In this document: piece after piece, positions 1-64,000 of the stretch
Numbering within the stretch: the first letter of the stretch is position 1
Layout of the letters: the number at the start of each line of letters is the position of its first letter
NCBI GenBank assembly: GCA_946405135.1
Contig: CAMJGD010000005.1
Span: 99,726-163,725, forward strand
Source of the DNA: an uncultured Clostridiaceae bacterium
GTDB taxonomy: Bacteria; Bacillota; Clostridia; Clostridiales; Clostridiaceae
Reading direction: 5' to 3'
Length of the DNA stretch: 64,000 nt
Made by a program: the position numbers and the translations under genes
Notes under the pieces: model-generated
Databases searched by the model: none
Seen by the model: only the letters and a program-made list of their open reading frames with translations
What the model was told of the DNA's origin: nothing

Positions 1-341
1 TGGGTAAAAGAATAAATAGTATGGGAAAAGAATATTTAGGCACAAAAGGTTACAGCAATATAGGTGCAGTAGTAGGCTGTACTCATAGTGAAGAAGCTGA
101 GAAAATAAGAAAAGAATATGATAGTACATTTTTCCTTATACCAGGATATGGAGCTCAGGGTGGAGCGGCTAAAGATGTAGCTTCCTATCTTAAACAGGGC
201 AATGGTGGAATTGTAAATTCCTCAAGAAAGATACTTTTAGCTTATAAAGAATATGAGAATAGAGAAAAAGAATTCTCTTTATGTGCAAGGGAAGAAGTGT
301 TAAGAATGAAAAAGGATATAGAATGTGCGTTAAGAAAGTAA
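1..341 (+). CDS. pyrF: Orotidine 5'-phosphate decarboxylase, C-terminal part (cut by window start)
   Basis: This is the end of OMP decarboxylase, the last step of UMP synthesis. The frame is open from base 3 with no stop, so the gene begins outside the window and the ATG at 21 is internal. About 113 residues are visible. They contain the typical C-terminal region of the clostridial/actinobacterial type: a VVGCTH strand, then PGYGAQGG, which forms the phosphate-binding loop, and a final NSSR stretch. The stop is 12 bases before pyrK, so it is co-transcribed with the pyr genes downstream. Confidence 0.93.
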   Translation, partial: GKRINSMGKEYLGTKGYSNIGAVVGCTHSEEAEKIRKEYDSTFFLIPGYGAQGGAAKDVASYLKQGNGGIVNSSRKILLAYKEYENREKEFSLCAREEVLRMKKDIECALRK

Positions 342-353
342 TGGAGGATTAAT

Positions 354-1109
354 ATGAAAAGGGATTATTGCATAAGAAAAATCTTTCATAATCATAAAGT
401 TGCTGAAAATATATATAAGCTTTCTATAGAAAAATTAGAAGAAGATCAGAATGCTATGCCTGGGCAATTTTATATGCTTAAAACTCTTAATAAAGGAGCT
501 ACATTAGGAAGACCTATAAGCTTATATGATGTAGAAGGACATGCAATAGAGTTTTTGTATGAAGCAGTAGGAAAAGGAACAAATTATATAAGTGAATTGG
601 GTGAAGGAGATACTATCGAGGTTTTAGGACCTTTAGGCAATGGATTTCCTTTAGATGAAGCAGAAGGAGCCATAGCGATAGTAGCAGGCGGAATAGGCAT
701 AGCCCCTATGCATGAGTTGATAAAGAGAATAAAGATCAGCAGAGGAAATAAAAAGATTGATTTATATGCAGGTTTTAGAGATGAAGTTTATGAGATAGAA
801 GAAATAAAACCTTTTATAAATGACTTGATCATAAGTACAGATAACGGAAACAAGGGCTATAAAGGATTTATTACGGATCATATAGATGTTTCAAAATATG
901 ATGTAATCTTTTGCTGCGGACCAGAGATTATGATGAAAAAAATAGTTAATAACTGCAAAGCTTATAATACCAAAGTTTATGTTTCTATGGAAAGTCATAT
1001 GGCCTGTGGTATAGGGGCATGTCTTGTATGTACTTGTAAAACAAAATTTGGCGGTAAACAGGTGTGTAAAGATGGTCCCGTATTTTTAGGTTATGATTTG
1101 AATTTTTAA
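354..1109 (+). CDS. pyrK: Dihydroorotate dehydrogenase B, FAD/[2Fe-2S] electron-transfer subunit
   Basis: PyrK passes electrons from dihydroorotate, oxidised by PyrD, to NAD+. At 251 residues the length is normal. The N-terminal half is a ferredoxin-reductase-like FAD domain (GRPISLYD near residue 60) and the middle an NAD-binding domain (VAGGIGIAPMHEL near 110). The C-terminus holds the Cys cluster ACGIGACLVC...C...VC that binds [2Fe-2S], around residues 218-239. The start has a GGAGG site (AATGGAGGATTAAT). It lies between pyrF and pyrD, as expected for the heterotetrameric class 1B enzyme. Confidence 0.95.
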   Translation: MKRDYCIRKIFHNHKVAENIYKLSIEKLEEDQNAMPGQFYMLKTLNKGATLGRPISLYDVEGHAIEFLYEAVGKGTNYISELGEGDTIEVLGPLGNGFPLDEAEGAIAIVAGGIGIAPMHELIKRIKISRGNKKIDLYAGFRDEVYEIEEIKPFINDLIISTDNGNKGYKGFITDHIDVSKYDVIFCCGPEIMMKKIVNNCKAYNTKVYVSMESHMACGIGACLVCTCKTKFGGKQVCKDGPVFLGYDLNF

Positions 1110-1184
1110 AGAAAAATATTTAGATAATTGAATGGTATTTTATAATGCCTTGTACATTGTATGTTTTTATGGAAGGGGAAAGCT

Positions 1185-2081
1185 ATGAATATAACTTTAA
1201 ATGGTATAGAATTTAAAAACCCAGTAATAGCTGCCTCAGGGACCTTTGGATTTGGCACAGAATACAATGACTACTACGATGTAGGTATACTTGGAGGAAT
1301 ATGCACTAAAGGTCTTACTTTAAAAGAGAGAGCAGGTAATGAGGGGATAAGAATTTATGAGACTCCTTCAGGAATTTTAAATAGCGTAGGATTGCAGAAT
1401 CCTGGAATAGACAAATTTATAAAATATGAGCTTCCTAGGATGAAAAAGTTTAATACAAATATAATAGCTAATGTAGGGGGAGCTGACATAGAAGAATATG
1501 AGGAAAGTATTACCAAACTAAATGATACAGAAGTAGATATTATTGAACTCAATATATCTTGTCCAAATGTAAAATCTGGAGGAATGGCTTTTGGAATAAA
1601 GTCAGATGTTGCTTATGAAGTGGTAACAAAAGCAAAAAAGTTAAGTAAAAAGCCTTTAATGGTTAAACTGTCACCTAATGCAGAAAATATTGTAGACATG
1701 GCATATAGATGCTGCGAGGCAGGAGCGGACAGTCTATCTCTTATAAATACTATAAAAGCTATGGCTATAGATATAAAAAGTAAAAGACCTGTATTTAACA
1801 ATGTGTTTGCTGGACTTTCAGGTGCGGCTATTAAACCTGTTGCTCTTAGGATGGTTTATGAAGTATCAAAAACAGTTAAGGTTCCAGTTGTAGGAATTGG
1901 CGGCATAACTACTGCAGAAGATGCTATTGAGTTTATTATGGCAGGAGCTTCGGCTATTCAAATAGGTACAGTAAACTTTGCAAATATAAAATCAGGTATA
2001 GAAATAGTAGAAGGATTAGAAAATTACATGAAAAAACAGGGCATAAAGAGTATTGACGAAATAAAAGGTGCAGCTTGGTAA
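1185..2081 (+). CDS. pyrD: Dihydroorotate dehydrogenase B, catalytic subunit
   Basis: PyrD is the FMN-containing TIM barrel that oxidises dihydroorotate to orotate. I chose the ATG at 1185 because GGAAGGGG lies 7-14 bases before it; the frame is open back to an ATG at 1161, but that start has no ribosome site and would add eight unlike residues. The resulting 298 residues are usual for the family. Visible landmarks are ASGTFGFG at the N-terminus, [11 protein letters not shown] with the catalytic-loop Cys typical of class 1B, the VKLSPN strand, and the FMN phosphate loops GIGGI and [10 protein letters not shown] 75-base gap separates it from pyrK. Confidence 0.95.
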
Positions 2082-2111
2082 ATTTAGCATGAAATAAAAG
2101 GAGTGGTTTTG

Positions 2112-2669
2112 TTGATAATAGATATAATGAAAGAATGCGGAGCTATTTTAGAAGGTCATTTCCTTCTTTCTTCAGGAAGGCATAGCGATAAATATTGTCA
2201 GTGCGCTAAACTTCTTCAGTATCCTGATAAAGCTGAAATAGTTTTAAGAGAAGTAGCTGATAAGCTTAAAGAAATAGATTTTGATATAGTAGTTGGTCCT
2301 GCTATGGGAGGAATTTTAGTGGCCTACGAATTAGGAAGACAGCTTGGTAAGCCTGCTATATTTACAGAAAGAGAAAATGGTAATATGTCCCTAAGAAGAG
2401 GCTTTGAGATTAAACAGGGACAGAAGGTTATTATTACAGAGGATGTTATAACTACAGGAAAATCCTATAAAGAGACAAAAGAGGTTATAGAAAGATTGGG
2501 CGGTGAGATAATAGCTATAGCATGCATAGTAGATAGAAGTAATCATATCAATGAAGAGCTACCTATTTACAGTGCTGTAAGACTTAATATAGAAAGCTAT
2601 GAAAAGGATGGATGTCCTCTCTGCAAAAAAAATATACCTTGTATTAAACCTGGCAGCAGAAATATATAG
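2112..2669 (+). CDS. pyrE: Orotate phosphoribosyltransferase
   Basis: PyrE joins orotate and PRPP to make OMP, linking PyrD to PyrF. The PRPP loop is seen as [13 protein letters not shown] and the flexible catalytic region as [15 protein letters not shown]. The C-terminus carries CPLC/C residues typical of this clostridial subtype. There is no ATG near the N-terminus. AAAAGGAG at 2096-2103 best serves the TTG at 2112 (8-base spacer); TTG 2109 and GTG 2103 are possible but the last overlaps the ribosome site. It is the last pyr gene and is followed by a terminator. Confidence 0.93.
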
Positions 2670-2749
2670 CTAGAAGTTGTTTCAAAAAGTATTGTATATT
2701 AAATAATTTTTATAAAGTTTATAAATTGAAATTATAAAAAGGTAAATTG

Positions 2750-2805
2750 TACCCTGTAAGATAGACATAGAAAAGAGAATGTGTTAACTTACAGGGTATT
2801 TTTTT
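2750..2805 (+). terminator. Intrinsic terminator of the pyr operon
   Basis: An 11-bp perfect stem (TACCCTGTAAG / CTTACAGGGTA) with an unusually long loop of about 27 bases is followed directly by seven T. It ends the pyrimidine transcript. Confidence 0.85.
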
Positions 2806-2871
2806 ACTTAAGATTAAGTAAAAACTGTCCCTTAACATTTAATAAGAAAAATGTAATAAAAGCTAGAAGGA

Positions 2872-2889
2872 ATGTTAAATATTTAACAA
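2872..2889. promoter_or_regulatory. Rex-like operator 1 upstream of pflB
   Basis: ATGTTAAATATTTAACAA matches the Rex consensus TTGTTAA-N4-TTAACAA at all but the first base, and its central 16 bases are a perfect palindrome. Rex is the NADH-sensing repressor of fermentation genes in Gram-positive bacteria. Binding is inferred. Confidence 0.7.
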
Positions 2890-3154
2890 AAATAATCGTA
2901 AAATTATGTATAAGAATGTATATAATACAAAATAATACATACTTAATGTAGTAATCATACAAATTATTCTTTGTAGTATTATGTTGAAATATTAAGAATA
3001 ATAATATATGACAGATTTATATTAGTTTATATATATTACAATAAGCTGTTATAATTTTATATATAAACTGTTATAATATATAAAATTAAAAATAAATAAT
3101 AAGAATAATAATAATTTTACAATAATAAAAAATAATTTTAATATTACAACATTA

Positions 3155-3172
3155 AGGTTAAAGTATTAACAA
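3155..3172. promoter_or_regulatory. Rex-like operator 2 upstream of pflB
   Basis: AGGTTAAAGTATTAACAA fits TTGTTAA-N4-TTAACAA with two mismatches at the left end. It lies 283 bases after the first site and 98 before the pflB start, so the two could act together or on separate promoters. Confidence 0.5.
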
Positions 3173-3270
3173 AATTAATTTTATGATATATAATAAAATT
3201 TGTAAGATACATTTATACTTTTACAAAAAAGTAGCTAAATTTTAATTATTATAAGTTAAGGAGGTATTTT

Positions 3271-5496
3271 ATGTTTAATTCATGGGAAGGTTTTAAAAAA
3301 GGTATTTGGACAGAAAAGATAGACGTTAGAAATTTTATACAGAAGAATTATAAGTTATATGAAGGTGATAAAAACTTTTTAACAGTTCCTTCAGAAAAAA
3401 CTAAAAAGGTATGGGAAAAAGCTAGTTCACTTATAATGGAAGAAATTAAAAAAGGAATAATAGATGTAGCTGTAGATAGAGTATCAGGTATTGATAATTA
3501 TGAACCTGGATATATCGATAAAGATAATGAAGTTATAGTAGGATTGCAGACTGATGCTCCTCTTAAAAGAATAGTAAATCCTTGGGGTGGCTGGAGAATG
3601 GTAGAACAGTCTTTGGAATCTTATGGATATGAGTTAGATAAAAATATAGAAGAATACTTTCCTAAGTATAGAAAAACTCATAATGATGGAGTATTTGATG
3701 CTTATACAGAAGAAATAAGGACAGCTAGATCTGTAGGCCTTTTAACTGGATTGCCAGATGCTTATGGAAGAGGAAGAATCATAGGAGACTATAGAAGAGT
3801 AGCTTTATACGGAGTAGACTTTTTAATTGAACAAAAGAAAAAAGATTTAAAAGAACTAAAAGGTGATATGCTTGAAGAGCTAATAAAGAAAAGAGAAGAA
3901 GTAAGTGAACAGATAAGAGCATTAGAAGCTATGAAATCTATGGCATCAAAGTATGGAGTAGATATCGGAAAGCCAGCAGCTAATGCTAAAGAAGCGGTTC
4001 AAGCTGTATATATGGGTTATTTAGCAGCGGTAAAAGAAAATAATGGAGCTGCTATGTCATTAGGCAGAACAAGTACATTCCTTGATATATATATTGAAAG
4101 GGACTTAGAAAAGGGAATTTTGACAGAAGAAGAAGCACAAGAACTTATAGATCAGTTTGTTATTAAATTAAGATTAGTTAGACACCTGAGAACTCCTGAA
4201 TATAATGATTTGTTTGCAGGAGATCCAACTTGGGTAACAGAATCTATTGGAGGAGTAAGCACCAATGGCAAACCACTTGTAACAAAGAATTCCTTTAGAT
4301 TTTTACACACTTTAGTAAGTTTAGGATCAGCTCCAGAACCAAATATGACAGTGCTTTGGTCAGAGAAGCTTCCTGAAAACTTCAAAAAGTTCTGTGCTGA
4401 AATGTCTATATTAACTGACTCTATACAGTATGAGAATGATGATGTAATGAGACCATTATATGGTGATGACTATGCCATAGCATGTTGTGTATCTGCTATG
4501 CAGGTAGGTAAGCAAATGCAGTTCTTTGGTGCAAGATGCAACCTGGCAAAAGCTCTTCTTTACTCTATAAATGGTGGAGTAGATGAGAAAAAAGGCAGAC
4601 TTGTAGTACCTAGCATAGAAAAAATTGAAGATGAAGTACTAGATTATAATAAAGTAAAAGAAAATTACTTTAAAGTAATGGAATATGTAGCAGGTTTATA
4701 TGTAAATACCATGAATATAATTCATTACATGCACGATAAATATGCTTATGAAGCAGGTCAAATGGCACTTCATGATACAGAAGTAGGAAGGCTTATGGCT
4801 TTTGGTATTGCAGGACTTTCTGTAGCTGCTGATTCATTAAGTGCTATTAAATATGCAAAGGTTAAGCCTATAAGGGAAAATGGAATAGCTGTGGATTTTG
4901 AAATAGAAGGGGATTTCCCTAAGTATGGAAATGATGATGATAGAGTAGATGATATTGCTGTAGAAATAGTAGATAAATTCTCAAAAGAATTGAAGAAACA
5001 TCCTACTTATAGAAACGCTAAACATACTTTATCAGTATTAACTATAACTTCAAATGTTGTATATGGTAAGAAGACTGGAGCTACTCCTGATGGAAGAGGC
5101 ACAGGAGTTCCTTTTGCACCTGGAGCAAATCCAATGCATGGAAGAGATATAGAAGGTGCTCTTGCTTCCCTAAATTCAGTAGCTAAGGTGCCATATAGTC
5201 CATGCTGCGAAGATGGAGTTTCAAATACTTTCTCTATAGTACCAGAAGCGCTAGGAAAAGAATCAAAAACTCAAATAGATAATTTAGCGGCAGTGTTAGA
5301 TGGGTATTTTAGCCAAGGAGCTCATCATTTAAATGTAAATGTGCTGCAAAGAGAAACTCTTTTAGATGCTATGGAACATCCAGAAAAATATCCAACTTTA
5401 ACTATAAGAGTATCTGGTTATGCTGTAAATTTCAATAGATTATCAAAAGAACAGCAGATGGAAGTTATAAATAGAACTTTCCATGAAAAAATGTAA
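3271..5496 (+). CDS. pflB: Formate C-acetyltransferase (pyruvate formate-lyase)
   Basis: PflB cleaves pyruvate with CoA to acetyl-CoA and formate, a main anaerobic route and source of formyl units. At 741 residues it is close to the E. coli enzyme. The catalytic Cys pair is in [11 protein letters not shown] (about residues 408-412). The glycyl radical site is RVSGYAVNF near residue 711. The ATG follows AAGGAGG at a good distance. pflA, which installs the radical, follows directly, and Rex-like sites upstream suggest redox control. Confidence 0.97.
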
Positions 5497-5502
5497 TATA
5501 TA

Positions 5503-5524
5503 GAAGGCTTCTTTAGAAGCCTTC
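5503..5524 (+). other. Perfect 9-bp hairpin between pflB and pflA
   Basis: GAAGGCTTC-TTTA-GAAGCCTTC lies in the 53-base gap between the two genes. No T-run follows (CTTAAAATC), so it is unlikely to be a full terminator. It may protect the pflB 3' end or lower pflA output relative to pflB, which would suit an enzyme and its catalytic activator. Confidence 0.6.
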
Positions 5525-5549
5525 CTTAAAATCAGTAAGGAGAATTAAA

Positions 5550-6266
5550 ATGAAAGGCAGAATTCACTCTATAGAAACTATGGGACTTGTAGATGGACCA
5601 GGCATAAGAGTGGTGGTATTTTTTCAAGGATGCAGCTTAAGATGTGCTTATTGCCATAATCCAGATACTTGGGCTTTTAAAGATGGGAAAGAAATTACCC
5701 CAGAAGAACTATTTAAAAAAATATATAAATATAAGCCTTATTTTGACAGGTCAAAGGGTGGAGTAACCTTTTCCGGCGGTGAACCGCTGATGCAACCGGA
5801 ATTTCTCATAGAAATATTAAAATTATGCAAAGAAAGTGGCATTCACACTACAATTGATACGGCAGGATATGGTAAGGGCAATTATGATGAAATCTTGAAA
5901 TATACGGATCTAGTAATTTTTGATATGAAGCATATATCAAAGGAAGGATACACAGATTTAGTAGGTAAAGACGGAAGTGAAAGTTTGAGATTTCTAGAGT
6001 GTGCCGAAAAATATGACACAAAGCTTTGGATTAGGCATGTAGTAGTACCGGGTATAACTGATGGAGAACATCATATTGAAAAGCTTGGAAGTATATTAAA
6101 AAATATAGAAAATATAGAAAAAGTAGAGCTGCTTCCTTATCATGTTTTAGGAATAAATAAATATGAAGTGATGGGTATAAAGTATAGGCTAGAAGGCGTG
6201 GAGCCTATGGATAAAAATATATGTAAATATTTAGAACAAAAATTAATAGATATATTAAATAAATGA
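5550..6266 (+). CDS. pflA: Pyruvate formate-lyase activating enzyme (radical SAM)
   Basis: PflA uses SAM and a [4Fe-4S] cluster to place the glycyl radical on PflB. The cluster motif CSLRCAYCHNPDTW (CX3CX2C) begins near residue 29. It is followed by GGVTFSGGEPL (SAM binding) and the LLPYHVLG strand near the C-terminus. At 238 residues the length is typical, with no ferredoxin insert, which separates it from the activases of other glycyl radical enzymes. The ATG is preceded by AAGGAGAATTAAA. Confidence 0.96.
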   Translation: MKGRIHSIETMGLVDGPGIRVVVFFQGCSLRCAYCHNPDTWAFKDGKEITPEELFKKIYKYKPYFDRSKGGVTFSGGEPLMQPEFLIEILKLCKESGIHTTIDTAGYGKGNYDEILKYTDLVIFDMKHISKEGYTDLVGKDGSESLRFLECAEKYDTKLWIRHVVVPGITDGEHHIEKLGSILKNIENIEKVELLPYHVLGINKYEVMGIKYRLEGVEPMDKNICKYLEQKLIDILNK

Positions 6267-6298
6267 TAATGGACGATTTAATTATATATAAAAGATGA

Positions 6299-6350
6299 TC
6301 AATGCTGGCAATACTCCAAATATGGAGCGTTGTCAGCATTGATTTTATTA
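6299..6350 (+). terminator. Terminator of the pfl operon
   Basis: A long stem (TCAATGCTGGCAA...TTGTCAGCATTGA with inner ACTCCA/TGGAG pairs and an AATA loop) is followed by TTTTATT. Confidence 0.85.
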
Positions 6351-6357
6351 ATAAATT

Positions 6358-6708
6358 TTATTCCCAATAGCAATAATATAGACAATTTTCTAAAATGGGA
6401 ATTCCGCTTTCTATTATAACATTACTGTCTATGGGCATTTTTCTATATTGTTTTCTTGTTCCATCTTGAAATATGCATTCAATCATTCTTCCATGCTTAA
6501 ACAATTCATTAGCCTTTTCGTAACTTATAGGGGAAATAATACTCCATTTATCGTTTAAGCTCATTCTATCGTAGCCTGTATTTTTAACATTGATGTACTT
6601 TTCGTCACCTTCTGTTCCTACTATACAGCCTTTAGAATTGATAGCTTTAAATGTTGGATTTTCTTTAAGAACCTTTAACATATCAATAGTCTCAAGAACC
6701 TTATTCAT
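6358..6708 (-). CDS. Hypothetical protein, 116 residues
   Basis: I do not recognise this protein. It has no signal peptide or membrane segment. The sequence is mixed charged with Asn, Lys and Ile, and a Tyr/Cys-rich end (CLYYCYWE). A strong ribosome site (AAAGGAGAGGATTAA before ATG) supports it as a real gene. It is convergent with pflA and separated from it only by the terminator, and is monocistronic as far as can be seen. Confidence 0.75.
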   Translation of the reverse strand: MNKVLETIDMLKVLKENPTFKAINSKGCIVGTEGDEKYINVKNTGYDRMSLNDKWSIISPISYEKANELFKHGRMIECIFQDGTRKQYRKMPIDSNVIIESGIPILENCLYYCYWE

Positions 6709-6867
6709 TTAATCCTCTCCTTTACCCAATATTATTATTTATGATAAATAATAACAAATAAGGTTATAGAGTACAATACCTATATACTATTGATACGTAA
6801 AAAACACATAAAAAACTAAATATTTTGAAAATTTAATATAATTTTAATAATTTATTAAAATATAATT

Positions 6868-6911
6868 GATGAAATAAAAGCTGTATATTAAAATAGCTAA
6901 TATACAGCTTT
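6868..6911 (-). terminator. Terminator of the rubredoxin gene
   Basis: On the minus strand a 14-bp stem (AAAGCTGTATATTA / TAATATACAGCTTT) with a 7-base loop is followed by TTATTTC. Confidence 0.8.
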
Positions 6912-6926
6912 ATGATATACTGTAGA

Positions 6927-7088
6927 TTATTCAGTTGGCTCAAACTGGTCTTTACTTACACCACATAGTGGGCAAACCCAATCTTCAGGAATGTTTTCGA
7001 AAGAAGTTCCAGGAGCGACTCCATTATCTTCATCACCTACAGCAGGATCATAAACATAACCGCACACTGTACAAATATATTTTTGCAT
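6927..7088 (-). CDS. rub: Rubredoxin
   Basis: The minus strand from 7088 encodes a 53-residue classical rubredoxin. It begins [19 protein letters not shown] and ends with the second iron knuckle, [13 protein letters not shown]. The four Cys in two CX2CG motifs bind one Fe, and the Tyr/Trp core (EDWVCP) is intact. AAGGAGG precedes the ATG by 8 bases. Rubredoxin passes electrons to oxygen- and peroxide-detoxifying enzymes in anaerobes. It is divergent from the M48 protease gene and has its own terminator, so it is a single-gene unit. Confidence 0.96.
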
Positions 7089-7247
7089 TACTATTCCTCC
7101 TTAATATTAATAATTAATATCCAACGAAAAAATATATTTAATAATATTTAATGAATATATTATAACCAAATTTAATGCTTTTTACAAGTATTTCATTAGA
7201 TAATATAGAATAAATTAGTAGTAAAAATAATTTAAGAGGGTGTTAGT

Positions 7248-8579
7248 TTGAATAAAGCTAAAACAATAATTTGTTCTTTTTTATGTATACTATTATTTAT
7301 TACTTTATCTCTTTATATATCTACAAAAATAATAGAAATTAATAATAGAGACTTATTGGTGGATAATAGAGAGAGTATTAATATTAAACTAGATAATATT
7401 AACCAAATAAAAATACCTGAAGCTTCTAATATAGCTGTTTTCAATTATAAACTAGGTAGATTTTATTGGATTATAAGTATTATTGCTTCGTTTGTTATTC
7501 CATTTTTTATAATCTATACTGGTGTTTCAGGTAAAATTAAAAACTGGTCTAAAAACATAGGTAAACATTATATTTTTATAGTAGCTTTATATATTATTTT
7601 ATTATATACAATTTATTATGTATTGAGCATACCTTTAGATTTTTTTGCAGGTTTTTATAAAGGTCATTTAATTAATTTATCCAATCAATCTCTGTCAAAT
7701 TGGATAGCTCAAAATATTAAATATTTTTTTATGAATTTAGTTATCTATGTAATTTCAGGTATTTTTATATATACTGTAATCAATCATAATAAAAATTATT
7801 GGCCGCTGATTCTAGGAGTGCTGTCTATACCAATTATGTTTATAGCATATATGATAACTCCTGTTTACATTGATCCTATATTTAATGATTTTAAACCTTT
7901 AACTGATAAAAAAGTTGAAAAGAGAATAGAAGAGCTGACTAAAAAAGCGGGAATAGATAATTGCAAGCTGTATGAAATAGATAAGAGTAAAGAAACAAAA
8001 GCCATGAATGCTTATATGACAGGAATTTTAAATACTAAAAGGATAGTTATATGGGATAATATGCTGAATAATTTAAATGAAAATGAAATTGCAGTAGTAG
8101 CAGCTCATGAGATTGGTCATTACGTATTAAAGCATATACCAAAATCTATTGTGTTTAATAGTGTTTTTATCACTATAGTATTATTTTTATCAAAATTTTT
8201 AAGTAATTATTTTATAAAGATATTTAGCAGTAAAATTAAAATTTATAGTATTTCCGATTTGGCCGCCATTCCTATCTTAATACTTATGGTAAATTTAGTA
8301 ACATTTTTATTAGCGCCTATACCTAATGGATATTCAAGATATCACGAGATGGAAGCAGATAGATTTGCTATTGAATTGACAGAAGATAATTATTCTAATG
8401 CTGCTGTAGAAGTTAAGTTTTTAAAAAACAATATATCCATGCCTGAAGTAGGAACTTTGTATAAGCTATGGAGATATGATCATCCAATGCCGAAAGAAAG
8501 GATAGAATTCTCTAATAGTTATAAGCCTTGGGAAAATAATGAACCTATGAAATACCAGGAGTATTTTAGAAAAAAATAA
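7248..8579 (+). CDS. M48 family membrane metallopeptidase (CAAX protease 1-like)
   Basis: This 443-residue membrane zinc protease has one N-terminal segment, then about four more hydrophobic segments before the catalytic domain. The zinc site HEIGH is near residue 287 and the third ligand lies in EMEAD near 370. The layout with a long membrane part before HExxH resembles Ste24/CAAX prenyl protease 1 homologues rather than the short HtpX form. The substrate is not known; membrane protein quality control is an inference. GAGGG precedes the TTG start (AAGAGGGTGTTAG). Confidence 0.88.
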   Translation: MNKAKTIICSFLCILLFITLSLYISTKIIEINNRDLLVDNRESINIKLDNINQIKIPEASNIAVFNYKLGRFYWIISIIASFVIPFFIIYTGVSGKIKNWSKNIGKHYIFIVALYIILLYTIYYVLSIPLDFFAGFYKGHLINLSNQSLSNWIAQNIKYFFMNLVIYVISGIFIYTVINHNKNYWPLILGVLSIPIMFIAYMITPVYIDPIFNDFKPLTDKKVEKRIEELTKKAGIDNCKLYEIDKSKETKAMNAYMTGILNTKRIVIWDNMLNNLNENEIAVVAAHEIGHYVLKHIPKSIVFNSVFITIVLFLSKFLSNYFIKIFSSKIKIYSISDLAAIPILILMVNLVTFLLAPIPNGYSRYHEMEADRFAIELTEDNYSNAAVEVKFLKNNISMPEVGTLYKLWRYDHPMPKERIEFSNSYKPWENNEPMKYQEYFRKK

Positions 8580-8647
8580 TTCATCCTAAAAAATGGGTTA
8601 GAAATATAGTTGATAATATTTTTTAAGTGAATATAGCCTAGATAAGT

Positions 8648-8676
8648 AAAGCGAACTCTTAACTGGAGTTCGCTTT
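8648..8676. terminator. Bidirectional terminator between the M48 protease and exonuclease genes
   Basis: AAAGCGAACTC and GAGTTCGCTTT form an 11-bp stem with a 7-base loop. Short T-runs on both sides let it serve the two convergent genes. Confidence 0.7.
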
Positions 8677-8680
8677 ATAT

Positions 8681-9289
8681 CTAGTTAACTTTATTTGAAA
8701 AATAACCTCTTGGAATATATCCTTTCTTAATTCCTTCAGTAACTATCAAATAGGTAGCTGTGGTATCGAACCTTGCATCGTGAAAATTACCGCTGCCTTC
8801 AAAATACTTTTGACTGGTAGACTTAATTTTTTCTTTATCTATACCTAGAAAAGTTACTACTTCTTCTAATTTAGGATTCTTAACTTCTCCTCTTCCATTT
8901 CTTAGTTTGCAGATGTTTTTATAATAATTCATAGTACAAAATATACTTTTGGGTTCAAACTCTTCTCCACAGCCTTCTAATTCATGCGTTAAAAATTTTA
9001 TATCGAAGTTAACATTATGTCCAATTATTACATCAGCTTCATAAAAATCCTGTATAAAAGATTCAAATTGATCTTCAAAATATAGACCATTACTTAATTC
9101 ATATAAATCTTCCACAGAAAAGCCATGGATTTTCTCAGCACTTGGTTCTATGTATTCTACAGCAAAAAATATATTTTTGCCTACAGTTGTATTTGGTTTA
9201 GTTGAGGTATCAACAAGAATATAGCTTAGCTGGCATATACTTCCTGGCTTTAAATCTGTAGTTTCTGTATCAAAAAAAACAAGTTTCAT
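8681..9289 (-). CDS. 3'-5' exonuclease, DEDDh family (DnaQ/RNase T-like)
   Basis: The 202-residue protein is a free-standing DEDDh exonuclease. Motif I is FFDTETT at the N-terminus, motif II GHNVNFD near residue 100, and motif III HDARFD near residue 175, with the catalytic His. I start at 9289 (MKLVFFDTET), which has AGGAGG upstream; the frame is open further back but adds an unlikely hydrophobic leader. It probably trims DNA or RNA ends. Whether it acts in repair or RNA processing cannot be told from sequence. Confidence 0.88.
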   Translation of the reverse strand: MKLVFFDTETTDLKPGSICQLSYILVDTSTKPNTTVGKNIFFAVEYIEPSAEKIHGFSVEDLYELSNGLYFEDQFESFIQDFYEADVIIGHNVNFDIKFLTHELEGCGEEFEPKSIFCTMNYYKNICKLRNGRGEVKNPKLEEVVTFLGIDKEKIKSTSQKYFEGSGNFHDARFDTTATYLIVTEGIKKGYIPRGYFSNKVN

Positions 9290-9686
9290 ATTAAAAAATA
9301 ACCTCCTATTAGTATGTGGTATACAAAGTACAATATAAAGTGCTCTAACAACTATGGTATAGGAAAAAAACAATATAATCAAGGCAAAAAAATTAAAGAG
9401 AGGAATTAAAGATTTTTAGGTGAATTAAAGAGAAAACATTAAGTTTCTTGTAAGTTTTACTGATTTTTATTGAAATTTAGTGAGTTATGACAAAATATAA
9501 TGATTTTTATATAAAAATCTACGGAAAAGACTTGTATATCAAAAGTATTTGTGATATATTTTTATTCGAAAATTAAAATTTCTTTTAAGAATTTTTTTAT
9601 CTATAATAGTATCTTCTTTGCCAAAAGACTGGTGGGGAAGGTTTATTTTTTAGTTAAAATAATTTAAGTGAGGAGTTGGGAATGAA
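9290..9686. other. Intergenic region upstream of potA
   Basis: Nearly 400 AT-rich bases lie between the divergent exonuclease and pot operon. I see short repeated GATTTTTAT words and a possible promoter (TTGTAT near 9533 with ATATTT downstream), but no riboswitch or reading frame that I can support. Confidence 0.4.
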
Positions 9687-10772
9687 TTGACAAAAAAGGC
9701 AATTGTTAAACTTGTTAACACAGTAAAGTGCTATGAAAAAGGTGGAAATGCGGTAGTTAAAGGTATTTCCTTAGATATCAAAAAGGGAGAATTCCTTACC
9801 ATATTAGGTCCAAGTGGATGTGGAAAAACTACTACTTTGAGGATGATAGCAGGTTTTGAGCAGCTGACTAGTGGTGATATATATATAGATGATGAAAATG
9901 TATCTCATAAAGCTCCCTATGAAAGAAGTGTTAATACTGTTTTTCAAAATTATGCTTTATTTCCTCATATGAATGTTTTTGATAATGTAGCTTTTGGACT
10001 TACTATGAAAAAAATTTCTAGAACTGAAATAAAAGAAAGAGTAATGGAAATGTTAAAAGTAGTAAGATTAGAAGGTTATGAAAATAGGATGCCTTCACAG
10101 CTGAGTGGAGGGCAAAAGCAGAGAGTAGCTATTGCAAGAGCTATAATAAATAATCCTAAAGTTTTACTTTTGGATGAACCTTTAGGAGCTCTAGACTTAA
10201 AATTAAGAAAACAGATGCAGCTTGAACTTAAACATCTTCAAAAGAAATTAGGGATAACATTCATATATGTAACTCATGACCAAGAAGAGGCGCTTACTAT
10301 GTCTGACAGAATAGCGGTTATGAATGAAGGAAAAATTGAGCAGATTGCCTCTCCTGAAGAAATATATGAAAAGCCTAAAACAAAATTTGTAGCAGATTTT
10401 ATTGGTGAGACAAATCTTATAGAAGCTATGGTTTCATCTATAGGAGAAAAAAATGCACTATTGGAATTAGAAGCAGGTACAAAAATAAAAGTTGATAACT
10501 CTGGTTTAAATATTGGAGAAAAAGTGTGTATTGCTGTTAGACCGGAAAGGCTTAAAATAAAGTATTCTCCAGACAAGGATGATGAATGGCTTTCTGGAAA
10601 GCTTAAAGAAAGAATTTATGTAGGGTCAGCATTAAAAACAGTGATTGAGCTAAATAGCGGGGGAGAAGTAGTGATAAATGAAGTTGCTGGTGATAGATTT
10701 GACTTTAATAGATGTAATGATCAGGTTTTTGTAACTTGGAAACCAGATAGTGCAGTGGTAGTTAGAGCATGA
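9687..10772 (+). CDS. potA: Spermidine/putrescine ABC transporter, ATP-binding protein
   Basis: PotA powers polyamine import. In this 361-residue protein the Walker A loop GPSGCGKTT is near residue 42, the signature LSGGQKQR near 138, Walker B VLLLDEP near 160 and the switch His in YVTHDQEEA. The C-terminal third is a TOBE-type regulatory domain (RPERLKI). The start appears to be TTG at 9687; the ATG five bases upstream is out of frame and meets a stop at once. It overlaps potB by 4 bases (ATGA). Confidence 0.94.
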   Translation: MTKKAIVKLVNTVKCYEKGGNAVVKGISLDIKKGEFLTILGPSGCGKTTTLRMIAGFEQLTSGDIYIDDENVSHKAPYERSVNTVFQNYALFPHMNVFDNVAFGLTMKKISRTEIKERVMEMLKVVRLEGYENRMPSQLSGGQKQRVAIARAIINNPKVLLLDEPLGALDLKLRKQMQLELKHLQKKLGITFIYVTHDQEEALTMSDRIAVMNEGKIEQIASPEEIYEKPKTKFVADFIGETNLIEAMVSSIGEKNALLELEAGTKIKVDNSGLNIGEKVCIAVRPERLKIKYSPDKDDEWLSGKLKERIYVGSALKTVIELNSGGEVVINEVAGDRFDFNRCNDQVFVTWKPDSAVVVRA

Positions 10773-11620
10773 AAAATAAGAAAACTGCTGTTAAACTTTT
10801 ATCACCTGTACTAATATGGATGACTTGTTTTTTTGTTGTACCTGTATTTCTCATGATGCTTGTTAGCTTTTGTACTAGAGGAGAGTATGGTGAAGTAATA
10901 TATAAATTCAATACAAATAATTATATAAGATTTTTAGATCCATTATATATAAATATATTTATTAGATCCATTGTGATTGCATTGATTACTACAATTATAT
11001 GCTTGATATTAGGATATCCTTTTGCATATTTTGTGGGAAGAGCTCCTAAAAAAATTAGAGGCATTCTGTTATTACTTATAATGCTACCTTTTTGGACTAA
11101 TTCTTTAATAAGAACTTATGCATGGATAATACTTTTAAGGACAGAAGGCATAATAAACACATATCTAATTAAGTTTCACATAATAAGTGAACCTTTAAAA
11201 TTACTTTATAATAATGCTTCGGTGCTTATAGGTATGGTTTATATGATGTTTCCATTTATGGTGCTGCCTCTTTATTCATCTATAGAAAAGTTAGATAAAT
11301 CTTATATTGAAGCGGCTTTTGACTTAGGAGCTACACCTATTAAGAGCTTTATTAAAGTAATATTGCCCTTAACTATGCCAGGCATAATGGCAGGATGCCT
11401 TCTTGTATTCGTGCCTACCTTAGGTTATTTTTTCATTCCAGATCTTATGGGAGGAAGTAAGGTAGTGCTCCTTAGCAATCTGATAAAGAATCAGTATTTA
11501 ACAGCTAGAGATTGGCCTTTTGGTTCTGCTATCTCTGTAATATTGATTATTGTAATGCTGATACTTATAGGATTATATTTTAAAGGGCTTAAAAATAAAG
11601 AAAAAGGTCAGGTGATATAG
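10769..11620 (+). CDS. potB: Spermidine/putrescine ABC transporter permease 1
   Basis: PotB is the first transmembrane subunit. In 283 residues there are six predicted membrane segments. The coupling (EAA) loop reads EAAFDLGATPIKSFIKVILPL, cut here to the conserved core EAAFDLGATP near residue 183. The 4-base overlap with potA and the 2-base gap to the next gene show a tightly coupled operon. Confidence 0.93.
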   Translation: MKNKKTAVKLLSPVLIWMTCFFVVPVFLMMLVSFCTRGEYGEVIYKFNTNNYIRFLDPLYINIFIRSIVIALITTIICLILGYPFAYFVGRAPKKIRGILLLLIMLPFWTNSLIRTYAWIILLRTEGIINTYLIKFHIISEPLKLLYNNASVLIGMVYMMFPFMVLPLYSSIEKLDKSYIEAAFDLGATPIKSFIKVILPLTMPGIMAGCLLVFVPTLGYFFIPDLMGGSKVVLLSNLIKNQYLTARDWPFGSAISVILIIVMLILIGLYFKGLKNKEKGQVI

Positions 11621-11622
11621 GG

Positions 11623-13464
11623 ATGAAAGATGGGAAAGCTAAACTGATTGGCAAAATTTATTCTATTCTCATATTTATATTTCTCTATATACCTATTGTG
11701 GTTTTGATAATATTTTCTTTTAATAGTTCAAAACTCAATGCAATTTGGACAGGATTTAGTTTTAAATGGTATGCAAAACTATTAACCAATTATAGTTTGC
11801 TTACAGCTCTTAAGAATAGTTTGATTATTGCTTTCTTAAGCAGTTTAGTGTCAGTGATTATAGGAACTTTAACTGCAGTTGGTATATATAAATGTGAATT
11901 TAAAGGAAAACGTGTTATAGATGGAATGCTTTATGTGCCCATAGTAATTCCTGAAATAGTTTTAGGTATTGCACTTCTTGCTTTTTTTGCACAGATGAAG
12001 ATTCCTATGGGTATGCTCACTCTTATACTTGCACATATAACTTTTAGTATATCTTATGTGGTAGTAGTAGTAAGAGCTAGATTAGAAGGCTTTGATAAGT
12101 CTATAGAAGAAGCTGCCATGGATTTAGGTGCTACACCTATGCAGACATTTTTAAAAGTAACTTTACCTAATATAATGCCAGGAGTAGTAGCCGGAGGATT
12201 GCTGGCTTTTACATTATCAATAGATGATGTAATCATAAGTTTTTTTGTAGCAGGTCCTAATAGTACTACACTGCCTTTAAAGATTTTTTCTATGGTTAAA
12301 TTTGGGGTAACCCCTGAAATAAATGCTTTATCTACGGTACTTATAGTGCTTACAATACTAGTAGTTATTATTTCTGAAAAAGTAAGATTGAGTAATATTA
12401 AAGATAAAAAAATGAAGATAGCTTTTGTATCCTTTTTGGCTGTCATATTATTATTTACAGGTGGTGTATGGAAAGCTAGCAAAGGACAAGCACAACCAGC
12501 AGGGGAATTAAATATATTTAATTGGTCAGATTATGTACCTAAAACTGTAATAGAAGAATTTGAAAGAAGATATAATATAAAAGTAAATTATAGTACATTT
12601 TCTTCTAATGAAGAAATGTTAGCTAAAATAATGGCTGGAGGCTCACAATATGATGTGGTAGTGGCTGCGGATTATATGGTAGATATTATGAAAAAACAGG
12701 ATTTATTATATAAACTGGATAAGCAGTCTTTAACTAATATTGATAATATAGGAAAGCAATATCTAGGTCTTTATTATGACCCAAAGGATGAATATAGTGT
12801 TCCTTATATGAGATCTGCAGCAGTTATGGTAGTAGATACTACAAAGGTAAAAGATGGAGAGGTTAAAAGCTATAAGGATATGTGGAAACCAGAATTCAAG
12901 GATTCTATAGTGATGCTTGAGGACCCTAGGGGAGTTATTGGAATAACTCTTAAAATGCTTGGATATTCTTTAAATGAAACGGATAAAACAGCATTAAATA
13001 ATGCAAAAAATCAGCTTTTAAAGCTTCAGCCAAATATAAAGGCTTATGATAGCGATAATGCTAAGTCCCTTCTTACCAGCGGAGAGGCTAAAATAGGTAT
13101 AGCTTGGGCAGCGGAAGCAGCTTTTGCAAAGGTAGATAATCCTAATTTAAAAGTTGTTTTACCTGAAGAAGGATTGTTTCTTCAGCAGGATAATTTTGTA
13201 ATACCTAAGGATTCAAAGCATAAAAAAGAAGCAGAACTTTTTTTGAATTTTATATTGGAACCAGATGTGAGCTTGGAGTTTACTAAAGCGTATCCTTATG
13301 CTAACTGTAATGAAGCTACTTATCCTATGACGGATGAAAAAATATTAAAGGATATATCTATATTCCCTCCAGAGAAAGAACTTAGAAAGGGAGAATACCT
13401 TAAAGATATAGGAGATTCAGTTAAAGATTATGATTTGATATGGTCTCAAATAAAAAATAAGTAA
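11623..13464 (+). CDS. potCD: Fused polyamine permease-substrate binding protein (PotC-PotD)
   Basis: This 613-residue protein joins two normally separate transporter parts. Residues 1 to about 255 are the PotC permease with an EAA loop (EEAAMDLGATP). A further hydrophobic segment at about 264-285 then crosses the membrane, in the place where PotD would carry its signal peptide. From about residue 294 (ELNIFNWSDYVP) to the end it is a complete PotD-like spermidine/putrescine binding protein. No stop, ribosome site or frameshift lies at the junction, so the fusion looks genuine. It would tether the binding protein to its permease outside the cell in a cell without an outer membrane. Confidence 0.93.
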   Translation: MKDGKAKLIGKIYSILIFIFLYIPIVVLIIFSFNSSKLNAIWTGFSFKWYAKLLTNYSLLTALKNSLIIAFLSSLVSVIIGTLTAVGIYKCEFKGKRVIDGMLYVPIVIPEIVLGIALLAFFAQMKIPMGMLTLILAHITFSISYVVVVVRARLEGFDKSIEEAAMDLGATPMQTFLKVTLPNIMPGVVAGGLLAFTLSIDDVIISFFVAGPNSTTLPLKIFSMVKFGVTPEINALSTVLIVLTILVVIISEKVRLSNIKDKKMKIAFVSFLAVILLFTGGVWKASKGQAQPAGELNIFNWSDYVPKTVIEEFERRYNIKVNYSTFSSNEEMLAKIMAGGSQYDVVVAADYMVDIMKKQDLLYKLDKQSLTNIDNIGKQYLGLYYDPKDEYSVPYMRSAAVMVVDTTKVKDGEVKSYKDMWKPEFKDSIVMLEDPRGVIGITLKMLGYSLNETDKTALNNAKNQLLKLQPNIKAYDSDNAKSLLTSGEAKIGIAWAAEAAFAKVDNPNLKVVLPEEGLFLQQDNFVIPKDSKHKKEAELFLNFILEPDVSLEFTKAYPYANCNEATYPMTDEKILKDISIFPPEKELRKGEYLKDIGDSVKDYDLIWSQIKNK

Positions 13465-13497
13465 GCATAGATTTTATATTAAAATAGAGTTTGCTAA

Positions 13498-13535
13498 AAT
13501 TCAACCATCCTAATGGACTGGTTGAATTTTTTTAT
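13498..13535 (+). terminator. Terminator of the pot operon
   Basis: AATTCAACCA / TGGTTGAATT forms a 10-bp stem with an 11-base loop, followed by a run of T. Confidence 0.87.
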
Positions 13536-13688
13536 ATACCTATTTATTAATATAAATAAAAAATATATAATTAATATCACTTGATAAATTATATTAGTTG
13601 ATATAAAATATTATTATAAACATAATAATTATAATCTAGGAAATAATAGATTTATATGCAATAAACTTAATATTAGGAGTGATAATTG

Positions 13689-14636
13689 ATGAATATAAAG
13701 AATTCTAAAATTTCAATAATAGGAGCAGGATTTGTAGGTTCAACTACTGCTTATGCACTAATGCTTGAAGGTTTAGCCTCTGAAATAGTAATTGTAGATA
13801 TAAATAAGGAAAAAGCTATAGCAGAAGCTATGGATTTATCTCATGGTGCTGCTTTTGTAAAACCTGTTGATATAAGGGCTGGAGACTATAAGGATACAGA
13901 GAATTCAGATATAGTGATAATAACTGCAGGAGTTGGTCCTAAACCGGGAGAAACTAGGTTAGATATAATAAACAAGAATATAAAAGTTTTTAGTAGCATA
14001 GTACCAGAAGTAGTTAAATATAGTCCTAAGTCTATTTTACTTGTGGTATCTAATCCAGTAGATGTTTTAACATATATTACTTATAAATTATCAGGATTTC
14101 CTGCTGAGAGGGTTATTGGATCGGGTACAGTACTAGATACATCAAGATTCAGATATATGTTAAGTGAGCATTTTAAAGTGGATGCTAGAAACATTCATAC
14201 TTACATCATAGGAGAACATGGTGATTCTGAAATAGCTGCTTGGAGCTTAACTGGTATAGCAGGTATGAATGCAGAACAATATTGTGAAAATATATGCAAT
14301 GGCTGCGATAAGGGATTTAAATATAAGATTCCAGAGGATGTAAAAAATGCTGCCTATGAAATATTAAATAGAAAAGGCTATACTAATTATGCTGTAGCTT
14401 TGGCCATAAGAAGAATTGTAGAAGCAATATTAAGAGATGAAAATGCTATACTTACAGTTTCAAGTTTGTTTAAAGGGCAATATGGTATAGAGGATGTATA
14501 TTTGGGTATCCCTACAGTAGTGGGTAAGGAAGGTGCAAGGAACATATTAGAAGTTCCATTAAGTGAAGAAGAACAGAATAAACTAACTGAATCTGCTGCA
14601 TTGATGAAGGAGTATATATCTAAGTCTGATATATAG
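13689..14636 (+). CDS. ldh: L-lactate dehydrogenase
   Basis: Ldh reduces pyruvate to L-lactate with NADH. The 315-residue protein has the NAD-binding [11 protein letters not shown] at the N-terminus, the substrate Arg in ETRLD, the VSNPVD strand, and the catalytic His in IGEHGDSE near residue 178. ATG at 13689 fits AGGAG at 9 bases; a TTG one codon earlier is less likely. No Rex-like site was found in its upstream region, unlike pflB. The asnA leader promoter starts only a few bases after the stop. Confidence 0.96.
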
Positions 14637-14638
14637 CA

Positions 14639-14667
14639 TTGACAACCTATGTGTAAGTGTGTATAAT
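14639..14667 (+). promoter_or_regulatory. Promoter of the asnA T-box leader
   Basis: TTGACA and TATAAT are separated by 17 bases, a near-perfect vegetative sigma-A promoter placed just upstream of the leader RNA. Confidence 0.85.
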
Positions 14668-14689
14668 TATAAAAAATGAACAATAAAAA

Positions 14690-14971
14690 ACTTTGATAGG
14701 AAGAGTACTTATAAGATGTAGTCTTAGCGAGTAGGTGATAGTGAAAGGCCTATACGAAGCTTATAATGAAGAACATCCTGGAGTTTTCAACCGAAATCTT
14801 TTTAGAGAGTAGTCTTGAACGGAGCCTAACCGTTATGCATAGGACAGTATCGAAATTTACTTGTTATTTCCGTACTGATATAAGATGGACTTATTTATTT
14901 AAGTCAATTTAGGTGGTACCGCGGAAGTTATGCCTTTCGTCCTAGTTTTTTAGGATGAAAGGCTTTTTTAT
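14690..14971 (+). promoter_or_regulatory. T-box leader of asnA with terminator
   Basis: The leader has the T-box core AGGTGGTACCGCGG at 14911-14924 and stem I landmarks (AGCGAG, CATCCTGGAG). It ends in a strong terminator at 14932-14970, with GCCTTTCGTCCTA / TAGGATGAAAGGC then six T. Uncharged tRNA would bind the core and prevent termination. The downstream gene implies an Asn (AAC) specifier; AAC triplets occur near 14789 and 14818, but I could not fix the specifier loop. Confidence 0.93.
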
Positions 14972-15033
14972 TTTTAAAATTTAAGTGTATGGCCAAGCTT
15001 AAATATTAATTTATAATAAACGGAGGATAAAAA

Positions 15034-16050
15034 ATGATAGGTTCAGAAGTAATAGTTCCAAAAGATTATAAAACAGAATTAGATTTAAGAGAAACAGAAG
15101 TTGCTATAAAAAAGGTTAAAGATTTTTTTGAAAGAAGAATAGCAGAAGTTTTAAATCTTACAAGGGTATCTGCACCACTTTTTGTAAGACCTGAAACAGG
15201 ATTAAATGATAATTTAAATGGTACAGAAAGACCGGTAAGCTTTGCTGTTAAAGCCCTAAATGAAGATAAGGCAGAAATAGTGCATTCTTTAGCTAAGTGG
15301 AAGAGGATGGCCTTATACAGATATGGCTTTAAGGATGGAGAAGGACTATACACAGATATGAATGCTATAAGAAGAGATGAGAATTTAGACAACCTTCATT
15401 CTATATATGTGGATCAATGGGATTGGGAAAAAGTCATATTAAAAGAGCAAAGAACAGAACAAACATTAAAAGATACTGTTAAAAAAATATATGAAGCTTT
15501 TAGGGCTACAGAAAAATTTATAAGTGATGATTATGAATGTATAAATCCAATTCTTCCAGAAAAAATTCATTTTGTAACCACTCAAGAGCTTGAAGATATG
15601 TATCCAAATATGACTGCTAAGGAAAGAGAAAATGCTATATGTAAGGATAAAGGAGCAGTATTTTTAATGCAGATAGGAGGAGCGCTTAAGTCAGGAGAAA
15701 AACATGATGGAAGATCTCCAGATTATGATGATTGGACTTTAAATGGGGACATTCTTTTTTGGTATCCTGTGCTTGAAAGATCTTTTGAATTATCATCTAT
15801 GGGAATAAGAGTAGATGAAGAAGCTTTAGAGAGACAATTAAAGATAGCAGGATGTGAAGATAGAAAGGAAATGGAATTTCATAAAATGCTTTTAGAAGGA
15901 AAACTTCCATATACCATGGGTGGAGGAATAGGGCAGTCTAGAATATGTATGTATTTTTTAAGAAAAGCTCACATAGGAGAGGTACAAGCCACTTTATGGG
16001 ATGATGAGACTATAAGAATTTGTAAAGAAAATGGTATACAGCTTTTATAA
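15034..16050 (+). CDS. asnA: Aspartate-ammonia ligase (asparagine synthetase A)
   Basis: AsnA makes asparagine from aspartate, ammonia and ATP, using a class II aminoacyl-tRNA-synthetase-like fold. The 338-residue length is normal. Recognisable parts are RVSAPLFV and the RPVSF strand, [20 protein letters not shown] with the ATP/aspartate residues, and the C-terminal [14 protein letters not shown] precedes the ATG. The T-box leader ties expression to asparagine-tRNA charging. Confidence 0.97.
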
Positions 16051-16084
16051 GTATTATTAAGATTTTTTATGGAAAATTTGTGAA

Positions 16085-16105
16085 AACCTCCGTTTTTCGG
16101 AGGTT
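16085..16105. terminator. Hairpin terminator between asnA and birA
   Basis: AACCTCCG-loop-CGGAGGTT is an 8-bp stem. A TTTTC run follows on the minus strand, so it serves birA best; on the plus strand the tail is weaker (AATTC). Confidence 0.65.
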
Positions 16106-16112
16106 AATTCAC

Positions 16113-17102
16113 TTATTCTACATATCCGTAAAGTCCTCTTATAGAAACTTCACCTGAAATAATATTTTTTATGCTGCCATCTTTAAGCTGAATTACTAGC
16201 TCGCCTTCGGGATTAATATCTATAGCCTTTGCATTAAATATATTATTTCTATCTATACATTGGATTTCTGAACCTAGAAGGATAGAATTTTTTTTGCATA
16301 TGTCAATGGTAGTATCTATGGAATTGCTATGAATGAATTCATCATAATATGTTTCAAGATTATTTAAAATTTCCCCTAGAAGCTTTTTCCTGTCTATCAT
16401 TTCACCTTTTTCTATTTTTAAAGATGTGGCTATGTGTTTTAATTCTTCTGGAAAATCATTTTGATCTATATTTACATTTAGACCTATTCCCATAACTATG
16501 TAGTTAACTTTATTTAGTTCTCCACTCATTTCTGTTAATATACCACAGACTTTTTTATTATTAATAATCAAATCATTTGGCCATTTTATTTTACACTCTC
16601 TAAAGCCCATGGATTCTAAAGCTTTATACACAGAAGCAGCACCCATAAGTGTAATCTTAGAAGCTTGAACTGGATCTATGTCCGGGCGTAATATAATAGA
16701 AAACCAAATACCTTTTCTTTCAGGTGAGCACCAAACTCTTCCAAGTCTTCCTCTTCCAGCACTTTGACTTTCACTTAATATAACTGTACCTTCTATTTCT
16801 CCCTGCCTAGATAATTCCTTTGCTTTAGTATTGGTAGAATCTATATGGTGGAAATGATAAAATGTTCTGCCAATATATTTTGTATTCAAGTAACGTTTTA
16901 TTTCTTCATAATTTAATATATCTGCACTATTAACTAATCTATAACCCTTTTTTGGAGAAGATTCAATTTCGTAACCTTCATCTTTTAGTGCATTTATATG
17001 TTTCCAAATAGAGGCACGACTTACACCTAATTTATTGCTTATTTCTTCTCCAGAAATATAACCTTCACTGTTTTTTAAAAACTCCATTATCTTATGTTTC
17101 AA
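16113..17102 (-). CDS. birA: Biotin-[acetyl-CoA-carboxylase] ligase / biotin repressor
   Basis: BirA activates biotin and attaches it to carboxylase carrier domains; the form with a DNA-binding head also represses biotin genes. Residues 1-60 form a winged helix (ISGEEISNKLGVSRASIWKHI). The central domain has the ligase loop GRGRLGRVWCSP near residue 115 and KWPNDL near 173. A small C-terminal domain ends the 329-residue protein. No BirA operator was seen in this window, so its targets lie elsewhere. Confidence 0.95.
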   Translation of the reverse strand: MKHKIMEFLKNSEGYISGEEISNKLGVSRASIWKHINALKDEGYEIESSPKKGYRLVNSADILNYEEIKRYLNTKYIGRTFYHFHHIDSTNTKAKELSRQGEIEGTVILSESQSAGRGRLGRVWCSPERKGIWFSIILRPDIDPVQASKITLMGAASVYKALESMGFRECKIKWPNDLIINNKKVCGILTEMSGELNKVNYIVMGIGLNVNIDQNDFPEELKHIATSLKIEKGEMIDRKKLLGEILNNLETYYDEFIHSNSIDTTIDICKKNSILLGSEIQCIDRNNIFNAKAIDINPEGELVIQLKDGSIKNIISGEVSIRGLYGYVE

Positions 17103-17220
17103 AGTTTATCCTTCTTTCTACTAATTTTAATTAAGGATAAAAGCTCTAAAAATTTATTTCTAGAGCTTTCTATTACGTATTATTATATCATGTTTAAAAA
17201 TTTTCATCTATTATTGCTAA

Positions 17221-18657
17221 TTAGTATATAAGTTCTAAAAATATTTTGGCAATACTAGGGTCAAATTGAGTTCCAGAACAGTGCTTTATTTCTTCAATAG
17301 CATCAGCTTTGGTAATAGCTTTTTTGTAAGGTCTATCATGAAGCATTACATCATAAGAATCTACTATAGAAATTATTCTAGAGACTATTGGAATCTCTTC
17401 TCCTCTAAGTTTATTAGGATACCCATTACCATCCCATCTTTCATGATGACAAAGAACATATTGGGCAATAGGTATAAGATTTTGAGAGGATAGTATTATA
17501 TGATATCCTATTTCAGTATGCTTTTTCATTATATTCCATTCATCTTCTGATAGCTTATCTGGCTTTAAAAGAACATTATCAGGTATAGCTACTTTACCTA
17601 TATCATGCATAATTGCAGCTATAGATAATTCATCCAGTTCACTGTCACTTAAATTAAGTTCTTTTCCCAGTTTCAAACATAATTCACGTATTCTTTCAGC
17701 ATGTTCCTTTGTTTCCATGGTCTTTTTTTCTAGTGTAGCCTGTAGGGAGGATACTATGGAACTTCTTATGCTGTTGCTTTCATTTATTTTATTTCTATAC
17801 ATGTGGTCATCTGCTTCTTTTATTATTTCACTTAAAGATTTTTCATCATTAATTGCTACAGTATATCCTAAGGCTATACTTGGTATTATAGGAGAATCTG
17901 ATGAATTTTTACATGCAGTTCTTATTTTGTTACATACTTCTGCAGCAACGTTTTCCGAAGAATCAGGTAATATTATAGCAAACTCATCTCCACCTAATCT
18001 GCAAATTATATCAATAGGTCTGCAAGAATATTTAAGTACTTTACCTATATTATTAAGAAGAATATCTCCAGCTTTATGACCAAAAGCATCATTGGTAAGT
18101 TTTAAGCCGTTTACATCCCCTATGATAATGCTAAAGGGAAATTTTTTGGAATTATATATATCATTTAAAGTTTCATCGAAAAATGTTCTATTGTAGAGTT
18201 CTGTAAGCTTGTCATGGTAAGTTAAATATAAAAGTTTTTCTTCTGCTTCTTTTTGAGCTGTAATATCTCTTAAAATTCCTTTTTCAGACAAGGCATTGCC
18301 TTCTTCATCTCTCTCTAGTAAAGTCCATTCTTCTACCCATTTTATATCACCATTTTTACAAACTACTCTATATACATGCTTATATTCCGTTATATTTTCA
18401 TTTCTTGCATTCCATACTAACTCCATAGTCTTTTTTTTATCTTTTTCATACACAAAGTCCCAGTAGTCAACTTTGCCAGAATAAAAGTCTTCATTGGTAT
18501 AACCGAATAAGGATATATTATCTGTAACAAATTTCACAGGGGTACCAATACCCATAGACCATTCAAATATTATTATGGAACTTCTTTCAATAATTTCATA
18601 AGCCTGCTTTAGTTTTTTGTCTAACTGGCTATATTTCTCTAAATGATATTTTTTCAT
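17221..18657 (-). CDS. PAS-GGDEF-HD-GYP cyclic di-GMP turnover protein
   Basis: The 478-residue soluble protein has three parts. Residues 20-138 are a PAS/PAC sensor, ending in the usual DITAQK. Residues 140-300 are a diguanylate cyclase domain with an intact RLGGDEF motif near 220. Residues 305-478 are an HD-GYP phosphodiesterase with HDIGK near 352 and HHERWDGNGYP near 408. Both enzyme motifs are complete, so it could make and break cyclic di-GMP depending on the PAS signal. There is no membrane anchor. The ribosome site GGGGGAATGG fits the ATG. Confidence 0.93.
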   Translation of the reverse strand: MKKYHLEKYSQLDKKLKQAYEIIERSSIIIFEWSMGIGTPVKFVTDNISLFGYTNEDFYSGKVDYWDFVYEKDKKKTMELVWNARNENITEYKHVYRVVCKNGDIKWVEEWTLLERDEEGNALSEKGILRDITAQKEAEEKLLYLTYHDKLTELYNRTFFDETLNDIYNSKKFPFSIIIGDVNGLKLTNDAFGHKAGDILLNNIGKVLKYSCRPIDIICRLGGDEFAIILPDSSENVAAEVCNKIRTACKNSSDSPIIPSIALGYTVAINDEKSLSEIIKEADDHMYRNKINESNSIRSSIVSSLQATLEKKTMETKEHAERIRELCLKLGKELNLSDSELDELSIAAIMHDIGKVAIPDNVLLKPDKLSEDEWNIMKKHTEIGYHIILSSQNLIPIAQYVLCHHERWDGNGYPNKLRGEEIPIVSRIISIVDSYDVMLHDRPYKKAITKADAIEEIKHCSGTQFDPSIAKIFLELIY

Positions 18658-18953
18658 AAACCATTCCCCCGGGTCTAGAAGTATTTAAAATTGATTAACA
18701 ATATTTTCTAAAGTATAAATTCTATAAATTCTTTCAAAATTCCTTCTTTCTCTTAACAATAAATTAAATAATTTTGAATATATAAAATTTTTTGTTATTC
18801 CATACATAAATGTGTTTTTATAAATATAATAAAATTTCTTTTAAATTTAACTGAACAACTAATTTTGTTATTTATATAGCTTATGTTAACACATAGTTAA
18901 TATATTTATAAAAATACAAACATATTATATAAACAAGGGAAGGGGGTATTATT

Positions 18954-20330
18954 TTGAAGAGAACATATGTATTGGACACCAATGTTATTTTGTATTCTCC
19001 ATCTTCTATAATGACCTTTGGAAATAATGATGTGGTAATTCCAGAAGTAGTATTAGAAGAACTTGACGGTTTCAAGAAGGATAAATCAGATTTAGGTGCA
19101 AATGCAAGACATGCAGCAAGAATATTAGATAGGCTTAGAGGTGAAGGAAAGCTTAGCATAGGTATAAAACTGCCTGGTGGAGGAACTCTTAGGGTTGAAA
19201 GCAATCATTATGATGAAGATATACCCATAACCTGGGATAAAATGAAACCAGACAATAGAATAATACAGGTTTGCAAAGCTCTTAAAAATTCAGGAGAAGA
19301 TGTTTACCTTATAACCAAAGATATATTTGAAAGAATAAAGGCGGATACAGTAGATATAAATGTAGAAGATTTTTATGAAAAGGTTGTACCTGAATATGAT
19401 AGTCAGTATACGGGACGAACAGAAATATATATATCTAATGAAAATCTACAAAAATTTTATGAAAAAAAATATTTAAAAGTAGAAGAAATAGATTATTATT
19501 CAGAAAAGTATGAGAGCTATTCTTTACCTCAATTGGAAGTAAATCAGTTCATTATAATGCATTCCATAGATAATCCAAGACAAAGTGCTTTAGGAAGATA
19601 TGATGGAGAAAATATAGTAAATCTTAAATATAGGGACTGTTCTTTATTAGGTATAACTCCCAAAAATGTAGGACAAAAATTTATGTTAGAATGTCTCTGT
19701 ACGACTGCAGATAAGGCACCTTTGGTAATAGTTAAAGGACCAGCAGGTACTGCTAAAACTTTATTTTCACTGGCAGCAGGATTACATAAGATAATTGAAG
19801 AAGAAAGCAGTGAATATAGAAGAATTTTAGTTTGCAGGCCTAATGTAACTATGGAGGAAGAAATAGGATTTTTACCTGGTACAGAACAAGAAAAAATAGC
19901 ACCTTTTATGAGACCAATTTATGATAATCTTCAAATACTTATAGATTCGGATGAAAGTGAAAGATATAAAGATGAAAAGGAACTGGATGATAAAATAAAT
20001 GAGCTTTTTCAAAGGAGAATAATAACTACAGAGGCTGTGGCATATCTTAGAGGAAGATCTATAGTAAAAAATTGGGTTATAATAGATGAAGCTCAAAATT
20101 TAACTCCAAAGCAGGTTAAGTCTATTGTAACTAGAGTAGGGGAGGGTACCAAGCTTATACTTATAGGTGATCCAGATCAGATAGATCAGCCATTTTTGGA
20201 TTCCAGATCTAATGGTTTATGCTATGCTTCTGAAAAGATGAAAGGAAGTCATCTTTGCTATCAAGTTACTCTGAAGTATGATGAATGTGAGAGATCTAAG
20301 CTGGCTTATGAGGGAGCTAGAAGGTTATAG
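18954..20330 (+). CDS. PIN domain-PhoH family ATPase
   Basis: The N-terminal 140 residues form a PIN ribonuclease domain (YVLDTNVILYSP, with acidic residues in EELDGFKKD). The C-terminal half is a PhoH P-loop ATPase: Walker A KGPAGTAKT near residue 260 and Walker B WVIIDEAQN near 378. This PhoH2-type pairing is thought to act on RNA, with unwinding and cleavage in one chain. The start appears to be TTG at 18954, with GGAAGGGGG upstream. It is followed by a terminator and has its own promoter region of about 300 bases with no other gene. Confidence 0.92.
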   Translation: MKRTYVLDTNVILYSPSSIMTFGNNDVVIPEVVLEELDGFKKDKSDLGANARHAARILDRLRGEGKLSIGIKLPGGGTLRVESNHYDEDIPITWDKMKPDNRIIQVCKALKNSGEDVYLITKDIFERIKADTVDINVEDFYEKVVPEYDSQYTGRTEIYISNENLQKFYEKKYLKVEEIDYYSEKYESYSLPQLEVNQFIIMHSIDNPRQSALGRYDGENIVNLKYRDCSLLGITPKNVGQKFMLECLCTTADKAPLVIVKGPAGTAKTLFSLAAGLHKIIEEESSEYRRILVCRPNVTMEEEIGFLPGTEQEKIAPFMRPIYDNLQILIDSDESERYKDEKELDDKINELFQRRIITTEAVAYLRGRSIVKNWVIIDEAQNLTPKQVKSIVTRVGEGTKLILIGDPDQIDQPFLDSRSNGLCYASEKMKGSHLCYQVTLKYDECERSKLAYEGARRL

Positions 20331-20353
20331 TAGTAAAAACTATGTGTAAGTTC

Positions 20354-20388
20354 AAGAGAGATAAGAAAATTTTTTATCTCTCTTTTTA
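20354..20388 (+). terminator. Terminator of the PIN-PhoH gene
   Basis: AAGAGAGATAA / TTATCTCTCTT is an 11-bp stem ending in a T-run. Confidence 0.87.
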
Positions 20389-20549
20389 AGTACGATTTAA
20401 ATTGCTTTTCGTATAGTAAACATATAAAGTTTGTATATTATTTATTAAAAAAAATTTAAAAAGTATAATATTTTGATTTTTGTTTACTTGTTAAACTATA
20501 TATTATATTATGATATATGAAGTTTAAAATATAAATAGGATGGGATAAA

Positions 20550-21578
20550 ATGCAAATTTCCGAAAGTAATTTACATGAAAATAGAAGAAGTGCAGCAAAA
20601 AATAAAAGAAAGGGAATGACTTTCTTTACAAATATTATAGTTTTTATATTAATAAATATATTAGTAGGTGGAGTCTTCAGTATTCCTATGGTTTATTATG
20701 GACCTTTTAAAAATATAAAAGAAGTGCTAGTAACTTCAGCTATGACTACTTTAAGGCATCAATATATAGCTACATTATTTTTGAGCAAACAAGAAATTGA
20801 GGATATTATGAATAAAAATAAAATTAATGATAATGCTTTTTCAGATGTAAGTGGAATAAAATTTGTAAGTAATAATGCTGCTGTTTCTAAATCTAAAGAA
20901 GGAATTGAGCACATTACCATAAATGAAAATAATTTTAAGGGGCATATGCTGATTGTAAAAGATCCAAGAAGAGTTGAAGTGGGCGTTACAAATAAATTAG
21001 GGAAGTTTGGAATGAAGCTAGATGATATAGTCAAAGAATATGATGCTATTGGAGGTATTAATGCCGGTGGCTTTGAGGATGAGTCAGGTCAAGGCAACGG
21101 AGGTATTCCAACAGGAATGGTTATTCATAATGGCAAGGTTCTATTTGGTAATGAAAATGAAGAATATTCTCTTGTAGGCATAAATTATAATGGTGTGTTA
21201 GTTATGGGAAAATATACTTTGTCACAAATAGAAAAACTTCATATAAAAGAAGCTGTTTCTTTTAGTCCTTTTTTAGTAGTAAATGGAGAACCTACTATAA
21301 AGACTGGAAATGGAGGTTGGGGTATAGCACCAAGAACTTCTATAGGTCAAAGAAAAGATGGAGCTATTATACTGCTGGTCATAGATGGCAGACAGATAAG
21401 TAGCATGGGAGCTTATTTGAAAGATGTTCAAGATATCATGTTAAAGTATGGTGCTTATAATGCTGCTAACTTAGATGGAGGATCTTCTACTACTATGTAT
21501 TTAGATGGTGAAGTTCTAAATAACCCTTCAAGTAAAGATGGTATAAGATACATACCTACAGCATTTATAATAAAATAG
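20550..21578 (+). CDS. Membrane-anchored phosphodiester glycosidase (NAGPA-domain) family protein
   Basis: A cytoplasmic basic head and one membrane segment at about residues 25-45 anchor an extracellular domain. From about residue 130 this matches the NAGPA/phosphodiester glycosidase fold: GINAGGFEDE, SFSPFLVVNGEP, APRTSIGQR, and the C-terminal NLDGGSSTTMYLDG. The family removes or hydrolyses sugar phosphodiesters in cell-wall-related polymers; the substrate here is unknown. ATG has GGATGGGATAAA upstream. The next gene follows after 71 bases and is probably co-transcribed. Confidence 0.88.
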   Translation: MQISESNLHENRRSAAKNKRKGMTFFTNIIVFILINILVGGVFSIPMVYYGPFKNIKEVLVTSAMTTLRHQYIATLFLSKQEIEDIMNKNKINDNAFSDVSGIKFVSNNAAVSKSKEGIEHITINENNFKGHMLIVKDPRRVEVGVTNKLGKFGMKLDDIVKEYDAIGGINAGGFEDESGQGNGGIPTGMVIHNGKVLFGNENEEYSLVGINYNGVLVMGKYTLSQIEKLHIKEAVSFSPFLVVNGEPTIKTGNGGWGIAPRTSIGQRKDGAIILLVIDGRQISSMGAYLKDVQDIMLKYGAYNAANLDGGSSTTMYLDGEVLNNPSSKDGIRYIPTAFIIK

Positions 21579-21649
21579 AACGGATTTTAATAGAAACTAT
21601 GACTGTAATTTGTGGTACATTAAAAACAATTCTTGAAGGAGAGTAGTTA

Positions 21650-22705
21650 ATGAAAAAGTTTAAAAAATTTTTAATTTTTATTTTTATAGCTATATTAATG
21701 CAGTTTTCTTTTTTATTTTATGTAGATAGATACAAATTGGCTTATGACTCAGTGAAAACTCCCTATACTGCTAATAATAAGGATAAGCAGGTGGACAAAA
21801 CACCTTCTATGACAGAAAAGGCTAAAATTGATATAAGTATACCAGATGGTGTAGATAAGCTAAAAGTATCTTCTGATGGCAGATACGTGGGGTATTTACT
21901 AGATAATGCTTTAAATGTAATTGATACTAAAGAAGCTAATAAAAAATCTATTCAGAATAGTAAGGATAGTGGTATAGTAGAAGAATATTCATTTTTAAAG
22001 GAAGACATGGTTTTAGTTATAGAAAAAAATAAGGATAAAGAACAGGAAAAACCTTTTAATTTGTATTATTATAATTTGAAGAATGGAGATAAAATTAAAA
22101 TAAAAGATAATGGTGTAATAAGAAAAAACACAAAAATAACTGCTATTGAATGTTCTCCACTTAAAAATTTAGTATACATTAAATGCGCTTATAATAGTAG
22201 TAGAGCTAATATATATAAAATAAATGCCCAAAATGAGTTAGAAAAATTAGAAACAAAAAGTACTGCTATAGGCAAAATTAAAGTAGTTCCTCATGAAGAT
22301 AAAATAATATATGAAGATTCAATGGATAATAAATTATATGTATCCAATATAGATAAGAAATTTACTTTTAAGAAAGGGGATAAGGTGTCCCTGTTATGTG
22401 TTGATGAAGAAGATGAAATTTATATTGGAAAATTTGAAGAAGAAAAAGTATCTGGAATATATTATGGCTTAATGAATGAGAATTTAGAAAGTTGGAAATG
22501 GATGTCACTAAAAGAAACGGTAGAAGAAGAAAATTTAAAAATAACCGCTAAAGGTGAAATATATGTACATGATGTTCTCAAAGGGCAAATGAAAAATATA
22601 ATAACAGACAAGACCACAGACTATCCAGGAAAATTTGTTCAAATATATAATAATGGTATAGTGAGTTTAAGCCAAGGTAATTTAGTAAAAACAGAATTTA
22701 AATAA
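21650..22705 (+). CDS. Hypothetical membrane-anchored extracytoplasmic protein
   Basis: I cannot name this 351-residue protein. It has one N-terminal membrane segment (residues 5-25) and a large Lys/Glu-rich external part with repeated short beta-strand patterns (SSDGRYVGYLLDNALNVID). These recall propeller-like repeats, though no certain motif is present. The ribosome site AAGGAGAG supports the start. Its position after the NAGPA-domain gene, and the shared topology, suggest a related cell-surface role. Confidence 0.75.
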   Translation: MKKFKKFLIFIFIAILMQFSFLFYVDRYKLAYDSVKTPYTANNKDKQVDKTPSMTEKAKIDISIPDGVDKLKVSSDGRYVGYLLDNALNVIDTKEANKKSIQNSKDSGIVEEYSFLKEDMVLVIEKNKDKEQEKPFNLYYYNLKNGDKIKIKDNGVIRKNTKITAIECSPLKNLVYIKCAYNSSRANIYKINAQNELEKLETKSTAIGKIKVVPHEDKIIYEDSMDNKLYVSNIDKKFTFKKGDKVSLLCVDEEDEIYIGKFEEEKVSGIYYGLMNENLESWKWMSLKETVEEENLKITAKGEIYVHDVLKGQMKNIITDKTTDYPGKFVQIYNNGIVSLSQGNLVKTEFK

Positions 22706-22776
22706 ATATTTTTTGTAAAGTATTTTCAAATAAAATATATTAAGACTTTGCAGTCGTGATTTTAGGGGGAAAAGGT

Positions 22777-23424
22777 GTGTTTGGAAGAAGTGCATTTGAT
22801 ATAATAATATCCATACCTGCTATATTGGTGGCTTTTACATTTCATGAGTATGCTCATGCTGCTATGGCAGATAGATTAGGTGATAAAACACCAAGATTTC
22901 AGGGAAGACTAACATTAAATCCTTTTGTTCATATAGATATAATTGGATTTGTAATGATACTTTTGATAGGTTTTGGTTGGGCAAAACCTGTAGAAACTAA
23001 TCCTAGTGCTTATAGGCATTATTATAAAGATGATTTAAAGGTATCTTTGGCAGGCCCGCTGTCAAACTTAGTTATAGCCATCATTACATCTATAATAATA
23101 GGCCTATTTTTAAAATTTATGAATTATATACCTTATAGCGAAGTAGCAAGGATAATATACTTGATATTAGAGGAAATCTTATATATGAATGCAGTAGTAT
23201 TTTTCTTTAACATGATACCACTTCCAGGATTAGATGGATTTCATATATTAAGAGATATTTTTCCTCAAGTATTTTATAAGATTTCAGATAGCTTATATAG
23301 ATATCAAACTATTATACTAATTGTTTTTATAGTATCTAACTTATCCTATTGGGTAGTGGGAGTTCCAGCTGGAAATTTATCAAGATTATTAATGACAATA
23401 TCTTTAAAAATATTTGGAATATAA
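22777..23424 (+). CDS. Site-2 protease family (M50) membrane peptidase
   Basis: This intramembrane zinc protease has HEYAH (HExxH) in its first membrane helix and the second site NMIPLPGLDG near residue 150. Length is about 215 residues with five to six segments and no PDZ domain, as in the short rhomboid-like M50B group often found beside ScpA/B or TrmB. I use GTG at 22777, which sits 6 bases after AGGGGGA; a GTG at 22756 lies upstream of that ribosome site and is less likely. Confidence 0.9.
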   Translation: MFGRSAFDIIISIPAILVAFTFHEYAHAAMADRLGDKTPRFQGRLTLNPFVHIDIIGFVMILLIGFGWAKPVETNPSAYRHYYKDDLKVSLAGPLSNLVIAIITSIIIGLFLKFMNYIPYSEVARIIYLILEEILYMNAVVFFFNMIPLPGLDGFHILRDIFPQVFYKISDSLYRYQTIILIVFIVSNLSYWVVGVPAGNLSRLLMTISLKIFGI

Positions 23425-23451
23425 AAAACAGCATGAAATTTGGAGGGTAAC

Positions 23452-24090
23452 ATGAGACTAAGGAAAAAATGGTGGGCAAGACCAGAATTAGAGCAAAACA
23501 ATAAAGTTATAATAAATCCATCTGAAAGTAAAGGAAAGTGGAGAGAAATCTTTGGTAATGACAATCCTATATATTTAGAGCTTGGATGTGGAAAAGGCAG
23601 ATTTATAAGCACTAGAGCTAAAGAAAATCCAAATATAAACTTTATAGGAATAGATTTAAAAGATGAAGTATTAGTATGTGCCCTAAGAAAAGTTGAAGAG
23701 TCAGAGGTTAATAATGTAAAACTTATACCTCTTGAAATAGCTTTTATAACTGAAGTATTTGATGAGGATGAAATAAGCAGAATATATATAAATTTCTGTA
23801 ACCCATGGCCAAAGAAGAGTCATAATAAAAGAAGGTTAACCCATAATAGGTTCCTAGAAAAATATAAAACTTTCATAAAACCAGAAACAGAAATATGGTT
23901 TAAGACTGATGATAAAGATCTTTTTGAAGCTTCCCAAGAATATTTTAAAGAGAGCGGTTTTGAAATAAAGTATTTAACTTATGATTTGCATGAAGCAGAT
24001 TTCAGCGAAAATGTAGTTACAGAATATGAAGAAAAGTTTACTTCTTTAGGCATGAAAACTATGTTTCTCATAGCAAAATTGAATGTGTAG
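23452..24090 (+). CDS. trmB: tRNA (guanine-N7-)-methyltransferase
   Basis: TrmB methylates G46 in the tRNA variable loop. The 212-residue protein has the SAM-binding motif [11 protein letters not shown] near residue 42, [10 protein letters not shown], and the substrate loop [22 protein letters not shown] at 23452 has GGAGGG just upstream; a TTG at 23440 would overlap that site. The gene follows the M50 peptidase after 27 bases. The sequence downstream is degraded and repeat-rich. Confidence 0.95.
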
Positions 24091-24094
24091 ACCA

Positions 24095-24411
24095 ACAAAA
24101 TAGTTCTGACAATAAAAAAAAGTGGTGACAATGAGAAAAAAGTTCTGAGAAAAAATGATATATAAATAGTAAGAAACTCCAGTTTTGGAATAAAGGAAAG
24201 TCAAAGTAGGAAGTATTGTGTGTGTTAAAATACTATACCCATGTCACAACAAAAAGTAGATGAACAGGTAAAAAATGAAAATGACGTTGCGAGTATTGCA
24301 TAGTTTAATACTATAACCATGTTATAATAAAAAGTAGATGAACAGGGAAGTAAAAATTAAAGCTGATTTTATCAGTAAAAATTTGGATTCTAAATTGTAA
24401 GTAGTATATAT
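24095..24411. repeat. Repeat-rich stretch with transposon-end-like motifs
   Basis: No gene is present. TGACAATAAAAAAAAGTGGTGACAA occurs at about 24106-24131. Two units of TACTATAaCCATGT-ACAA-AAAAAGTAGATGAACAGG then occur at 24227-24268 and 24305-24347. Clusters of short direct repeats of this kind are found at the ends of IS21-family insertion sequences. No transposase remains, so this is a scar or a miniature element. Confidence 0.55.
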
Positions 24412-24513
24412 GCTAAAATACTATACTTATGTCACAATAAAAAGTTGATGGAGTATGGTATTCTAATTGTACCTTTTGATAATTTATGTCTTTGTCATAA
24501 TAAAAAGTAGATG
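24412..24513. repeat. Dispersed repeat, copy 1 (homologous to 63719-63815)
   Basis: About 100 bases align with the sequence near 63.72-63.82 kb at roughly 85% identity by eye. Shared blocks include AAAATACTAT, GTCACA-TAAAAAGT-GATGGA, TACCTTTTGATAATTTATG and CTTTGTCA-AATAAA. The copy contains two of the TGTCACAATAAAAAGTAGATG-type words. Confidence 0.75.
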
Positions 24514-24659
24514 TTCAAGCATAGAAAGAATGTATCCTGTTACAATAGCAATTCGATTTTTTTAATGCACTAGTAACAGCCTTTTATTTATTTTAAATAT
24601 TAATAAATAAAGGGTTGTTAAAAGAATACTATGATAAATTCACTATTTTTTTTGGCAAG

Positions 24660-25400
24660 TTATTTTTTTATATAAATAATGTTAAATACTATTGATGAAA
24701 CAAAACAACTAAAAATTATGAGTACTAGTATGCCTGCTTTAAACTCACTATCAGTATTTATTGAAAATTTAGTATATTGAGATATGGTAGGAAATATAAA
24801 TATACTTGCATTATTTAGTATATGAAGAATAATGCAGTTTATAATATTTTTAGTTTCAATGTATAATATTGCACTTAGCACTCCAAAAAATAATCTTCCA
24901 AGTATATTTAAATCAAAATGTACTATTCCAAATATTATTGCAGAAACAAAAATCGCTGGAATAATACCAAATCTAATTTTCAATCTGCTCATTATCCACC
25001 TCTAAATATTAATTCTTCAACTATCGGTGCTAAAGTTATTCCAAAAATAATAAACATACTAGAAGGAACTTTTGTTAAAGGCTTGTCTCCAATGAATATA
25101 CAAAGACCTGTTCCAATATAAATACCAAGATTTAAAACATATAGTTGAACTATTTTTTTACAATTTACCTTTTTTATGGAATCAATCACTTTACTTTTTA
25201 CTTATACATTTTCTTTGGAAAATGCTACATAAAACCAAGTTAGAATTAAGATATTTAAAATAACTTCTGCAAAATGTTTATCCATTAAATAAATATTTTT
25301 AGCAAAAGGTATTTGTAACATTGCAAAAGTCAATATAACTGCACTAATCTAAATTAGAGCTATTTTTCTTATGTGTACTTTTTCAAATAGATTATTGATT
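24660..25400 (-). pseudogene. CPBP-family intramembrane protease, broken
   Basis: Two adjacent minus-strand frames give the parts of one CPBP (Abi/CAAX-type) glutamic protease. The upstream frame ends in PIVEELIFRGG then a stop. The next frame resumes at SRLKIRFG and carries FGIVHFDLN and CIILHILNN, the second and third metal/catalytic motifs. A single missing base near 24990 explains the break. Further upstream the hydrophobic N-terminal part is readable only with more stops and frame changes (about 25200-25400). It is therefore a decaying gene, not a sequencing slip alone. Confidence 0.82.
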
Positions 25401-25487
25401 AATCACCTTTTCTTCCTAAAGAATTTTAGCACCTTTAATTTATAATACAAGAAAATTACAAACTTATTTTAACTTTTAAATTCTGAA

Positions 25488-26039
25488 TTATATCTTTTTG
25501 GAATAGTTATTGTATTTTTTTACCTTGCTATTTAGAATCGTTCTCAACTTTTGAATATTTTCAGGTGTGCAATCTTTCTTTGGAATAATATATGCTTGTG
25601 AATTACTTAAATAAATAAATATCATGTCCTCAATTTCACATACTCTATTTAAAGCATTATACATTATATGTGATGTATCATTGGCTAATTCTGATGTTGA
25701 TTCAACTTCCATGTACTCTTCTGTAAATCTGAATTTATTAGTGGATTCTATAATATTTTTCGCAGACCTATAATATCTTTTAGGTATTATAAACATAAGC
25801 AAAATCATTATTAAATCCATTAATATAAGTATAGTAAGCACTATTATATCTACTGCTTCAAACCCAGAATAAGTACCTGAAAGTATAACCACTAATATTC
25901 CAACTATATTGATAACATAAAATAAAATTGGACCTAGCTTATACATCTTTCCTCTAAACATAGAAAACATGTAATATTTTTTGTAAATATCATATGTGCC
26001 TTGTGTAATTACTTCTACAATTTTATTATTAGATTCCAT
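25488..26039 (-). CDS. YcxB-like C-terminal domain membrane protein
   Basis: The 183-residue protein has two membrane helices at about residues 35-85. The cytoplasmic C-terminal part follows the YcxB pattern: FTEEYMEVES..., YNALNRVCEIEDMIFIYLSNSQAYIIPK, then PENIQKLRTIL. I start at ATG 26039, with GGGGGGAGG immediately upstream; an earlier ATG at 26057 lies before that site. It is the only intact gene in the decayed patch. Function of the family is unknown. Confidence 0.8.
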   Translation of the reverse strand: MESNNKIVEVITQGTYDIYKKYYMFSMFRGKMYKLGPILFYVINIVGILVVILSGTYSGFEAVDIIVLTILILMDLIMILLMFIIPKRYYRSAKNIIESTNKFRFTEEYMEVESTSELANDTSHIMYNALNRVCEIEDMIFIYLSNSQAYIIPKKDCTPENIQKLRTILNSKVKKYNNYSKKI

Positions 26040-26182
26040 AATCCTCCCCCCCAACATGCTTTAACTTAATGATTATTGTTTTATGATATAGTTCACATTG
26101 TTTTACTATTATATAGCACTCTTTATAAACATATACCATTAAGCTAAAATTATATTACTGTAACTTTGTAAATAATTAGAAA

Positions 26183-26440
26183 TTATCGCACTGACATATA
26201 TTTTTCAATTTCTTTAGAAGTCAATTTCCTCACCTCCATATTTGGATATTCTTTGTATTTCCCCACTGTAAAAATAGGAGCTATTTTCTTGCAAATTTTG
26301 TCTTTATTCTTTTTCAAGAACAATTCTAAATCTTCAATGTCACAAAAACCTTATATGATACTCGTCTTTTGCTATTAGTAATTTCATAAATACCACACGG
26401 CTTTTTTATCGCAAATCAGCAGTTCTTAAATACAACTTTT
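26183..26440 (-). pseudogene. Remnant of a small unidentified gene
   Basis: Minus-strand translation shows CGIYEITNSKRRVSYKVFVT, then after one frame change DIEDLELFLKKNKDKICKKI and on to EIEKYMSVR and a stop at 26183. An in-frame TGA also lies upstream. The fragments form one coherent protein, so I read a broken gene. I do not recognise the family. Confidence 0.5.
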
Positions 26441-26464
26441 AATGGCTTTAATCTTATTACCTTC

Positions 26465-26628
26465 TTAAATAAAAGTTTTTACCTCACCACCCACAGGTGG
26501 TTTTGGGACGCCGATCTGTTTTGCAATCTTCTCCAAAATAGAATTAGTGTGCTTAATATCATTTCTCAACTGGGTAATAGCATAAGATAATAATACTCCA
26601 TATTAATTCCAATTAGTTTATAATCCAT
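26465..26628 (-). pseudogene. Remnant of a second small gene
   Basis: From ATG 26628 the frame reads MDYKLIGINMEYY. After one frame change it continues as LSYAITQLRNDIKHTNSILE and EKIAKQIGVPKPPVGGEVKTFI before a stop. It resembles the small, helical genes that accompany mobile elements, but I cannot assign it. Confidence 0.45.
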
Positions 26629-27395
26629 AGATCATTTTTCCTTTCTTATGCTCTCCGTAATATGGTGATTTTTCCATAATATATTACAATTAGAAACTAT
26701 ATTAATTATATCATATATAGGAATATTGTTCTTTATATTGAAACAAATTTTTAAAAAGTATAACATTACCATTTTTGAGTCTTTGTTATATTATTTGAAT
26801 AATTGTACCCATTAACATAAAAATGTTTTCAGGCTTCAAAAGCTTCATGTTTATTAATTATTTCAAAAGCAGCAGTGTAGAACATAAGGATTTTATCAAC
26901 TCTTCTGCTTTTGCATTTACTTTCATTTTTAGTCTATGTATAGTTTCACTTTCTATGGTGTATTTAGCAGTCTGTAGATGTCTTAGATATGCCTTTTTAC
27001 AAGTTTTACAGCCATATGGAAACAAAAAGGTATTGCTTCTATTTTAAATAAAATTTAATCCAAGCTACAGGCATAATCTATCAACTTTTATTTGTGACAT
27101 AATCTTATATGGGCTCTAACTATATAGGTGCATTGCAATTCCATAATAATCCAAACCTCGAATATCTTTAAATAAGCATCTTTCTAATACTTTTCCATAT
27201 CAGAAAATTTAAGTATAGTATTTTTAAGAATTTAGATAGTTGTTTAAATAAATTATTTTATTGAAAATTTTATTGATTTGAATAATATGCTTGCTGCTGT
27301 TAAATAATAATATAAAAATATAGTTACATCTTTTATGGGATGTAATATTATTTAATCTTTGGTAAATAGTAATATTAAAAGGAAGGTGAATGGTT
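26629..27395. other. Decayed intergenic sequence
   Basis: No intact gene is visible. A minus-strand fragment around 26877-27045 (FPYGCKTCKKAYLRHLQTAK) has a CX2C pair and may be another gene remnant. A small hairpin (TTACATC / GATGTAA) precedes the DUF3892 gene near 27325-27350. Confidence 0.4.
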
Positions 27396-27647
27396 ATGAA
27401 GGATAAAGGTCATCATCATATAGTAGGTACTGTAAAAGGAGACAAAGGAGAAATAACTGCTTATAAATTAGATAATGGTGAGTTATTGATGAAAGAACAA
27501 GCTGTTGCTATAGCAAAACGTGGAGAAATAAATGGGGTTACTGTAGCAACCTCAAAGAGTGGCGAAGAATTTTTAAGGAGTTTACCTGATGAAGATAAAA
27601 GCAATAATTTAGACAATCTTCCTGTGGTAGAAGATGTTGATGAATAA
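27396..27647 (+). CDS. DUF3892 domain-containing protein
   Basis: This 83-residue protein matches DUF3892 over its whole length: HHIVGTVKGDKGEITAYKL, then MKEQAVAIAKRGEINGVTV and FLRSLPDEDKSNNLDNLP. Function of the family is unknown. I start at ATG 27396, 9 bases after GGAAGG; the ATG at 27390 is too close to the site. It stands alone between the decayed patch and convergent genes. Confidence 0.88.
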   Translation: MKDKGHHHIVGTVKGDKGEITAYKLDNGELLMKEQAVAIAKRGEINGVTVATSKSGEEFLRSLPDEDKSNNLDNLPVVEDVDE

Positions 27648-27688
27648 AAATTAATCTTCAGAAGGAATTAGTAAAGTTCTATAAATTA

Positions 27689-27755
27689 ATTATGGTCTGC
27701 ATCTAAAAAATTAATTAGAAGATACAGACCATAATATAAAGTCTTTATAAAGACT
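27689..27755. other. Two hairpins between convergent genes
   Basis: ATTATGGTCTG / CAGACCATAAT forms a stem at 27689-27735, followed by the 16-base perfect palindrome AGTCTTTATAAAGACT at 27740-27755. Neither has a good T-run. They may stop transcripts from the DUF3892 or DUF2156 side. Confidence 0.5.
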
Positions 27756-27868
27756 AATCCCATAAGATACTTTATGATAACTTTTCCTAACATAAAATAC
27801 TTATATTTCTATAAATTTACGGATTATAACATAGCTTTAAATGATGTCTTTAGAAGAAAGACTTTACT

Positions 27869-28762
27869 TTATAATTTTATATCTACAGAATATTTTGGTT
27901 CCAATTTAAAGGGCTGATAGGACAGCTTAGCTTTTCTAAGACCTTCAATGCCCAAATCCTGCTCTCTATTTATATAGGGAATGTCGCTAAATTTATTTTC
28001 TACAAAGGTCTTATTTATAAAAGTATAAAGACCATTAATATCAGCATCTGCTTTTTCAATATGTATTATAGCCATTTCTTTATTTAATTTCTCACCAATA
28101 GTGAAAGCAGAGAGCTTATCTTCTACGTAAACTACAATCCCCTCAAAGTCAAGTGTATTATTGTTCTTCAATAATTCTTCTATGGCTTTTAATTCATAAT
28201 ATAAATGGCCTTCGCAAATGTTTTTTTCACACCATTCTTGGGCTGTTTTGATACATGCATTTATATTTTCAGAGCAGATATCCTCTACTCTATGGTTATT
28301 ATTTTTAATAAAATTATTAAAATGATTTTTTTTACTGTGAAGCTTTTTTCCAGATAAAGATATAAGTTTTGAACTTTCATATATATAATCAAAATTATCT
28401 CTATCTTCTTCAATGAATATAGCATCACCATAGATACTCTTTAAAGGTGGAAGAAAGTCGCTTTCTATATCTTTAAAAAGAAAATCCATGTTATTATTAT
28501 TTTTATATTCAATAAGTGCATCTATTATTTGTTTTAAATTTTCTTTTTTATATCCAATAGGTTGCATAAAGTGAGTTTTAAAATCAAAATCAGTTTTTTT
28601 AATTATAAGTGCTCCATCTAAAATAGAATATTCTATATTACAAGCTTTTCTCCATATAAACAAATTAGTAAAAGAGTATTCGCAGGTTTTAAAATTGTAG
28701 GGTTTTAAATAGTTTTCAAAAAGAGATTTATCCTCTATAGTTAGTTTTTTAAAGTCCAGCAT
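27869..28762 (-). CDS. DUF2156 family protein (phosphatidylglycerol lysyltransferase C-terminal-like)
   Basis: The 297-residue soluble protein matches the GNAT-like domain found at the C-terminus of lysyl-phosphatidylglycerol synthases, here without any membrane part. Typical features are YEYSFTNL-like FKTCEYSFTNLFIWR near residue 25 and the family end motif INREQDLGIEGLRKAKLSYQ. Members may transfer an aminoacyl group or acyl chain; the substrate is not known. It follows ppx in the same direction after about 170 bases that contain a terminator. Confidence 0.85.
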   Translation of the reverse strand: MLDFKKLTIEDKSLFENYLKPYNFKTCEYSFTNLFIWRKACNIEYSILDGALIIKKTDFDFKTHFMQPIGYKKENLKQIIDALIEYKNNNNMDFLFKDIESDFLPPLKSIYGDAIFIEEDRDNFDYIYESSKLISLSGKKLHSKKNHFNNFIKNNNHRVEDICSENINACIKTAQEWCEKNICEGHLYYELKAIEELLKNNNTLDFEGIVVYVEDKLSAFTIGEKLNKEMAIIHIEKADADINGLYTFINKTFVENKFSDIPYINREQDLGIEGLRKAKLSYQPFKLEPKYSVDIKL

Positions 28763-28896
28763 CTTTATTTACACTCCTATTCATAAAGAGAATTACCTTT
28801 AAAAAGTTAATTTATGCTAAAAGTTAATCTAATTATACAATATTTTTATATAAATAAACAATAATGCTAGAATTTTATAATAGATTACTAAAATGT

Positions 28897-28933
28897 AAAA
28901 AGAACAGGAATCATGGATGAACCTGTTCTTTTT
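28897..28933 (-). terminator. Terminator of the ppx/gppA gene
   Basis: AAAAAGAACAGG and CCTGTTCTTTTT form a 12-bp stem; on the minus strand it ends in TTTTT. It separates ppx from the DUF2156 gene. Confidence 0.85.
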
Positions 28934-28935
28934 AG

Positions 28936-30447
28936 TTATTTTTCTATGTCTATTATTAATTCTTTTCCGTATATCTCTTCAAAAGCATTTTTAGTTTTGA
29001 GTGCATCTTTGATTTCAAGACTCATATCCTTGTTTGCATGTATTTTTATCTCTACTGAATCTTTGTTTATAGAACAACTTAATGCTTTTAAAGCACCTAT
29101 CATGCTTCTGTCAAGACTTTCAGCTATTCTTAAGAGTACACCAACCTTTGTTATGCTTTCCACGTCCATCCTATTGATTATACCACTGAAATGGCATAAA
29201 TTCACTTGAAAATCATTGTTTCTATGTGAGGCTGCTAAATATGCACTCATCACTAACTCTTTATGAGATAACCCATTTATTTGTGAATTGATTATTATAT
29301 AAAATGAATGTTTATGGTGGTCATAATATCTTATACTTATACCAGAATCATGTAAAAGTGCTGCAGTCTTTAATATATTATTAAAGGATTCATCAAGCTT
29401 ATGAAGCGGCTTTAAGTCACTAAAGAGTTTCATTGAAATATTATATACATTTCTTGCATGTTCTTTATTCATGTCATGGCTTTCTAGCACTCCTTCTAAA
29501 GAGGAGTCTAAAATGTTATCTGTGATGTCATATTTACTTTTCATATATTCAAATATAAGACCTTCTCTTAATCCTTTACCACTTATTCTTATATTCGTAA
29601 TGTTTAAAAGTTCTGCAAGAGTATTTAAAGAGGAAACAGCTGCTACAAATATATCAGCCCTATCCTTGGACAATCCTTCTATTTTCATTCTTTGTTTTAA
29701 ATTTTTACTTTTAACAAGATAATATATTTCACTTACATCATAGGAAGTCAATTCATAATTATGAGCTATGTCTAAAGGATATCTTTTTCTCTTTCTATCG
29801 ATTTTTCCAATATTTCTTATAGATCCACCTATACCTATTATTTCATCAAAATTTGCTTCAAAAAGCCAGGGTATTGATTTATATTGGGTTATAAGAAAAT
29901 TTCTTAAGTCATTATCATCTGAAGGCTTAATTATATCATAAAGATTATATCTTTTTGTTAAATTTACAGCTCCAAAAGGTAAACTAGTACATTCTTTAAC
30001 TTTTCCATTATATATCCATGCTAATTCTGTACTAGCACCACCTATGTCAACTATGAGAGAATTCTTGGTGTAGATACTATTCATTACAGCTAGAGCATCA
30101 TATTTTGCTTCTTCACTGCCTTCAAGAACCTTTATATCCATATCTAAATTTGATTTAGCTAAATCAATTAGTTTTTCTCCATTTGATGCTTTTCTCAAAG
30201 CTTCTGTGGCTACTACAATTATCTTATCAGCATTTAAAGCCATACATAAAGTCTTAAAAGTATTTAGAGTATTCAAGGTTGTAGCTATTTTTTCTTCACT
30301 TAGAATATTATTTAACTCAATATCTTCGCCAAGCCTAATAGATTCTTTTATATCATCTATTATTTTAAAAGAACCACACTTTTTTATATCACATAAAACT
30401 AATCGTACAGAATTTGAACCAATATCTATAATTCCTAATCTTTCCAT
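28936..30447 (-). CDS. ppx: Ppx/GppA family phosphatase (exopolyphosphatase-like)
   Basis: The N-terminal 300 residues form an ASKHA phosphatase domain: GIIDIGSNSVRLVL at the start, ATEALRKASNG near 105, and VDIGGASTEL near 138. The remaining 200 residues are an HD-like helical domain (LLHDSGISIRYYDHHKH). This architecture of 503 residues is the exopolyphosphatase/pppGpp phosphatase type, linking polyphosphate and stringent nucleotides. Which substrate is preferred cannot be read from sequence. No ppk gene is adjacent. Confidence 0.92.
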   Translation of the reverse strand: MERLGIIDIGSNSVRLVLCDIKKCGSFKIIDDIKESIRLGEDIELNNILSEEKIATTLNTLNTFKTLCMALNADKIIVVATEALRKASNGEKLIDLAKSNLDMDIKVLEGSEEAKYDALAVMNSIYTKNSLIVDIGGASTELAWIYNGKVKECTSLPFGAVNLTKRYNLYDIIKPSDDNDLRNFLITQYKSIPWLFEANFDEIIGIGGSIRNIGKIDRKRKRYPLDIAHNYELTSYDVSEIYYLVKSKNLKQRMKIEGLSKDRADIFVAAVSSLNTLAELLNITNIRISGKGLREGLIFEYMKSKYDITDNILDSSLEGVLESHDMNKEHARNVYNISMKLFSDLKPLHKLDESFNNILKTAALLHDSGISIRYYDHHKHSFYIIINSQINGLSHKELVMSAYLAASHRNNDFQVNLCHFSGIINRMDVESITKVGVLLRIAESLDRSMIGALKALSCSINKDSVEIKIHANKDMSLEIKDALKTKNAFEEIYGKELIIDIEK

Positions 30448-30619
30448 AAAAAAATCTCCTTTTTAAAAAAATGTTCATAATACTAATCTATAGTATTAAT
30501 AATTATTTTTCAATACATATATATAAATAATATGTATATAAAGTCATTTTTCTATGTAAATTTTGTTATTCATCATATAACTTATTGAATATAGCTTTTA
30601 TGTCTGTTACAATTATGTT

Positions 30620-30633
30620 AGAAAACGATTACA
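30620..30633. promoter_or_regulatory. Possible cre (CcpA) site upstream of the desulfidase gene
   Basis: AGAAAACGATTACA resembles the catabolite response element TGAAAACGNTTNCA with one clear mismatch, 44 bases before the start codon. Binding is inferred only. Confidence 0.4.
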
Positions 30634-30676
30634 GAAAAATTTAATATAGTAATAAAGTGTTAAAAGGGGGATTTTT

Positions 30677-31960
30677 ATGGAGAACTTTCAGCAGTATATT
30701 GATTTGTTAAAAAGAGAACTAGTACCAGCGCTGGGATGTACTGAACCTATAGCTGTAGCTCTTTCTACTTCAAAATGTAAGGATATATTGGGTGGACGTC
30801 CAGAAAAAATAATTGTATATGTAAGTAGAAATATATTAAAAAATGGTATGGGAGTAGGTATACCTGGTACTGGCAAAGTAGGACTTCATATAGCTGGAGC
30901 TTTAGGAGCTATATGTGGAGATTCTGAAGCAGGACTTGAAGTTTTAAAAAATGTAAATAAGGACAATTTATTATATGCTGAAAGTTACATAAATCAAGGC
31001 AATGTTGATATATGCTTAAAAGAAACTGAATCTAAACTCTATGTGGAAGCTGTAGGATATTTAGATGAAAAAGAAGCTAGAGTTATAATAAAAGATAGAC
31101 ATAATAAAATAGTATTCATGTCTTTGGGGAATGAAGTACTATTTAAGGATGAAAATTTTGAAAAAGATGGAAATATAATTAATAATAAAAGTGATATGCA
31201 GTTAACCATAAAAAAAATATATGAATTTTCTACAAAAGTAGATTTTAAGGACATATGTTTTCTTCTAGAAGGCGCAGAGATGAATAGAAGAGTAGCACAG
31301 GAAGGTATAGAAAAGGATTATGGATTGAAGGTAGGAAAAACTTTTTATAGAAGCATAAATGAAGGAATATGGTCAGATAGCATAGAATCTTATGCTTTAG
31401 CTCTTACTGCAGCTGCGGTGGATGCAAGAATGGATGGATGCATACTTCCAGTTATGAGTACTGCTGGAAGTGGTAATCAAGGATTGACTGCCACTCTTCC
31501 AGTAGTAGCAGTAGCGGAAAAATTAAAATTAGGAGAAGAAAAGCTAGGAAGAGCATTAGCTATAAGTAATTTAGTTACTATCCACATAAAAAGCTACATA
31601 GGAAGGCTGTCAGCTTTGTGTGGATGCGGTGTGGCAGCTTCCATAGGAGCTAGCTGCGGCATGACTTATTTACTTGGAGGAAACTTTGATTCTATGGTGC
31701 ATGTAATAAAAAATATGATAGCAGATATATCAGGTATCATATGCGATGGAGCCAAAAGAGGTTGTGCACTTAAAATATCTACTGCAGTGAGTGCAGCCAT
31801 TCAATGTTCAATACTTGCTATAAATAACATAGAGGTGGCTTGCAGTGATGGAATAATTCATGATTCTGTAGAACAAACCATTAAAAATTTAGGGGAATTA
31901 GGTTCTCAGGGTATGGTAGATACAGATAAAATAATATTAGATATGATGGTTTGTAAATAG
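30677..31960 (+). CDS. cyuA: L-cysteine desulfidase family protein (CyuA/YhaM, UPF0597)
   Basis: The 427-residue protein belongs to the UPF0597/serine dehydratase-alpha-like family. The N-terminal ALGCTEPIA holds the catalytic Cys. The second half has STAGSGNQG and the Cys-rich LCGCGVAASIGASCG and CDGAKRGCALK regions, likely ligands of a [4Fe-4S] cluster. Members degrade L-cysteine to pyruvate, ammonia and sulfide. AAAGGGGG precedes the ATG. It is a single-gene unit with a strong terminator and a possible catabolite-control site. Confidence 0.88.
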   Translation: MENFQQYIDLLKRELVPALGCTEPIAVALSTSKCKDILGGRPEKIIVYVSRNILKNGMGVGIPGTGKVGLHIAGALGAICGDSEAGLEVLKNVNKDNLLYAESYINQGNVDICLKETESKLYVEAVGYLDEKEARVIIKDRHNKIVFMSLGNEVLFKDENFEKDGNIINNKSDMQLTIKKIYEFSTKVDFKDICFLLEGAEMNRRVAQEGIEKDYGLKVGKTFYRSINEGIWSDSIESYALALTAAAVDARMDGCILPVMSTAGSGNQGLTATLPVVAVAEKLKLGEEKLGRALAISNLVTIHIKSYIGRLSALCGCGVAASIGASCGMTYLLGGNFDSMVHVIKNMIADISGIICDGAKRGCALKISTAVSAAIQCSILAINNIEVACSDGIIHDSVEQTIKNLGELGSQGMVDTDKIILDMMVCK

Positions 31961-31975
31961 TTATTAGTTATTTAG

Positions 31976-32013
31976 GTTATCTTAATGGATATAACATTAA
32001 GATAACTTTTTTT
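31976..32013 (+). terminator. Terminator of the desulfidase gene
   Basis: GTTATCTTAATG / CATTAAGATAAC is a perfect 12-bp stem with a 7-base loop, followed by seven T. Confidence 0.93.
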
Positions 32014-32156
32014 AAAAACTAGACTTCATATATATTAAACAGGAATTTAATACTATGATTTGCATATTTTAAAATAAAATTTTAAAATTTCAAAAATTTA
32101 AACTTATTATATTTATATTATTATAAAAATGAGTTAAAATTGAATTATAAAAAATA

Positions 32157-32200
32157 AAAGGAGGTTTTGTCGAAAAATATTATTCGACAAAAGTAATATG
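32157..32200 (+). promoter_or_regulatory. Hairpin lying between Shine-Dalgarno and start codon of degV
   Basis: AAAGGAGG at 32157-32164 is directly followed by TTTTGTCGAA (32165-32174), an 8-base loop, and TTCGACAAAA (32183-32192). GTAAT and the ATG at 32198 come next. The 10-bp stem is perfect. Read linearly, the ribosome site is 33 bases from the ATG, too far. With the stem folded, only GTAAT separates them, the usual 5 bases. No other start codon lies at a normal distance. Confidence 0.75.
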
Positions 32201-33082
32201 AGAGATTTTATAATAATGACCGATTCCTGTTCAGATTTACCTATAGAATATATAAAAGATAAAAACATCCCTTACGTTAGTCTGACTTGTTCATATGATG
32301 GCAATGAATATATAGATGATTTTGGGCAGACTTTGCCCTATACAAAATTTTTTGAAGATATAAGAAAAGGAGCTATACCTAAAACTTCTCAACCGAGCTC
32401 CCAAGCTATCTATGATAAATTTTTAGAATTTGTAAGCAAAGGCATGGATATATTATATATATGTGTGTCTTCTGGTTTAAGTGGAACTTTTAATGGAATA
32501 AATATAGCTAAAACAATGATATTGGAAGATTACCCTGAAGCAGATATAAGTATAGTAGATACTTTAACTGCATCCTTAGGAGAAGGTCTCCTCCTAATAA
32601 AAGCAGTGGAAATGAAAGAATCAGGAGCATCAAAAGAACGCATAATTCAGTATCTTGAAAATCAAAAAATGTTTTTAAATACCTATATATTAGTAGATGA
32701 TTTAAGCTATTTAAAAAGAGGAGGAAGAATTTCTACAGCAGCTGCAGCGATTGGAAAAGTGCTTCATGTAAAACCTATATTAACTTTAAACCAAGAAGGC
32801 AGGGTAATACCTATATTGAAAGTAAAAGGCAGAAAAAATTCTATTAAGAAACTTGGAGAAATTGTAAAAGAAAGAATAGAGAATCCTAAAGAACAGCTGG
32901 TTACTATATGTCATGCAGATTGTTATGAGGAAGCGTTAAATCTTAAGAATTATATAATAGAAGAAATAGGTGTAAAAGATGTGCTTATTAATTATATAGG
33001 AAACACTGTAGGGGCTTATAGCGGAAATGATGCATTAGCAGTATTTTTTATAGGAAAAGAAAGACAGCATCATATTATATAG
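32198..33082 (+). CDS. DegV family fatty-acid-binding protein
   Basis: DegV proteins bind a fatty acid and, in the FakAB system, present it for phosphorylation before phospholipid synthesis. This 294-residue protein has the N-terminal MTDSCSDLP, the GAIPKTSQPSS ligand loop near residue 62, the SSGLSGTFNG loop near 90, and YLKRGGRIS near 168. The start is set by the hairpin-bridged ribosome site described separately. No fakA is adjacent. The argS leader promoter begins four bases after the stop. Confidence 0.93.
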   Translation: MRDFIIMTDSCSDLPIEYIKDKNIPYVSLTCSYDGNEYIDDFGQTLPYTKFFEDIRKGAIPKTSQPSSQAIYDKFLEFVSKGMDILYICVSSGLSGTFNGINIAKTMILEDYPEADISIVDTLTASLGEGLLLIKAVEMKESGASKERIIQYLENQKMFLNTYILVDDLSYLKRGGRISTAAAAIGKVLHVKPILTLNQEGRVIPILKVKGRKNSIKKLGEIVKERIENPKEQLVTICHADCYEEALNLKNYIIEEIGVKDVLINYIGNTVGAYSGNDALAVFFIGKERQHHII

Positions 33083-33085
33083 TTA

Positions 33086-33115
33086 TTGACAACCATAATT
33101 AATGTGTTATATAAT
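33086..33115 (+). promoter_or_regulatory. Promoter of the argS T-box leader
   Basis: TTGACA and TATAAT are separated by 18 bases. Confidence 0.82.
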
Positions 33116-33139
33116 AAAATGTAAATTAATATGTAAATT

Positions 33140-33386
33140 CGAAGAAGAGGAGAGTACTTTTATAGACTTCTTACAGCGAGTAGGGACAGAGTGTAAGCCC
33201 TATAAGAATATATATAAGGAAGAGAGCCTTGGAGAAGTTGCCTGAACATTTAAAGTTTATGTTAAAATTTTTTATAAGTAGGGTAATCCGCTGATAAGCG
33301 TTAAATTTTTGAGTGGATCTTTAGATCAACTGGAGTGGTACCGCGGATATTCCGTCTCTTATTTTATTTAAGAGGCGGTTTTTTTA
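33140..33386 (+). promoter_or_regulatory. T-box leader of argS with terminator
   Basis: The T-box core TGGAGTGGTACCGCGG lies at 33331-33346. Stem I landmarks (AGCGAG, CCTTGGAG, CTGAAC) and AGTAGGGTAATCCG precede it. The terminator CCGTCTCTTA / TAAGAGGCGG with seven T is at 33352-33385. The downstream gene implies an arginine specifier, but I could not place an Arg codon in the expected loop. Confidence 0.92.
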
Positions 33387-33524
33387 TTTTTAAAAACAAA
33401 GCATGAAGATTAGTTTAATATGAAGCTTGTACTTTAGTAAAAGGTTAATGACTTATACAGAAATTAGTTCTGTAATAAAAGCTTTATGATTATAGCATAT
33501 TATTTATAGGAAGGAGAATAAATT

Positions 33525-35216
33525 ATGGATTATAAAAAATTAGTGGCAGAGAGAATAAAAGAACATGTGGATATGGATTTAGAAACTATAGAAAGATTTA
33601 TAGAGATACCTCCAAAATCAGATATGGGTGATTTTGCTTTTCCATGTTTTCAGCTTTCAAAGGTGTTTAGGAAAGCTCCTAATATCATAGCGGGAGAGTT
33701 AAAAGAAAAAATAAATAAAGAGGGGTTTGAAAAGGTAGAAAACCTAGGACCTTATTTGAATTTCTTTATGGATAAGAGCAGCTTTATAAAGGATACTTTA
33801 GAAAAGATTTTAGAGGAAAAGGATAGCTATGGTTCTTCTTTTGTAGGAGAAGGTAAAAATGTAGTGGTGGAATATTCTTCTCCAAACATTGCAAAGCCAT
33901 TCCATGTAGGACACTTATTTACTACAGCTATAGGTAATTCTCTTTATAAGATATTAAGTTTTCAAGGATACCATTGTATAGGAGTAAATCATCTTGGAGA
34001 TTGGGGAACTCAATTTGGTAAGCTTATATCTGCATATAAGAGATGGGTAGATGAAGAGGCTCTAGAAAAAGAACCTATAAATGAATTACTAAGAATATAT
34101 GTTAAATTTCATGAAGAGGCAGAAAAAGATCCATCCTTAGAAGATGAAGCAAGAATGCATTTTAAAAAGCTTGAAGATGGTTCAGAAGAAGAAGTAGCTT
34201 TATGGAAGAGATTTAAAGATCTAAGTTTAAAAGAATTTGAAAAAGTTTATGATATGCTTGGAGTAAAGTTTGATTCCTATGCAGGAGAAAGTTTTTACAG
34301 CGATAAGATGGATGCTGTAGTAGAAGAAATAGATAAAAAAGGATTATTGATAGATAGCAATGGTGCTAAAGTTGTAATGCTTGATGAATATAATATGCCT
34401 CCATGTATAATAAAGAAAGCAGATGGGGCTACCATATATGCTACAAGGGATTTAGCAGCAGCCATATATAGAAAAAACACTTATGATTTTTATAAAAATA
34501 TATATGTAGTTGGAACTCCTCAAGCTTTGCACTTTAAGCAGATATTTACTACATTAAAGCTTATGGGTTATGATTGGGCAGAGAATTGTAAGCATGTTGG
34601 ATTTGGACTTGTAAAGTTTGCTGATAAGAAACTTTCTACAAGAAAAGGTGATGTAGTATTATTGCAAGACCTATTAAATGAAGCTGTAGAAAAGACTCTT
34701 CAAGTAATAAATGAAAAAAATCCATCTTTAGAAAACAAAGAAGAAGCAGCTAAAAAGATAGGTATTGGGGCAGTTATATTTACTTATCTAAAAAATAATA
34801 GAGAAAGAGATATAGTGTTTGACTGGAAGGATATGCTAAGCTTTGATGGAGAAACAGGACCTTATGTTCAATACACTTATGCAAGAGGTAAAAGTGTATT
34901 AAGAAAAGCTGGAAATGTTGAAGGGAAAATAGATTATTCTAAGTTAAATACTCCTGAAGAGTTTGAACTTGTTAAACTTCTTCAAGGATTCCAAGAATCT
35001 ATACTTATGGCTATAGATAAACTAGAACCTTCAATAGTTACAAGATATGTTATAGAAGTGGCTAAGGCCTTTAATAAATTCTATAATCTACATTCAGTGT
35101 TAAATGTAGAAGATGAAGAACTTAAAAAGGCAAGAATAAAAATGGTAGAGGCTACCTGCCAGGTTATCAAAAATTCATTAAACTTATTAGGTATTGACAC
35201 TGTAGAAAAAATGTAA
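33525..35216 (+). CDS. argS: Arginyl-tRNA synthetase
   Basis: ArgS charges tRNA-Arg. The 563-residue protein starts with the Add-1 domain and has the class I HIGH motif as FHVGH within [13 protein letters not shown] near residue 122. The second signature reads KLSTRKGD near 370, a KMSK variant normal for some ArgS. The C-terminal DALR anticodon-binding domain begins near 450. GGAAGGAG precedes the ATG. The T-box leader and its own promoter make it a single controlled unit. Confidence 0.97.
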
Positions 35217-35226
35217 AAATTATAAT

Positions 35227-35270
35227 AAATAGAGCTCATTTGCTAAAAAGTAATGAGCTCTATTTATTTT
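35227..35270 (+). terminator. Terminator of argS
   Basis: AAATAGAGCTCATT / AATGAGCTCTATTT is a 14-bp stem with an 11-base loop, followed by ATTTTG. Confidence 0.85.
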
Positions 35271-35377
35271 GTGTATTTTTATTAATTGAGATCTCATTTA
35301 CATTTAATCCATTTTTGTATATAATTAAATTATAAAGAAAAATATACATTTTGTATTTATATTTGGAGGTGACAAAC

Positions 35378-35755
35378 ATGAAGGTTGTTGATTTAATGAG
35401 TGATGAAGTTATAGCGGTCTCCTGCAAAGATACATTAGAACAAGCTCTTAGTATAATGATAAATAACAAAATAAATGGAACCCCTGTAATAGATAATGAA
35501 GGAAAGATAGCTGGTATAATCGTTAAAGCCGATATATATAGATTCCTCATTGATGAAGGGCATTATGGTACGTATCCTGTAGAATCTGTAATGTCAAAGC
35601 AGGTAATAGTTGCTAAAGAAAATGAAGACATAATGGAAGTGGCTAAAAAGATAAGAGACAATAACGTAGTATCAATACCTGTGGTGGATGAAGAGTTAAA
35701 AGTAGTGGGAATAATATCTATAGAAGATGTATTAGACTATTTTATCAATAAATAA
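35378..35755 (+). CDS. Two-CBS-domain protein
   Basis: This 125-residue protein is made of two CBS domains: VVDLMSDEVIAVSCKDTLEQ to residue 60, then ESVMSKQVIVAKENEDIMEV to the end. Such pairs bind adenine nucleotides or related ligands and often regulate a partner. Nothing here shows the partner. ATG 35378 has TTGGAGG 8 bases upstream; a frame extension to 35351 has no ribosome site. Confidence 0.92.
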   Translation: MKVVDLMSDEVIAVSCKDTLEQALSIMINNKINGTPVIDNEGKIAGIIVKADIYRFLIDEGHYGTYPVESVMSKQVIVAKENEDIMEVAKKIRDNNVVSIPVVDEELKVVGIISIEDVLDYFINK

Positions 35756-35792
35756 AAACTAATAATAAATTTATTTAACCCATTGTAAAAAT

Positions 35793-35835
35793 AAGGTCTA
35801 TGAAAAAATAAAATTTAAATTTTTTCATAGACCTT
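35793..35835. terminator. Bidirectional terminator between the CBS gene and the feo operon
   Basis: AAGGTCTATGAAAAAAT and its complement form a 17-bp stem. On the minus strand it is followed by ATTTTTAC. Confidence 0.85.
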
Positions 35836-35849
35836 AAACTTTTTAATAG

Positions 35850-36017
35850 CTACTTTTTATTTATACTGCTTATAATGTTAGATTTGCAGTTAGCGCAATT
35901 TCCTGAAGAACATCCAGCACAACCGCTTTTGCCTTCTTTTGTGTCTTTTATATTTTTATATATTATAAATGAAGCAAAGCCTACAATAATTAAAGTTATC
36001 AATACTTCTATAATCAT
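35850..36017 (-). CDS. FeoB-associated Cys-rich membrane protein
   Basis: The minus strand from 36017 encodes 55 residues: an N-terminal membrane helix (IIEVLITLIIVGFASFIIY) and a short tail with four Cys in GCAGCSSGNCANCK. AAAGGAGG precedes the ATG by 9 bases. The family follows feoB in many Firmicutes and is thought to help iron uptake, perhaps by binding Fe2+. It starts 15 bases after the feoB stop, so it is the third gene of the feo operon. Confidence 0.92.
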   Translation of the reverse strand: MIIEVLITLIIVGFASFIIYKNIKDTKEGKSGCAGCSSGNCANCKSNIISSINKK

Positions 36018-36032
36018 ATAATCAATCCTCCT

Positions 36033-37802
36033 TTAAATAATTAAAGAGCCTATATTGTATATGATAAAAGATACAATCCAAGCTAGAACTAGCTGATATA
36101 TAGCTGAAAACCAAGCCATCTTTGAACCATATTCTTTTTTCATAGTGGCTATAGTAGCTACGCAAGGAGTGTATAATAGCACAAATACTATAAATGCAAA
36201 GGCTGACAATGATGTAAAATGAGTAAGTAGCATTGTTTCAAGATTTCCACCATAAGCTATACCCATAGTAGATACCACAGATTCTTTTGCTACAAATCCA
36301 ATTAAAAGAGATACAGCGGCTTGCCAACTACCGAAGCCTAAAGGCTTAAAAATAGGGGCAAGTATGTTTCCCATAGAAGCTAAAAAGCTTTGGGAAATTT
36401 CTTCAGTATATCCTGAGAAATTGAACTTAGAAAAACTCCATGTAATGATAGACATAGCAAATATTATAGTACCAGCCTTTTTTAAGAATCCTTTACCCTT
36501 GTCCCAAGTATGTCTTAAAACATTTTTCATTTCAGGAATCTTATATTCAGGTAATTCAATTATGAAAGGTTCTTCATCTTTTTTAAATATAGTGCTTTTA
36601 AACAAAATACCAATTAAAAATGCAATTAGTATACTTAATAAATATAAAACAGATATTACCAAAGCACCTTTAGAAGGGAAAAAAGCTGCTATGAATACTG
36701 CATATACAGGTAATCTAGCGTTACAGGACATTAAAGGGACAAGCAAAGCTGTAAGCTTTCTATCTTTTTCACTTTCTAAAGTTCTTGCTGACATTATGGC
36801 AGGTACTGAACATCCAACACCAATAACAAAAGGAATAAATGCTTTCCCAGAAAGTCCCATTTTTCTCATAAGCTTATCCATAATTAATGCGACTCTTGCC
36901 ATATATCCACTATCTTCTAATATGGAAATGCAAAAGAACAAAGTTAAAATGATAGGGATAAAAACAATTACTGCGCCTACACCTGCAATGATTCCTTCTA
37001 CTATTAGTGATTTAAACCATGGACTTGAGCTAGAAAGCAGGCCCTCTACAAAAGGAGAAAATTTATTAGTAATGAAATTTTCAAGTAAATCAGAAAGGGG
37101 TTGCCCAACCCAACTAAAAGTAATCTTAAATACTAAGTACATTATAGCCATGAAAAGTATATATGCCAGCTTAGGACTCAATACAACTTTATCAATGAGC
37201 TCTGTACTATTTTTACTATTTTTTTTGTTTTTAATATTTATGCTATTACCTAATATATTTTCAATAAAAGTGTAAGTAGACTTTTCATCAGGAAAATAAC
37301 AGTCATTATCATCAATTATGTCTAAATACTTTTTATTATTAAGTATTTGAACAATATCATTAACTCCTTTACCTTTGCTAGCTACCATAGGTACTACGGT
37401 AACTTTAAGGCTTTCTGATAAGGCATTAAGATCAATATCTATACCTTTATTTTCTGCTACATCTAACATGTTTAATACTAAAATTATAGGCTTTTTAAAT
37501 TGCTTAAGCTGAGTAGTTAGATATAGATTTCTATTCAAACTAGAGGCATCTACAATGTTGATGATTACATCTACATTTCCTTTCTCTAAAAAACTTTTGG
37601 ATACTTTTTCCTCATTGGAATAAGTATCCATAGCATATATACCTGGCAAGTCTACAATTTTTATATTTTTATCTATATATCCCTCTTTTTTATCTACAGT
37701 TACTCCTGCCCAGTTACCTACATATTGATTAGAGCCTGTTAAAGCATTAAAGAGAGTGGTTTTTCCTACATTAGGATTTCCGAGTAAAGCGGCTGTAACC
37801 AT
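36033..37802 (-). CDS. feoB: Ferrous iron transporter FeoB
   Basis: FeoB imports Fe2+. The N-terminal G-domain has GNPNVGKTTLFN (G1) at residue 8, DLPGIY (G3) near 53 and LVLNMLD (G4) near 115. The transmembrane part from about residue 210 has the Gate motifs with conserved Cys in GVGCSVPAIM and MSCNARLP. At 589 residues it is a short form compared with the 773-residue E. coli protein, as is usual in clostridia. feoA lies 50 bases upstream, and a Fur box precedes feoA. Confidence 0.96.
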   Translation of the reverse strand: MVTAALLGNPNVGKTTLFNALTGSNQYVGNWAGVTVDKKEGYIDKNIKIVDLPGIYAMDTYSNEEKVSKSFLEKGNVDVIINIVDASSLNRNLYLTTQLKQFKKPIILVLNMLDVAENKGIDIDLNALSESLKVTVVPMVASKGKGVNDIVQILNNKKYLDIIDDNDCYFPDEKSTYTFIENILGNSINIKNKKNSKNSTELIDKVVLSPKLAYILFMAIMYLVFKITFSWVGQPLSDLLENFITNKFSPFVEGLLSSSSPWFKSLIVEGIIAGVGAVIVFIPIILTLFFCISILEDSGYMARVALIMDKLMRKMGLSGKAFIPFVIGVGCSVPAIMSARTLESEKDRKLTALLVPLMSCNARLPVYAVFIAAFFPSKGALVISVLYLLSILIAFLIGILFKSTIFKKDEEPFIIELPEYKIPEMKNVLRHTWDKGKGFLKKAGTIIFAMSIITWSFSKFNFSGYTEEISQSFLASMGNILAPIFKPLGFGSWQAAVSLLIGFVAKESVVSTMGIAYGGNLETMLLTHFTSLSAFAFIVFVLLYTPCVATIATMKKEYGSKMAWFSAIYQLVLAWIVSFIIYNIGSLII

Positions 37803-37851
37803 TTAAGTCCTCCTTAAAAATAGTTTAGTTTGTACACTTTTAGAGAATACT

Positions 37852-38085
37852 TTATGCTACAGTATTTCTAATATATATATTCTTTGCATCTTTTTTTCTT
37901 ATAGCCATGTCAAAACCACGAAAGTTAATCACTATAGGGTCACCTAAAGGTGCGGATCTTTTTATAAAAATTTCTGTACCTTCAATACAACCTAGAGCTA
38001 AAAGTCTTTTGGCAAGTTTTGCATCACCTTTAATATCCATAACTATGCCTCTTTGTCCAACTTTTAAATCGCAAACGCTCATCAT
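37852..38085 (-). CDS. feoA: Ferrous iron transport protein FeoA
   Basis: The 77-residue protein has the SH3-like FeoA fold: LKVGQRGIVMDIKGD, RLLALGCIEGTEI, GDPIVINFRGFDMAIRK. FeoA modulates FeoB. I start at ATG 38085; ATG 38082 and GTG 38091 are possible, with a GGGG site just upstream. It is the first gene of the feo operon, controlled by the Fur box at 38099. Confidence 0.94.
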   Translation of the reverse strand: MMSVCDLKVGQRGIVMDIKGDAKLAKRLLALGCIEGTEIFIKRSAPLGDPIVINFRGFDMAIRKKDAKNIYIRNTVA

Positions 38086-38098
38086 TAACACCCCACAC

Positions 38099-38113
38099 TG
38101 AAAATCATTATCA
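38099..38113 (-). promoter_or_regulatory. Fur box upstream of feoA
   Basis: On the minus strand TGATAATGATTTTCA matches the 7-1-7 Fur consensus TGATAATNATTATCA with one mismatch. It lies 14 bases before the feoA start. Iron repression is inferred. Confidence 0.75.
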
Positions 38114-38335
38114 CTATAATTATAATATCATCCTAATGCTAATAAGTCAATACCATATGATACATTGATAATTATTTAACTTTACTTAAAATAATGGTAT
38201 CAAAAATAAATATTTTTGCATTATACATGGATAAAGGTATAAAATAAACTATAAGTCTAATTATTAAATTGTTTGAAGTCTTCTTTTTTTAATGGTATTA
38301 TACTATAAAATATAATTTGAGAGGAGTTTATCGTT

Positions 38336-39061
38336 ATGACTGTAGCTGCATTTTTTGATATTGATGGTACTTTATATAGAGAAGGGTTAATAGCAGAAGT
38401 TTTTAAAAAACTGGTTAAATACGAAATAATAGAGCCTGAAAAATGGTATAATGAAGTTAGACCTGAATATCAAAAGTGGGATAAGAGACAAGGAAACTAT
38501 GATAATTATCTTCTTAAGATGGCGGATATATATATAGAAGCTGTTGAAGGACTTCACAGCTCACAAATCGAATTTATAGCAAAAAAGGTTGTTAAGCAAA
38601 AAGGAGATAGGGTGTATACATTTACCAGAGATAGAATTGCATGGCATAAAAAGCAAGGACATAAAGTAATAACTATTTCAGGAAGCCCTAAAGAGTTAGT
38701 GAAAGAAATGGCTGAAAAGCACGGTTTTGATGATTATAAAGGTGCTGAATATGTAATGGATGAAAATCATATATATACGGGAGAAGTTATTCCCATGTGG
38801 AACAGCCAAAGTAAAGAAAAGGCACTTATAGAATTTAGGGATAAATATGACATAGATCTCAAATTAAGCTATGCCTATGGGGATACTGCAGGGGATTTTT
38901 CTATGTTTAAATCTGTGGGATATCCTATATGTGTAAATCCTACTAGGGAATTAGTAAAAAAGGTTATGGAGGATACAGAGATTAGTGAAAAAGTGCAAAT
39001 TATAGTGGAGAGAAAAGATGTAGTATATACTTTAGATTCTCAATGCATTCATATTATATAG
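38336..39061 (+). CDS. HAD-IB family hydrolase
   Basis: The 241-residue protein is a phosphoserine-phosphatase-like HAD hydrolase. Motif I is FFDIDGTLY at residue 7, motif II SGSPKEL near 118, motif III Lys in QSKEKAL and motif IV YGDTAGDFSMF near 182. A helical cap sits between motifs I and II, as in subfamily IB. The substrate is unknown; similar enzymes act on phosphorylated metabolites or lysophospholipid. GAGAGGAG precedes the ATG. An RNase H-like gene follows at once. Confidence 0.9.
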   Translation: MTVAAFFDIDGTLYREGLIAEVFKKLVKYEIIEPEKWYNEVRPEYQKWDKRQGNYDNYLLKMADIYIEAVEGLHSSQIEFIAKKVVKQKGDRVYTFTRDRIAWHKKQGHKVITISGSPKELVKEMAEKHGFDDYKGAEYVMDENHIYTGEVIPMWNSQSKEKALIEFRDKYDIDLKLSYAYGDTAGDFSMFKSVGYPICVNPTRELVKKVMEDTEISEKVQIIVERKDVVYTLDSQCIHII

Positions 39062-39075
39062 GAAAGAGTGGTAAA

Positions 39076-39774
39076 GTGATAGTTAGAGAAAATACTATAG
39101 ATGTAGAAGAGATAAATATAGAAAATGTTATGGATATAGATGGTAAAAAAGATAATTACAAAGAGGCAATATTTTTTGACCTTGAGCACTATGTATATAA
39201 AAAACCTATATGTATAGGGGTATTTGGAAGCTGCTATTATGATGAGGTTACTTCCACACTAAATGTAGTGCAGTATATGATAGAAAATAAAAGGGAAGCT
39301 GTAGATGTACTTTATATGGCAAAAGAGTATTTTAATGAAATGTATCAAAATAAAAAGAAAAGATATATAGTTACATTCTCTGGCAATAATGATTTTTCTG
39401 TTATTAATTATCTTTTTAATAAGTATAATATAGATTTTGATTTTAAAGACTATTTTATAAATATAGACATTCAAAAGGAATATGAAAAAAGATTAAAGGA
39501 AAGTATAGGTCTTAAAAATTTAGAAAAAAGGATAGGTATAGAAAGAGAAGGAGAAGTTATAAGCGGGGCAAACTTAGCTAAAACCTTCGGCAAGGTTATA
39601 AAAGACAGTAATTACATCAAGAGAATGCCAGAAGAAAAGATTGAAAAGATTCTCCTATATAATGAGCAGGATGTGGTAAATTTATTTCATATATATGTGA
39701 ATTGGCTTACTTTAGAAAATAAAAAAGAAGAGGATTCTAGTATATCAGAGAATATAGAAGCGAACCCTGAATAA
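39076..39774 (+). CDS. RNase H-like exonuclease domain protein (YprB type)
   Basis: The protein matches the YprB ribonuclease H-like domain. The catalytic acids appear as FFDLEHYVY near residue 35, FSGNNDFSVI near 100 and YNEQDVVNL near 203. I favour GTG 39076, which follows GGAAAGAG by about 9 bases, giving 232 residues. ATG 39043 is an alternative that would overlap the HAD gene by 19 bases without a ribosome site. It is likely co-transcribed with the HAD gene. DNA or RNA substrate is unknown. Confidence 0.82.
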   Translation: MIVRENTIDVEEINIENVMDIDGKKDNYKEAIFFDLEHYVYKKPICIGVFGSCYYDEVTSTLNVVQYMIENKREAVDVLYMAKEYFNEMYQNKKKRYIVTFSGNNDFSVINYLFNKYNIDFDFKDYFINIDIQKEYEKRLKESIGLKNLEKRIGIEREGEVISGANLAKTFGKVIKDSNYIKRMPEEKIEKILLYNEQDVVNLFHIYVNWLTLENKKEEDSSISENIEANPE

Positions 39775-39784
39775 GGATTCGCTT
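39758..39784 (+). terminator. Hairpin at the end of the RNase H-like gene
   Basis: AAGCGAA / TTCGCTT overlaps the stop codon, with ATTAATAT after it. A weak terminator between convergent genes. Confidence 0.4.
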
Positions 39785-39799
39785 ATTAATATGGATATT

Positions 39800-41260
39800 T
39801 TATGCTCTAGATAACTTATCAATACCTATTTTGATTCTCTTTATTGATTCCTCTTTACCAATGATTTCAGCTATCTCAAAAGCTCCGCCTGGAGTGGACT
39901 GCATTCCGGAAAGGGCTGTTCTTAAAGGCCACAATAACTGACCATTTTTTATTCCTAGTTCGGTTACTAGATTCATCATAGTTTCAGATACATTATCAAA
40001 GGTCCAAGGTTCAAGAGATTCTAAAATTGGAAGAGCCTTTTCTAAGTTCTCTAATGAGTTTTCTAAAGTTGTTTTCATTTTCTTATGAACGTACATATCA
40101 ATGGAGTAGTCTGGAAGTTCTTCGAAAAATCCTATTTTTTCAGGAATTTCAGTGAATATTTCTACTCTAGTCTGTAAAAGCTCTGATATCTTTAATAAAT
40201 TTACATTATCTTTATGAATTACTTCTTTATAATAAGGTAAAGCTTTTTTATGGAACTCTTCAAGAGATAATTTTTTTATATATTCTCCATTCATCCATTT
40301 CAATTTTACTGTGTCAAATATAGCTGGAGCTTTGTTTATATTCTTGTAATCAAATGCTTCTACCAGCTCTTCTAAAGAAAATATCTCTTGATTTGTACCA
40401 GGATTCCATCCTAATAGTGCTATATAATTCAAAACTGAATCTTTTAAATAACCTTTATTTAAAAGATCTTCAAAGGAAGCATCTCCATTTCTTTTACTTA
40501 ATTTATTGTGAGCATCCTTCATTATTGGAGGACAGTGCACGTAAATAGGTATTTCCCATCCAAAGGCTTCATATAATCTATTATATTTTGGGGAGGAGGA
40601 TAGATACTCACTTCCTCTTACTACATGAGTTATACCCATTAGATGATCATCCACTACATTAGCAAAGTTGTAAGTAGGTAAACCATCTGATTTTATAAGA
40701 ATCATGTCTTCTAACTCTGAATTATCTACAGAGATTGCTCCATATATTACATCATCAAAAGTAGTGCTGCCAGATGTTGGGTTATTTTGCCTTATTACAT
40801 AAGGTACACCTTTAGCCAAGTTTTCTTCTATTTCTTCTTTTGATAGATGTAAGCAATGCTTATCATATTTAAAAGTTTCTTTTTTAGCTTCACATGCTTC
40901 TCTTAAGTTTTCTAACCTTTCTTTAGAACAAAAACAGTAGTAAGCTTCACCTTTTTCTACTAATTTTTCTGCGTATTCAATATATATATTCCTTCTATCA
41001 CTTTGAACATAAGGTCCAAACTTACCACCTACATCAGGGCCTTCATCATGTTCAAGACCGGTCAATTTTAAAGTGTTATAAATAACATCTACAGCTCCTT
41101 CTACATATCTTTCTTGATCTGTATCTTCAATTCTTAAAATAAAGTCTCCATCTTCATGTTTAGCTATTAAATAAGCATAAAGAGCAGTTCTTAAATTTCC
41201 TACATGCATATAACCTGTAGGGCTGGGTGCGAATCTGGTTCTAATTCTAGTTGGTGCCAT
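39800..41260 (-). CDS. gltX: Glutamyl-tRNA synthetase
   Basis: GltX charges tRNA-Glu. With ATG 41260 (AGGAGTG upstream) it has 486 residues, the usual length. The class I motifs are [13 protein letters not shown] near residue 9 and [11 protein letters not shown] near 245. A frame extension upstream to 41314 lies across a leader hairpin and is rejected. The CX1CX20C zinc-like residues (YCFCSKE near 115 with H/C downstream) are of the non-discriminating type often seen in clostridia. No T-box was found in its leader, unlike asnA and argS. Confidence 0.95.
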
Positions 41261-41294
41261 GTTTTTCACTCCTATATATTTAAATTTGTATTTA

Positions 41295-41330
41295 TTAAAA
41301 TAAAAGCCTTCCATCCTCTAGGATGAAAGG
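41295..41330 (-). terminator. Terminator-like hairpin in the gltX leader
   Basis: On the minus strand CCTTTCATCC-TAGA-GGATGGAAGG is followed by CTTTTATTTT. It may end the upstream lipoprotein transcript. A promoter-like pair (TTGATA, 18 bases, TATACT) lies before it, around 41345-41395, so it could also attenuate gltX. Confidence 0.7.
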
Positions 41331-41467
41331 AATATTTACCCTAAATAAGTGATGGAAAAGTATAATTATAATGTGATCACAGTATCAACACATTATTTAT
41401 ACAAATATTATGATATATCAAGGCTTAATTCCTGTCAATATTTCTAAAAGCTTCATTTTTGCAGAGG

Positions 41468-42331
41468 TTATGGCTGTTTAGATATGTTTTTGCCATCACT
41501 TATTAATATTATATTTCCATCTAAATCTGTTCTATAAATTTTTATATTTCTTTTCTTCATTTCTGATAAGGTTTCCTTATGAGGATGACCATAATCATTA
41601 TTTTTACCACAGCTTATTATAGCGTATTTAGGTGACACTTTTTCTAAAAATTCCTTGGAGGAAGAAGTGGAGCTGCCGTGATGTCCAAGTTTTAATACAT
41701 CTGCTTTTACATCAAAATTTTTTTGTAATATTTCTTTTTCAGAAACTTTTTCTGCATCCCCTGTAAATAGGAAAGCCGTATTATTATAAGTTAATTTTAA
41801 TACTGCAGAATAGTTATTTATATTATCATAGCTACTGCTGTTAGGAGCTATAAGCTCACAATTAATTTTATTGTCTAGATTTATCTTAACTCCAGCTTTT
41901 GCCACATTAATTTTTTTATTTTTATCCTTAAGAGCAGTTATCATATTTTCGAAGGTTTTAGTATTGGATGTTATCTTTGGAGCATAAAAGTCCCCCAAAT
42001 CAAAATTCTTTATTACGGAGGCCATAGAGCCTATATGATCTTCATGAGGATGAGTTGCAAGGATTACATCTAATTTTTTTACTCCCATAGTGTTAAGGTA
42101 TTTTAAAAGCTTGTCAGAACTGCTTCTTGGTCCCGCATCTATAAGCATGTTCTTACCATTGATTTGAATCAATATGGAATCTCCTTGACCTACATCTATA
42201 TAATGAATTTTAAGTTCATCCTTCTTATTATTTACTTTGACGCTCTGATTTACATCATTAGCGCAAGCCGTAAGCATAAGGGATAGCACTATAACAAAGA
42301 TGGTAAGTATTTTTAAATATTTGTACTTCAA
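41468..42331 (-). CDS. ComEC/Rec2-like metallo-beta-lactamase-fold lipoprotein
   Basis: The protein starts with a lipoprotein signal (membrane stretch, then SLMLTAC at about residue 20). It is followed by a metallo-beta-lactamase domain like the C-terminus of competence protein ComEC: HYIDVGQGDSILIQ, THPHEDHIG (metal ligands), FTGDAE and LGHHGSSTSSS. It would sit outside the cell membrane and may degrade DNA or another phosphodiester. No ComEC channel part is present. TTG 42331 follows AAGGAG at 8 bases; GTG 42340 overlaps that site. Confidence 0.88.
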   Translation of the reverse strand: MKYKYLKILTIFVIVLSLMLTACANDVNQSVKVNNKKDELKIHYIDVGQGDSILIQINGKNMLIDAGPRSSSDKLLKYLNTMGVKKLDVILATHPHEDHIGSMASVIKNFDLGDFYAPKITSNTKTFENMITALKDKNKKINVAKAGVKINLDNKINCELIAPNSSSYDNINNYSAVLKLTYNNTAFLFTGDAEKVSEKEILQKNFDVKADVLKLGHHGSSTSSSKEFLEKVSPKYAIISCGKNNDYGHPHKETLSEMKKRNIKIYRTDLDGNIILISDGKNISKQP

Positions 42332-42479
42332 TAAAATCACTCCTTGTATAATCTAGCAAAGAATTCTACTAAATAGTTTATCATTTTTTATTTCATAAGG
42401 AAAGAGATTTAAACTTGAATTTTATTTTTGTAGTTAGTATAATGAAGTTGCTTTATTTCTTAAGTGAGGATGTGAGAAA

Positions 42480-43184
42480 ATGCGCACTTTTTTTCTAGGT
42501 TTTTACTATGCTTTATACATGATAGGTACTGGAATAAAAGCCTTAAAGATTAAATACTTAAAAAAATTTAAGGGAGAAGAGGCTGCTGATGAGTATACAA
42601 ATAAAATTCTTGTTAAATGGGCCAATTTTACTCTGAATACCATGGGCGTTAAATTAAATGTAATAGGGAGAGAAAATTTATTAGAGGAGCCTTGCCTTTT
42701 TGTATCCAATCATCAAAGTTATTTTGATGTACCTTCTATTATTAGTGTTTTAGGTAAACCAGTAGGATTTATAGCGAAAAAAGAATTAGAAGGTATACCA
42801 GTTATAAGTTATTGGATGAAGCAGATAAAGTGTATTTTTATGGATAGAGAAAACATAAGGGAAGCTATTAAATCTATAAATGAAGGTATAGCATATTTAA
42901 ATGAAGGCTATTCTATGTCAATATTCCCAGAGGGGACAAGGGCTAAGAATGGTGTATTAGGGGAATTTAAAAAGGGCAGTCTTAAATTGGCAGTAAAGCC
43001 AGGAGTTCCTATAATACCAATAACCATAGATGGTACCTATAAAGCTTTTGAGGAAAAAGGAAAATTTAGAAAGGCTGAGGCAAATATAATTATACATAAA
43101 CCTATATATACAAAAAACCTTTCAAAAGAAGATCAAAATAATATAGCTGAAATAGTTAGGGATATAATAAAAGAATCTTTATAA
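42480..43184 (+). CDS. plsC: 1-acyl-sn-glycerol-3-phosphate acyltransferase
   Basis: PlsC makes phosphatidic acid, the second acylation of phospholipid synthesis. In 234 residues it has the catalytic NHQSYFD (HX4D) near residue 78, the FPEGTR substrate loop near 148 and VPIIPITI near 178. The N-terminus has a membrane-associated helix. It is divergent from the lipoprotein gene and has a terminator. Confidence 0.94.
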   Translation: MRTFFLGFYYALYMIGTGIKALKIKYLKKFKGEEAADEYTNKILVKWANFTLNTMGVKLNVIGRENLLEEPCLFVSNHQSYFDVPSIISVLGKPVGFIAKKELEGIPVISYWMKQIKCIFMDRENIREAIKSINEGIAYLNEGYSMSIFPEGTRAKNGVLGEFKKGSLKLAVKPGVPIIPITIDGTYKAFEEKGKFRKAEANIIIHKPIYTKNLSKEDQNNIAEIVRDIIKESL

Positions 43185-43193
43185 TTTAATTTT

Positions 43194-43238
43194 AACTCTG
43201 TTTTAAAATGGACAACCTTTTAAAACGGAGTTATTTTT
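43194..43238 (+). terminator. Terminator of plsC
   Basis: AACTCTGTTTTAAAA / TTTTAAAACGGAGTT (one G-T pair) with a 9-base loop is followed by ATTTTTAT. Confidence 0.88.
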
Positions 43239-43659
43239 ATGTAAAGAAAGAGATAAATATTTAGTATAAAAGCAAATTAGGATATGCTATTTATAAAAAA
43301 TAACAAAATAGTATAGGATAAATATTTAATAGAAAATATTTAATAGTAATTTTAAAGGAATTTATGTTTATAATTATAATAAATCATCAAAAATCCTCAA
43401 ATTTATAGAGAATAATTGCTTATTATTACGAAATTATTCTTTAACAAGAAAATAGAGCGTTTTAAGTATGTATTCCTATTAAATTTACAGATTATTAAGG
43501 TAAATTAAATGAAAAGAGGTATTTATATGAATATTTAATAAAAACAAAGTTTGTATATAGATAAAATTGCAAATTTTATGATATAATCAACGAGTAATAA
43601 GATTTTTTTTAAAATATATGCAAAAATAATAATCAAATGTTGCAACTGGAGGAGATGGA
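43239..43659. other. AT-rich upstream region of the PEPCK-like gene
   Basis: About 420 bases without a gene. I see TATAAT-like words near 43578 (ATGATATAATC) that could be the promoter, and the ribosome site TGGAGGAGA before the ATG. No recognised RNA element was found. Confidence 0.4.
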
Positions 43660-45408
43660 ATGAAAAAAGAATTTTCGTTAAGTAATGAAAAAGCAATGAT
43701 GAATTTTACTGCTAAATATTGCGATAATTTTGAAAACCTTTTAAGCAGCGATGGATTCAGAAGGGTATTAGATGCATATTTAAGTAAAGTGGAAAAAAGA
43801 AATTCTAATATATATAAGTATTTACAAAGTAGTATGAAGGAATTAGATAAGGAGGAAATGGTAGAGAGCTTAACAAGAGCCTTTGAACTTCTTACTATAT
43901 TGAAAAAAGATGAGGTAGTTAAACTTAGGCCATCTTACGAACCACTTATTTCAGATAAGGATAAGTTCATTGATTTTATAGAAGATTTTTATGCTTTTTG
44001 GAGAAGACTTGAAAGATATACTATAGTTCAGAATAATAGAGTTACAGAAGGATTAGCATCTGTAAGTTTTACTGATGCTAATAATAGATTTTCTAAAATG
44101 ATTTTAGAGCTTTACAGGAAGATAGAAGAAAATATATTAGGATATGCTCCAAAAGTTTATAGACAGCTTCCAGCGGGAGGAAATGCCGGGGTTATTCTTA
44201 ACAATGTATTGTGGCCTATCCCTAAAGGATATGAGATATTAGAAGATATACCTTTTATAGATACTTTATCTTTAGAAACACCATTTATTGCGTATCCTAA
44301 AAAAAATACAAGAGATGGTATGTTTAAGGAGACTTACTCAAATCCATTAAGGTATTGTTCTATAAATAAAGATCACTGGTTTTGCTATCCTGCAAAAGTG
44401 GGAGAATTGTTAGCTTACATATATTTTCATAGAGATTTTATGGCTCACGGAGTAACTTTATGCAATTTATTTGAATTAGCTAGAGAGGAAGAGTATAGAG
44501 GCAAAAAGCCAGATATGGTGTATGTATTTGGAGCTAGAGATGAAAGCGGAGAAGTAAAAACTATATTTTATGATGATGTGGAAAATGATATGATGCTTGG
44601 ATATGTAAGTTATGGAGACGCTATAGATTATTTTGGATATATGAAAAAGATGACATTAACTCTTCACAATTTGATAATGATAAAAAGAGGATATTTACCT
44701 TTGCATGGTGCCATGGTAAATATAGTTATGAAAAATGGTAAATCAGCTAATGTTGTAATAGTAGGAGACAGTGGTGCAGGAAAATCAGAAAGCCTTGAGG
44801 CATTTAGAGGATTAAGTGAAAATTATATTAGTGATATGACTATTGTTTTTGATGACATGGGAGTTTTAAAAATAAATGAACAGGATGATGTACTAGGATA
44901 TGGTACTGAAATAGGAGCCTTTGTAAGACTAGATGACTTAGATCAAGGATATGCATTTAAAGAAATAGATAGAAGTATATTTATGAATCCTGATAAAACT
45001 AATGCAAGGCTTGTTATGCCTGTATCAACTTATAAAGAGATAGTAAGAGGATATAAAGTAGATTTATTCTTATATGCTAATAATTACGAAGAGGTAAATG
45101 AAACCAATAAAGCTTTAGATTATTTTAGTTCACCAGAAGAAGCGATTAAAGTATTCAGAAATGGAGCTAGGATGGCAAAGGGAACAACTACAGAGGAAGG
45201 GCTTGTTAAGTCTTATTTTGCAAATCCTTTTGGACCTGCCCAAAAGCAAAAAGAAACTGATGTGCTTTTAGATAGATATTTTAATGAGTTATTTAAGAGA
45301 GGCGTAAAAGTTGGTGTCATAAGAACCTGCTTAGGCATACCAGGAAAAGAAAAAGATGGTCCTAAAAATGCTGCTATAGAGTTGTTTGAAGAAATTAAAA
45401 GGTTCTAG
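43660..45408 (+). CDS. PEP carboxykinase/HPr-kinase-like P-loop protein
   Basis: The 582-residue protein has an N-terminal helical region of about 150 residues, then a domain with a Walker A loop GDSGAGKSES near residue 370 and a second acidic motif FDDMG near 405. This P-loop with a Ser/Glu tail and the DD motif resemble both ATP-dependent PEP carboxykinase and HPr kinase/phosphorylase, which share a fold. The standard PEPCK kinase-1a sequence GLSGTGKTT is not kept, so carboxykinase activity is doubtful. It stands alone. Related proteins in clostridia may be labelled PEPCK; I treat the function as unknown. Confidence 0.7.
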   Translation: MKKEFSLSNEKAMMNFTAKYCDNFENLLSSDGFRRVLDAYLSKVEKRNSNIYKYLQSSMKELDKEEMVESLTRAFELLTILKKDEVVKLRPSYEPLISDKDKFIDFIEDFYAFWRRLERYTIVQNNRVTEGLASVSFTDANNRFSKMILELYRKIEENILGYAPKVYRQLPAGGNAGVILNNVLWPIPKGYEILEDIPFIDTLSLETPFIAYPKKNTRDGMFKETYSNPLRYCSINKDHWFCYPAKVGELLAYIYFHRDFMAHGVTLCNLFELAREEEYRGKKPDMVYVFGARDESGEVKTIFYDDVENDMMLGYVSYGDAIDYFGYMKKMTLTLHNLIMIKRGYLPLHGAMVNIVMKNGKSANVVIVGDSGAGKSESLEAFRGLSENYISDMTIVFDDMGVLKINEQDDVLGYGTEIGAFVRLDDLDQGYAFKEIDRSIFMNPDKTNARLVMPVSTYKEIVRGYKVDLFLYANNYEEVNETNKALDYFSSPEEAIKVFRNGARMAKGTTTEEGLVKSYFANPFGPAQKQKETDVLLDRYFNELFKRGVKVGVIRTCLGIPGKEKDGPKNAAIELFEEIKRF

Positions 45409-45443
45409 ATTTCAGCAAAGGGCTTTAATTAAAAAGTAAAAAC

Positions 45444-45488
45444 AAAGGGTTTGAAGTATGAATTTTCTATTTATGCTGCAAACCCTTT
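45444..45488. terminator. Terminator between the PEPCK-like and CmpB-like genes
   Basis: AAAGGGTTTG / CAAACCCTTT is a 10-bp stem with a 25-base loop; T-rich tails occur on both strands, so it can serve both convergent genes. Confidence 0.7.
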
Positions 45489-45506
45489 AAATTTTAAAAA
45501 AATTAT

Positions 45507-46289
45507 TTATAATCTAAATTTTATTTTATTTTGTATTTCTTTTAATATATTATCAAATTTTTTAGAACTCATATCAGGAAAGGCCTTTATTATTCTAATA
45601 TGCTCAAATTTTAAATCCTTAAATAGTTCTTCATATTTATTTTTCAGCTCTTTAATATGAATTTCTATATCTTCAGCTTTTTCACTTGCTTTATCTTTTA
45701 ATTCATCATATATAGCTTTAATTTCTTTTGATACTTCATTTAATTCTGTAATAATACTTTTTAACTGGATTAAAGAAGTTAAAGTTATTAAAAAGTCTAT
45801 AAAAAAATATATTATAAATCCGTAATATAGGTAAGGTATATAATTTAAGTTAATGGAGTCCACTAATTGTTCAATAACTGGATGAGCCATTTTAACCACT
45901 ACCATAGAGACTAGTCCCCATATTATAGAGAAGCTTAAGCATATCCTTCCTTTAATATTAAATTTATTATCACTATAATCCCACCAAGTGGTATTAAATG
46001 CTTTTTCTAACACATATCCAGTAATGTATTCTAATAATGAAGTTAGAAGGATAGAAAAAATAAATAACAAAGGCATATTATTTTTTATGGGATTGAGTAC
46101 TACTATAAGTATTAATGCACCAAAGCCATATACTGGGCAAAAAGGACCATTTAAAAAGCCTCTATTTACAAATTTACCTCTTTTAAATGCAGCATATATA
46201 ACTTCTGTACACCAACCTAAAAAAGAGTATATGATGAAATAAAAAAATAATTTATAAATTGGAAAACCAAAAAGTAAATTTAAATACAT
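45507..46289 (-). CDS. Putative ABC-transporter type IV (CmpB-like) membrane protein
   Basis: The 260-residue protein has five to six membrane helices in its first 170 residues and matches the CmpB/DUF1113 family: YSFLGWCTEVIYAA, NRGFLNGPFCPVYGFGA, and TTWWDYSD. A long coiled C-terminal tail (about residues 175-245, ELNEVSKEIKAIYDELKDKA) is an addition. The family is called an ABC permease but has no ATPase partner here, so transport is uncertain. GAGG precedes the ATG. Confidence 0.82.
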   Translation of the reverse strand: MYLNLLFGFPIYKLFFYFIIYSFLGWCTEVIYAAFKRGKFVNRGFLNGPFCPVYGFGALILIVVLNPIKNNMPLLFIFSILLTSLLEYITGYVLEKAFNTTWWDYSDNKFNIKGRICLSFSIIWGLVSMVVVKMAHPVIEQLVDSINLNYIPYLYYGFIIYFFIDFLITLTSLIQLKSIITELNEVSKEIKAIYDELKDKASEKAEDIEIHIKELKNKYEELFKDLKFEHIRIIKAFPDMSSKKFDNILKEIQNKIKFRL

Positions 46290-46385
46290 GTATTACCTCC
46301 TCAAGATATATTTTTATATTATTTTTCATATTATATCATAATTTTTTTACATTTTTATATTTTTTAATAAAATACTCTTTTTGTA

Positions 46386-46424
46386 AGAAAAAAGCTGCTG
46401 TACTAATTACTAGTGCAGCAGCTT
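46386..46424 (-). terminator. Terminator of the DUF378 gene
   Basis: On the minus strand AAGCTGCTGCACTA / TAGTACAGCAGCTT forms a 14-bp stem with one wobble, followed by TTTTTTC. Confidence 0.9.
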
Positions 46425-46438
46425 CATTTGGGTAAACA

Positions 46439-46645
46439 CTATTCTACATCGTGGTATCTCTCTTTTGAAAAGAAAGATATTGCATATAATCCGGCAATGC
46501 CAACTAAAGCATATATAACTCTTGAAAATGCAGTCATGGTTCCGAATAACGCTGCTACAAGGTCAAATTGAAAAAATCCAATTAATCCCCAGTTTACAGC
46601 ACCTATTATAACTAATAAAAGTGCAGTAATATCTAGTGCTCTCAT
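46439..46645 (-). CDS. DUF378 small membrane protein
   Basis: The 68-residue protein has two membrane helices and the DUF378 pattern LLVIIGAVNWGLIGFFQFDLV, then VIYALVGIAGLYAI. Function is unknown. A GGAG site and its own terminator show a monocistronic gene. Confidence 0.92.
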   Translation of the reverse strand: MRALDITALLLVIIGAVNWGLIGFFQFDLVAALFGTMTAFSRVIYALVGIAGLYAISFFSKERYHDVE

Positions 46646-46812
46646 TTAAACACCATCTCCTTTAAATTAACTTTACAAATCTATTATTTACAAAATTAAT
46701 AAATTTATGAGTAAATAATAAAAATTTGTGTCATAAATTTATTATTTATTATTTTATGGTAAATATAATAATAAATGATATAATTAAATAAATACTTTAA
46801 AGGAGAGATAAC

Positions 46813-47307
46813 ATGAAAAGGATATTTATTATTATAATGATTCCTTTTTTAATGGCTTCAGGATGTGCAAGCAAAAATAGTTTTAAACCTAAAAATAATG
46901 CTTTCAAACAGTGGAATAAAGAATGTGAAGCAGGAACAAAAGAAAATTTTGAAAAATTAAGCTATAATCAAATTCCTAAAAAGCTTTTAGATTCAATAAA
47001 TGTCTACAAAAAATATAGAGGGTACTTTACCATGGGCTTAGACGAATGGCAGTATATAGTAGTCTTAGCAGGAAGGAGAAATACAGGAGGTTATTCTTTA
47101 GAGTTTTTAGATGCTTATGAAAAGGATGGCAGTTCTATTATTATAGTAAAAGAGAAGACTCCTTCTCCAAAAGATATTGTTACTCAGGCTATAACTTATC
47201 CTTATCTGGTTTTAAGAACTCATAAACATTTTGAAAGTTATAAAGTAATAGATGAAAATGGTAATATTTATGATAAGGTACAAAATGTATCTGGCGAAAT
47301 AGAATAA
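46813..47307 (+). CDS. PrcB-type C-terminal domain lipoprotein
   Basis: The 164-residue protein has a lipoprotein signal with MASGC at residues 15-19. The C-terminal half matches the PrcB domain: LAGRRNTGGYSLEFLDAYEK, VKEKTPSPKDIVTQAITYPY, LVLR. In PrcAB of spirochaetes this domain binds a protease; no protease gene is next to it here. GGAGAG precedes the ATG. Confidence 0.85.
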   Translation: MKRIFIIIMIPFLMASGCASKNSFKPKNNAFKQWNKECEAGTKENFEKLSYNQIPKKLLDSINVYKKYRGYFTMGLDEWQYIVVLAGRRNTGGYSLEFLDAYEKDGSSIIIVKEKTPSPKDIVTQAITYPYLVLRTHKHFESYKVIDENGNIYDKVQNVSGEIE

Positions 47308-47325
47308 AAAAGGCAAGATAAAAAG

Positions 47326-47384
47326 GGTTGTACTAAAAACTTTGTAATACTAGTGTTAAAGTTTTTTAATACAACCTATTTTTA
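47326..47384 (+). terminator. Terminator of the PrcB-type lipoprotein gene
   Basis: GGTTGTACTAAAAACTTT pairs with AAAGTTTTTTAATACAACC (one bulge), followed by ATTTTTATT. Confidence 0.85.
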
Positions 47385-47409
47385 TTAAAGATATCCATAG
47401 ATAGTTAGA

Positions 47410-47877
47410 TTAAAGTTGAATATTTCTATCTATAGGTTGGGATAGGGATATAAAAGTATCAGTTCTTTCTATTCCATCAATGTTATTAATGCTATTCATA
47501 AGTATATCTTGAAGATGGGATATGCTCCTGCATATAACTTTAGCGAATACAGAATAAGTTCCAGTGGTGTAGTGAAGTTCAACTACTTCTTTAATGTTAG
47601 ACATTTCTTCTACTACATTGTTAAAAGAAGAAGATTTATCTACGTATATACCAACAAAACAGCAGACATCATAACCAAGCTTAGGCATATCCAATATTAT
47701 TTTGGTACCTTTTATTATACCTAGGTCCTCCATTTTTTTCATTCTAACATGAATGGTACCTCCGCTTACATGACAAATTCTAGCTATCTCTAAGTAAGGA
47801 GTTCTTGAATCTTTTATTAAAATATCTAGTATTTGTAAATCTAACTCATCTAGTTGGGAATTAATTATTAGAGACAC
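47410..47877 (-). CDS. Lrp/AsnC family transcriptional regulator
   Basis: The 155-residue regulator has an N-terminal helix-turn-helix (LDLQILDILIKDSRTPYLEI, ICHVSGGTIHVRMKKMEDLG) and a C-terminal RAM ligand domain (VCCFVGIYVD, ELHYTTGTYSVFAKV). It is likely to respond to an amino acid. The divergent region to 48284 contains its promoter, and it may control itself or the sRNA/membrane-protein unit beyond. Confidence 0.93.
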   Translation of the reverse strand: MSLIINSQLDELDLQILDILIKDSRTPYLEIARICHVSGGTIHVRMKKMEDLGIIKGTKIILDMPKLGYDVCCFVGIYVDKSSSFNNVVEEMSNIKEVVELHYTTGTYSVFAKVICRSISHLQDILMNSINNIDGIERTDTFISLSQPIDRNIQL

Positions 47878-48084
47878 AAAATCACCCCATATATCTATAT
47901 ATTATGAATGGATAATAATATTATATCAGAATTATATAATAATTTATCAAAAAAGATATACTTTTTTTATTGGAAAAGATATATTTTTTCAAAAATCTGC
48001 AGAAAATTATTAATATAATAAAAATTAAATATTTTTATTAAATATATTGTATTTTTTGATTTAAAGTAATATTATATTATTAAG

Positions 48085-48181
48085 ACAGAGTAAGCTTTTA
48101 GTTTATATTGTTGTCAAATTGGTACCCCACCAACTTATAATAAAATCCTTGGCAAACTGCTGAGGGTTTTATTATTTTTTT
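48085..48181 (+). ncRNA. Candidate small RNA or attenuated leader
   Basis: A 15-bp stem (AATAAAATCCTTGGC, loop AAACT, GCTGAGGGTTTTATT) followed by ATTTTTTT at 48139-48181 is one of the strongest terminators here. No plus-strand gene precedes it; the nearest upstream gene is the divergent lrp. A promoter-like TTGATT with TATTAA 16 bases later lies at about 48056-48083. Between them is a hairpin TTGGT-ACCCC-ACCAA with a C-rich loop. The unit would give an RNA of about 95 bases, or a leader of the gene at 48284. Confidence 0.5.
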
Positions 48182-48283
48182 AAAATCTAATCTATAATTT
48201 TTTCTTGAAATATATTGGGTTATGGAATATCATATTAACTAGATGACTATTAAATATTATAACAGAAGGGGGGAAATGTTGAT

Positions 48284-48655
48284 ATGTGGAAATCCATCCT
48301 ATACATAATATTATATGCTATGATTGCTATAGTGGTATATAACCTATTAGATATATATGTATTATCAAAACTAAATGTTAATAAATGGGTTGTCCTTGTA
48401 ATAGGATTATTAGTTTTCTTTGTTCCGCCAATATTAGCGGCAATATTTAAACTAACATATAATCCTAAAATATTTATACCTATTCAATCTATAATATTAG
48501 TAGTGCTTTTTTTATGGTTTTTCGATTTGATCTCTAACAAAAGAAATAATAAAAAGCAAAAGGATATAAAAATAAAACCTAAAGCAAAACCAAATAGAGT
48601 AAAAAATATGAATAAAGAAGATGATTCTTCAAATAAAGATAATTCCTCAAAATAA
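48284..48655 (+). CDS. Hypothetical membrane protein with charged tail
   Basis: I do not recognise this 123-residue protein. It has three membrane helices in residues 1-85 and a Lys/Asn/Ser-rich cytoplasmic tail (KKQKDIKIKPKAKPNRVKN). A strong GAAGGGGGG ribosome site lies upstream. It is preceded by a candidate sRNA or attenuator, whose C-rich loop could pair with its G-rich ribosome site. The terminator overlaps its stop codon. Confidence 0.78.
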   Translation: MWKSILYIILYAMIAIVVYNLLDIYVLSKLNVNKWVVLVIGLLVFFVPPILAAIFKLTYNPKIFIPIQSIILVVLFLWFFDLISNKRNNKKQKDIKIKPKAKPNRVKNMNKEDDSSNKDNSSK

Positions 48656-48676
48656 GGAATTATCTTTATTTTTTAT
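48635..48676 (+). terminator. Terminator at the end of the membrane protein gene
   Basis: AAAGATAATTCCT / AGGAATTATCTTT, a 13-bp stem with a 7-base loop, includes the coding end and is followed by ATTTTTTATTTT. Confidence 0.88.
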
Positions 48677-49686
48677 TTTATTTTAATAAAAACTGGTGAA
48701 GATATAGCTATTTTATCATTTTGTTGCTTTAATCTTACCACATACCAATTTTGTTTTATATTAGCCTTAACATTTAACAAATATTTTATATTCTTTTCAC
48801 CAGGAAAATTAATCTTTTTTATAACTTCACCTTTAGAACTGATTATTTCTGCACTTTCTATAAAATTTTTAGTGTCTTCTGCTATGATGGTGAATTTTAA
48901 ATTTTCACCTTCAGTGCATTTTATGATTTCTCCCATATGGCAGTTATTTACTTTAAATAAAAATTTTAGAGTTTTAGATTCTGTAGAATAAGTCCTTCTC
49001 TTTTTAAATGCTTCTAGAAGTGACTTTTTATCAAATTTTTCAACTAAAGCTACTGTAAGGTTTTCACTATCACCAAAGTTAATCTTATGATTATCCTGGG
49101 AATTTACTGCAGCAAGCTTCCATCCCTTATCCAGCATTCCATAATATCTTTTTTCATATCTAGAATATTTACCAGAAGAGCCATTGCCTACTTCTATCAA
49201 AGTGAGATAATTATTCAAAAAATCATTAAAAGGAAGCTTTTCCATATGGGTTCCAGGATGGTTTATGCTCATTATGGAAGGATTATTACTTAACCATAGT
49301 ACAAGTTTATTCAAATCTTTTATGCTCCCTTTAAAAAAATGTTTTGTGCCTATGAAATTAAAGTGTCCCCAAGGGGTGCCAGTAACTTCAAATCCTGTTA
49401 AAGCAAGAAAATTATCATATTTTTTATTTATTTTTTCTGCAGATTTTAGTAGTGAAGTCCATTTAGACATTTTAGAATCTTTATATTTTATAATTTCATC
49501 CATATAATTATTGTGATCAGTTATAACTAAAAAATCTAATCCATTGTTTTTGGCATATTGAAAAGCCTCTATGGGAGTTCCTTTTCCTGTGGAATTGGAT
49601 GTATGGGAATGAGGTATGCCGTAAACAAATTTATATTCTTTTTTTATATTCTTTTTATCTCTGCTAAGTTTTTTATGTTTTCCCAT
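48673..49686 (-). CDS. PHP-domain metallohydrolase (CehA/McbA type)
   Basis: The 337-residue protein has a PHP domain: YGIPHSHTSNSTGKGTP near residue 22 (HxH motif), LVITDHNNYMDE near 53, and SINHPGTH near 140. The remaining ligands are in NSQDNHK near 198. A beta-sandwich C-terminal domain follows. CehA/McbA members hydrolyse esters or phosphoesters; substrate is unknown. I use ATG 49686 with AAAGGAAG upstream. A frame extension to 49731 has no ribosome site. Confidence 0.88.
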   Translation of the reverse strand: MGKHKKLSRDKKNIKKEYKFVYGIPHSHTSNSTGKGTPIEAFQYAKNNGLDFLVITDHNNYMDEIIKYKDSKMSKWTSLLKSAEKINKKYDNFLALTGFEVTGTPWGHFNFIGTKHFFKGSIKDLNKLVLWLSNNPSIMSINHPGTHMEKLPFNDFLNNYLTLIEVGNGSSGKYSRYEKRYYGMLDKGWKLAAVNSQDNHKINFGDSENLTVALVEKFDKKSLLEAFKKRRTYSTESKTLKFLFKVNNCHMGEIIKCTEGENLKFTIIAEDTKNFIESAEIISSKGEVIKKINFPGEKNIKYLLNVKANIKQNWYVVRLKQQNDKIAISSPVFIKIK

Positions 49687-49805
49687 TAAAGCACTTCCTT
49701 TAATAGTTTTATACCTAGGGTATATTATCATAATATTTATTTTGCATATATATGTTAATATAAATAAAAGATTTATATAGAGTACTTAAAGTGCTGAAAT
49801 GGTAT

Positions 49806-49862
49806 AAAACAAAGGACGCTGCATAATTATAGTACATCTCATTAATTATACAGCGGCCTTAA
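49806..49862 (-). terminator. Terminator of nrdJ
   Basis: On the minus strand AAGGCCGCTGTATAATTA pairs with TAATTATGCAGCGTCCTT (two small mismatches), and TTGTTTTA follows. Confidence 0.8.
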
Positions 49863-49943
49863 GCACATTTAATTATATTTATAAAAATTATTTTAATATA
49901 TAATACTTTTGTAAAAGCTTCATAATTATATTATTAGTCAAGC

Positions 49944-52900
49944 TTAGCTGCATCCAGTGGTGGAGCCGCAATCCAGGCAAACCATGCATGTTCCGTTCTT
50001 AACCATTCTCGTGCTGGAGCAAGTGGGGCAGGTGCTTCCATAAACTCTTTCTCCCCTATGACCATGAGAGCTTTTTTCTTGAGAATTATTGACTTCATTA
50101 TAATCTAAGGTGTCCATGTCTGGTTTTAATCCAGGAGCAGGTATTGTTTCAAAGCTATCAGGTTTTATCTGACATCTAGAAAAATCTCCAGTTTCTATAT
50201 CTATTATTTTGCTTATGAGATCGGATATTGAAGAAACATTTTTTATATAAGGATGCTTCTGAACAAATCCATAGGGCTCATATTTTTGTCCTCTTAGCAT
50301 TTTAGCTATGTCTTTTGGAGGAACATGATATTGAAGCATTACAGATATAGATTTTGATAAGGAATTTAATAATCCTGTAATGATAGTGCCTTCTCTATCT
50401 GTGGTTATATATATTTCAGATATATCTCCTTTATCATTTCTATTTACTGTAGTATATATTTTAACATCATCTATTTGAGCAGGATGAGTAGTGCCGCTTC
50501 TTATACCTTGAGGTTTATCTCGCTTTGAAATTGATTTATCTATGGTTTCCTGCATTTCTTTTGCTTTTTTAAGCAGTTCTTTATAGGAAAGGTCTTCTAG
50601 TTCTGGATCTTTATCCTCCAAAAGAGAAGTATTAAGAGGCTGACTAGCTTTAGAAGAATCCCTATATAGAGCAATGCCTTTAACACCGAGCTTCCAGGAA
50701 GTTATAACTATATCTTTAAAATCTTGGGTGGTAGCGGTTTTAGGCAGATTTACTGTTTTAGATATAGCACCGGATATTAAAGGGGTTAAAGCTGCTACCA
50801 TTTTTACATGACCTTCTGGTGAAATGTATCTTTGCCCAGTGCCGCAAGTATTTGCTGTATCAAATATAGGCAAATGTTCATCTTTAAGATGAGGAGCACC
50901 TTCAATTTTACCATCTAGTACTTTTTCGTATTCAAAATCTCCATTTGAAATTTTTTCTTTTCTAGTTATGTAATCTACTATATCTTTAATCTGTGTTTCA
51001 GAATATCCTAGGCTTTTAAGTGAGTTTTCTATTACGGGATTATTTAATATCATATAACCTCCGCCAGATAGCTTTTTGTAAACAATGTGGCTGAAGAAAG
51101 GTTCAATAGAGGTAGCACCGCAATCCATGGCAAAGGATATGGTACCTGTAGGTGCTATTACTGATACTTGAGCATTTCTATAGCCAAATTTTTCTCCCAT
51201 TTCTAGTGCATTTGACCATTCTTTTTTTAGAGTATCACTTAAATTTTTTAAATTGTTATCTATTAATATTTTGTGATTTACTTCTAAAGGTTTATAATTT
51301 AATCCTTCATAAGCACTGCTTAAAGAACCGGCTACTCTTGCATGATTTCTTATTACTCTTAACATATAAGGTTTATTAATTTCATATTTATCAAAAGGTC
51401 CTATTTCTTTAGCCATCAGTGAAGATACTGCATAAGCATGAGCTGTTAGTATGCCTGTAAGTGAAGCAGCCAAATTTCTTGCTTCATCAGAATCATATGC
51501 ATATCCCATCACCATGAATAAGGAAGCTACATTTGAAACTCCAAGGCCTGTAGTTCTAAAAAGATAAGTTTTCCTTGCAATATCTTCGGTAGGGTATTGG
51601 CCCCAGTGAATAGAAGCTTCAAGAAGCAGCTGATTCAAACCGATAATATGAATATATCCATCTAAATCAAATTTTTTAGTTTTTTCATTATAAAATTTAA
51701 AAATATTTATAGAAGCTAGATTGCAGGAAGTGTCATCTAAAAATGCATATTCACCACAAGGATTTGTAGAATTCAATCTATTGTAGCGAGCATTTAAATT
51801 GCCATCTTCTCCAGCAGGACATGTATGCCAGGTGTTGAAGGTATCTGTAAACTGTGGCGCTGGGTCTGCGCACTTCCAAGCTGACTCATTAAACAGATTC
51901 CATAGATCCTTAACTTTAATAGATTTATTCACTCTAGAGTCTACTCTTCCCTTAAGTTCTATGGTGGCTTCTCTATCCTTATCTAAATTACATACCTTTT
52001 TCATGAACTCATCAGATATTCTTACAGAATTATTGCTGTTTTGTCCGGATACTGTAAGATATGCTTCTCCTTCAAAATCTGCATCATAGCCCATTTTACC
52101 TAAAGCTCTTACTTTATCTTCTTCTTTAGCTTTCCAGCTTATAAATTCTTCTATTTCAGGGTGATCTATATCCAAACAAACCATTTTGGCTGCTCTTCTT
52201 GTAGTGCCTCCAGATTTTATGGCTCCGGCATTTCTATCAAAACCTTTTAAGAAACTCATAAGCCCTGAAGAATAACCTCCTCCAGAAAGTTTTTCTCCTT
52301 CAGCCCTTAAAGTAGAAAAATTAGTTCCTGTTCCTGAACCAAATTTGAAGAGCTTTGTTTCTGTAGTATATTGCTCAGATATGGAATGAGCTCCTAAAAG
52401 TTTGTCTTCTATAGAAACTATAAAGCAGGCAGAAGCTTGGGTTCTGGTATAAGCATCTTTAGATAAAGTTACTTTTCCAAGCTTTTCATCAAAATAGTAA
52501 CTACCCTGAGGATTGCCTGTTATACCATAACTCAAAGCTAGCCCTGTATTGAACCATTGAGGAGAATTAGGTGCATACATTTGATTTAAGAGGCCATAAA
52601 CCATTTCGTCATAGAAAATTTGGGCTTCTTCTTCTGTCTTTATTAATCCTTCATCCTTTAAAGCCTCTTTCCAAAAGTTAACCATTCTGTGAGCTACCAT
52701 TTTCATACTTGTTTCCATACCAGTTTTGGTAGGTACACCAGCTTTTCTAAAATATTTTGAAGCTATTATATCACAAGCTGTTTGAGAATAATGGCTTGGA
52801 AATTCCAAGTCTTTCATGTCTGTTAATACCTTCCCTGTTTTGTGATCTGTTAATAGAACATTTACTTTTTTCCACTGAAATAAATCGTATACTGTTTTTG

Positions 52901-52961
52901 ATTTATCTTTTTCTAATGCGGTTGTGTAGTATCTCTTAAATAAGTCTTTTATCGAGTCCAT
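49944..52961 (-). CDS. nrdJ: Adenosylcobalamin-dependent ribonucleoside-diphosphate reductase
   Basis: Class II ribonucleotide reductase makes dNTPs using vitamin B12 and works with or without oxygen. The 1005-residue length fits the large bacterial form. Visible are the ATP-cone-free N-terminus, PNSPQWFNTGLA near 128, the catalytic NPCGEYAF with the active-site Cys near 398, and PTGTISFAMDCGATSIEP near 608. The C-terminus has a Cys-rich end (CPTCSSTRMVKNG, CLDCGSTTGC). Tandem NrdR boxes lie upstream. No cobalamin riboswitch is present. Confidence 0.96.
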   Translation of the reverse strand: MDSIKDLFKRYYTTALEKDKSKTVYDLFQWKKVNVLLTDHKTGKVLTDMKDLEFPSHYSQTACDIIASKYFRKAGVPTKTGMETSMKMVAHRMVNFWKEALKDEGLIKTEEEAQIFYDEMVYGLLNQMYAPNSPQWFNTGLALSYGITGNPQGSYYFDEKLGKVTLSKDAYTRTQASACFIVSIEDKLLGAHSISEQYTTETKLFKFGSGTGTNFSTLRAEGEKLSGGGYSSGLMSFLKGFDRNAGAIKSGGTTRRAAKMVCLDIDHPEIEEFISWKAKEEDKVRALGKMGYDADFEGEAYLTVSGQNSNNSVRISDEFMKKVCNLDKDREATIELKGRVDSRVNKSIKVKDLWNLFNESAWKCADPAPQFTDTFNTWHTCPAGEDGNLNARYNRLNSTNPCGEYAFLDDTSCNLASINIFKFYNEKTKKFDLDGYIHIIGLNQLLLEASIHWGQYPTEDIARKTYLFRTTGLGVSNVASLFMVMGYAYDSDEARNLAASLTGILTAHAYAVSSLMAKEIGPFDKYEINKPYMLRVIRNHARVAGSLSSAYEGLNYKPLEVNHKILIDNNLKNLSDTLKKEWSNALEMGEKFGYRNAQVSVIAPTGTISFAMDCGATSIEPFFSHIVYKKLSGGGYMILNNPVIENSLKSLGYSETQIKDIVDYITRKEKISNGDFEYEKVLDGKIEGAPHLKDEHLPIFDTANTCGTGQRYISPEGHVKMVAALTPLISGAISKTVNLPKTATTQDFKDIVITSWKLGVKGIALYRDSSKASQPLNTSLLEDKDPELEDLSYKELLKKAKEMQETIDKSISKRDKPQGIRSGTTHPAQIDDVKIYTTVNRNDKGDISEIYITTDREGTIITGLLNSLSKSISVMLQYHVPPKDIAKMLRGQKYEPYGFVQKHPYIKNVSSISDLISKIIDIETGDFSRCQIKPDSFETIPAPGLKPDMDTLDYNEVNNSQEKSSHGHRGERVYGSTCPTCSSTRMVKNGTCMVCLDCGSTTGCS

Positions 52962-53036
52962 TAATTAGAACACCTCCGAGTTGTTTTATAAAAATACAAT
53001 AAAAAAATATAATTTCTATTGAAATATAAGTTATTA

Positions 53037-53052
53037 TAACTATATATTGTAC
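53037..53052. promoter_or_regulatory. NrdR box 1 upstream of nrdJ
   Basis: TAACTATATATTGTAC resembles the NrdR consensus ACACTATATATAGTGT, with 11 of 16 matches including the core. Confidence 0.65.
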
Positions 53053-53067
53053 TCAGTGCTAAATAGT

Positions 53068-53083
53068 ACACTATATATAGTGA
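53068..53083. promoter_or_regulatory. NrdR box 2 upstream of nrdJ
   Basis: ACACTATATATAGTGA matches the NrdR consensus at 15 of 16 bases. It begins 31 bases from the first box, three helical turns, the usual spacing of tandem NrdR sites. Confidence 0.85.
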
Positions 53084-53279
53084 TAGTGTTATTATATCCA
53101 AATTTTATATTCTAAGCAATAAAGATTTTCTTCAAATATTTAGTTTTAAATATATATAAATATATATAACTAAATTTTTTATGATATATCTCCTGTTTTT
53201 AAAAAAGTTTTATAAGTAGTGGTTTTAAACAAAATATGTTAAAATTAAATTCATAAAGAAACTATTAGGAGATGATTTT

Positions 53280-53783
53280 ATGATATATAGTTTTGATGAT
53301 ATAGGTCCGAATATTCACCAAGAGGTTTTTATAGCGCCTAGTGCTGATATAATAGGGGATGTTACTTTAGAAAAAGACGTAAATATATGGTATGGTGCTG
53401 TGTTAAGGGCAGATGGTATGCCTATATTTGTAGGAGAAGGAAGTAATATTCAAGATAACTCTGTAGTACATATAAATCATCATAAATGTGGTACTAGGGT
53501 AGGTAAAAATGTAACTGTAGGTCATAATGCTATACTTCATGCTTGTAATATAGGAGATAACTGTCTTATTGGTATGGGAGCCATTATACTAGATGGAGCG
53601 GAAATAGGAGACAATACCATAATTGCAGCAGGAAGCTTAATTCCTCCAAACAAAAAAATACCTTCCGGGGTGTTATGCATGGGATCACCTGTGAAAGTAG
53701 TAAGAGAGCTTACAGAAGAGGATAGAGAGAGCCTTATAAATTCATCAAGGTATTATGTGGAATTGTCTAAAAAGTATAAATAA
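53280..53783 (+). CDS. Gamma carbonic anhydrase family protein
   Basis: This 167-residue left-handed beta-helix protein belongs to the gamma carbonic anhydrase/YrdA group. Three metal-binding His occur in VVHINHH (near residue 65) and TVGHNAILHAC (near 82). The N-terminus has the family pattern FIAPSADIIGDV and the hexapeptide repeats continue to residue 145. Carbonic anhydrase activity is likely but some members are inactive. AGGAGATG precedes the ATG. Confidence 0.92.
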   Translation: MIYSFDDIGPNIHQEVFIAPSADIIGDVTLEKDVNIWYGAVLRADGMPIFVGEGSNIQDNSVVHINHHKCGTRVGKNVTVGHNAILHACNIGDNCLIGMGAIILDGAEIGDNTIIAAGSLIPPNKKIPSGVLCMGSPVKVVRELTEEDRESLINSSRYYVELSKKYK

Positions 53784-53842
53784 ATTAGTATCTTAAATGT
53801 AAAATATAGAAACTATATTTGTAGTTAAAATGAAATATAAGG

Positions 53843-53897
53843 AAAAGGAGCTATGCAGAATGATTTTTTTATTATTCTGCAATAGCTCCTTTTATTT
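53843..53897. terminator. Bidirectional terminator between the carbonic anhydrase and P-type ATPase genes
   Basis: AAAAGGAGCTATGCAGAAT pairs with ATTCTGCAATAGCTCCTTTT (one bulged A) around a 12-base loop; TTTTATTTTG follows on the plus strand. Confidence 0.88.
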
Positions 53898-53900
53898 TGT

Positions 53901-56522
53901 TTAAGCTGTTTTCTTTGATGCTCTTATAAATATTTTGACTATTTCGTTTATTATTAAAGGCATTACGGAAAGTAAACCAACAAATAGCCAATCATTTAAG
54001 GATAAAGTAAATACTTTAAATACAGAGGCTAAGTAAGGAACGGTAACAACTATATCCTGTAAGAATATACCAAGTATTATGGATAATATTAAATATTTGT
54101 TAGTGAAAAATCCCAATTGGAATATAGATTTTTCAGGATGTCTCATATTAAGTGCATGGAATAATTGGGATACACTTAATACTACGAAAGCCATAGTTTG
54201 TGCATGCATTCCAGTACCATATTTATATTCTCCATATTTAAAGGCAATGAGGGTTAATCCTCCTATGAGTATTCCATTTAGTACTAAAGCTATGCCAGCA
54301 CCACCTGCAAATAAACTTTCATTAGGATCTCTTGGTTTATTATCCATTACATTTTTATCTCCAGGATCCACTCCTAATGAAAGAGCTGGGAGAGTATCTG
54401 TTATAAGATTAACCCAGAGAATATGAATAGGTCTAAGGGGAGCAGTCCAATTTAAAAGTATAGCTAAAAATAGAGAGATTATTTCCCCAAGATTACAAGA
54501 AAGTAAAAACATTATAGATTTCTTTATATTGTTATAGATATTTCTTCCTTCTTCAATAGCAGATACTATAGTTGAAAAATTATCGTCGGTTAATACTATA
54601 TCAGAAGCACCTTTGGCTACGTCGGTACCGGTTATACCCATAGCGACTCCTATGTCTGCGGTTTTTAAAGAAGGAGCATCATTTACTCCATCACCAGTCA
54701 TAGATACTATATTTCCTTTAGATTTGAAAGCTTTAACGATTTTCACTTTATGCTCTGGTGAAACTCTAGCAAATACCCTGTAGTTATCAATATTTACATT
54801 TAAATCCTCTTGACTTAATTTATCAAGTTCAGATCCTGAAAGAGCTTGTGAAGTACTGTCTGCTATTCCAAGTTCTTTAGCAATAGCAAAGGCTGTATTT
54901 TTATGGTCACCAGTTATCATTATGGTTTTTATACCTGATTTTTTGCAGGTAGCTATAGAATCTTTTACTTCAAGTCTAGGAGGATCTATCATACCTACAA
55001 GACCTATAAATATTAATTCTGATTCTAAAGTATCAATAGCTATATCTGTAGATTCTATTTTTTTATATGCAGCGCCTAGAACTCTTAATGCATCATCAGA
55101 CATAGAATTTGATGCATTCATTATTTTTTCTTTAAGTTCATGAGTTAAATCTACTATATCTCCATTTAACAAAACTTTATTAGTTATTTTTAATATATTA
55201 TCAATGGCACCTTTAGTGAATACAAAATATTCATTATCATAAGCATTTACTGTAGTCATTAGTTTTCTATCAGAATCGAAGGGGAGTTCATCTACTCTTT
55301 TATGAGATTTTTGCAAATCATCTTTGAACCAATTAAATTTGGCTCCCACTTCAAGTAAAGCTATTTCAGTAGGGTCACCAGTTTTATTATTTTCGGAATA
55401 GGTAGCATCATTACAAAGCATTAGATTTTCTATTAAAAGTTTATGTCTATTTTCATTTATATCTATTTCATCTATAGATTTAACAGAATCCATATCATAG
55501 AATTTAGTTACTGTCATTTTATTTTGGGTTAATGTACCGGTTTTATCGGAACAGATGATATTTACAGCACCTAAAGTTTCTACTGCAGGAAGTTTCCTTA
55601 CTATAGCATTTTCCTTTATCATCTTTTGAACCCCCATGGCTAGAACAATGGCAACTATAGCAGGAAGTCCTTCAGGTATAGCGGCTACGGCTAAACTTAT
55701 AGCTGTTAAAAACATTTCAAATAAATCTCTTTTTTGAATCAATGCTACTAAAAACATCAAACCACATATAATAAGTGCACCTATGCCTAGGGTTTTGCCA
55801 AGTTCTGCTAACCTTTTTTGGAGAGGAGTCATTTCAGTTTCTGATTCATCTAGCATTTTAGCAATCTTACCTATTTCAGTATCCATGCCTGTACCTACTG
55901 CTATACCTATTCCTCTTCCGTAAGTAGCTAAAGTAGACATAAATGCCATGTTTTTCTGATCTCCTAAAGGAATATCATTATTATCAAAGGTAACAAATGC
56001 ATCTTTTTCTGAAGGTACTGATTCTCCAGTTAGTGCAGATTCTTCTATTTTAAGATTTGCACCTTCAATGAGCCTTAAATCTGCAGGCACATATCTGCCT
56101 GCATCTAGTATTACTATATCTCCAGGAACTACCTCTTCTGAAGGAATTTCTTTTATTTCACCATCACGTTTTACTACTGCTTTTGGAGTAGAAAGTTTTT
56201 TAAGGGCTTCAAGAGCTTTTTCTGCCTTGGATTCTTGTATTGTTCCAACTAAAGCATTGATTAAAACAACTATTAAGATAATTATAGAATCTGTTAATTC
56301 ACCCATAAAACCTGAAATAATTGCTGCACCTATAAGTATAAATATCATTACGTCATTTAGTTGAGAAAGAAAAATTTCAATAAGAGTCTTTTTCTTTTTT
56401 GTCACAAGCTTATTTGGACCATATTTTTGAAGTCTTATGGTTACTTCTTCTGAAGATAGACCTTCTTTTAGGTCTACATTTAATTCTTTGATAATTTCTT
56501 CTGAATTTTTATCAAACCACAT
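53901..56522 (-). CDS. P2A-type cation-transporting ATPase, probably Mn2+/Ca2+ exporter
   Basis: The 873-residue P-type ATPase has the actuator ALTGES near residue 165, the phosphorylation motif CSDKTGTLTQNK near 312, and TGDGVNDAPSLK near 605. The ion-site motif VAAIPEGLPAIV in helix 4 and NLITDTLPALSLGVDP in helix 6 mark the Ca2+-ATPase (PMR1/SERCA-like) group, which can also move Mn2+. Sequence alone would give calcium. The Mn2+ riboswitch in its leader argues that manganese export is at least part of its job. Confidence 0.93.
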   Translation of the reverse strand: MWFDKNSEEIIKELNVDLKEGLSSEEVTIRLQKYGPNKLVTKKKKTLIEIFLSQLNDVMIFILIGAAIISGFMGELTDSIIILIVVLINALVGTIQESKAEKALEALKKLSTPKAVVKRDGEIKEIPSEEVVPGDIVILDAGRYVPADLRLIEGANLKIEESALTGESVPSEKDAFVTFDNNDIPLGDQKNMAFMSTLATYGRGIGIAVGTGMDTEIGKIAKMLDESETEMTPLQKRLAELGKTLGIGALIICGLMFLVALIQKRDLFEMFLTAISLAVAAIPEGLPAIVAIVLAMGVQKMIKENAIVRKLPAVETLGAVNIICSDKTGTLTQNKMTVTKFYDMDSVKSIDEIDINENRHKLLIENLMLCNDATYSENNKTGDPTEIALLEVGAKFNWFKDDLQKSHKRVDELPFDSDRKLMTTVNAYDNEYFVFTKGAIDNILKITNKVLLNGDIVDLTHELKEKIMNASNSMSDDALRVLGAAYKKIESTDIAIDTLESELIFIGLVGMIDPPRLEVKDSIATCKKSGIKTIMITGDHKNTAFAIAKELGIADSTSQALSGSELDKLSQEDLNVNIDNYRVFARVSPEHKVKIVKAFKSKGNIVSMTGDGVNDAPSLKTADIGVAMGITGTDVAKGASDIVLTDDNFSTIVSAIEEGRNIYNNIKKSIMFLLSCNLGEIISLFLAILLNWTAPLRPIHILWVNLITDTLPALSLGVDPGDKNVMDNKPRDPNESLFAGGAGIALVLNGILIGGLTLIAFKYGEYKYGTGMHAQTMAFVVLSVSQLFHALNMRHPEKSIFQLGFFTNKYLILSIILGIFLQDIVVTVPYLASVFKVFTLSLNDWLFVGLLSVMPLIINEIVKIFIRASKKTA

Positions 56523-56605
56523 TAATTTATACCCTCCCTTATATTAATATTATATAAAGCTAGTATATCCAAAACATAAGAATATACAGCATATTATAAT
56601 TAAAA

Positions 56606-56730
56606 AAGACTTATGTATAACGTATCCCGTTATACATAAGTCTTACTATTTAATACAAAGCCAGATGACTTTCACCGGTTGTTGACTTTGCAACAGGATC
56701 AACCTGCAAGCTACTCCCTTATGTTTTGAA
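56606..56730 (-). promoter_or_regulatory. yybP-ykoY (manganese) riboswitch with terminator, upstream of the P-type ATPase
   Basis: On the minus strand the leader reads AAGGGAGTAGC near 56710-56720, then GCAAAGTCAACAACC and CATCTGGCTTTGTA, ending AGTAAGACTT. These are the conserved parts of the yybP-ykoY RNA. A 17-bp terminator stem (AAGACTTATGTATAACG, loop, complement) follows at 56606-56644 with TTTTTTA after it. The P1 strand ACATAAG (56718-56724) can pair with CTTATGT inside the terminator stem. Ligand binding would therefore favour antitermination, an ON switch. Confidence 0.9.
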
Positions 56731-56812
56731 AACTATATTATATTGTATTTATTATCAGTATAAATATAATTATCCATTAAGTCAATACAAATGTTGTAAT
56801 TATAAATTAAAA

Positions 56813-57340
56813 TTAGTAAGAATAAAATATAATTCCTAGTACGCCTGATATAACTATAATTAGTATAGGATGCACTTTATTTGTAAAGAGCAGCACTGTA
56901 ATGATAGCACCTATAATAATAGATTTTATGTCTAAATAAGATTGTTTTGCAAGAGATATAAAGGCACATATGATTAATCCTATAAGCGCAGGACGCATAC
57001 CTAAAAAAGCAGATTTCAGTATAAGGGAATCTTTAAATTTTAGTATATAATGAGATGCAATGGATACTAAAATAAAGGAAAATATAATAACTCCCAATGT
57101 AGCAGATATACTTCCAGGAACTCCAGCTATTTTATATCCTACAAAAGTAGCGGAATTGATAGCAATGGGGCCTGGCGTCATTTGGGAAATACCTATTATA
57201 TCTATGAATTCCTTATAATTAAGCCATTGATTATTAGTTACTAGCTCTCTTTCAATAAGAGGGAGCATGGCGTATCCGCCACCAAAGCTAAAGGCACCTA
57301 TTTTTAAAAAGGTTAAAAATAATTTTAAAAGTAGCTGCAT
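56813..57340 (-). CDS. Chromate transporter, half-size subunit 2
   Basis: The 175-residue membrane protein is one CHR (ChrA) domain. The motif FGGGYAMLPLIERELV lies at about residue 18 and QMTPGPIAINSATFVG near 53. Full ChrA is two such domains; here they are separate genes that overlap by one base (TAATG). Together they form a short-chain, two-gene system. Substrate may be chromate or another oxyanion; resistance is not proven. Confidence 0.9.
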   Translation of the reverse strand: MQLLLKLFLTFLKIGAFSFGGGYAMLPLIERELVTNNQWLNYKEFIDIIGISQMTPGPIAINSATFVGYKIAGVPGSISATLGVIIFSFILVSIASHYILKFKDSLILKSAFLGMRPALIGLIICAFISLAKQSYLDIKSIIIGAIITVLLFTNKVHPILIIVISGVLGIIFYSY

Positions 57341-57876
57341 TATTCCACCTTCTTCCTTAGAAAAATAATACCATACAGAGCAGATAAAAGCACAACTATA
57401 ACAGGATGAACCTTAAAAAATAAAATTAGAACTATAGATGTAATAATTATTATAAGGTTTAGATAGTTTTTCTTTAATGATTTAGAAAGGCTTACTACTG
57501 CAACTAGTACAAGCATAGGAACAGCTGCAGAGATGCCTTTAAAAACTAGATCTACTATATTATTATTTCTAAATTGCATAAAAAAAGCAGCAATTATAAT
57601 AATTATGGTAAATGAAGGAAGGACTACTCCTAATAATGCCATAATAGCTCCTATTATGCCTCCTAATTTATAGCCTATAAAAGTGGAACAGTTGACAGCT
57701 AAGGCTCCAGGAAAGCTTTGAGATACTACAATTATGTCCATAAAGTCATCTTTTGATATCCATTTTTTCTTGGTAACTACTTCCGCTTCAATTAAGGGTA
57801 TCATAGCATAACCTCCTCCAAAAGTGAAGGCACCTATCTTAAAAAAAGACCAAAACATTTCAAAAAGTTTTTTCAT
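57340..57876 (-). CDS. Chromate transporter, half-size subunit 1
   Basis: The 178-residue first half of the split ChrA pair has FGGGYAMIPLIEAEVV near residue 20 and QSFPGALAVNCSTFIGYK near 55. Five to six membrane helices are expected. The strong ribosome site GAGGTGATGAC precedes the ATG. It is the first gene of the two-gene operon and diverges from yaaR; paired palindromic repeats lie in the promoter region between them. Confidence 0.9.
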   Translation of the reverse strand: MKKLFEMFWSFFKIGAFTFGGGYAMIPLIEAEVVTKKKWISKDDFMDIIVVSQSFPGALAVNCSTFIGYKLGGIIGAIMALLGVVLPSFTIIIIIAAFFMQFRNNNIVDLVFKGISAAVPMLVLVAVVSLSKSLKKNYLNLIIIITSIVLILFFKVHPVIVVLLSALYGIIFLRKKVE

Positions 57877-57928
57877 GTCATCACCTCTAATAAAATCTAT
57901 AACAAAAATATTATATCATTCTATGAGC

Positions 57929-57952
57929 AGTTAATCAAATCAGCTAGATTTC
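57929..57952. repeat. Operator-like palindromic repeat, copy 1
   Basis: AGTTAATCAAATCAGCTAGATTTC contains the near-palindrome CAAATC-AGCTA-GATTTC. It matches copy 2 at 21 of 24 bases and lies 53 bases upstream of the chromate transporter start. Confidence 0.65.
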
Positions 57953-57992
57953 GTGCAATTCATTAAATTTTTTACTGTTCATCCAAATGACT

Positions 57993-58016
57993 AGTTAATC
58001 AAATCAATTAGATTTG
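57993..58016. repeat. Operator-like palindromic repeat, copy 2
   Basis: AGTTAATCAAATCAATTAGATTTG, with the palindrome CAAATC-AATTA-GATTTG, begins 64 bases after copy 1. The pair looks like two sites for one dimeric regulator or a duplicated promoter segment. Confidence 0.65.
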
Positions 58017-58119
58017 TAGTATAATTTAAATAAAATATTTTATGAAAAAAATGTGAATTTAATTATTTTATATAAAATGGTATAATGATAAAAAGTAATA
58101 GAATTTTGGAGGGAAATAG

Positions 58120-58542
58120 ATGGAAATATCTAGGATAGGAAAGAGTACAACTCTACCTACAGATAGAAAAAAAGTAGAGATGAGAAAAGATTTTTCTCAA
58201 AGCTTTAATTTTGCAAGAGATAGAAAAAATGAAGAAGAACTTAAAGAACTTTTAGAAGATATAAAGAAAAAAGGGAATAGACTTGTAATAACTAAATGTT
58301 ATGCAGATGTTAAGATGTATAAAAATTTAATAAAAGAATACTTAGAATCAGTGCTTAAATATATGTACAGCGTAAAAAAAGATATAAGCTTTTGGCAAAC
58401 TCAGTACTTTATTACTGTAGAAACTATAGATGATAAATTAGAAGAACTTACAAACATGATTTTAAGTGAAGAGAAAGAAAATCTTGACATAGCTTCTACT
58501 ATAGATGAAATTCAAGGACTTATATTAGATATATATAGATAA
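58120..58542 (+). CDS. YaaR family protein (DUF327)
   Basis: The 140-residue helical protein matches the YaaR family: SFNFARDRKNEEELKELLED, then YKNLIKEYLESVLKYMY and LISFWQ-like KDISFWQTQYFITVETIDDKL, ending in ALILDIYR-like GLILDIYR. Function is unknown; the gene is common in Firmicutes. TGGAGGG precedes the ATG. Confidence 0.88.
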   Translation: MEISRIGKSTTLPTDRKKVEMRKDFSQSFNFARDRKNEEELKELLEDIKKKGNRLVITKCYADVKMYKNLIKEYLESVLKYMYSVKKDISFWQTQYFITVETIDDKLEELTNMILSEEKENLDIASTIDEIQGLILDIYR

Positions 58543-58544
58543 AA

Positions 58545-58590
58545 ATTCTGTGAAAATCCCAATGGTCAATTTTGTAGATTTTCACAGAAT
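58545..58590 (+). terminator. Hairpin after yaaR
   Basis: ATTCTGTGAAAATC / GATTTTCACAGAAT is a perfect 14-bp stem with an 18-base loop, directly after the stop codon. The T-run is poor (GTATC), so it may be a processing signal or a weak terminator. Confidence 0.6.
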
Positions 58591-58744
58591 GTATCATATC
58601 TATGATGGTTTAGATATATAGATATTCTCATAATACTATATCAAATAATAATTCATAGTTGAATCCTATCAATCATTTAAAGTAAACTCTATTTTAAAAT
58701 AAATTTGAGAAAATATTTACAGTTAAATCCTATCAAATATTAGC

Positions 58745-60655
58745 TTATATATCCATCCAAAGATTATAGCTGGCATCAGAAGGCATTCTCCAGTCGCCTC
58801 TAGGAGATAAGCTTATAGTACCTACCTTTGGACCATCAGGTAAAGCAGAACGTTTAAACTGTTGGGTAAAAAATCTTTTAATAAATTTATCAAGCCAAAG
58901 TTTTATGGTGTCTTTGCTGTAATCATGTTTAAAGGCATTTTCAGCTAAGAATAATATTTTTTCAGGAGTGGCACCATAGCGTATAAAATGATAAAGGAAA
59001 AAGTCATGCAGTTCATAAGGTCCCACTATATCTTCAGTTTTCTGTGTTATGTTTCCTTCTTTATCTTTAGGTAAAAGTTCAGGACTTACTGGAGTATTCA
59101 ATATATCTATTAGTATCTTGGATGTATGTTCATCTGCTTCATTATCAGCTACATATCTTACAAGATATCTTACTAGGGTTTTTGGCACAGAGCAGTTTAC
59201 TGAATACATTGACATATGGTCTCCATTATAGGTACACCAGCCTAAAGCTAATTCAGATAAATCTCCAGTACCTATTAGCAGTCCGGCTTCTTTATTTGCA
59301 ATATCCATTAATATCTGAGTTCTTTCTCTTGCCTGCACATTTTCATAAGTTACATCCTGCTTTTCTACAGCATGACCTATATCCTCAAAATGTTTAAGGC
59401 AGGCTTCAACTATATTTATTTCTCTTAATTCTGTATTTAGATTTCTACATAAATCTAAAGCATTATTATAGGTTCTGTCAGTGGTTCCAAATCCAGGCAT
59501 AGTTATGGTTAATATATTTTTTCGTGGTATATTTAACATATCGAAGGTCTTAACAGTGGCAAGAAGGGCTAAAGTTGAGTCTAATCCTCCAGATATACCA
59601 ATTACGGCTTTTTTAAGCCCTGTATGTTCCATTCTCTTTGCTAGTGCGGAAGATTGAATATTGAATATTTCTCTGCATCTTTCTGAACGTTCTATTTCAC
59701 TAGAAGGAACAAAGGGATGCTTATCTATAAATCTATCAAAATTACCATAGCTCATATCTGCATAGCTGAATTTTATTTCTTTCACTGCAAAATGTGTGTA
59801 TTTTGAATTATCTCTAAAAGTCACATTTTTTAATCTTTCATTATTAAGTCTATCTATATCTATTAGAGCTGTTATAACTTCATTATCTCTTTGAAATCTT
59901 TTGTTTTCAGCTAAAGTATTGCCATTTTCAGATACCATCATATGACCGCTAAATAGTAAATCTGTAGTGGATTCAAACACTCCGGAAGAAGCATATATAT
60001 AAGCGCTCATGCATCTTGCACTTTGAGATTCTATGAGACTTTTTCTATAGGTACATTTACTAACAAGCTCATTAGATGCGGATAAATTTGATATTATATT
60101 TGCTCCCATTAAAGTTAGATAAGAACTAGGGGGAATTGTTACCCATAGATCTTCACATATTTCAAAGCCAAATTTATTAATCCCATCTGAAAAGATTAAA
60201 TTTGTTCCAAAAGCTATATCCTTTTGAAAATATAAATCTATTGTTTTATCCTTAATATCTATACCTTCAGAGAACCATCTTTTCTCATAGAATTCAGAGT
60301 AATTTGGTATATAACTTTTAGGAACTATTCCTAAAATGGTACCCTCAAAAATTATGCAGGCACAATTGTAAAGACAATTTTCAAATACCAAAGGTGCTCC
60401 TACAGCAATAAGCATATCTTTATTTTTGCTATAGTCGCAAAGATCTTTTAATGCTTCAATGCTTCTATTTAGAAGCTGATTTTGGAGAAACAAATCTCCA
60501 CAGGTATAGGAGGTTACAGCTAGTTCAGGAAATACTATTAGTTTACAATGTTCATTAAAAGCATCATCAATACAGTGCTTTATATTTTTAACATTAAAAT
60601 TTATGTCAGAAACTTTAGTTATTGGACTAGCAGCACCAACTCGTATATAATTCAT
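58745..60655 (-). CDS. nadE: Glutamine-dependent NAD+ synthetase
   Basis: NadE makes NAD+ from deamido-NAD+. The 636-residue protein has an N-terminal carbon-nitrogen hydrolase (glutaminase) domain with VFPELAVTSY (Glu), the Lys in GIVPKSYIPNYSEFYEKRW and the nucleophile Cys in GFEICEDLWV near residue 173. The C-terminal synthetase part has the ATP pyrophosphatase loop GISGGLDST near 350 and GTGDLSELALGWCTYNGD near 460. It is a single gene with no apparent operon partner. Confidence 0.97.
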   Translation of the reverse strand: MNYIRVGAASPITKVSDINFNVKNIKHCIDDAFNEHCKLIVFPELAVTSYTCGDLFLQNQLLNRSIEALKDLCDYSKNKDMLIAVGAPLVFENCLYNCACIIFEGTILGIVPKSYIPNYSEFYEKRWFSEGIDIKDKTIDLYFQKDIAFGTNLIFSDGINKFGFEICEDLWVTIPPSSYLTLMGANIISNLSASNELVSKCTYRKSLIESQSARCMSAYIYASSGVFESTTDLLFSGHMMVSENGNTLAENKRFQRDNEVITALIDIDRLNNERLKNVTFRDNSKYTHFAVKEIKFSYADMSYGNFDRFIDKHPFVPSSEIERSERCREIFNIQSSALAKRMEHTGLKKAVIGISGGLDSTLALLATVKTFDMLNIPRKNILTITMPGFGTTDRTYNNALDLCRNLNTELREINIVEACLKHFEDIGHAVEKQDVTYENVQARERTQILMDIANKEAGLLIGTGDLSELALGWCTYNGDHMSMYSVNCSVPKTLVRYLVRYVADNEADEHTSKILIDILNTPVSPELLPKDKEGNITQKTEDIVGPYELHDFFLYHFIRYGATPEKILFLAENAFKHDYSKDTIKLWLDKFIKRFFTQQFKRSALPDGPKVGTISLSPRGDWRMPSDASYNLWMDI

Positions 60656-60949
60656 TTAAATCACCCCAACTTCATTATATAAATATTATTCTATAAATCT
60701 AAAAAATTATCACTTTCTACTACTTCTAAATCATAGAATGAAATTAAGAGAAAATCAATAAGATTTATAGGTAAACATAGATAAGAAATATAAAGCAGTA
60801 TAATTTAACTCTTTTTAGGATAATATTAAGCTTTATTTATGATAATATTGACTATATAATAAAATTGTAAATTAAATATTAATTTGTTAAATAAATTTTA
60901 TAGATACATAATAAAAATTATTATATAATTAAAGAAAGGGGGAGATTCT
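60656..60949. other. AT-rich region between nadE and the nfeD operon
   Basis: About 290 bases with divergent promoters for nadE and nfeD. Apart from the ribosome site AAAGGGGGAGA before nfeD I see no defined element. Confidence 0.4.
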
Positions 60950-61372
60950 ATGAATGAACTTATACTATGGATTGTTATAGGTGCTGTTACTTTAGTATTA
61001 GATATTATAACAAGCAGCCTTCTTTTTGTATGGTTTACTGTAGGTAGTGTAGGTGCAATTATTACATTTATACTTGGATATCCATTACTGAATCAAAGCA
61101 TTGTATTTTTAGTAATAAGTGGAATATTATTAATAGCAGCGTATCCAGTATTTAAAATCAAAATTAAGGGCAAAATAAAACCGGTTTTAAGAACAGAACA
61201 GACCTATATAGGAAGAGAAATAATTGTTAATGATGAAATTATAGACAAAGGATTAGTTAAAATTGATGGCATTTACTGGACAATTAGAAATGATGGTGAA
61301 GCTCTAAAGAAAGGAGATAGAGTGAAGGTCGTTAGTCTTGAAGGAAATAAGTTTATAGTAAAAAAGATTTAA
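60950..61372 (+). CDS. NfeD family membrane protein
   Basis: The 140-residue protein has two to three membrane helices in residues 1-70 and a C-terminal OB-fold (IGREIIVNDEIIDKGLVKID, GDRVKVVSLEGNKFIV). NfeD proteins pair with SPFH proteins in membrane microdomains. Here the SPFH gene follows after 21 bases. The short type without a protease domain is the usual partner. Confidence 0.93.
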   Translation: MNELILWIVIGAVTLVLDIITSSLLFVWFTVGSVGAIITFILGYPLLNQSIVFLVISGILLIAAYPVFKIKIKGKIKPVLRTEQTYIGREIIVNDEIIDKGLVKIDGIYWTIRNDGEALKKGDRVKVVSLEGNKFIVKKI

Positions 61373-61393
61373 TATTTTTAGGGGGTTGATTTT

Positions 61394-62332
61394 ATGGCTA
61401 AAATAATTTTACTTGTAATTCTTGTATTGATTCTAATTTCATTAATATCTTCTATTAAGGTAGTAAACACAGGATATGTTTATATACTAGAAAGGTTCGG
61501 ACAATTCTATAAGACTTTAGAGCCAGGCTGGCATTTAACTATTCCTTTTGCAGATTTTGTAAGAAGAAAGGTTTCTGTAAAGCAGCAGATACTAGATATA
61601 GAGCCTCAAAATGTTATAACAAAAGATAATGTTAAGATATCTATAGATAATGTAATATTCTACAAAGTTTTAAATGCAAGGGATGCTGTTTATAATATAG
61701 AAAACTATAAATCAGGTATTGTTTATTCTACCATAACCAATATGAGAAACATAGTAGGTAACATGACATTAGATGAAGTTTTATCAGGAAGAGATAAAAT
61801 AAATCAAGAACTTTTAGAAGTAGTAGACGAAATTACTGATGCTTATGGTATAAAGATTTTATCTGTTGAGATAAAAAATATCATACCACCTTCTGAAATC
61901 CAGCAAGCCATGGAAAAACAGATGAAAGCTGAAAGAGATAAGAGAGCACTTATACTTCAGGCAGAAGGTCAAAAACAAAGTGATATAGCAAGAGCAGAAG
62001 GTGAAAAGCAAGCTAAAATTCTTCAATCCGAAGCAGAAAAGGAAGCTAATATCAGAAGAGCAGAAGGTTTAAGAGAGTCACAATTACTAGAAGCAGAAGG
62101 TAAAGCTAAAGCTATAGAAACCATAGCAAAAGCAGAATCAGAAGCTATAGAAAAAGTAAATAGAGCAATAATAGATTCAGGAACTAATGAAACTGTAATA
62201 GCTCTAAAACAAGTAGAAGCTCTTAAAGAGATGGCTAAAGGACCTGCTAATAAACTTATACTTCCAACCGAAACTTTATCTTCCTTAGGAAGTGTAGCAG
62301 CTTTAGCAGAGGTTTTAAAGAATAATAAGTAA
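61394..62332 (+). CDS. SPFH/Band 7 domain protein (QmcA-like)
   Basis: The 312-residue protein has one N-terminal membrane helix and an SPFH domain: VNTGYVYILERFGQFYKTLE, LEPGWHLTIPF, and VEIKNIIPPSEIQQAMEKQM. A long coiled coil follows (residues 175-260, rich in AEGE/AEKEA). It is predicted to form large membrane rings with NfeD that affect membrane order. AGGGGG precedes the start. Confidence 0.95.
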   Translation: MAKIILLVILVLILISLISSIKVVNTGYVYILERFGQFYKTLEPGWHLTIPFADFVRRKVSVKQQILDIEPQNVITKDNVKISIDNVIFYKVLNARDAVYNIENYKSGIVYSTITNMRNIVGNMTLDEVLSGRDKINQELLEVVDEITDAYGIKILSVEIKNIIPPSEIQQAMEKQMKAERDKRALILQAEGQKQSDIARAEGEKQAKILQSEAEKEANIRRAEGLRESQLLEAEGKAKAIETIAKAESEAIEKVNRAIIDSGTNETVIALKQVEALKEMAKGPANKLILPTETLSSLGSVAALAEVLKNNK

Positions 62333-62427
62333 TGTTAAAAAGAATCTTTTGATTAAACTTAGAAGTAATACAAACTTTTAATATGAATTTAAAAAACAAA
62401 TTTTAAAAAGACCTTTTAAAAAACAAG

Positions 62428-62473
62428 TGGCTGCTGCATAATGCATTAAAATGCATTATACACAGCCATTTTT
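62428..62473 (+). terminator. Terminator of the nfeD-SPFH operon
   Basis: TGGCTG and TGCATAATGCATT pair with ATGCATTATA and CAGCCA (inner mismatches), followed by TTTTTG. Confidence 0.8.
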
Positions 62474-62596
62474 GTATAATTTAAGCTGAATCTAATAACT
62501 TTAGATATAATATATTATAATTAGGTAATAATTTATAAAAGAAGAAAATCAAAGATTATAGAGGGAGTAGAATTATAAAAAAAGGGGGAAAACTAT

Positions 62597-63310
62597 TTGG
62601 AATCTTTAAACTATATAAAAATTATAATCTTCATCCAAGTAATTTTGTTTTCAGTAGGAGCTATTATTGCTTATAATATTCCTCTAAATGGCAAATTAGA
62701 AAGAATGCTTCCTAAGTCTATAAAAGCAATGATAAGTTTCTCCATGCTTTCTTGTGCACTTGTTCTTTTTTTTAATGCTTCTGAAGATACTTACTTATAT
62801 TCTTTATTTGTATTTATAGGTATGCTTTTTTCTTCTATAGGTGATCTTATAATGTGTGGGATAATAAGTATGAAAAATAATTTAATAGGTGGAATGATAT
62901 TTTTTTCTATGGCTCACATAAACTATGCAACAGCCTATATAGGAACAATGCTAAAAAATGGTGTGGATATAAGAAAATTTTTCATAATAGCTATAGGGTT
63001 TTTTGCATCTATAATATTTTTGGGGTATAAGTTAGTGATAAAAGAGTACAAAAAAGAAAGAAACACGGAATTTTTTTCCATCATTTATGGTGCCATAATT
63101 ATTAATATGTTTCTATTCTCTCTATTTTTAGCTATTTCTGTAGGGAAAGCATGGTGGATTACTTTTATAGCAGCAATAATTTTCATGACATCTGATAGTA
63201 TAATAGCTATTACAGATATTGCCAAAAAACCTTTTGAAAGTTCTGGCTTATGGATATGGATAACTTATATATCTGCTCAAATGGGAATTATATGCAGTGC
63301 AGCATTTTGA
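62597..63310 (+). CDS. YhhN family membrane protein (lysoplasmalogenase-like)
   Basis: The 237-residue protein has about eight membrane helices. The YhhN marks are MLFSSIGDLIMCG near residue 78, FSMAHINYATAY near 112, FMTSDSIIAITDI near 200 and the final YISAQMGI. The family includes lysoplasmalogenase TMEM86. Clostridia make plasmalogens, so such an enzyme would make sense, but activity is inferred. The start is TTG 62597 after AAGGGGGAAAAC. Confidence 0.87.
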   Translation: MESLNYIKIIIFIQVILFSVGAIIAYNIPLNGKLERMLPKSIKAMISFSMLSCALVLFFNASEDTYLYSLFVFIGMLFSSIGDLIMCGIISMKNNLIGGMIFFSMAHINYATAYIGTMLKNGVDIRKFFIIAIGFFASIIFLGYKLVIKEYKKERNTEFFSIIYGAIIINMFLFSLFLAISVGKAWWITFIAAIIFMTSDSIIAITDIAKKPFESSGLWIWITYISAQMGIICSAAF

Positions 63311-63510
63311 AACAACGACATAGTAATAAAAATGTCAATTTGCTATTCTTCGTTTCAAAAATTTTAGAATAGCTATGGATATGCAGGCGTGTACAAGGCA
63401 TAAGCCTACAAATTGTTATATTTAAAAATTTTAATTTAATATATGAATAAGTTCTGATAATAATGGATAAAATTATAATAGCCTAAAGGCGCGTAGGGAT
63501 ATTATTTTGG
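63311..63510 (+). other. Intergenic region with hairpins after the YhhN gene
   Basis: TTTTGAAAC at 63305-63313 pairs with GTTTCAAAA at 63352-63360. GCTATTCT also pairs with AGAATAGC at 63342-63374. A TATAAT at 63474 with TTCTGA 16 bases upstream could be a promoter. Its transcript would run to the terminator at 63558, giving an RNA of about 75 bases. Not recognised. Confidence 0.35.
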
Positions 63511-63558
63511 GAGTGTTGCGAACTACTTTTTAAAGCCGTTTTGCAACACTCTTTTTTT
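63511..63558 (+). terminator. Intrinsic terminator of the YhhN transcript or a short RNA
   Basis: GAGTGTTGC / GCAACACTC is a 9-bp stem with a 23-base loop, followed by seven T. Confidence 0.85.
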
Positions 63559-63718
63559 ATTTCCATTTCTTAGTCTATTAATAATTAAAGAGATATTACA
63601 GAAATTTGAAATTTATTATACTCTATTTGAAATTATTGGTACCGTTTTTATCTTTAAAACCTGTAAATGGAGATGCAGTTGTATTTATCTGGGAAGTGAG
63701 TATACTAGTAGTATTACC

Positions 63719-63880
63719 AAAATACTATGATGCTGTCACACTAAAAAGTAGATGGAATATGGTATTCAAATTATACCTTTTGATAATTTATGCCTTTGTC
63801 ACAATAAAGAGTAAATTTAATGTTATCACTAGCTGCATGTCTTTCAATAATTTATATCCTGTCATAATAAAAAGTAGATA
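63719..63880. repeat. Dispersed repeat, copy 2 (homologous to 24412-24513)
   Basis: The first 95 bases align with the sequence at 24.41-24.51 kb. The copy contains CTGTCACACTAAAAAGTAGA, TTTGTCACAATAAAGAGTAA and CTGTCATAATAAAAAGTAGA, three variants of the same word, at 63734, 63796 and 63859. No transposase is nearby. An open frame across this region (63606-63929) looks spurious. Confidence 0.75.
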
Positions 63881-64000
63881 TTACTTAAATGTAAGTTTTT
63901 TGAAAAAGTTTAATCTTTATACTTACTAAAAATTTTTTTTATTTTAATTTAATAGTGATTAGAATACAATTTTTTTGTCAAGAATCTAATTATAAAAGTA

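Follow-up and report, generated by a model that had tools for sequence, protein, structure and literature searches.

The core of the Spo0A box has been given as TGTCGAA, in which single changes cut the binding of Clostridioides difficile Spo0A about 10-fold (PMC3485338), and as TGNCGAA (PMC4690370). A roadblock by boxes located downstream of the promoter has been proposed for abrB and for the Pv promoter of spo0A in B. subtilis (PMC12090719). On the side of translation, the closest described systems are genes 38 and 25 of phage T4, where a hairpin between the Shine-Dalgarno sequence (SD) and the AUG shortens the spacing from 22 to 5 nt and from 27 to 11 nt, respectively; these split sites were proven by mutation, and the stem of gene 25 is conserved in close T-even phages (PMC3014915). 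The DegV family includes fatty-acid-binding FakB proteins, and one paper lists degV among the widespread genes of spore formers.

Here we analysed a stretch of 64,000 nt (the window) from the genome of an uncultured Clostridiaceae bacterium, in which a palindrome separates the SD of a degV gene from its start codon. Like the operators of B. subtilis abrB and spo0A Pv, this locus has the exact TGTCGAA core and a pair of boxes downstream of a presumed promoter, and its arms share the T-rich left flank of the boxes found before spo0A in the family. Unlike those operators, it has two perfect boxes in convergent orientation, separated by 8 bases and located within the ribosome binding site, it occurs in one of 206 family genomes, and its binding by Spo0A is predicted. 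Like T4 genes 38 and 25, degV has a hairpin between SD and AUG, which would change the spacing from 33 to 5 nt; unlike in T4, the folded spacer is predicted, the stem is not conserved, and it doubles as a DNA site. In the open-access literature, we found no precedent for convergent boxes with 8 bases between the arms, and no title or abstract on an inverted arrangement of Spo0A boxes, on DegV together with Spo0A in a clostridium or, among the matches listed, on an SD-hairpin-start layout in Firmicutes or Clostridium. On balance, we favour the reading that the palindrome is a Spo0A operator of two convergent boxes in the degV leader, whose RNA copy is likely a hairpin that brings AGGAGG from 33 to 5 nt from the ATG.

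Proposed split ribosome binding site of degV

The degV gene (32198..33082, plus strand) encodes a DegV family protein of 294 aa (PF02645, E 6e-77). Its start, MRDF, aligns with the starts of the relatives, and we regard it as sound because the relatives' proteins also begin with MRDF, MKDF or a similar sequence and, of 41 distinct degV leaders, 39 place an SD-like core no more than 24 nt from this codon; only the leaders of the window and of one relative (G087) lack such a core. The nearest good SD of degV is 33 nt from this conserved start, with the palindrome exactly between the two. Specifically, the region reads AAAAGGAGG, then TTTTGTCGAA-AAATATTA-TTCGACAAAA, GTAAT and the ATG at 32198. 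The SD, AGGAGG (32159..32164, plus strand), is followed by the perfect 10-bp palindrome TTTTGTCGAA-N8-TTCGACAAAA (32165-32192), which consists of a left arm (32165..32174), the loop AAATATTA (32175..32182) and a right arm (32183..32192), and GTAAT (32193..32197, plus strand) forms the 5-nt gap between hairpin and ATG. The initial annotation had described a perfect hairpin with an 8-base loop at this place, and its sequence, coordinates and spacings are confirmed, including the SD-ATG distance of 33 nt in the linear and 5 nt in the folded leader.

The isolated 28-nt hairpin has a folding energy of -9.5 kcal/mol, which none of 200 shuffles equalled, while the fold of the 111-nt context does not stand out, with a z-score of -1.65 and an equally good fold in 17 of 200 shuffles. 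Both the SD and the AUG lie outside the stem, and the SD bases are predicted to be 0.39-0.85 unpaired in the 111-nt context. For comparison within the own genome, we used 464 kb consisting of the window and 20 stretches of 20 kb. On its two strands this sequence holds 517 GGAGG words, and only the one at degV leads into a hairpin with 7 bp or more and then a start codon; for six control words, 3401 occurrences in the same 464 kb yielded two such hairpin-start cases, with stems of 7 and 9 bp.

The gene preceding degV ends in a terminator-like hairpin (31974..32008, plus strand; terminator scan), and degV therefore probably has a promoter of its own. A predicted sigma-H-like promoter, AGGAATT-N14-GCAT (32041..32065, plus strand), has a -10 one base off GAAT and would have transcription begin roughly 90 nt before the palindrome; the underlying pattern AGGAATW-N14-GMAT has seven matches on both strands of the 464 kb and was not found in the other 40 degV leaders. 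Just 3' of degV, a T-box leader (RF00230, 117.9 bits; 33133-33362, plus strand) precedes argS, and it is the only Rfam match above the cut-off around the palindrome. We also considered the palindrome as a terminator; the plus strand has no T-run after the stem, and a minus-strand terminator-like match with the tail CCTCCTTTTA was judged spurious.

Spo0A-box core in both arms

Both arms of the palindrome carry the exact published Spo0A-box core TGTCGAA. The left arm TTTTGTCGAA reads as a rightward box (core at 32168-32174, plus strand), and the right arm TTCGACAAAA gives the same TTTTGTCGAA on the minus strand; the two arms also provide the 5' and 3' strands of the hairpin. In the 3.69-Mb genome, TTTTGTCGAA occurs four times: in both degV arms, in the gap upstream of spo0A, and at one further site, which lies 96 nt before an ORF with no Pfam assignment. 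The ten-letter arm thus equals the box before the genome's own spo0A in all ten letters. Part of this rarity is due to CpG depletion, since CpG has an observed/expected ratio of 0.29 in the window and the reversed-letter control of TTTTGTCGAA, which contains no CpG, is common (54 occurrences in the own genome). The shorter TTGTCGAA is present 11 times, four of them within coding sequence.

The genome encodes a Spo0A of 270 aa (L049), and the gene before it is one that we take to encode SpoIVB. The DNA-binding domain of this Spo0A aligns without gaps with the solved Spo0A structures 1fc3 and 1lq1, which confirms the identity of the protein. We compared 30 spo0A upstream regions, which are the best 30 loci of a longer match list and include the own genome: TGTCGAA lies at -52 to -72 in 27 of them, and all ten letters are present in 19. 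One of the three regions that lack a perfect box is that of the nearest genus (G032, L159). Box and sigma-H-like -10 share letters in these promoters (16/30 by the strict pattern), which means that Spo0A is not the only reason why these letters are conserved. A matrix was built from the spo0A boxes of 26 relatives, with the own genome left out, and used to scan 467 kb to which the spo0A locus had been added on purpose. The own spo0A box had the highest score (21.5 bits) and was followed by the degV right arm (18.6 bits for the 16-letter minus-strand site at 32179-32194), with 13.6 bits for the site after that; the degV left arm came only 14th (11.3 bits). A DNA operator inside the transcript had been offered as an alternative in the initial annotation, and the published core, the own spo0A box and the matrix, which identify the arms as Spo0A boxes, make it the best supported of the readings given there. 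On these grounds, Spo0A is predicted to bind the degV palindrome.

Several observations count against a Spo0A operator, namely the rank of the left arm, the TTGTCGAA words in coding sequence, the lack of a perfect box before spo0A in the nearest genus, the overlap with the sigma-H-like -10 and the distribution of the pair. The convergent pair TTTGTCGAA-N{0,28}-TTCGACAAA was found in 1 of 206 family genomes, the own genome only, which leaves no second case by which to judge selection; its reversed-letter control, again without CpG, has matches in many of the 206. With the 8-base spacer and up to two mismatches, 19 of the 206 genomes match, the other 18 all with two mismatches, and none of these 18 sites is at degV, as judged by coordinates where the degV ortholog is known. 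Single boxes were counted in the degV leaders of 40 relatives. In favour of the operator, three of them have TGNCGAA at a distance of up to 150 nt from degV, against a mean of 0.51 in shuffles, of which 1 in 300 reached this count; two of the three belong to one genus and thus leave two independent cases at most. The strict TTGTCGAA is present in only one, with a mean of 0.06 in shuffles and 5% of them reaching one. These counts and the other comparisons of degV leaders exclude six second-group DegV proteins (L122, L123, L124, L125, L126 and L129), the distant L011, L026 with a start one codon off, identical leaders, L120 and L121 as duplicates of L032 and L021, and G044, whose match starts where its contig begins or ends; they include L127 and L128, which have 47% identity. 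The looser TTTGWCRAA (7/40) was set aside, as it had been chosen after looking and overlaps the -35-like TTGACA. In the third leader with TGNCGAA, that of G038 (L037), we observed a strong Spo0A-like box, ATATTTGTCGAAATTA (14.4 bits), about 80 nt before degV and inside the near-palindrome ATATTTGTC-GAAATTA-GACAAATAT; judging from these letters, degV of G038 may be another gene under Spo0A.

Possible folded spacers in degV leaders and a repeated element

When the last 45 nt of the 41 degV leaders were folded, the most stable folds were those of G087 (-13.8) and the window (-11.1), followed by -5.3 and a median of -1.9. These are the two leaders without a near SD, and the comparison was made after looking and with n = 2 such leaders. 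The gap between hairpin and ATG is 5 nt in both, and the hairpin sequences are unrelated. An inserted palindrome alone would both displace the SD and fold, and the leader comparison thus fits a folded spacer and is no proof of it. As in the T4-type split sites, the far SD would reach a normal distance when the leader is folded, with the stem predicted to be paired at 0.96 at 37 °C. Unlike there, neither conservation nor compensation of the stem was found in the family genomes searched, none of which is of the same genus. The conservation that the initial annotation had suggested looking for in degV upstream regions is therefore not seen: these genomes gave no second degV with the palindrome, and a conserved RNA stem with compensatory changes was rejected, since there is no covariation to read. 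The claim that translation depends on the hairpin remains plausible and gains mild support from the lack of an SD-like core within 24 nt and from the G087 parallel, while the stem itself is not conserved.

The G087 hairpin belongs to a repeated element. The pattern AGTGANTATTTAGTG-N{10,40}-CACTAA has 20 matches (L186-L205) in 13 of the 206 family genomes and in five genera, with nine of the 13 genomes in one genus; its reversed control has no match among the genomes listed. Pattern matches lie, for example, at 1499-1553 (minus strand) in L198, 1495-1547 (plus) in L189 and 1499-1554 (minus) in L195. At all 20 sites an SD-like AAGGAAG, AAGGGAG or AAGGGAAG overlaps the 5' edge and an ATG follows 6-10 nt past CACTAA, as established for 18 sites by script with an ORF check and for L190 and L197 by eye. 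The genes behind the element are unrelated, including thymidylate synthase and creatininase (Pfam), DegV and others; the others are ones that we take to be topoisomerase III-like, RtcB-like, metallo-beta-lactamase-like and a PAS-domain regulator, as four N-termini have no Pfam match. Of the 20 sites, 11 were compared with Rfam, and none of these matched at the element. Covariation lends weak support (1 of 8 pairs with a two-sided change, 19 of the 20 sites aligned), because the outer stem hardly differs between sites, in contrast to the inner part. The element may be a mobile or regulatory split-ribosome-site element. In G087, a TwoAYGGAY RNA (RF01731, 69.7 bits; L184, 1696-1850, minus strand) was also observed upstream of the topoisomerase III-like gene that carries the element.

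The degV palindrome resembles this element in its SD-hairpin-ATG layout, and the element stands once before a degV ortholog, that of G087; unlike it, the palindrome is unrelated in sequence, and the exact AGTGANTATTTAGTG pattern is absent from the own genome (0 matches). The palindrome was also rejected as a diverged copy: a covariance model of the element, which rests mainly on the invariant outer stem, gave eight weak matches up to E = 1 in 464 kb of the own genome, none at the palindrome, and of the best three one is an ordinary SD-ATG and the other two lack the outer stem.

These leaders bear on a reading in which the palindrome acts at the RNA level only, as a translational split ribosome site whose hairpin joins SD and AUG and whose likeness to Spo0A boxes is coincidental. 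The exact fit of the hairpin between SD and start, the identity of the two leaders lacking a near SD with the two strongest hairpins, and the repeated element of the G087 hairpin, with an SD-like stretch before it and an ATG after it at every site, speak for it. It would be surprising, on the other hand, if a stem of arbitrary sequence matched the box upstream of spo0A; moreover, the DNA symmetry extends through the loop, and the G087 hairpin differs in sequence. We consider this reading unlikely.

Candidate mechanism and remaining alternatives

In the favoured reading of a convergent Spo0A operator, phosphorylated Spo0A (Spo0A~P) would bind the pair in the degV leader and block or slow RNA polymerase, so that degV would go down at the onset of sporulation. 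The block would probably be a roadblock, because the pair lies downstream of any promoter able to make an mRNA that bears the SD. In the mRNA, the hairpin would form at once and provide a fixed folded spacer, comparable to those of T4 genes 38 and 25, so that the operator would bring no cost to translation. The hairpin itself is not proposed as a switch; it is expected to be folded during growth and to serve as a spacer, not a thermosensor, because pairing of the stem core is predicted at 0.99 at 37 °C, 0.97 at 45 °C and 0.92 at 60 °C (end pair, 0.84 at 37 °C and 0.47 at 60 °C). The full proposal gives one 28-bp palindrome two readings: in the DNA, its convergent Spo0A boxes would form an operator that shuts off degV transcription at sporulation, and in the mRNA the segment would fold upon itself and leave the split ribosome site functional. 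This proposal is tentative, and we give it somewhat less than an even chance. If true, a transcription-factor operator would sit inside a ribosome binding site and be tolerated since, being palindromic, it folds out of the mRNA; such self-hiding operators would be free to occupy the most sensitive spot of a gene, and degV, from a family with fatty-acid-binding proteins, would be tied to the sporulation switch. With the repeated element of the relatives, folded spacers would become a testable recurring feature of bacterial genes, beyond phage T4.

Dimeric repressors favour long near-perfect palindromes, and the degV site is one: 26 of its 28 bases are symmetric as DNA, among them bases of the inner loop that stand too near to each other to pair in RNA, and this symmetry also speaks for the Spo0A operator. 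The site could thus be the operator of another DNA-binding regulator, for example of the TetR or MarR type, that resembles Spo0A boxes by accident. The palindrome is single in the own genome with up to three mismatches allowed, for which reason a repeat or mobile element was also rejected, and this spacer has no second strong copy in the 206 genomes, so neither a regulon nor a neighbouring autoregulated site is seen. Since the arms already fit a known box, we regard another regulator as improbable. We also attach a low probability to chance or a recent neutral insertion, with the palindrome functionless as DNA and as RNA: it is present in one genome only, AT-rich leaders form hairpins easily and hairpin-like control cases exist (the two in 3401), but box identity, position and folded spacing coincide here.

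By eye, both leaders without a near SD also contain a short frame that closes at the degV start codon or directly beside it. In the window, nine codons run from TTG at 32167 to TAA at 32196 (plus strand), with the stop 1 nt before the ATG, and in G087 (L181) a GTG frame of 14 codons ends in a TGA that overlaps the ATG. Translational coupling, with a restart on degV, could use such frames. The window TTG is only 2 nt from AGGAGG, which is too close for ordinary initiation, and AT-rich sequence yields such stops easily; coupling is therefore a slim prospect. Finally, the RNA thermosensor or ligand- or protein-gated ON switch proposed in the initial annotation would draw on a translation that appears to need the fold, but is very improbable, as the stem core is predicted to stay paired up to 60 °C, SD and AUG are not hidden in the structure, the stem is not conserved, and no evidence of ligand gating was found, with no Rfam match at the degV hairpin up to E = 1.

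Around the palindrome we further counted nine promoter-like matches versus 3.9 in shuffles. One of them, TCGACA-18-TATAAT (32144-32173, minus strand; 11/12 matches), has its -35 inside the left arm, and an antisense transcript under Spo0A control from this site is conceivable.
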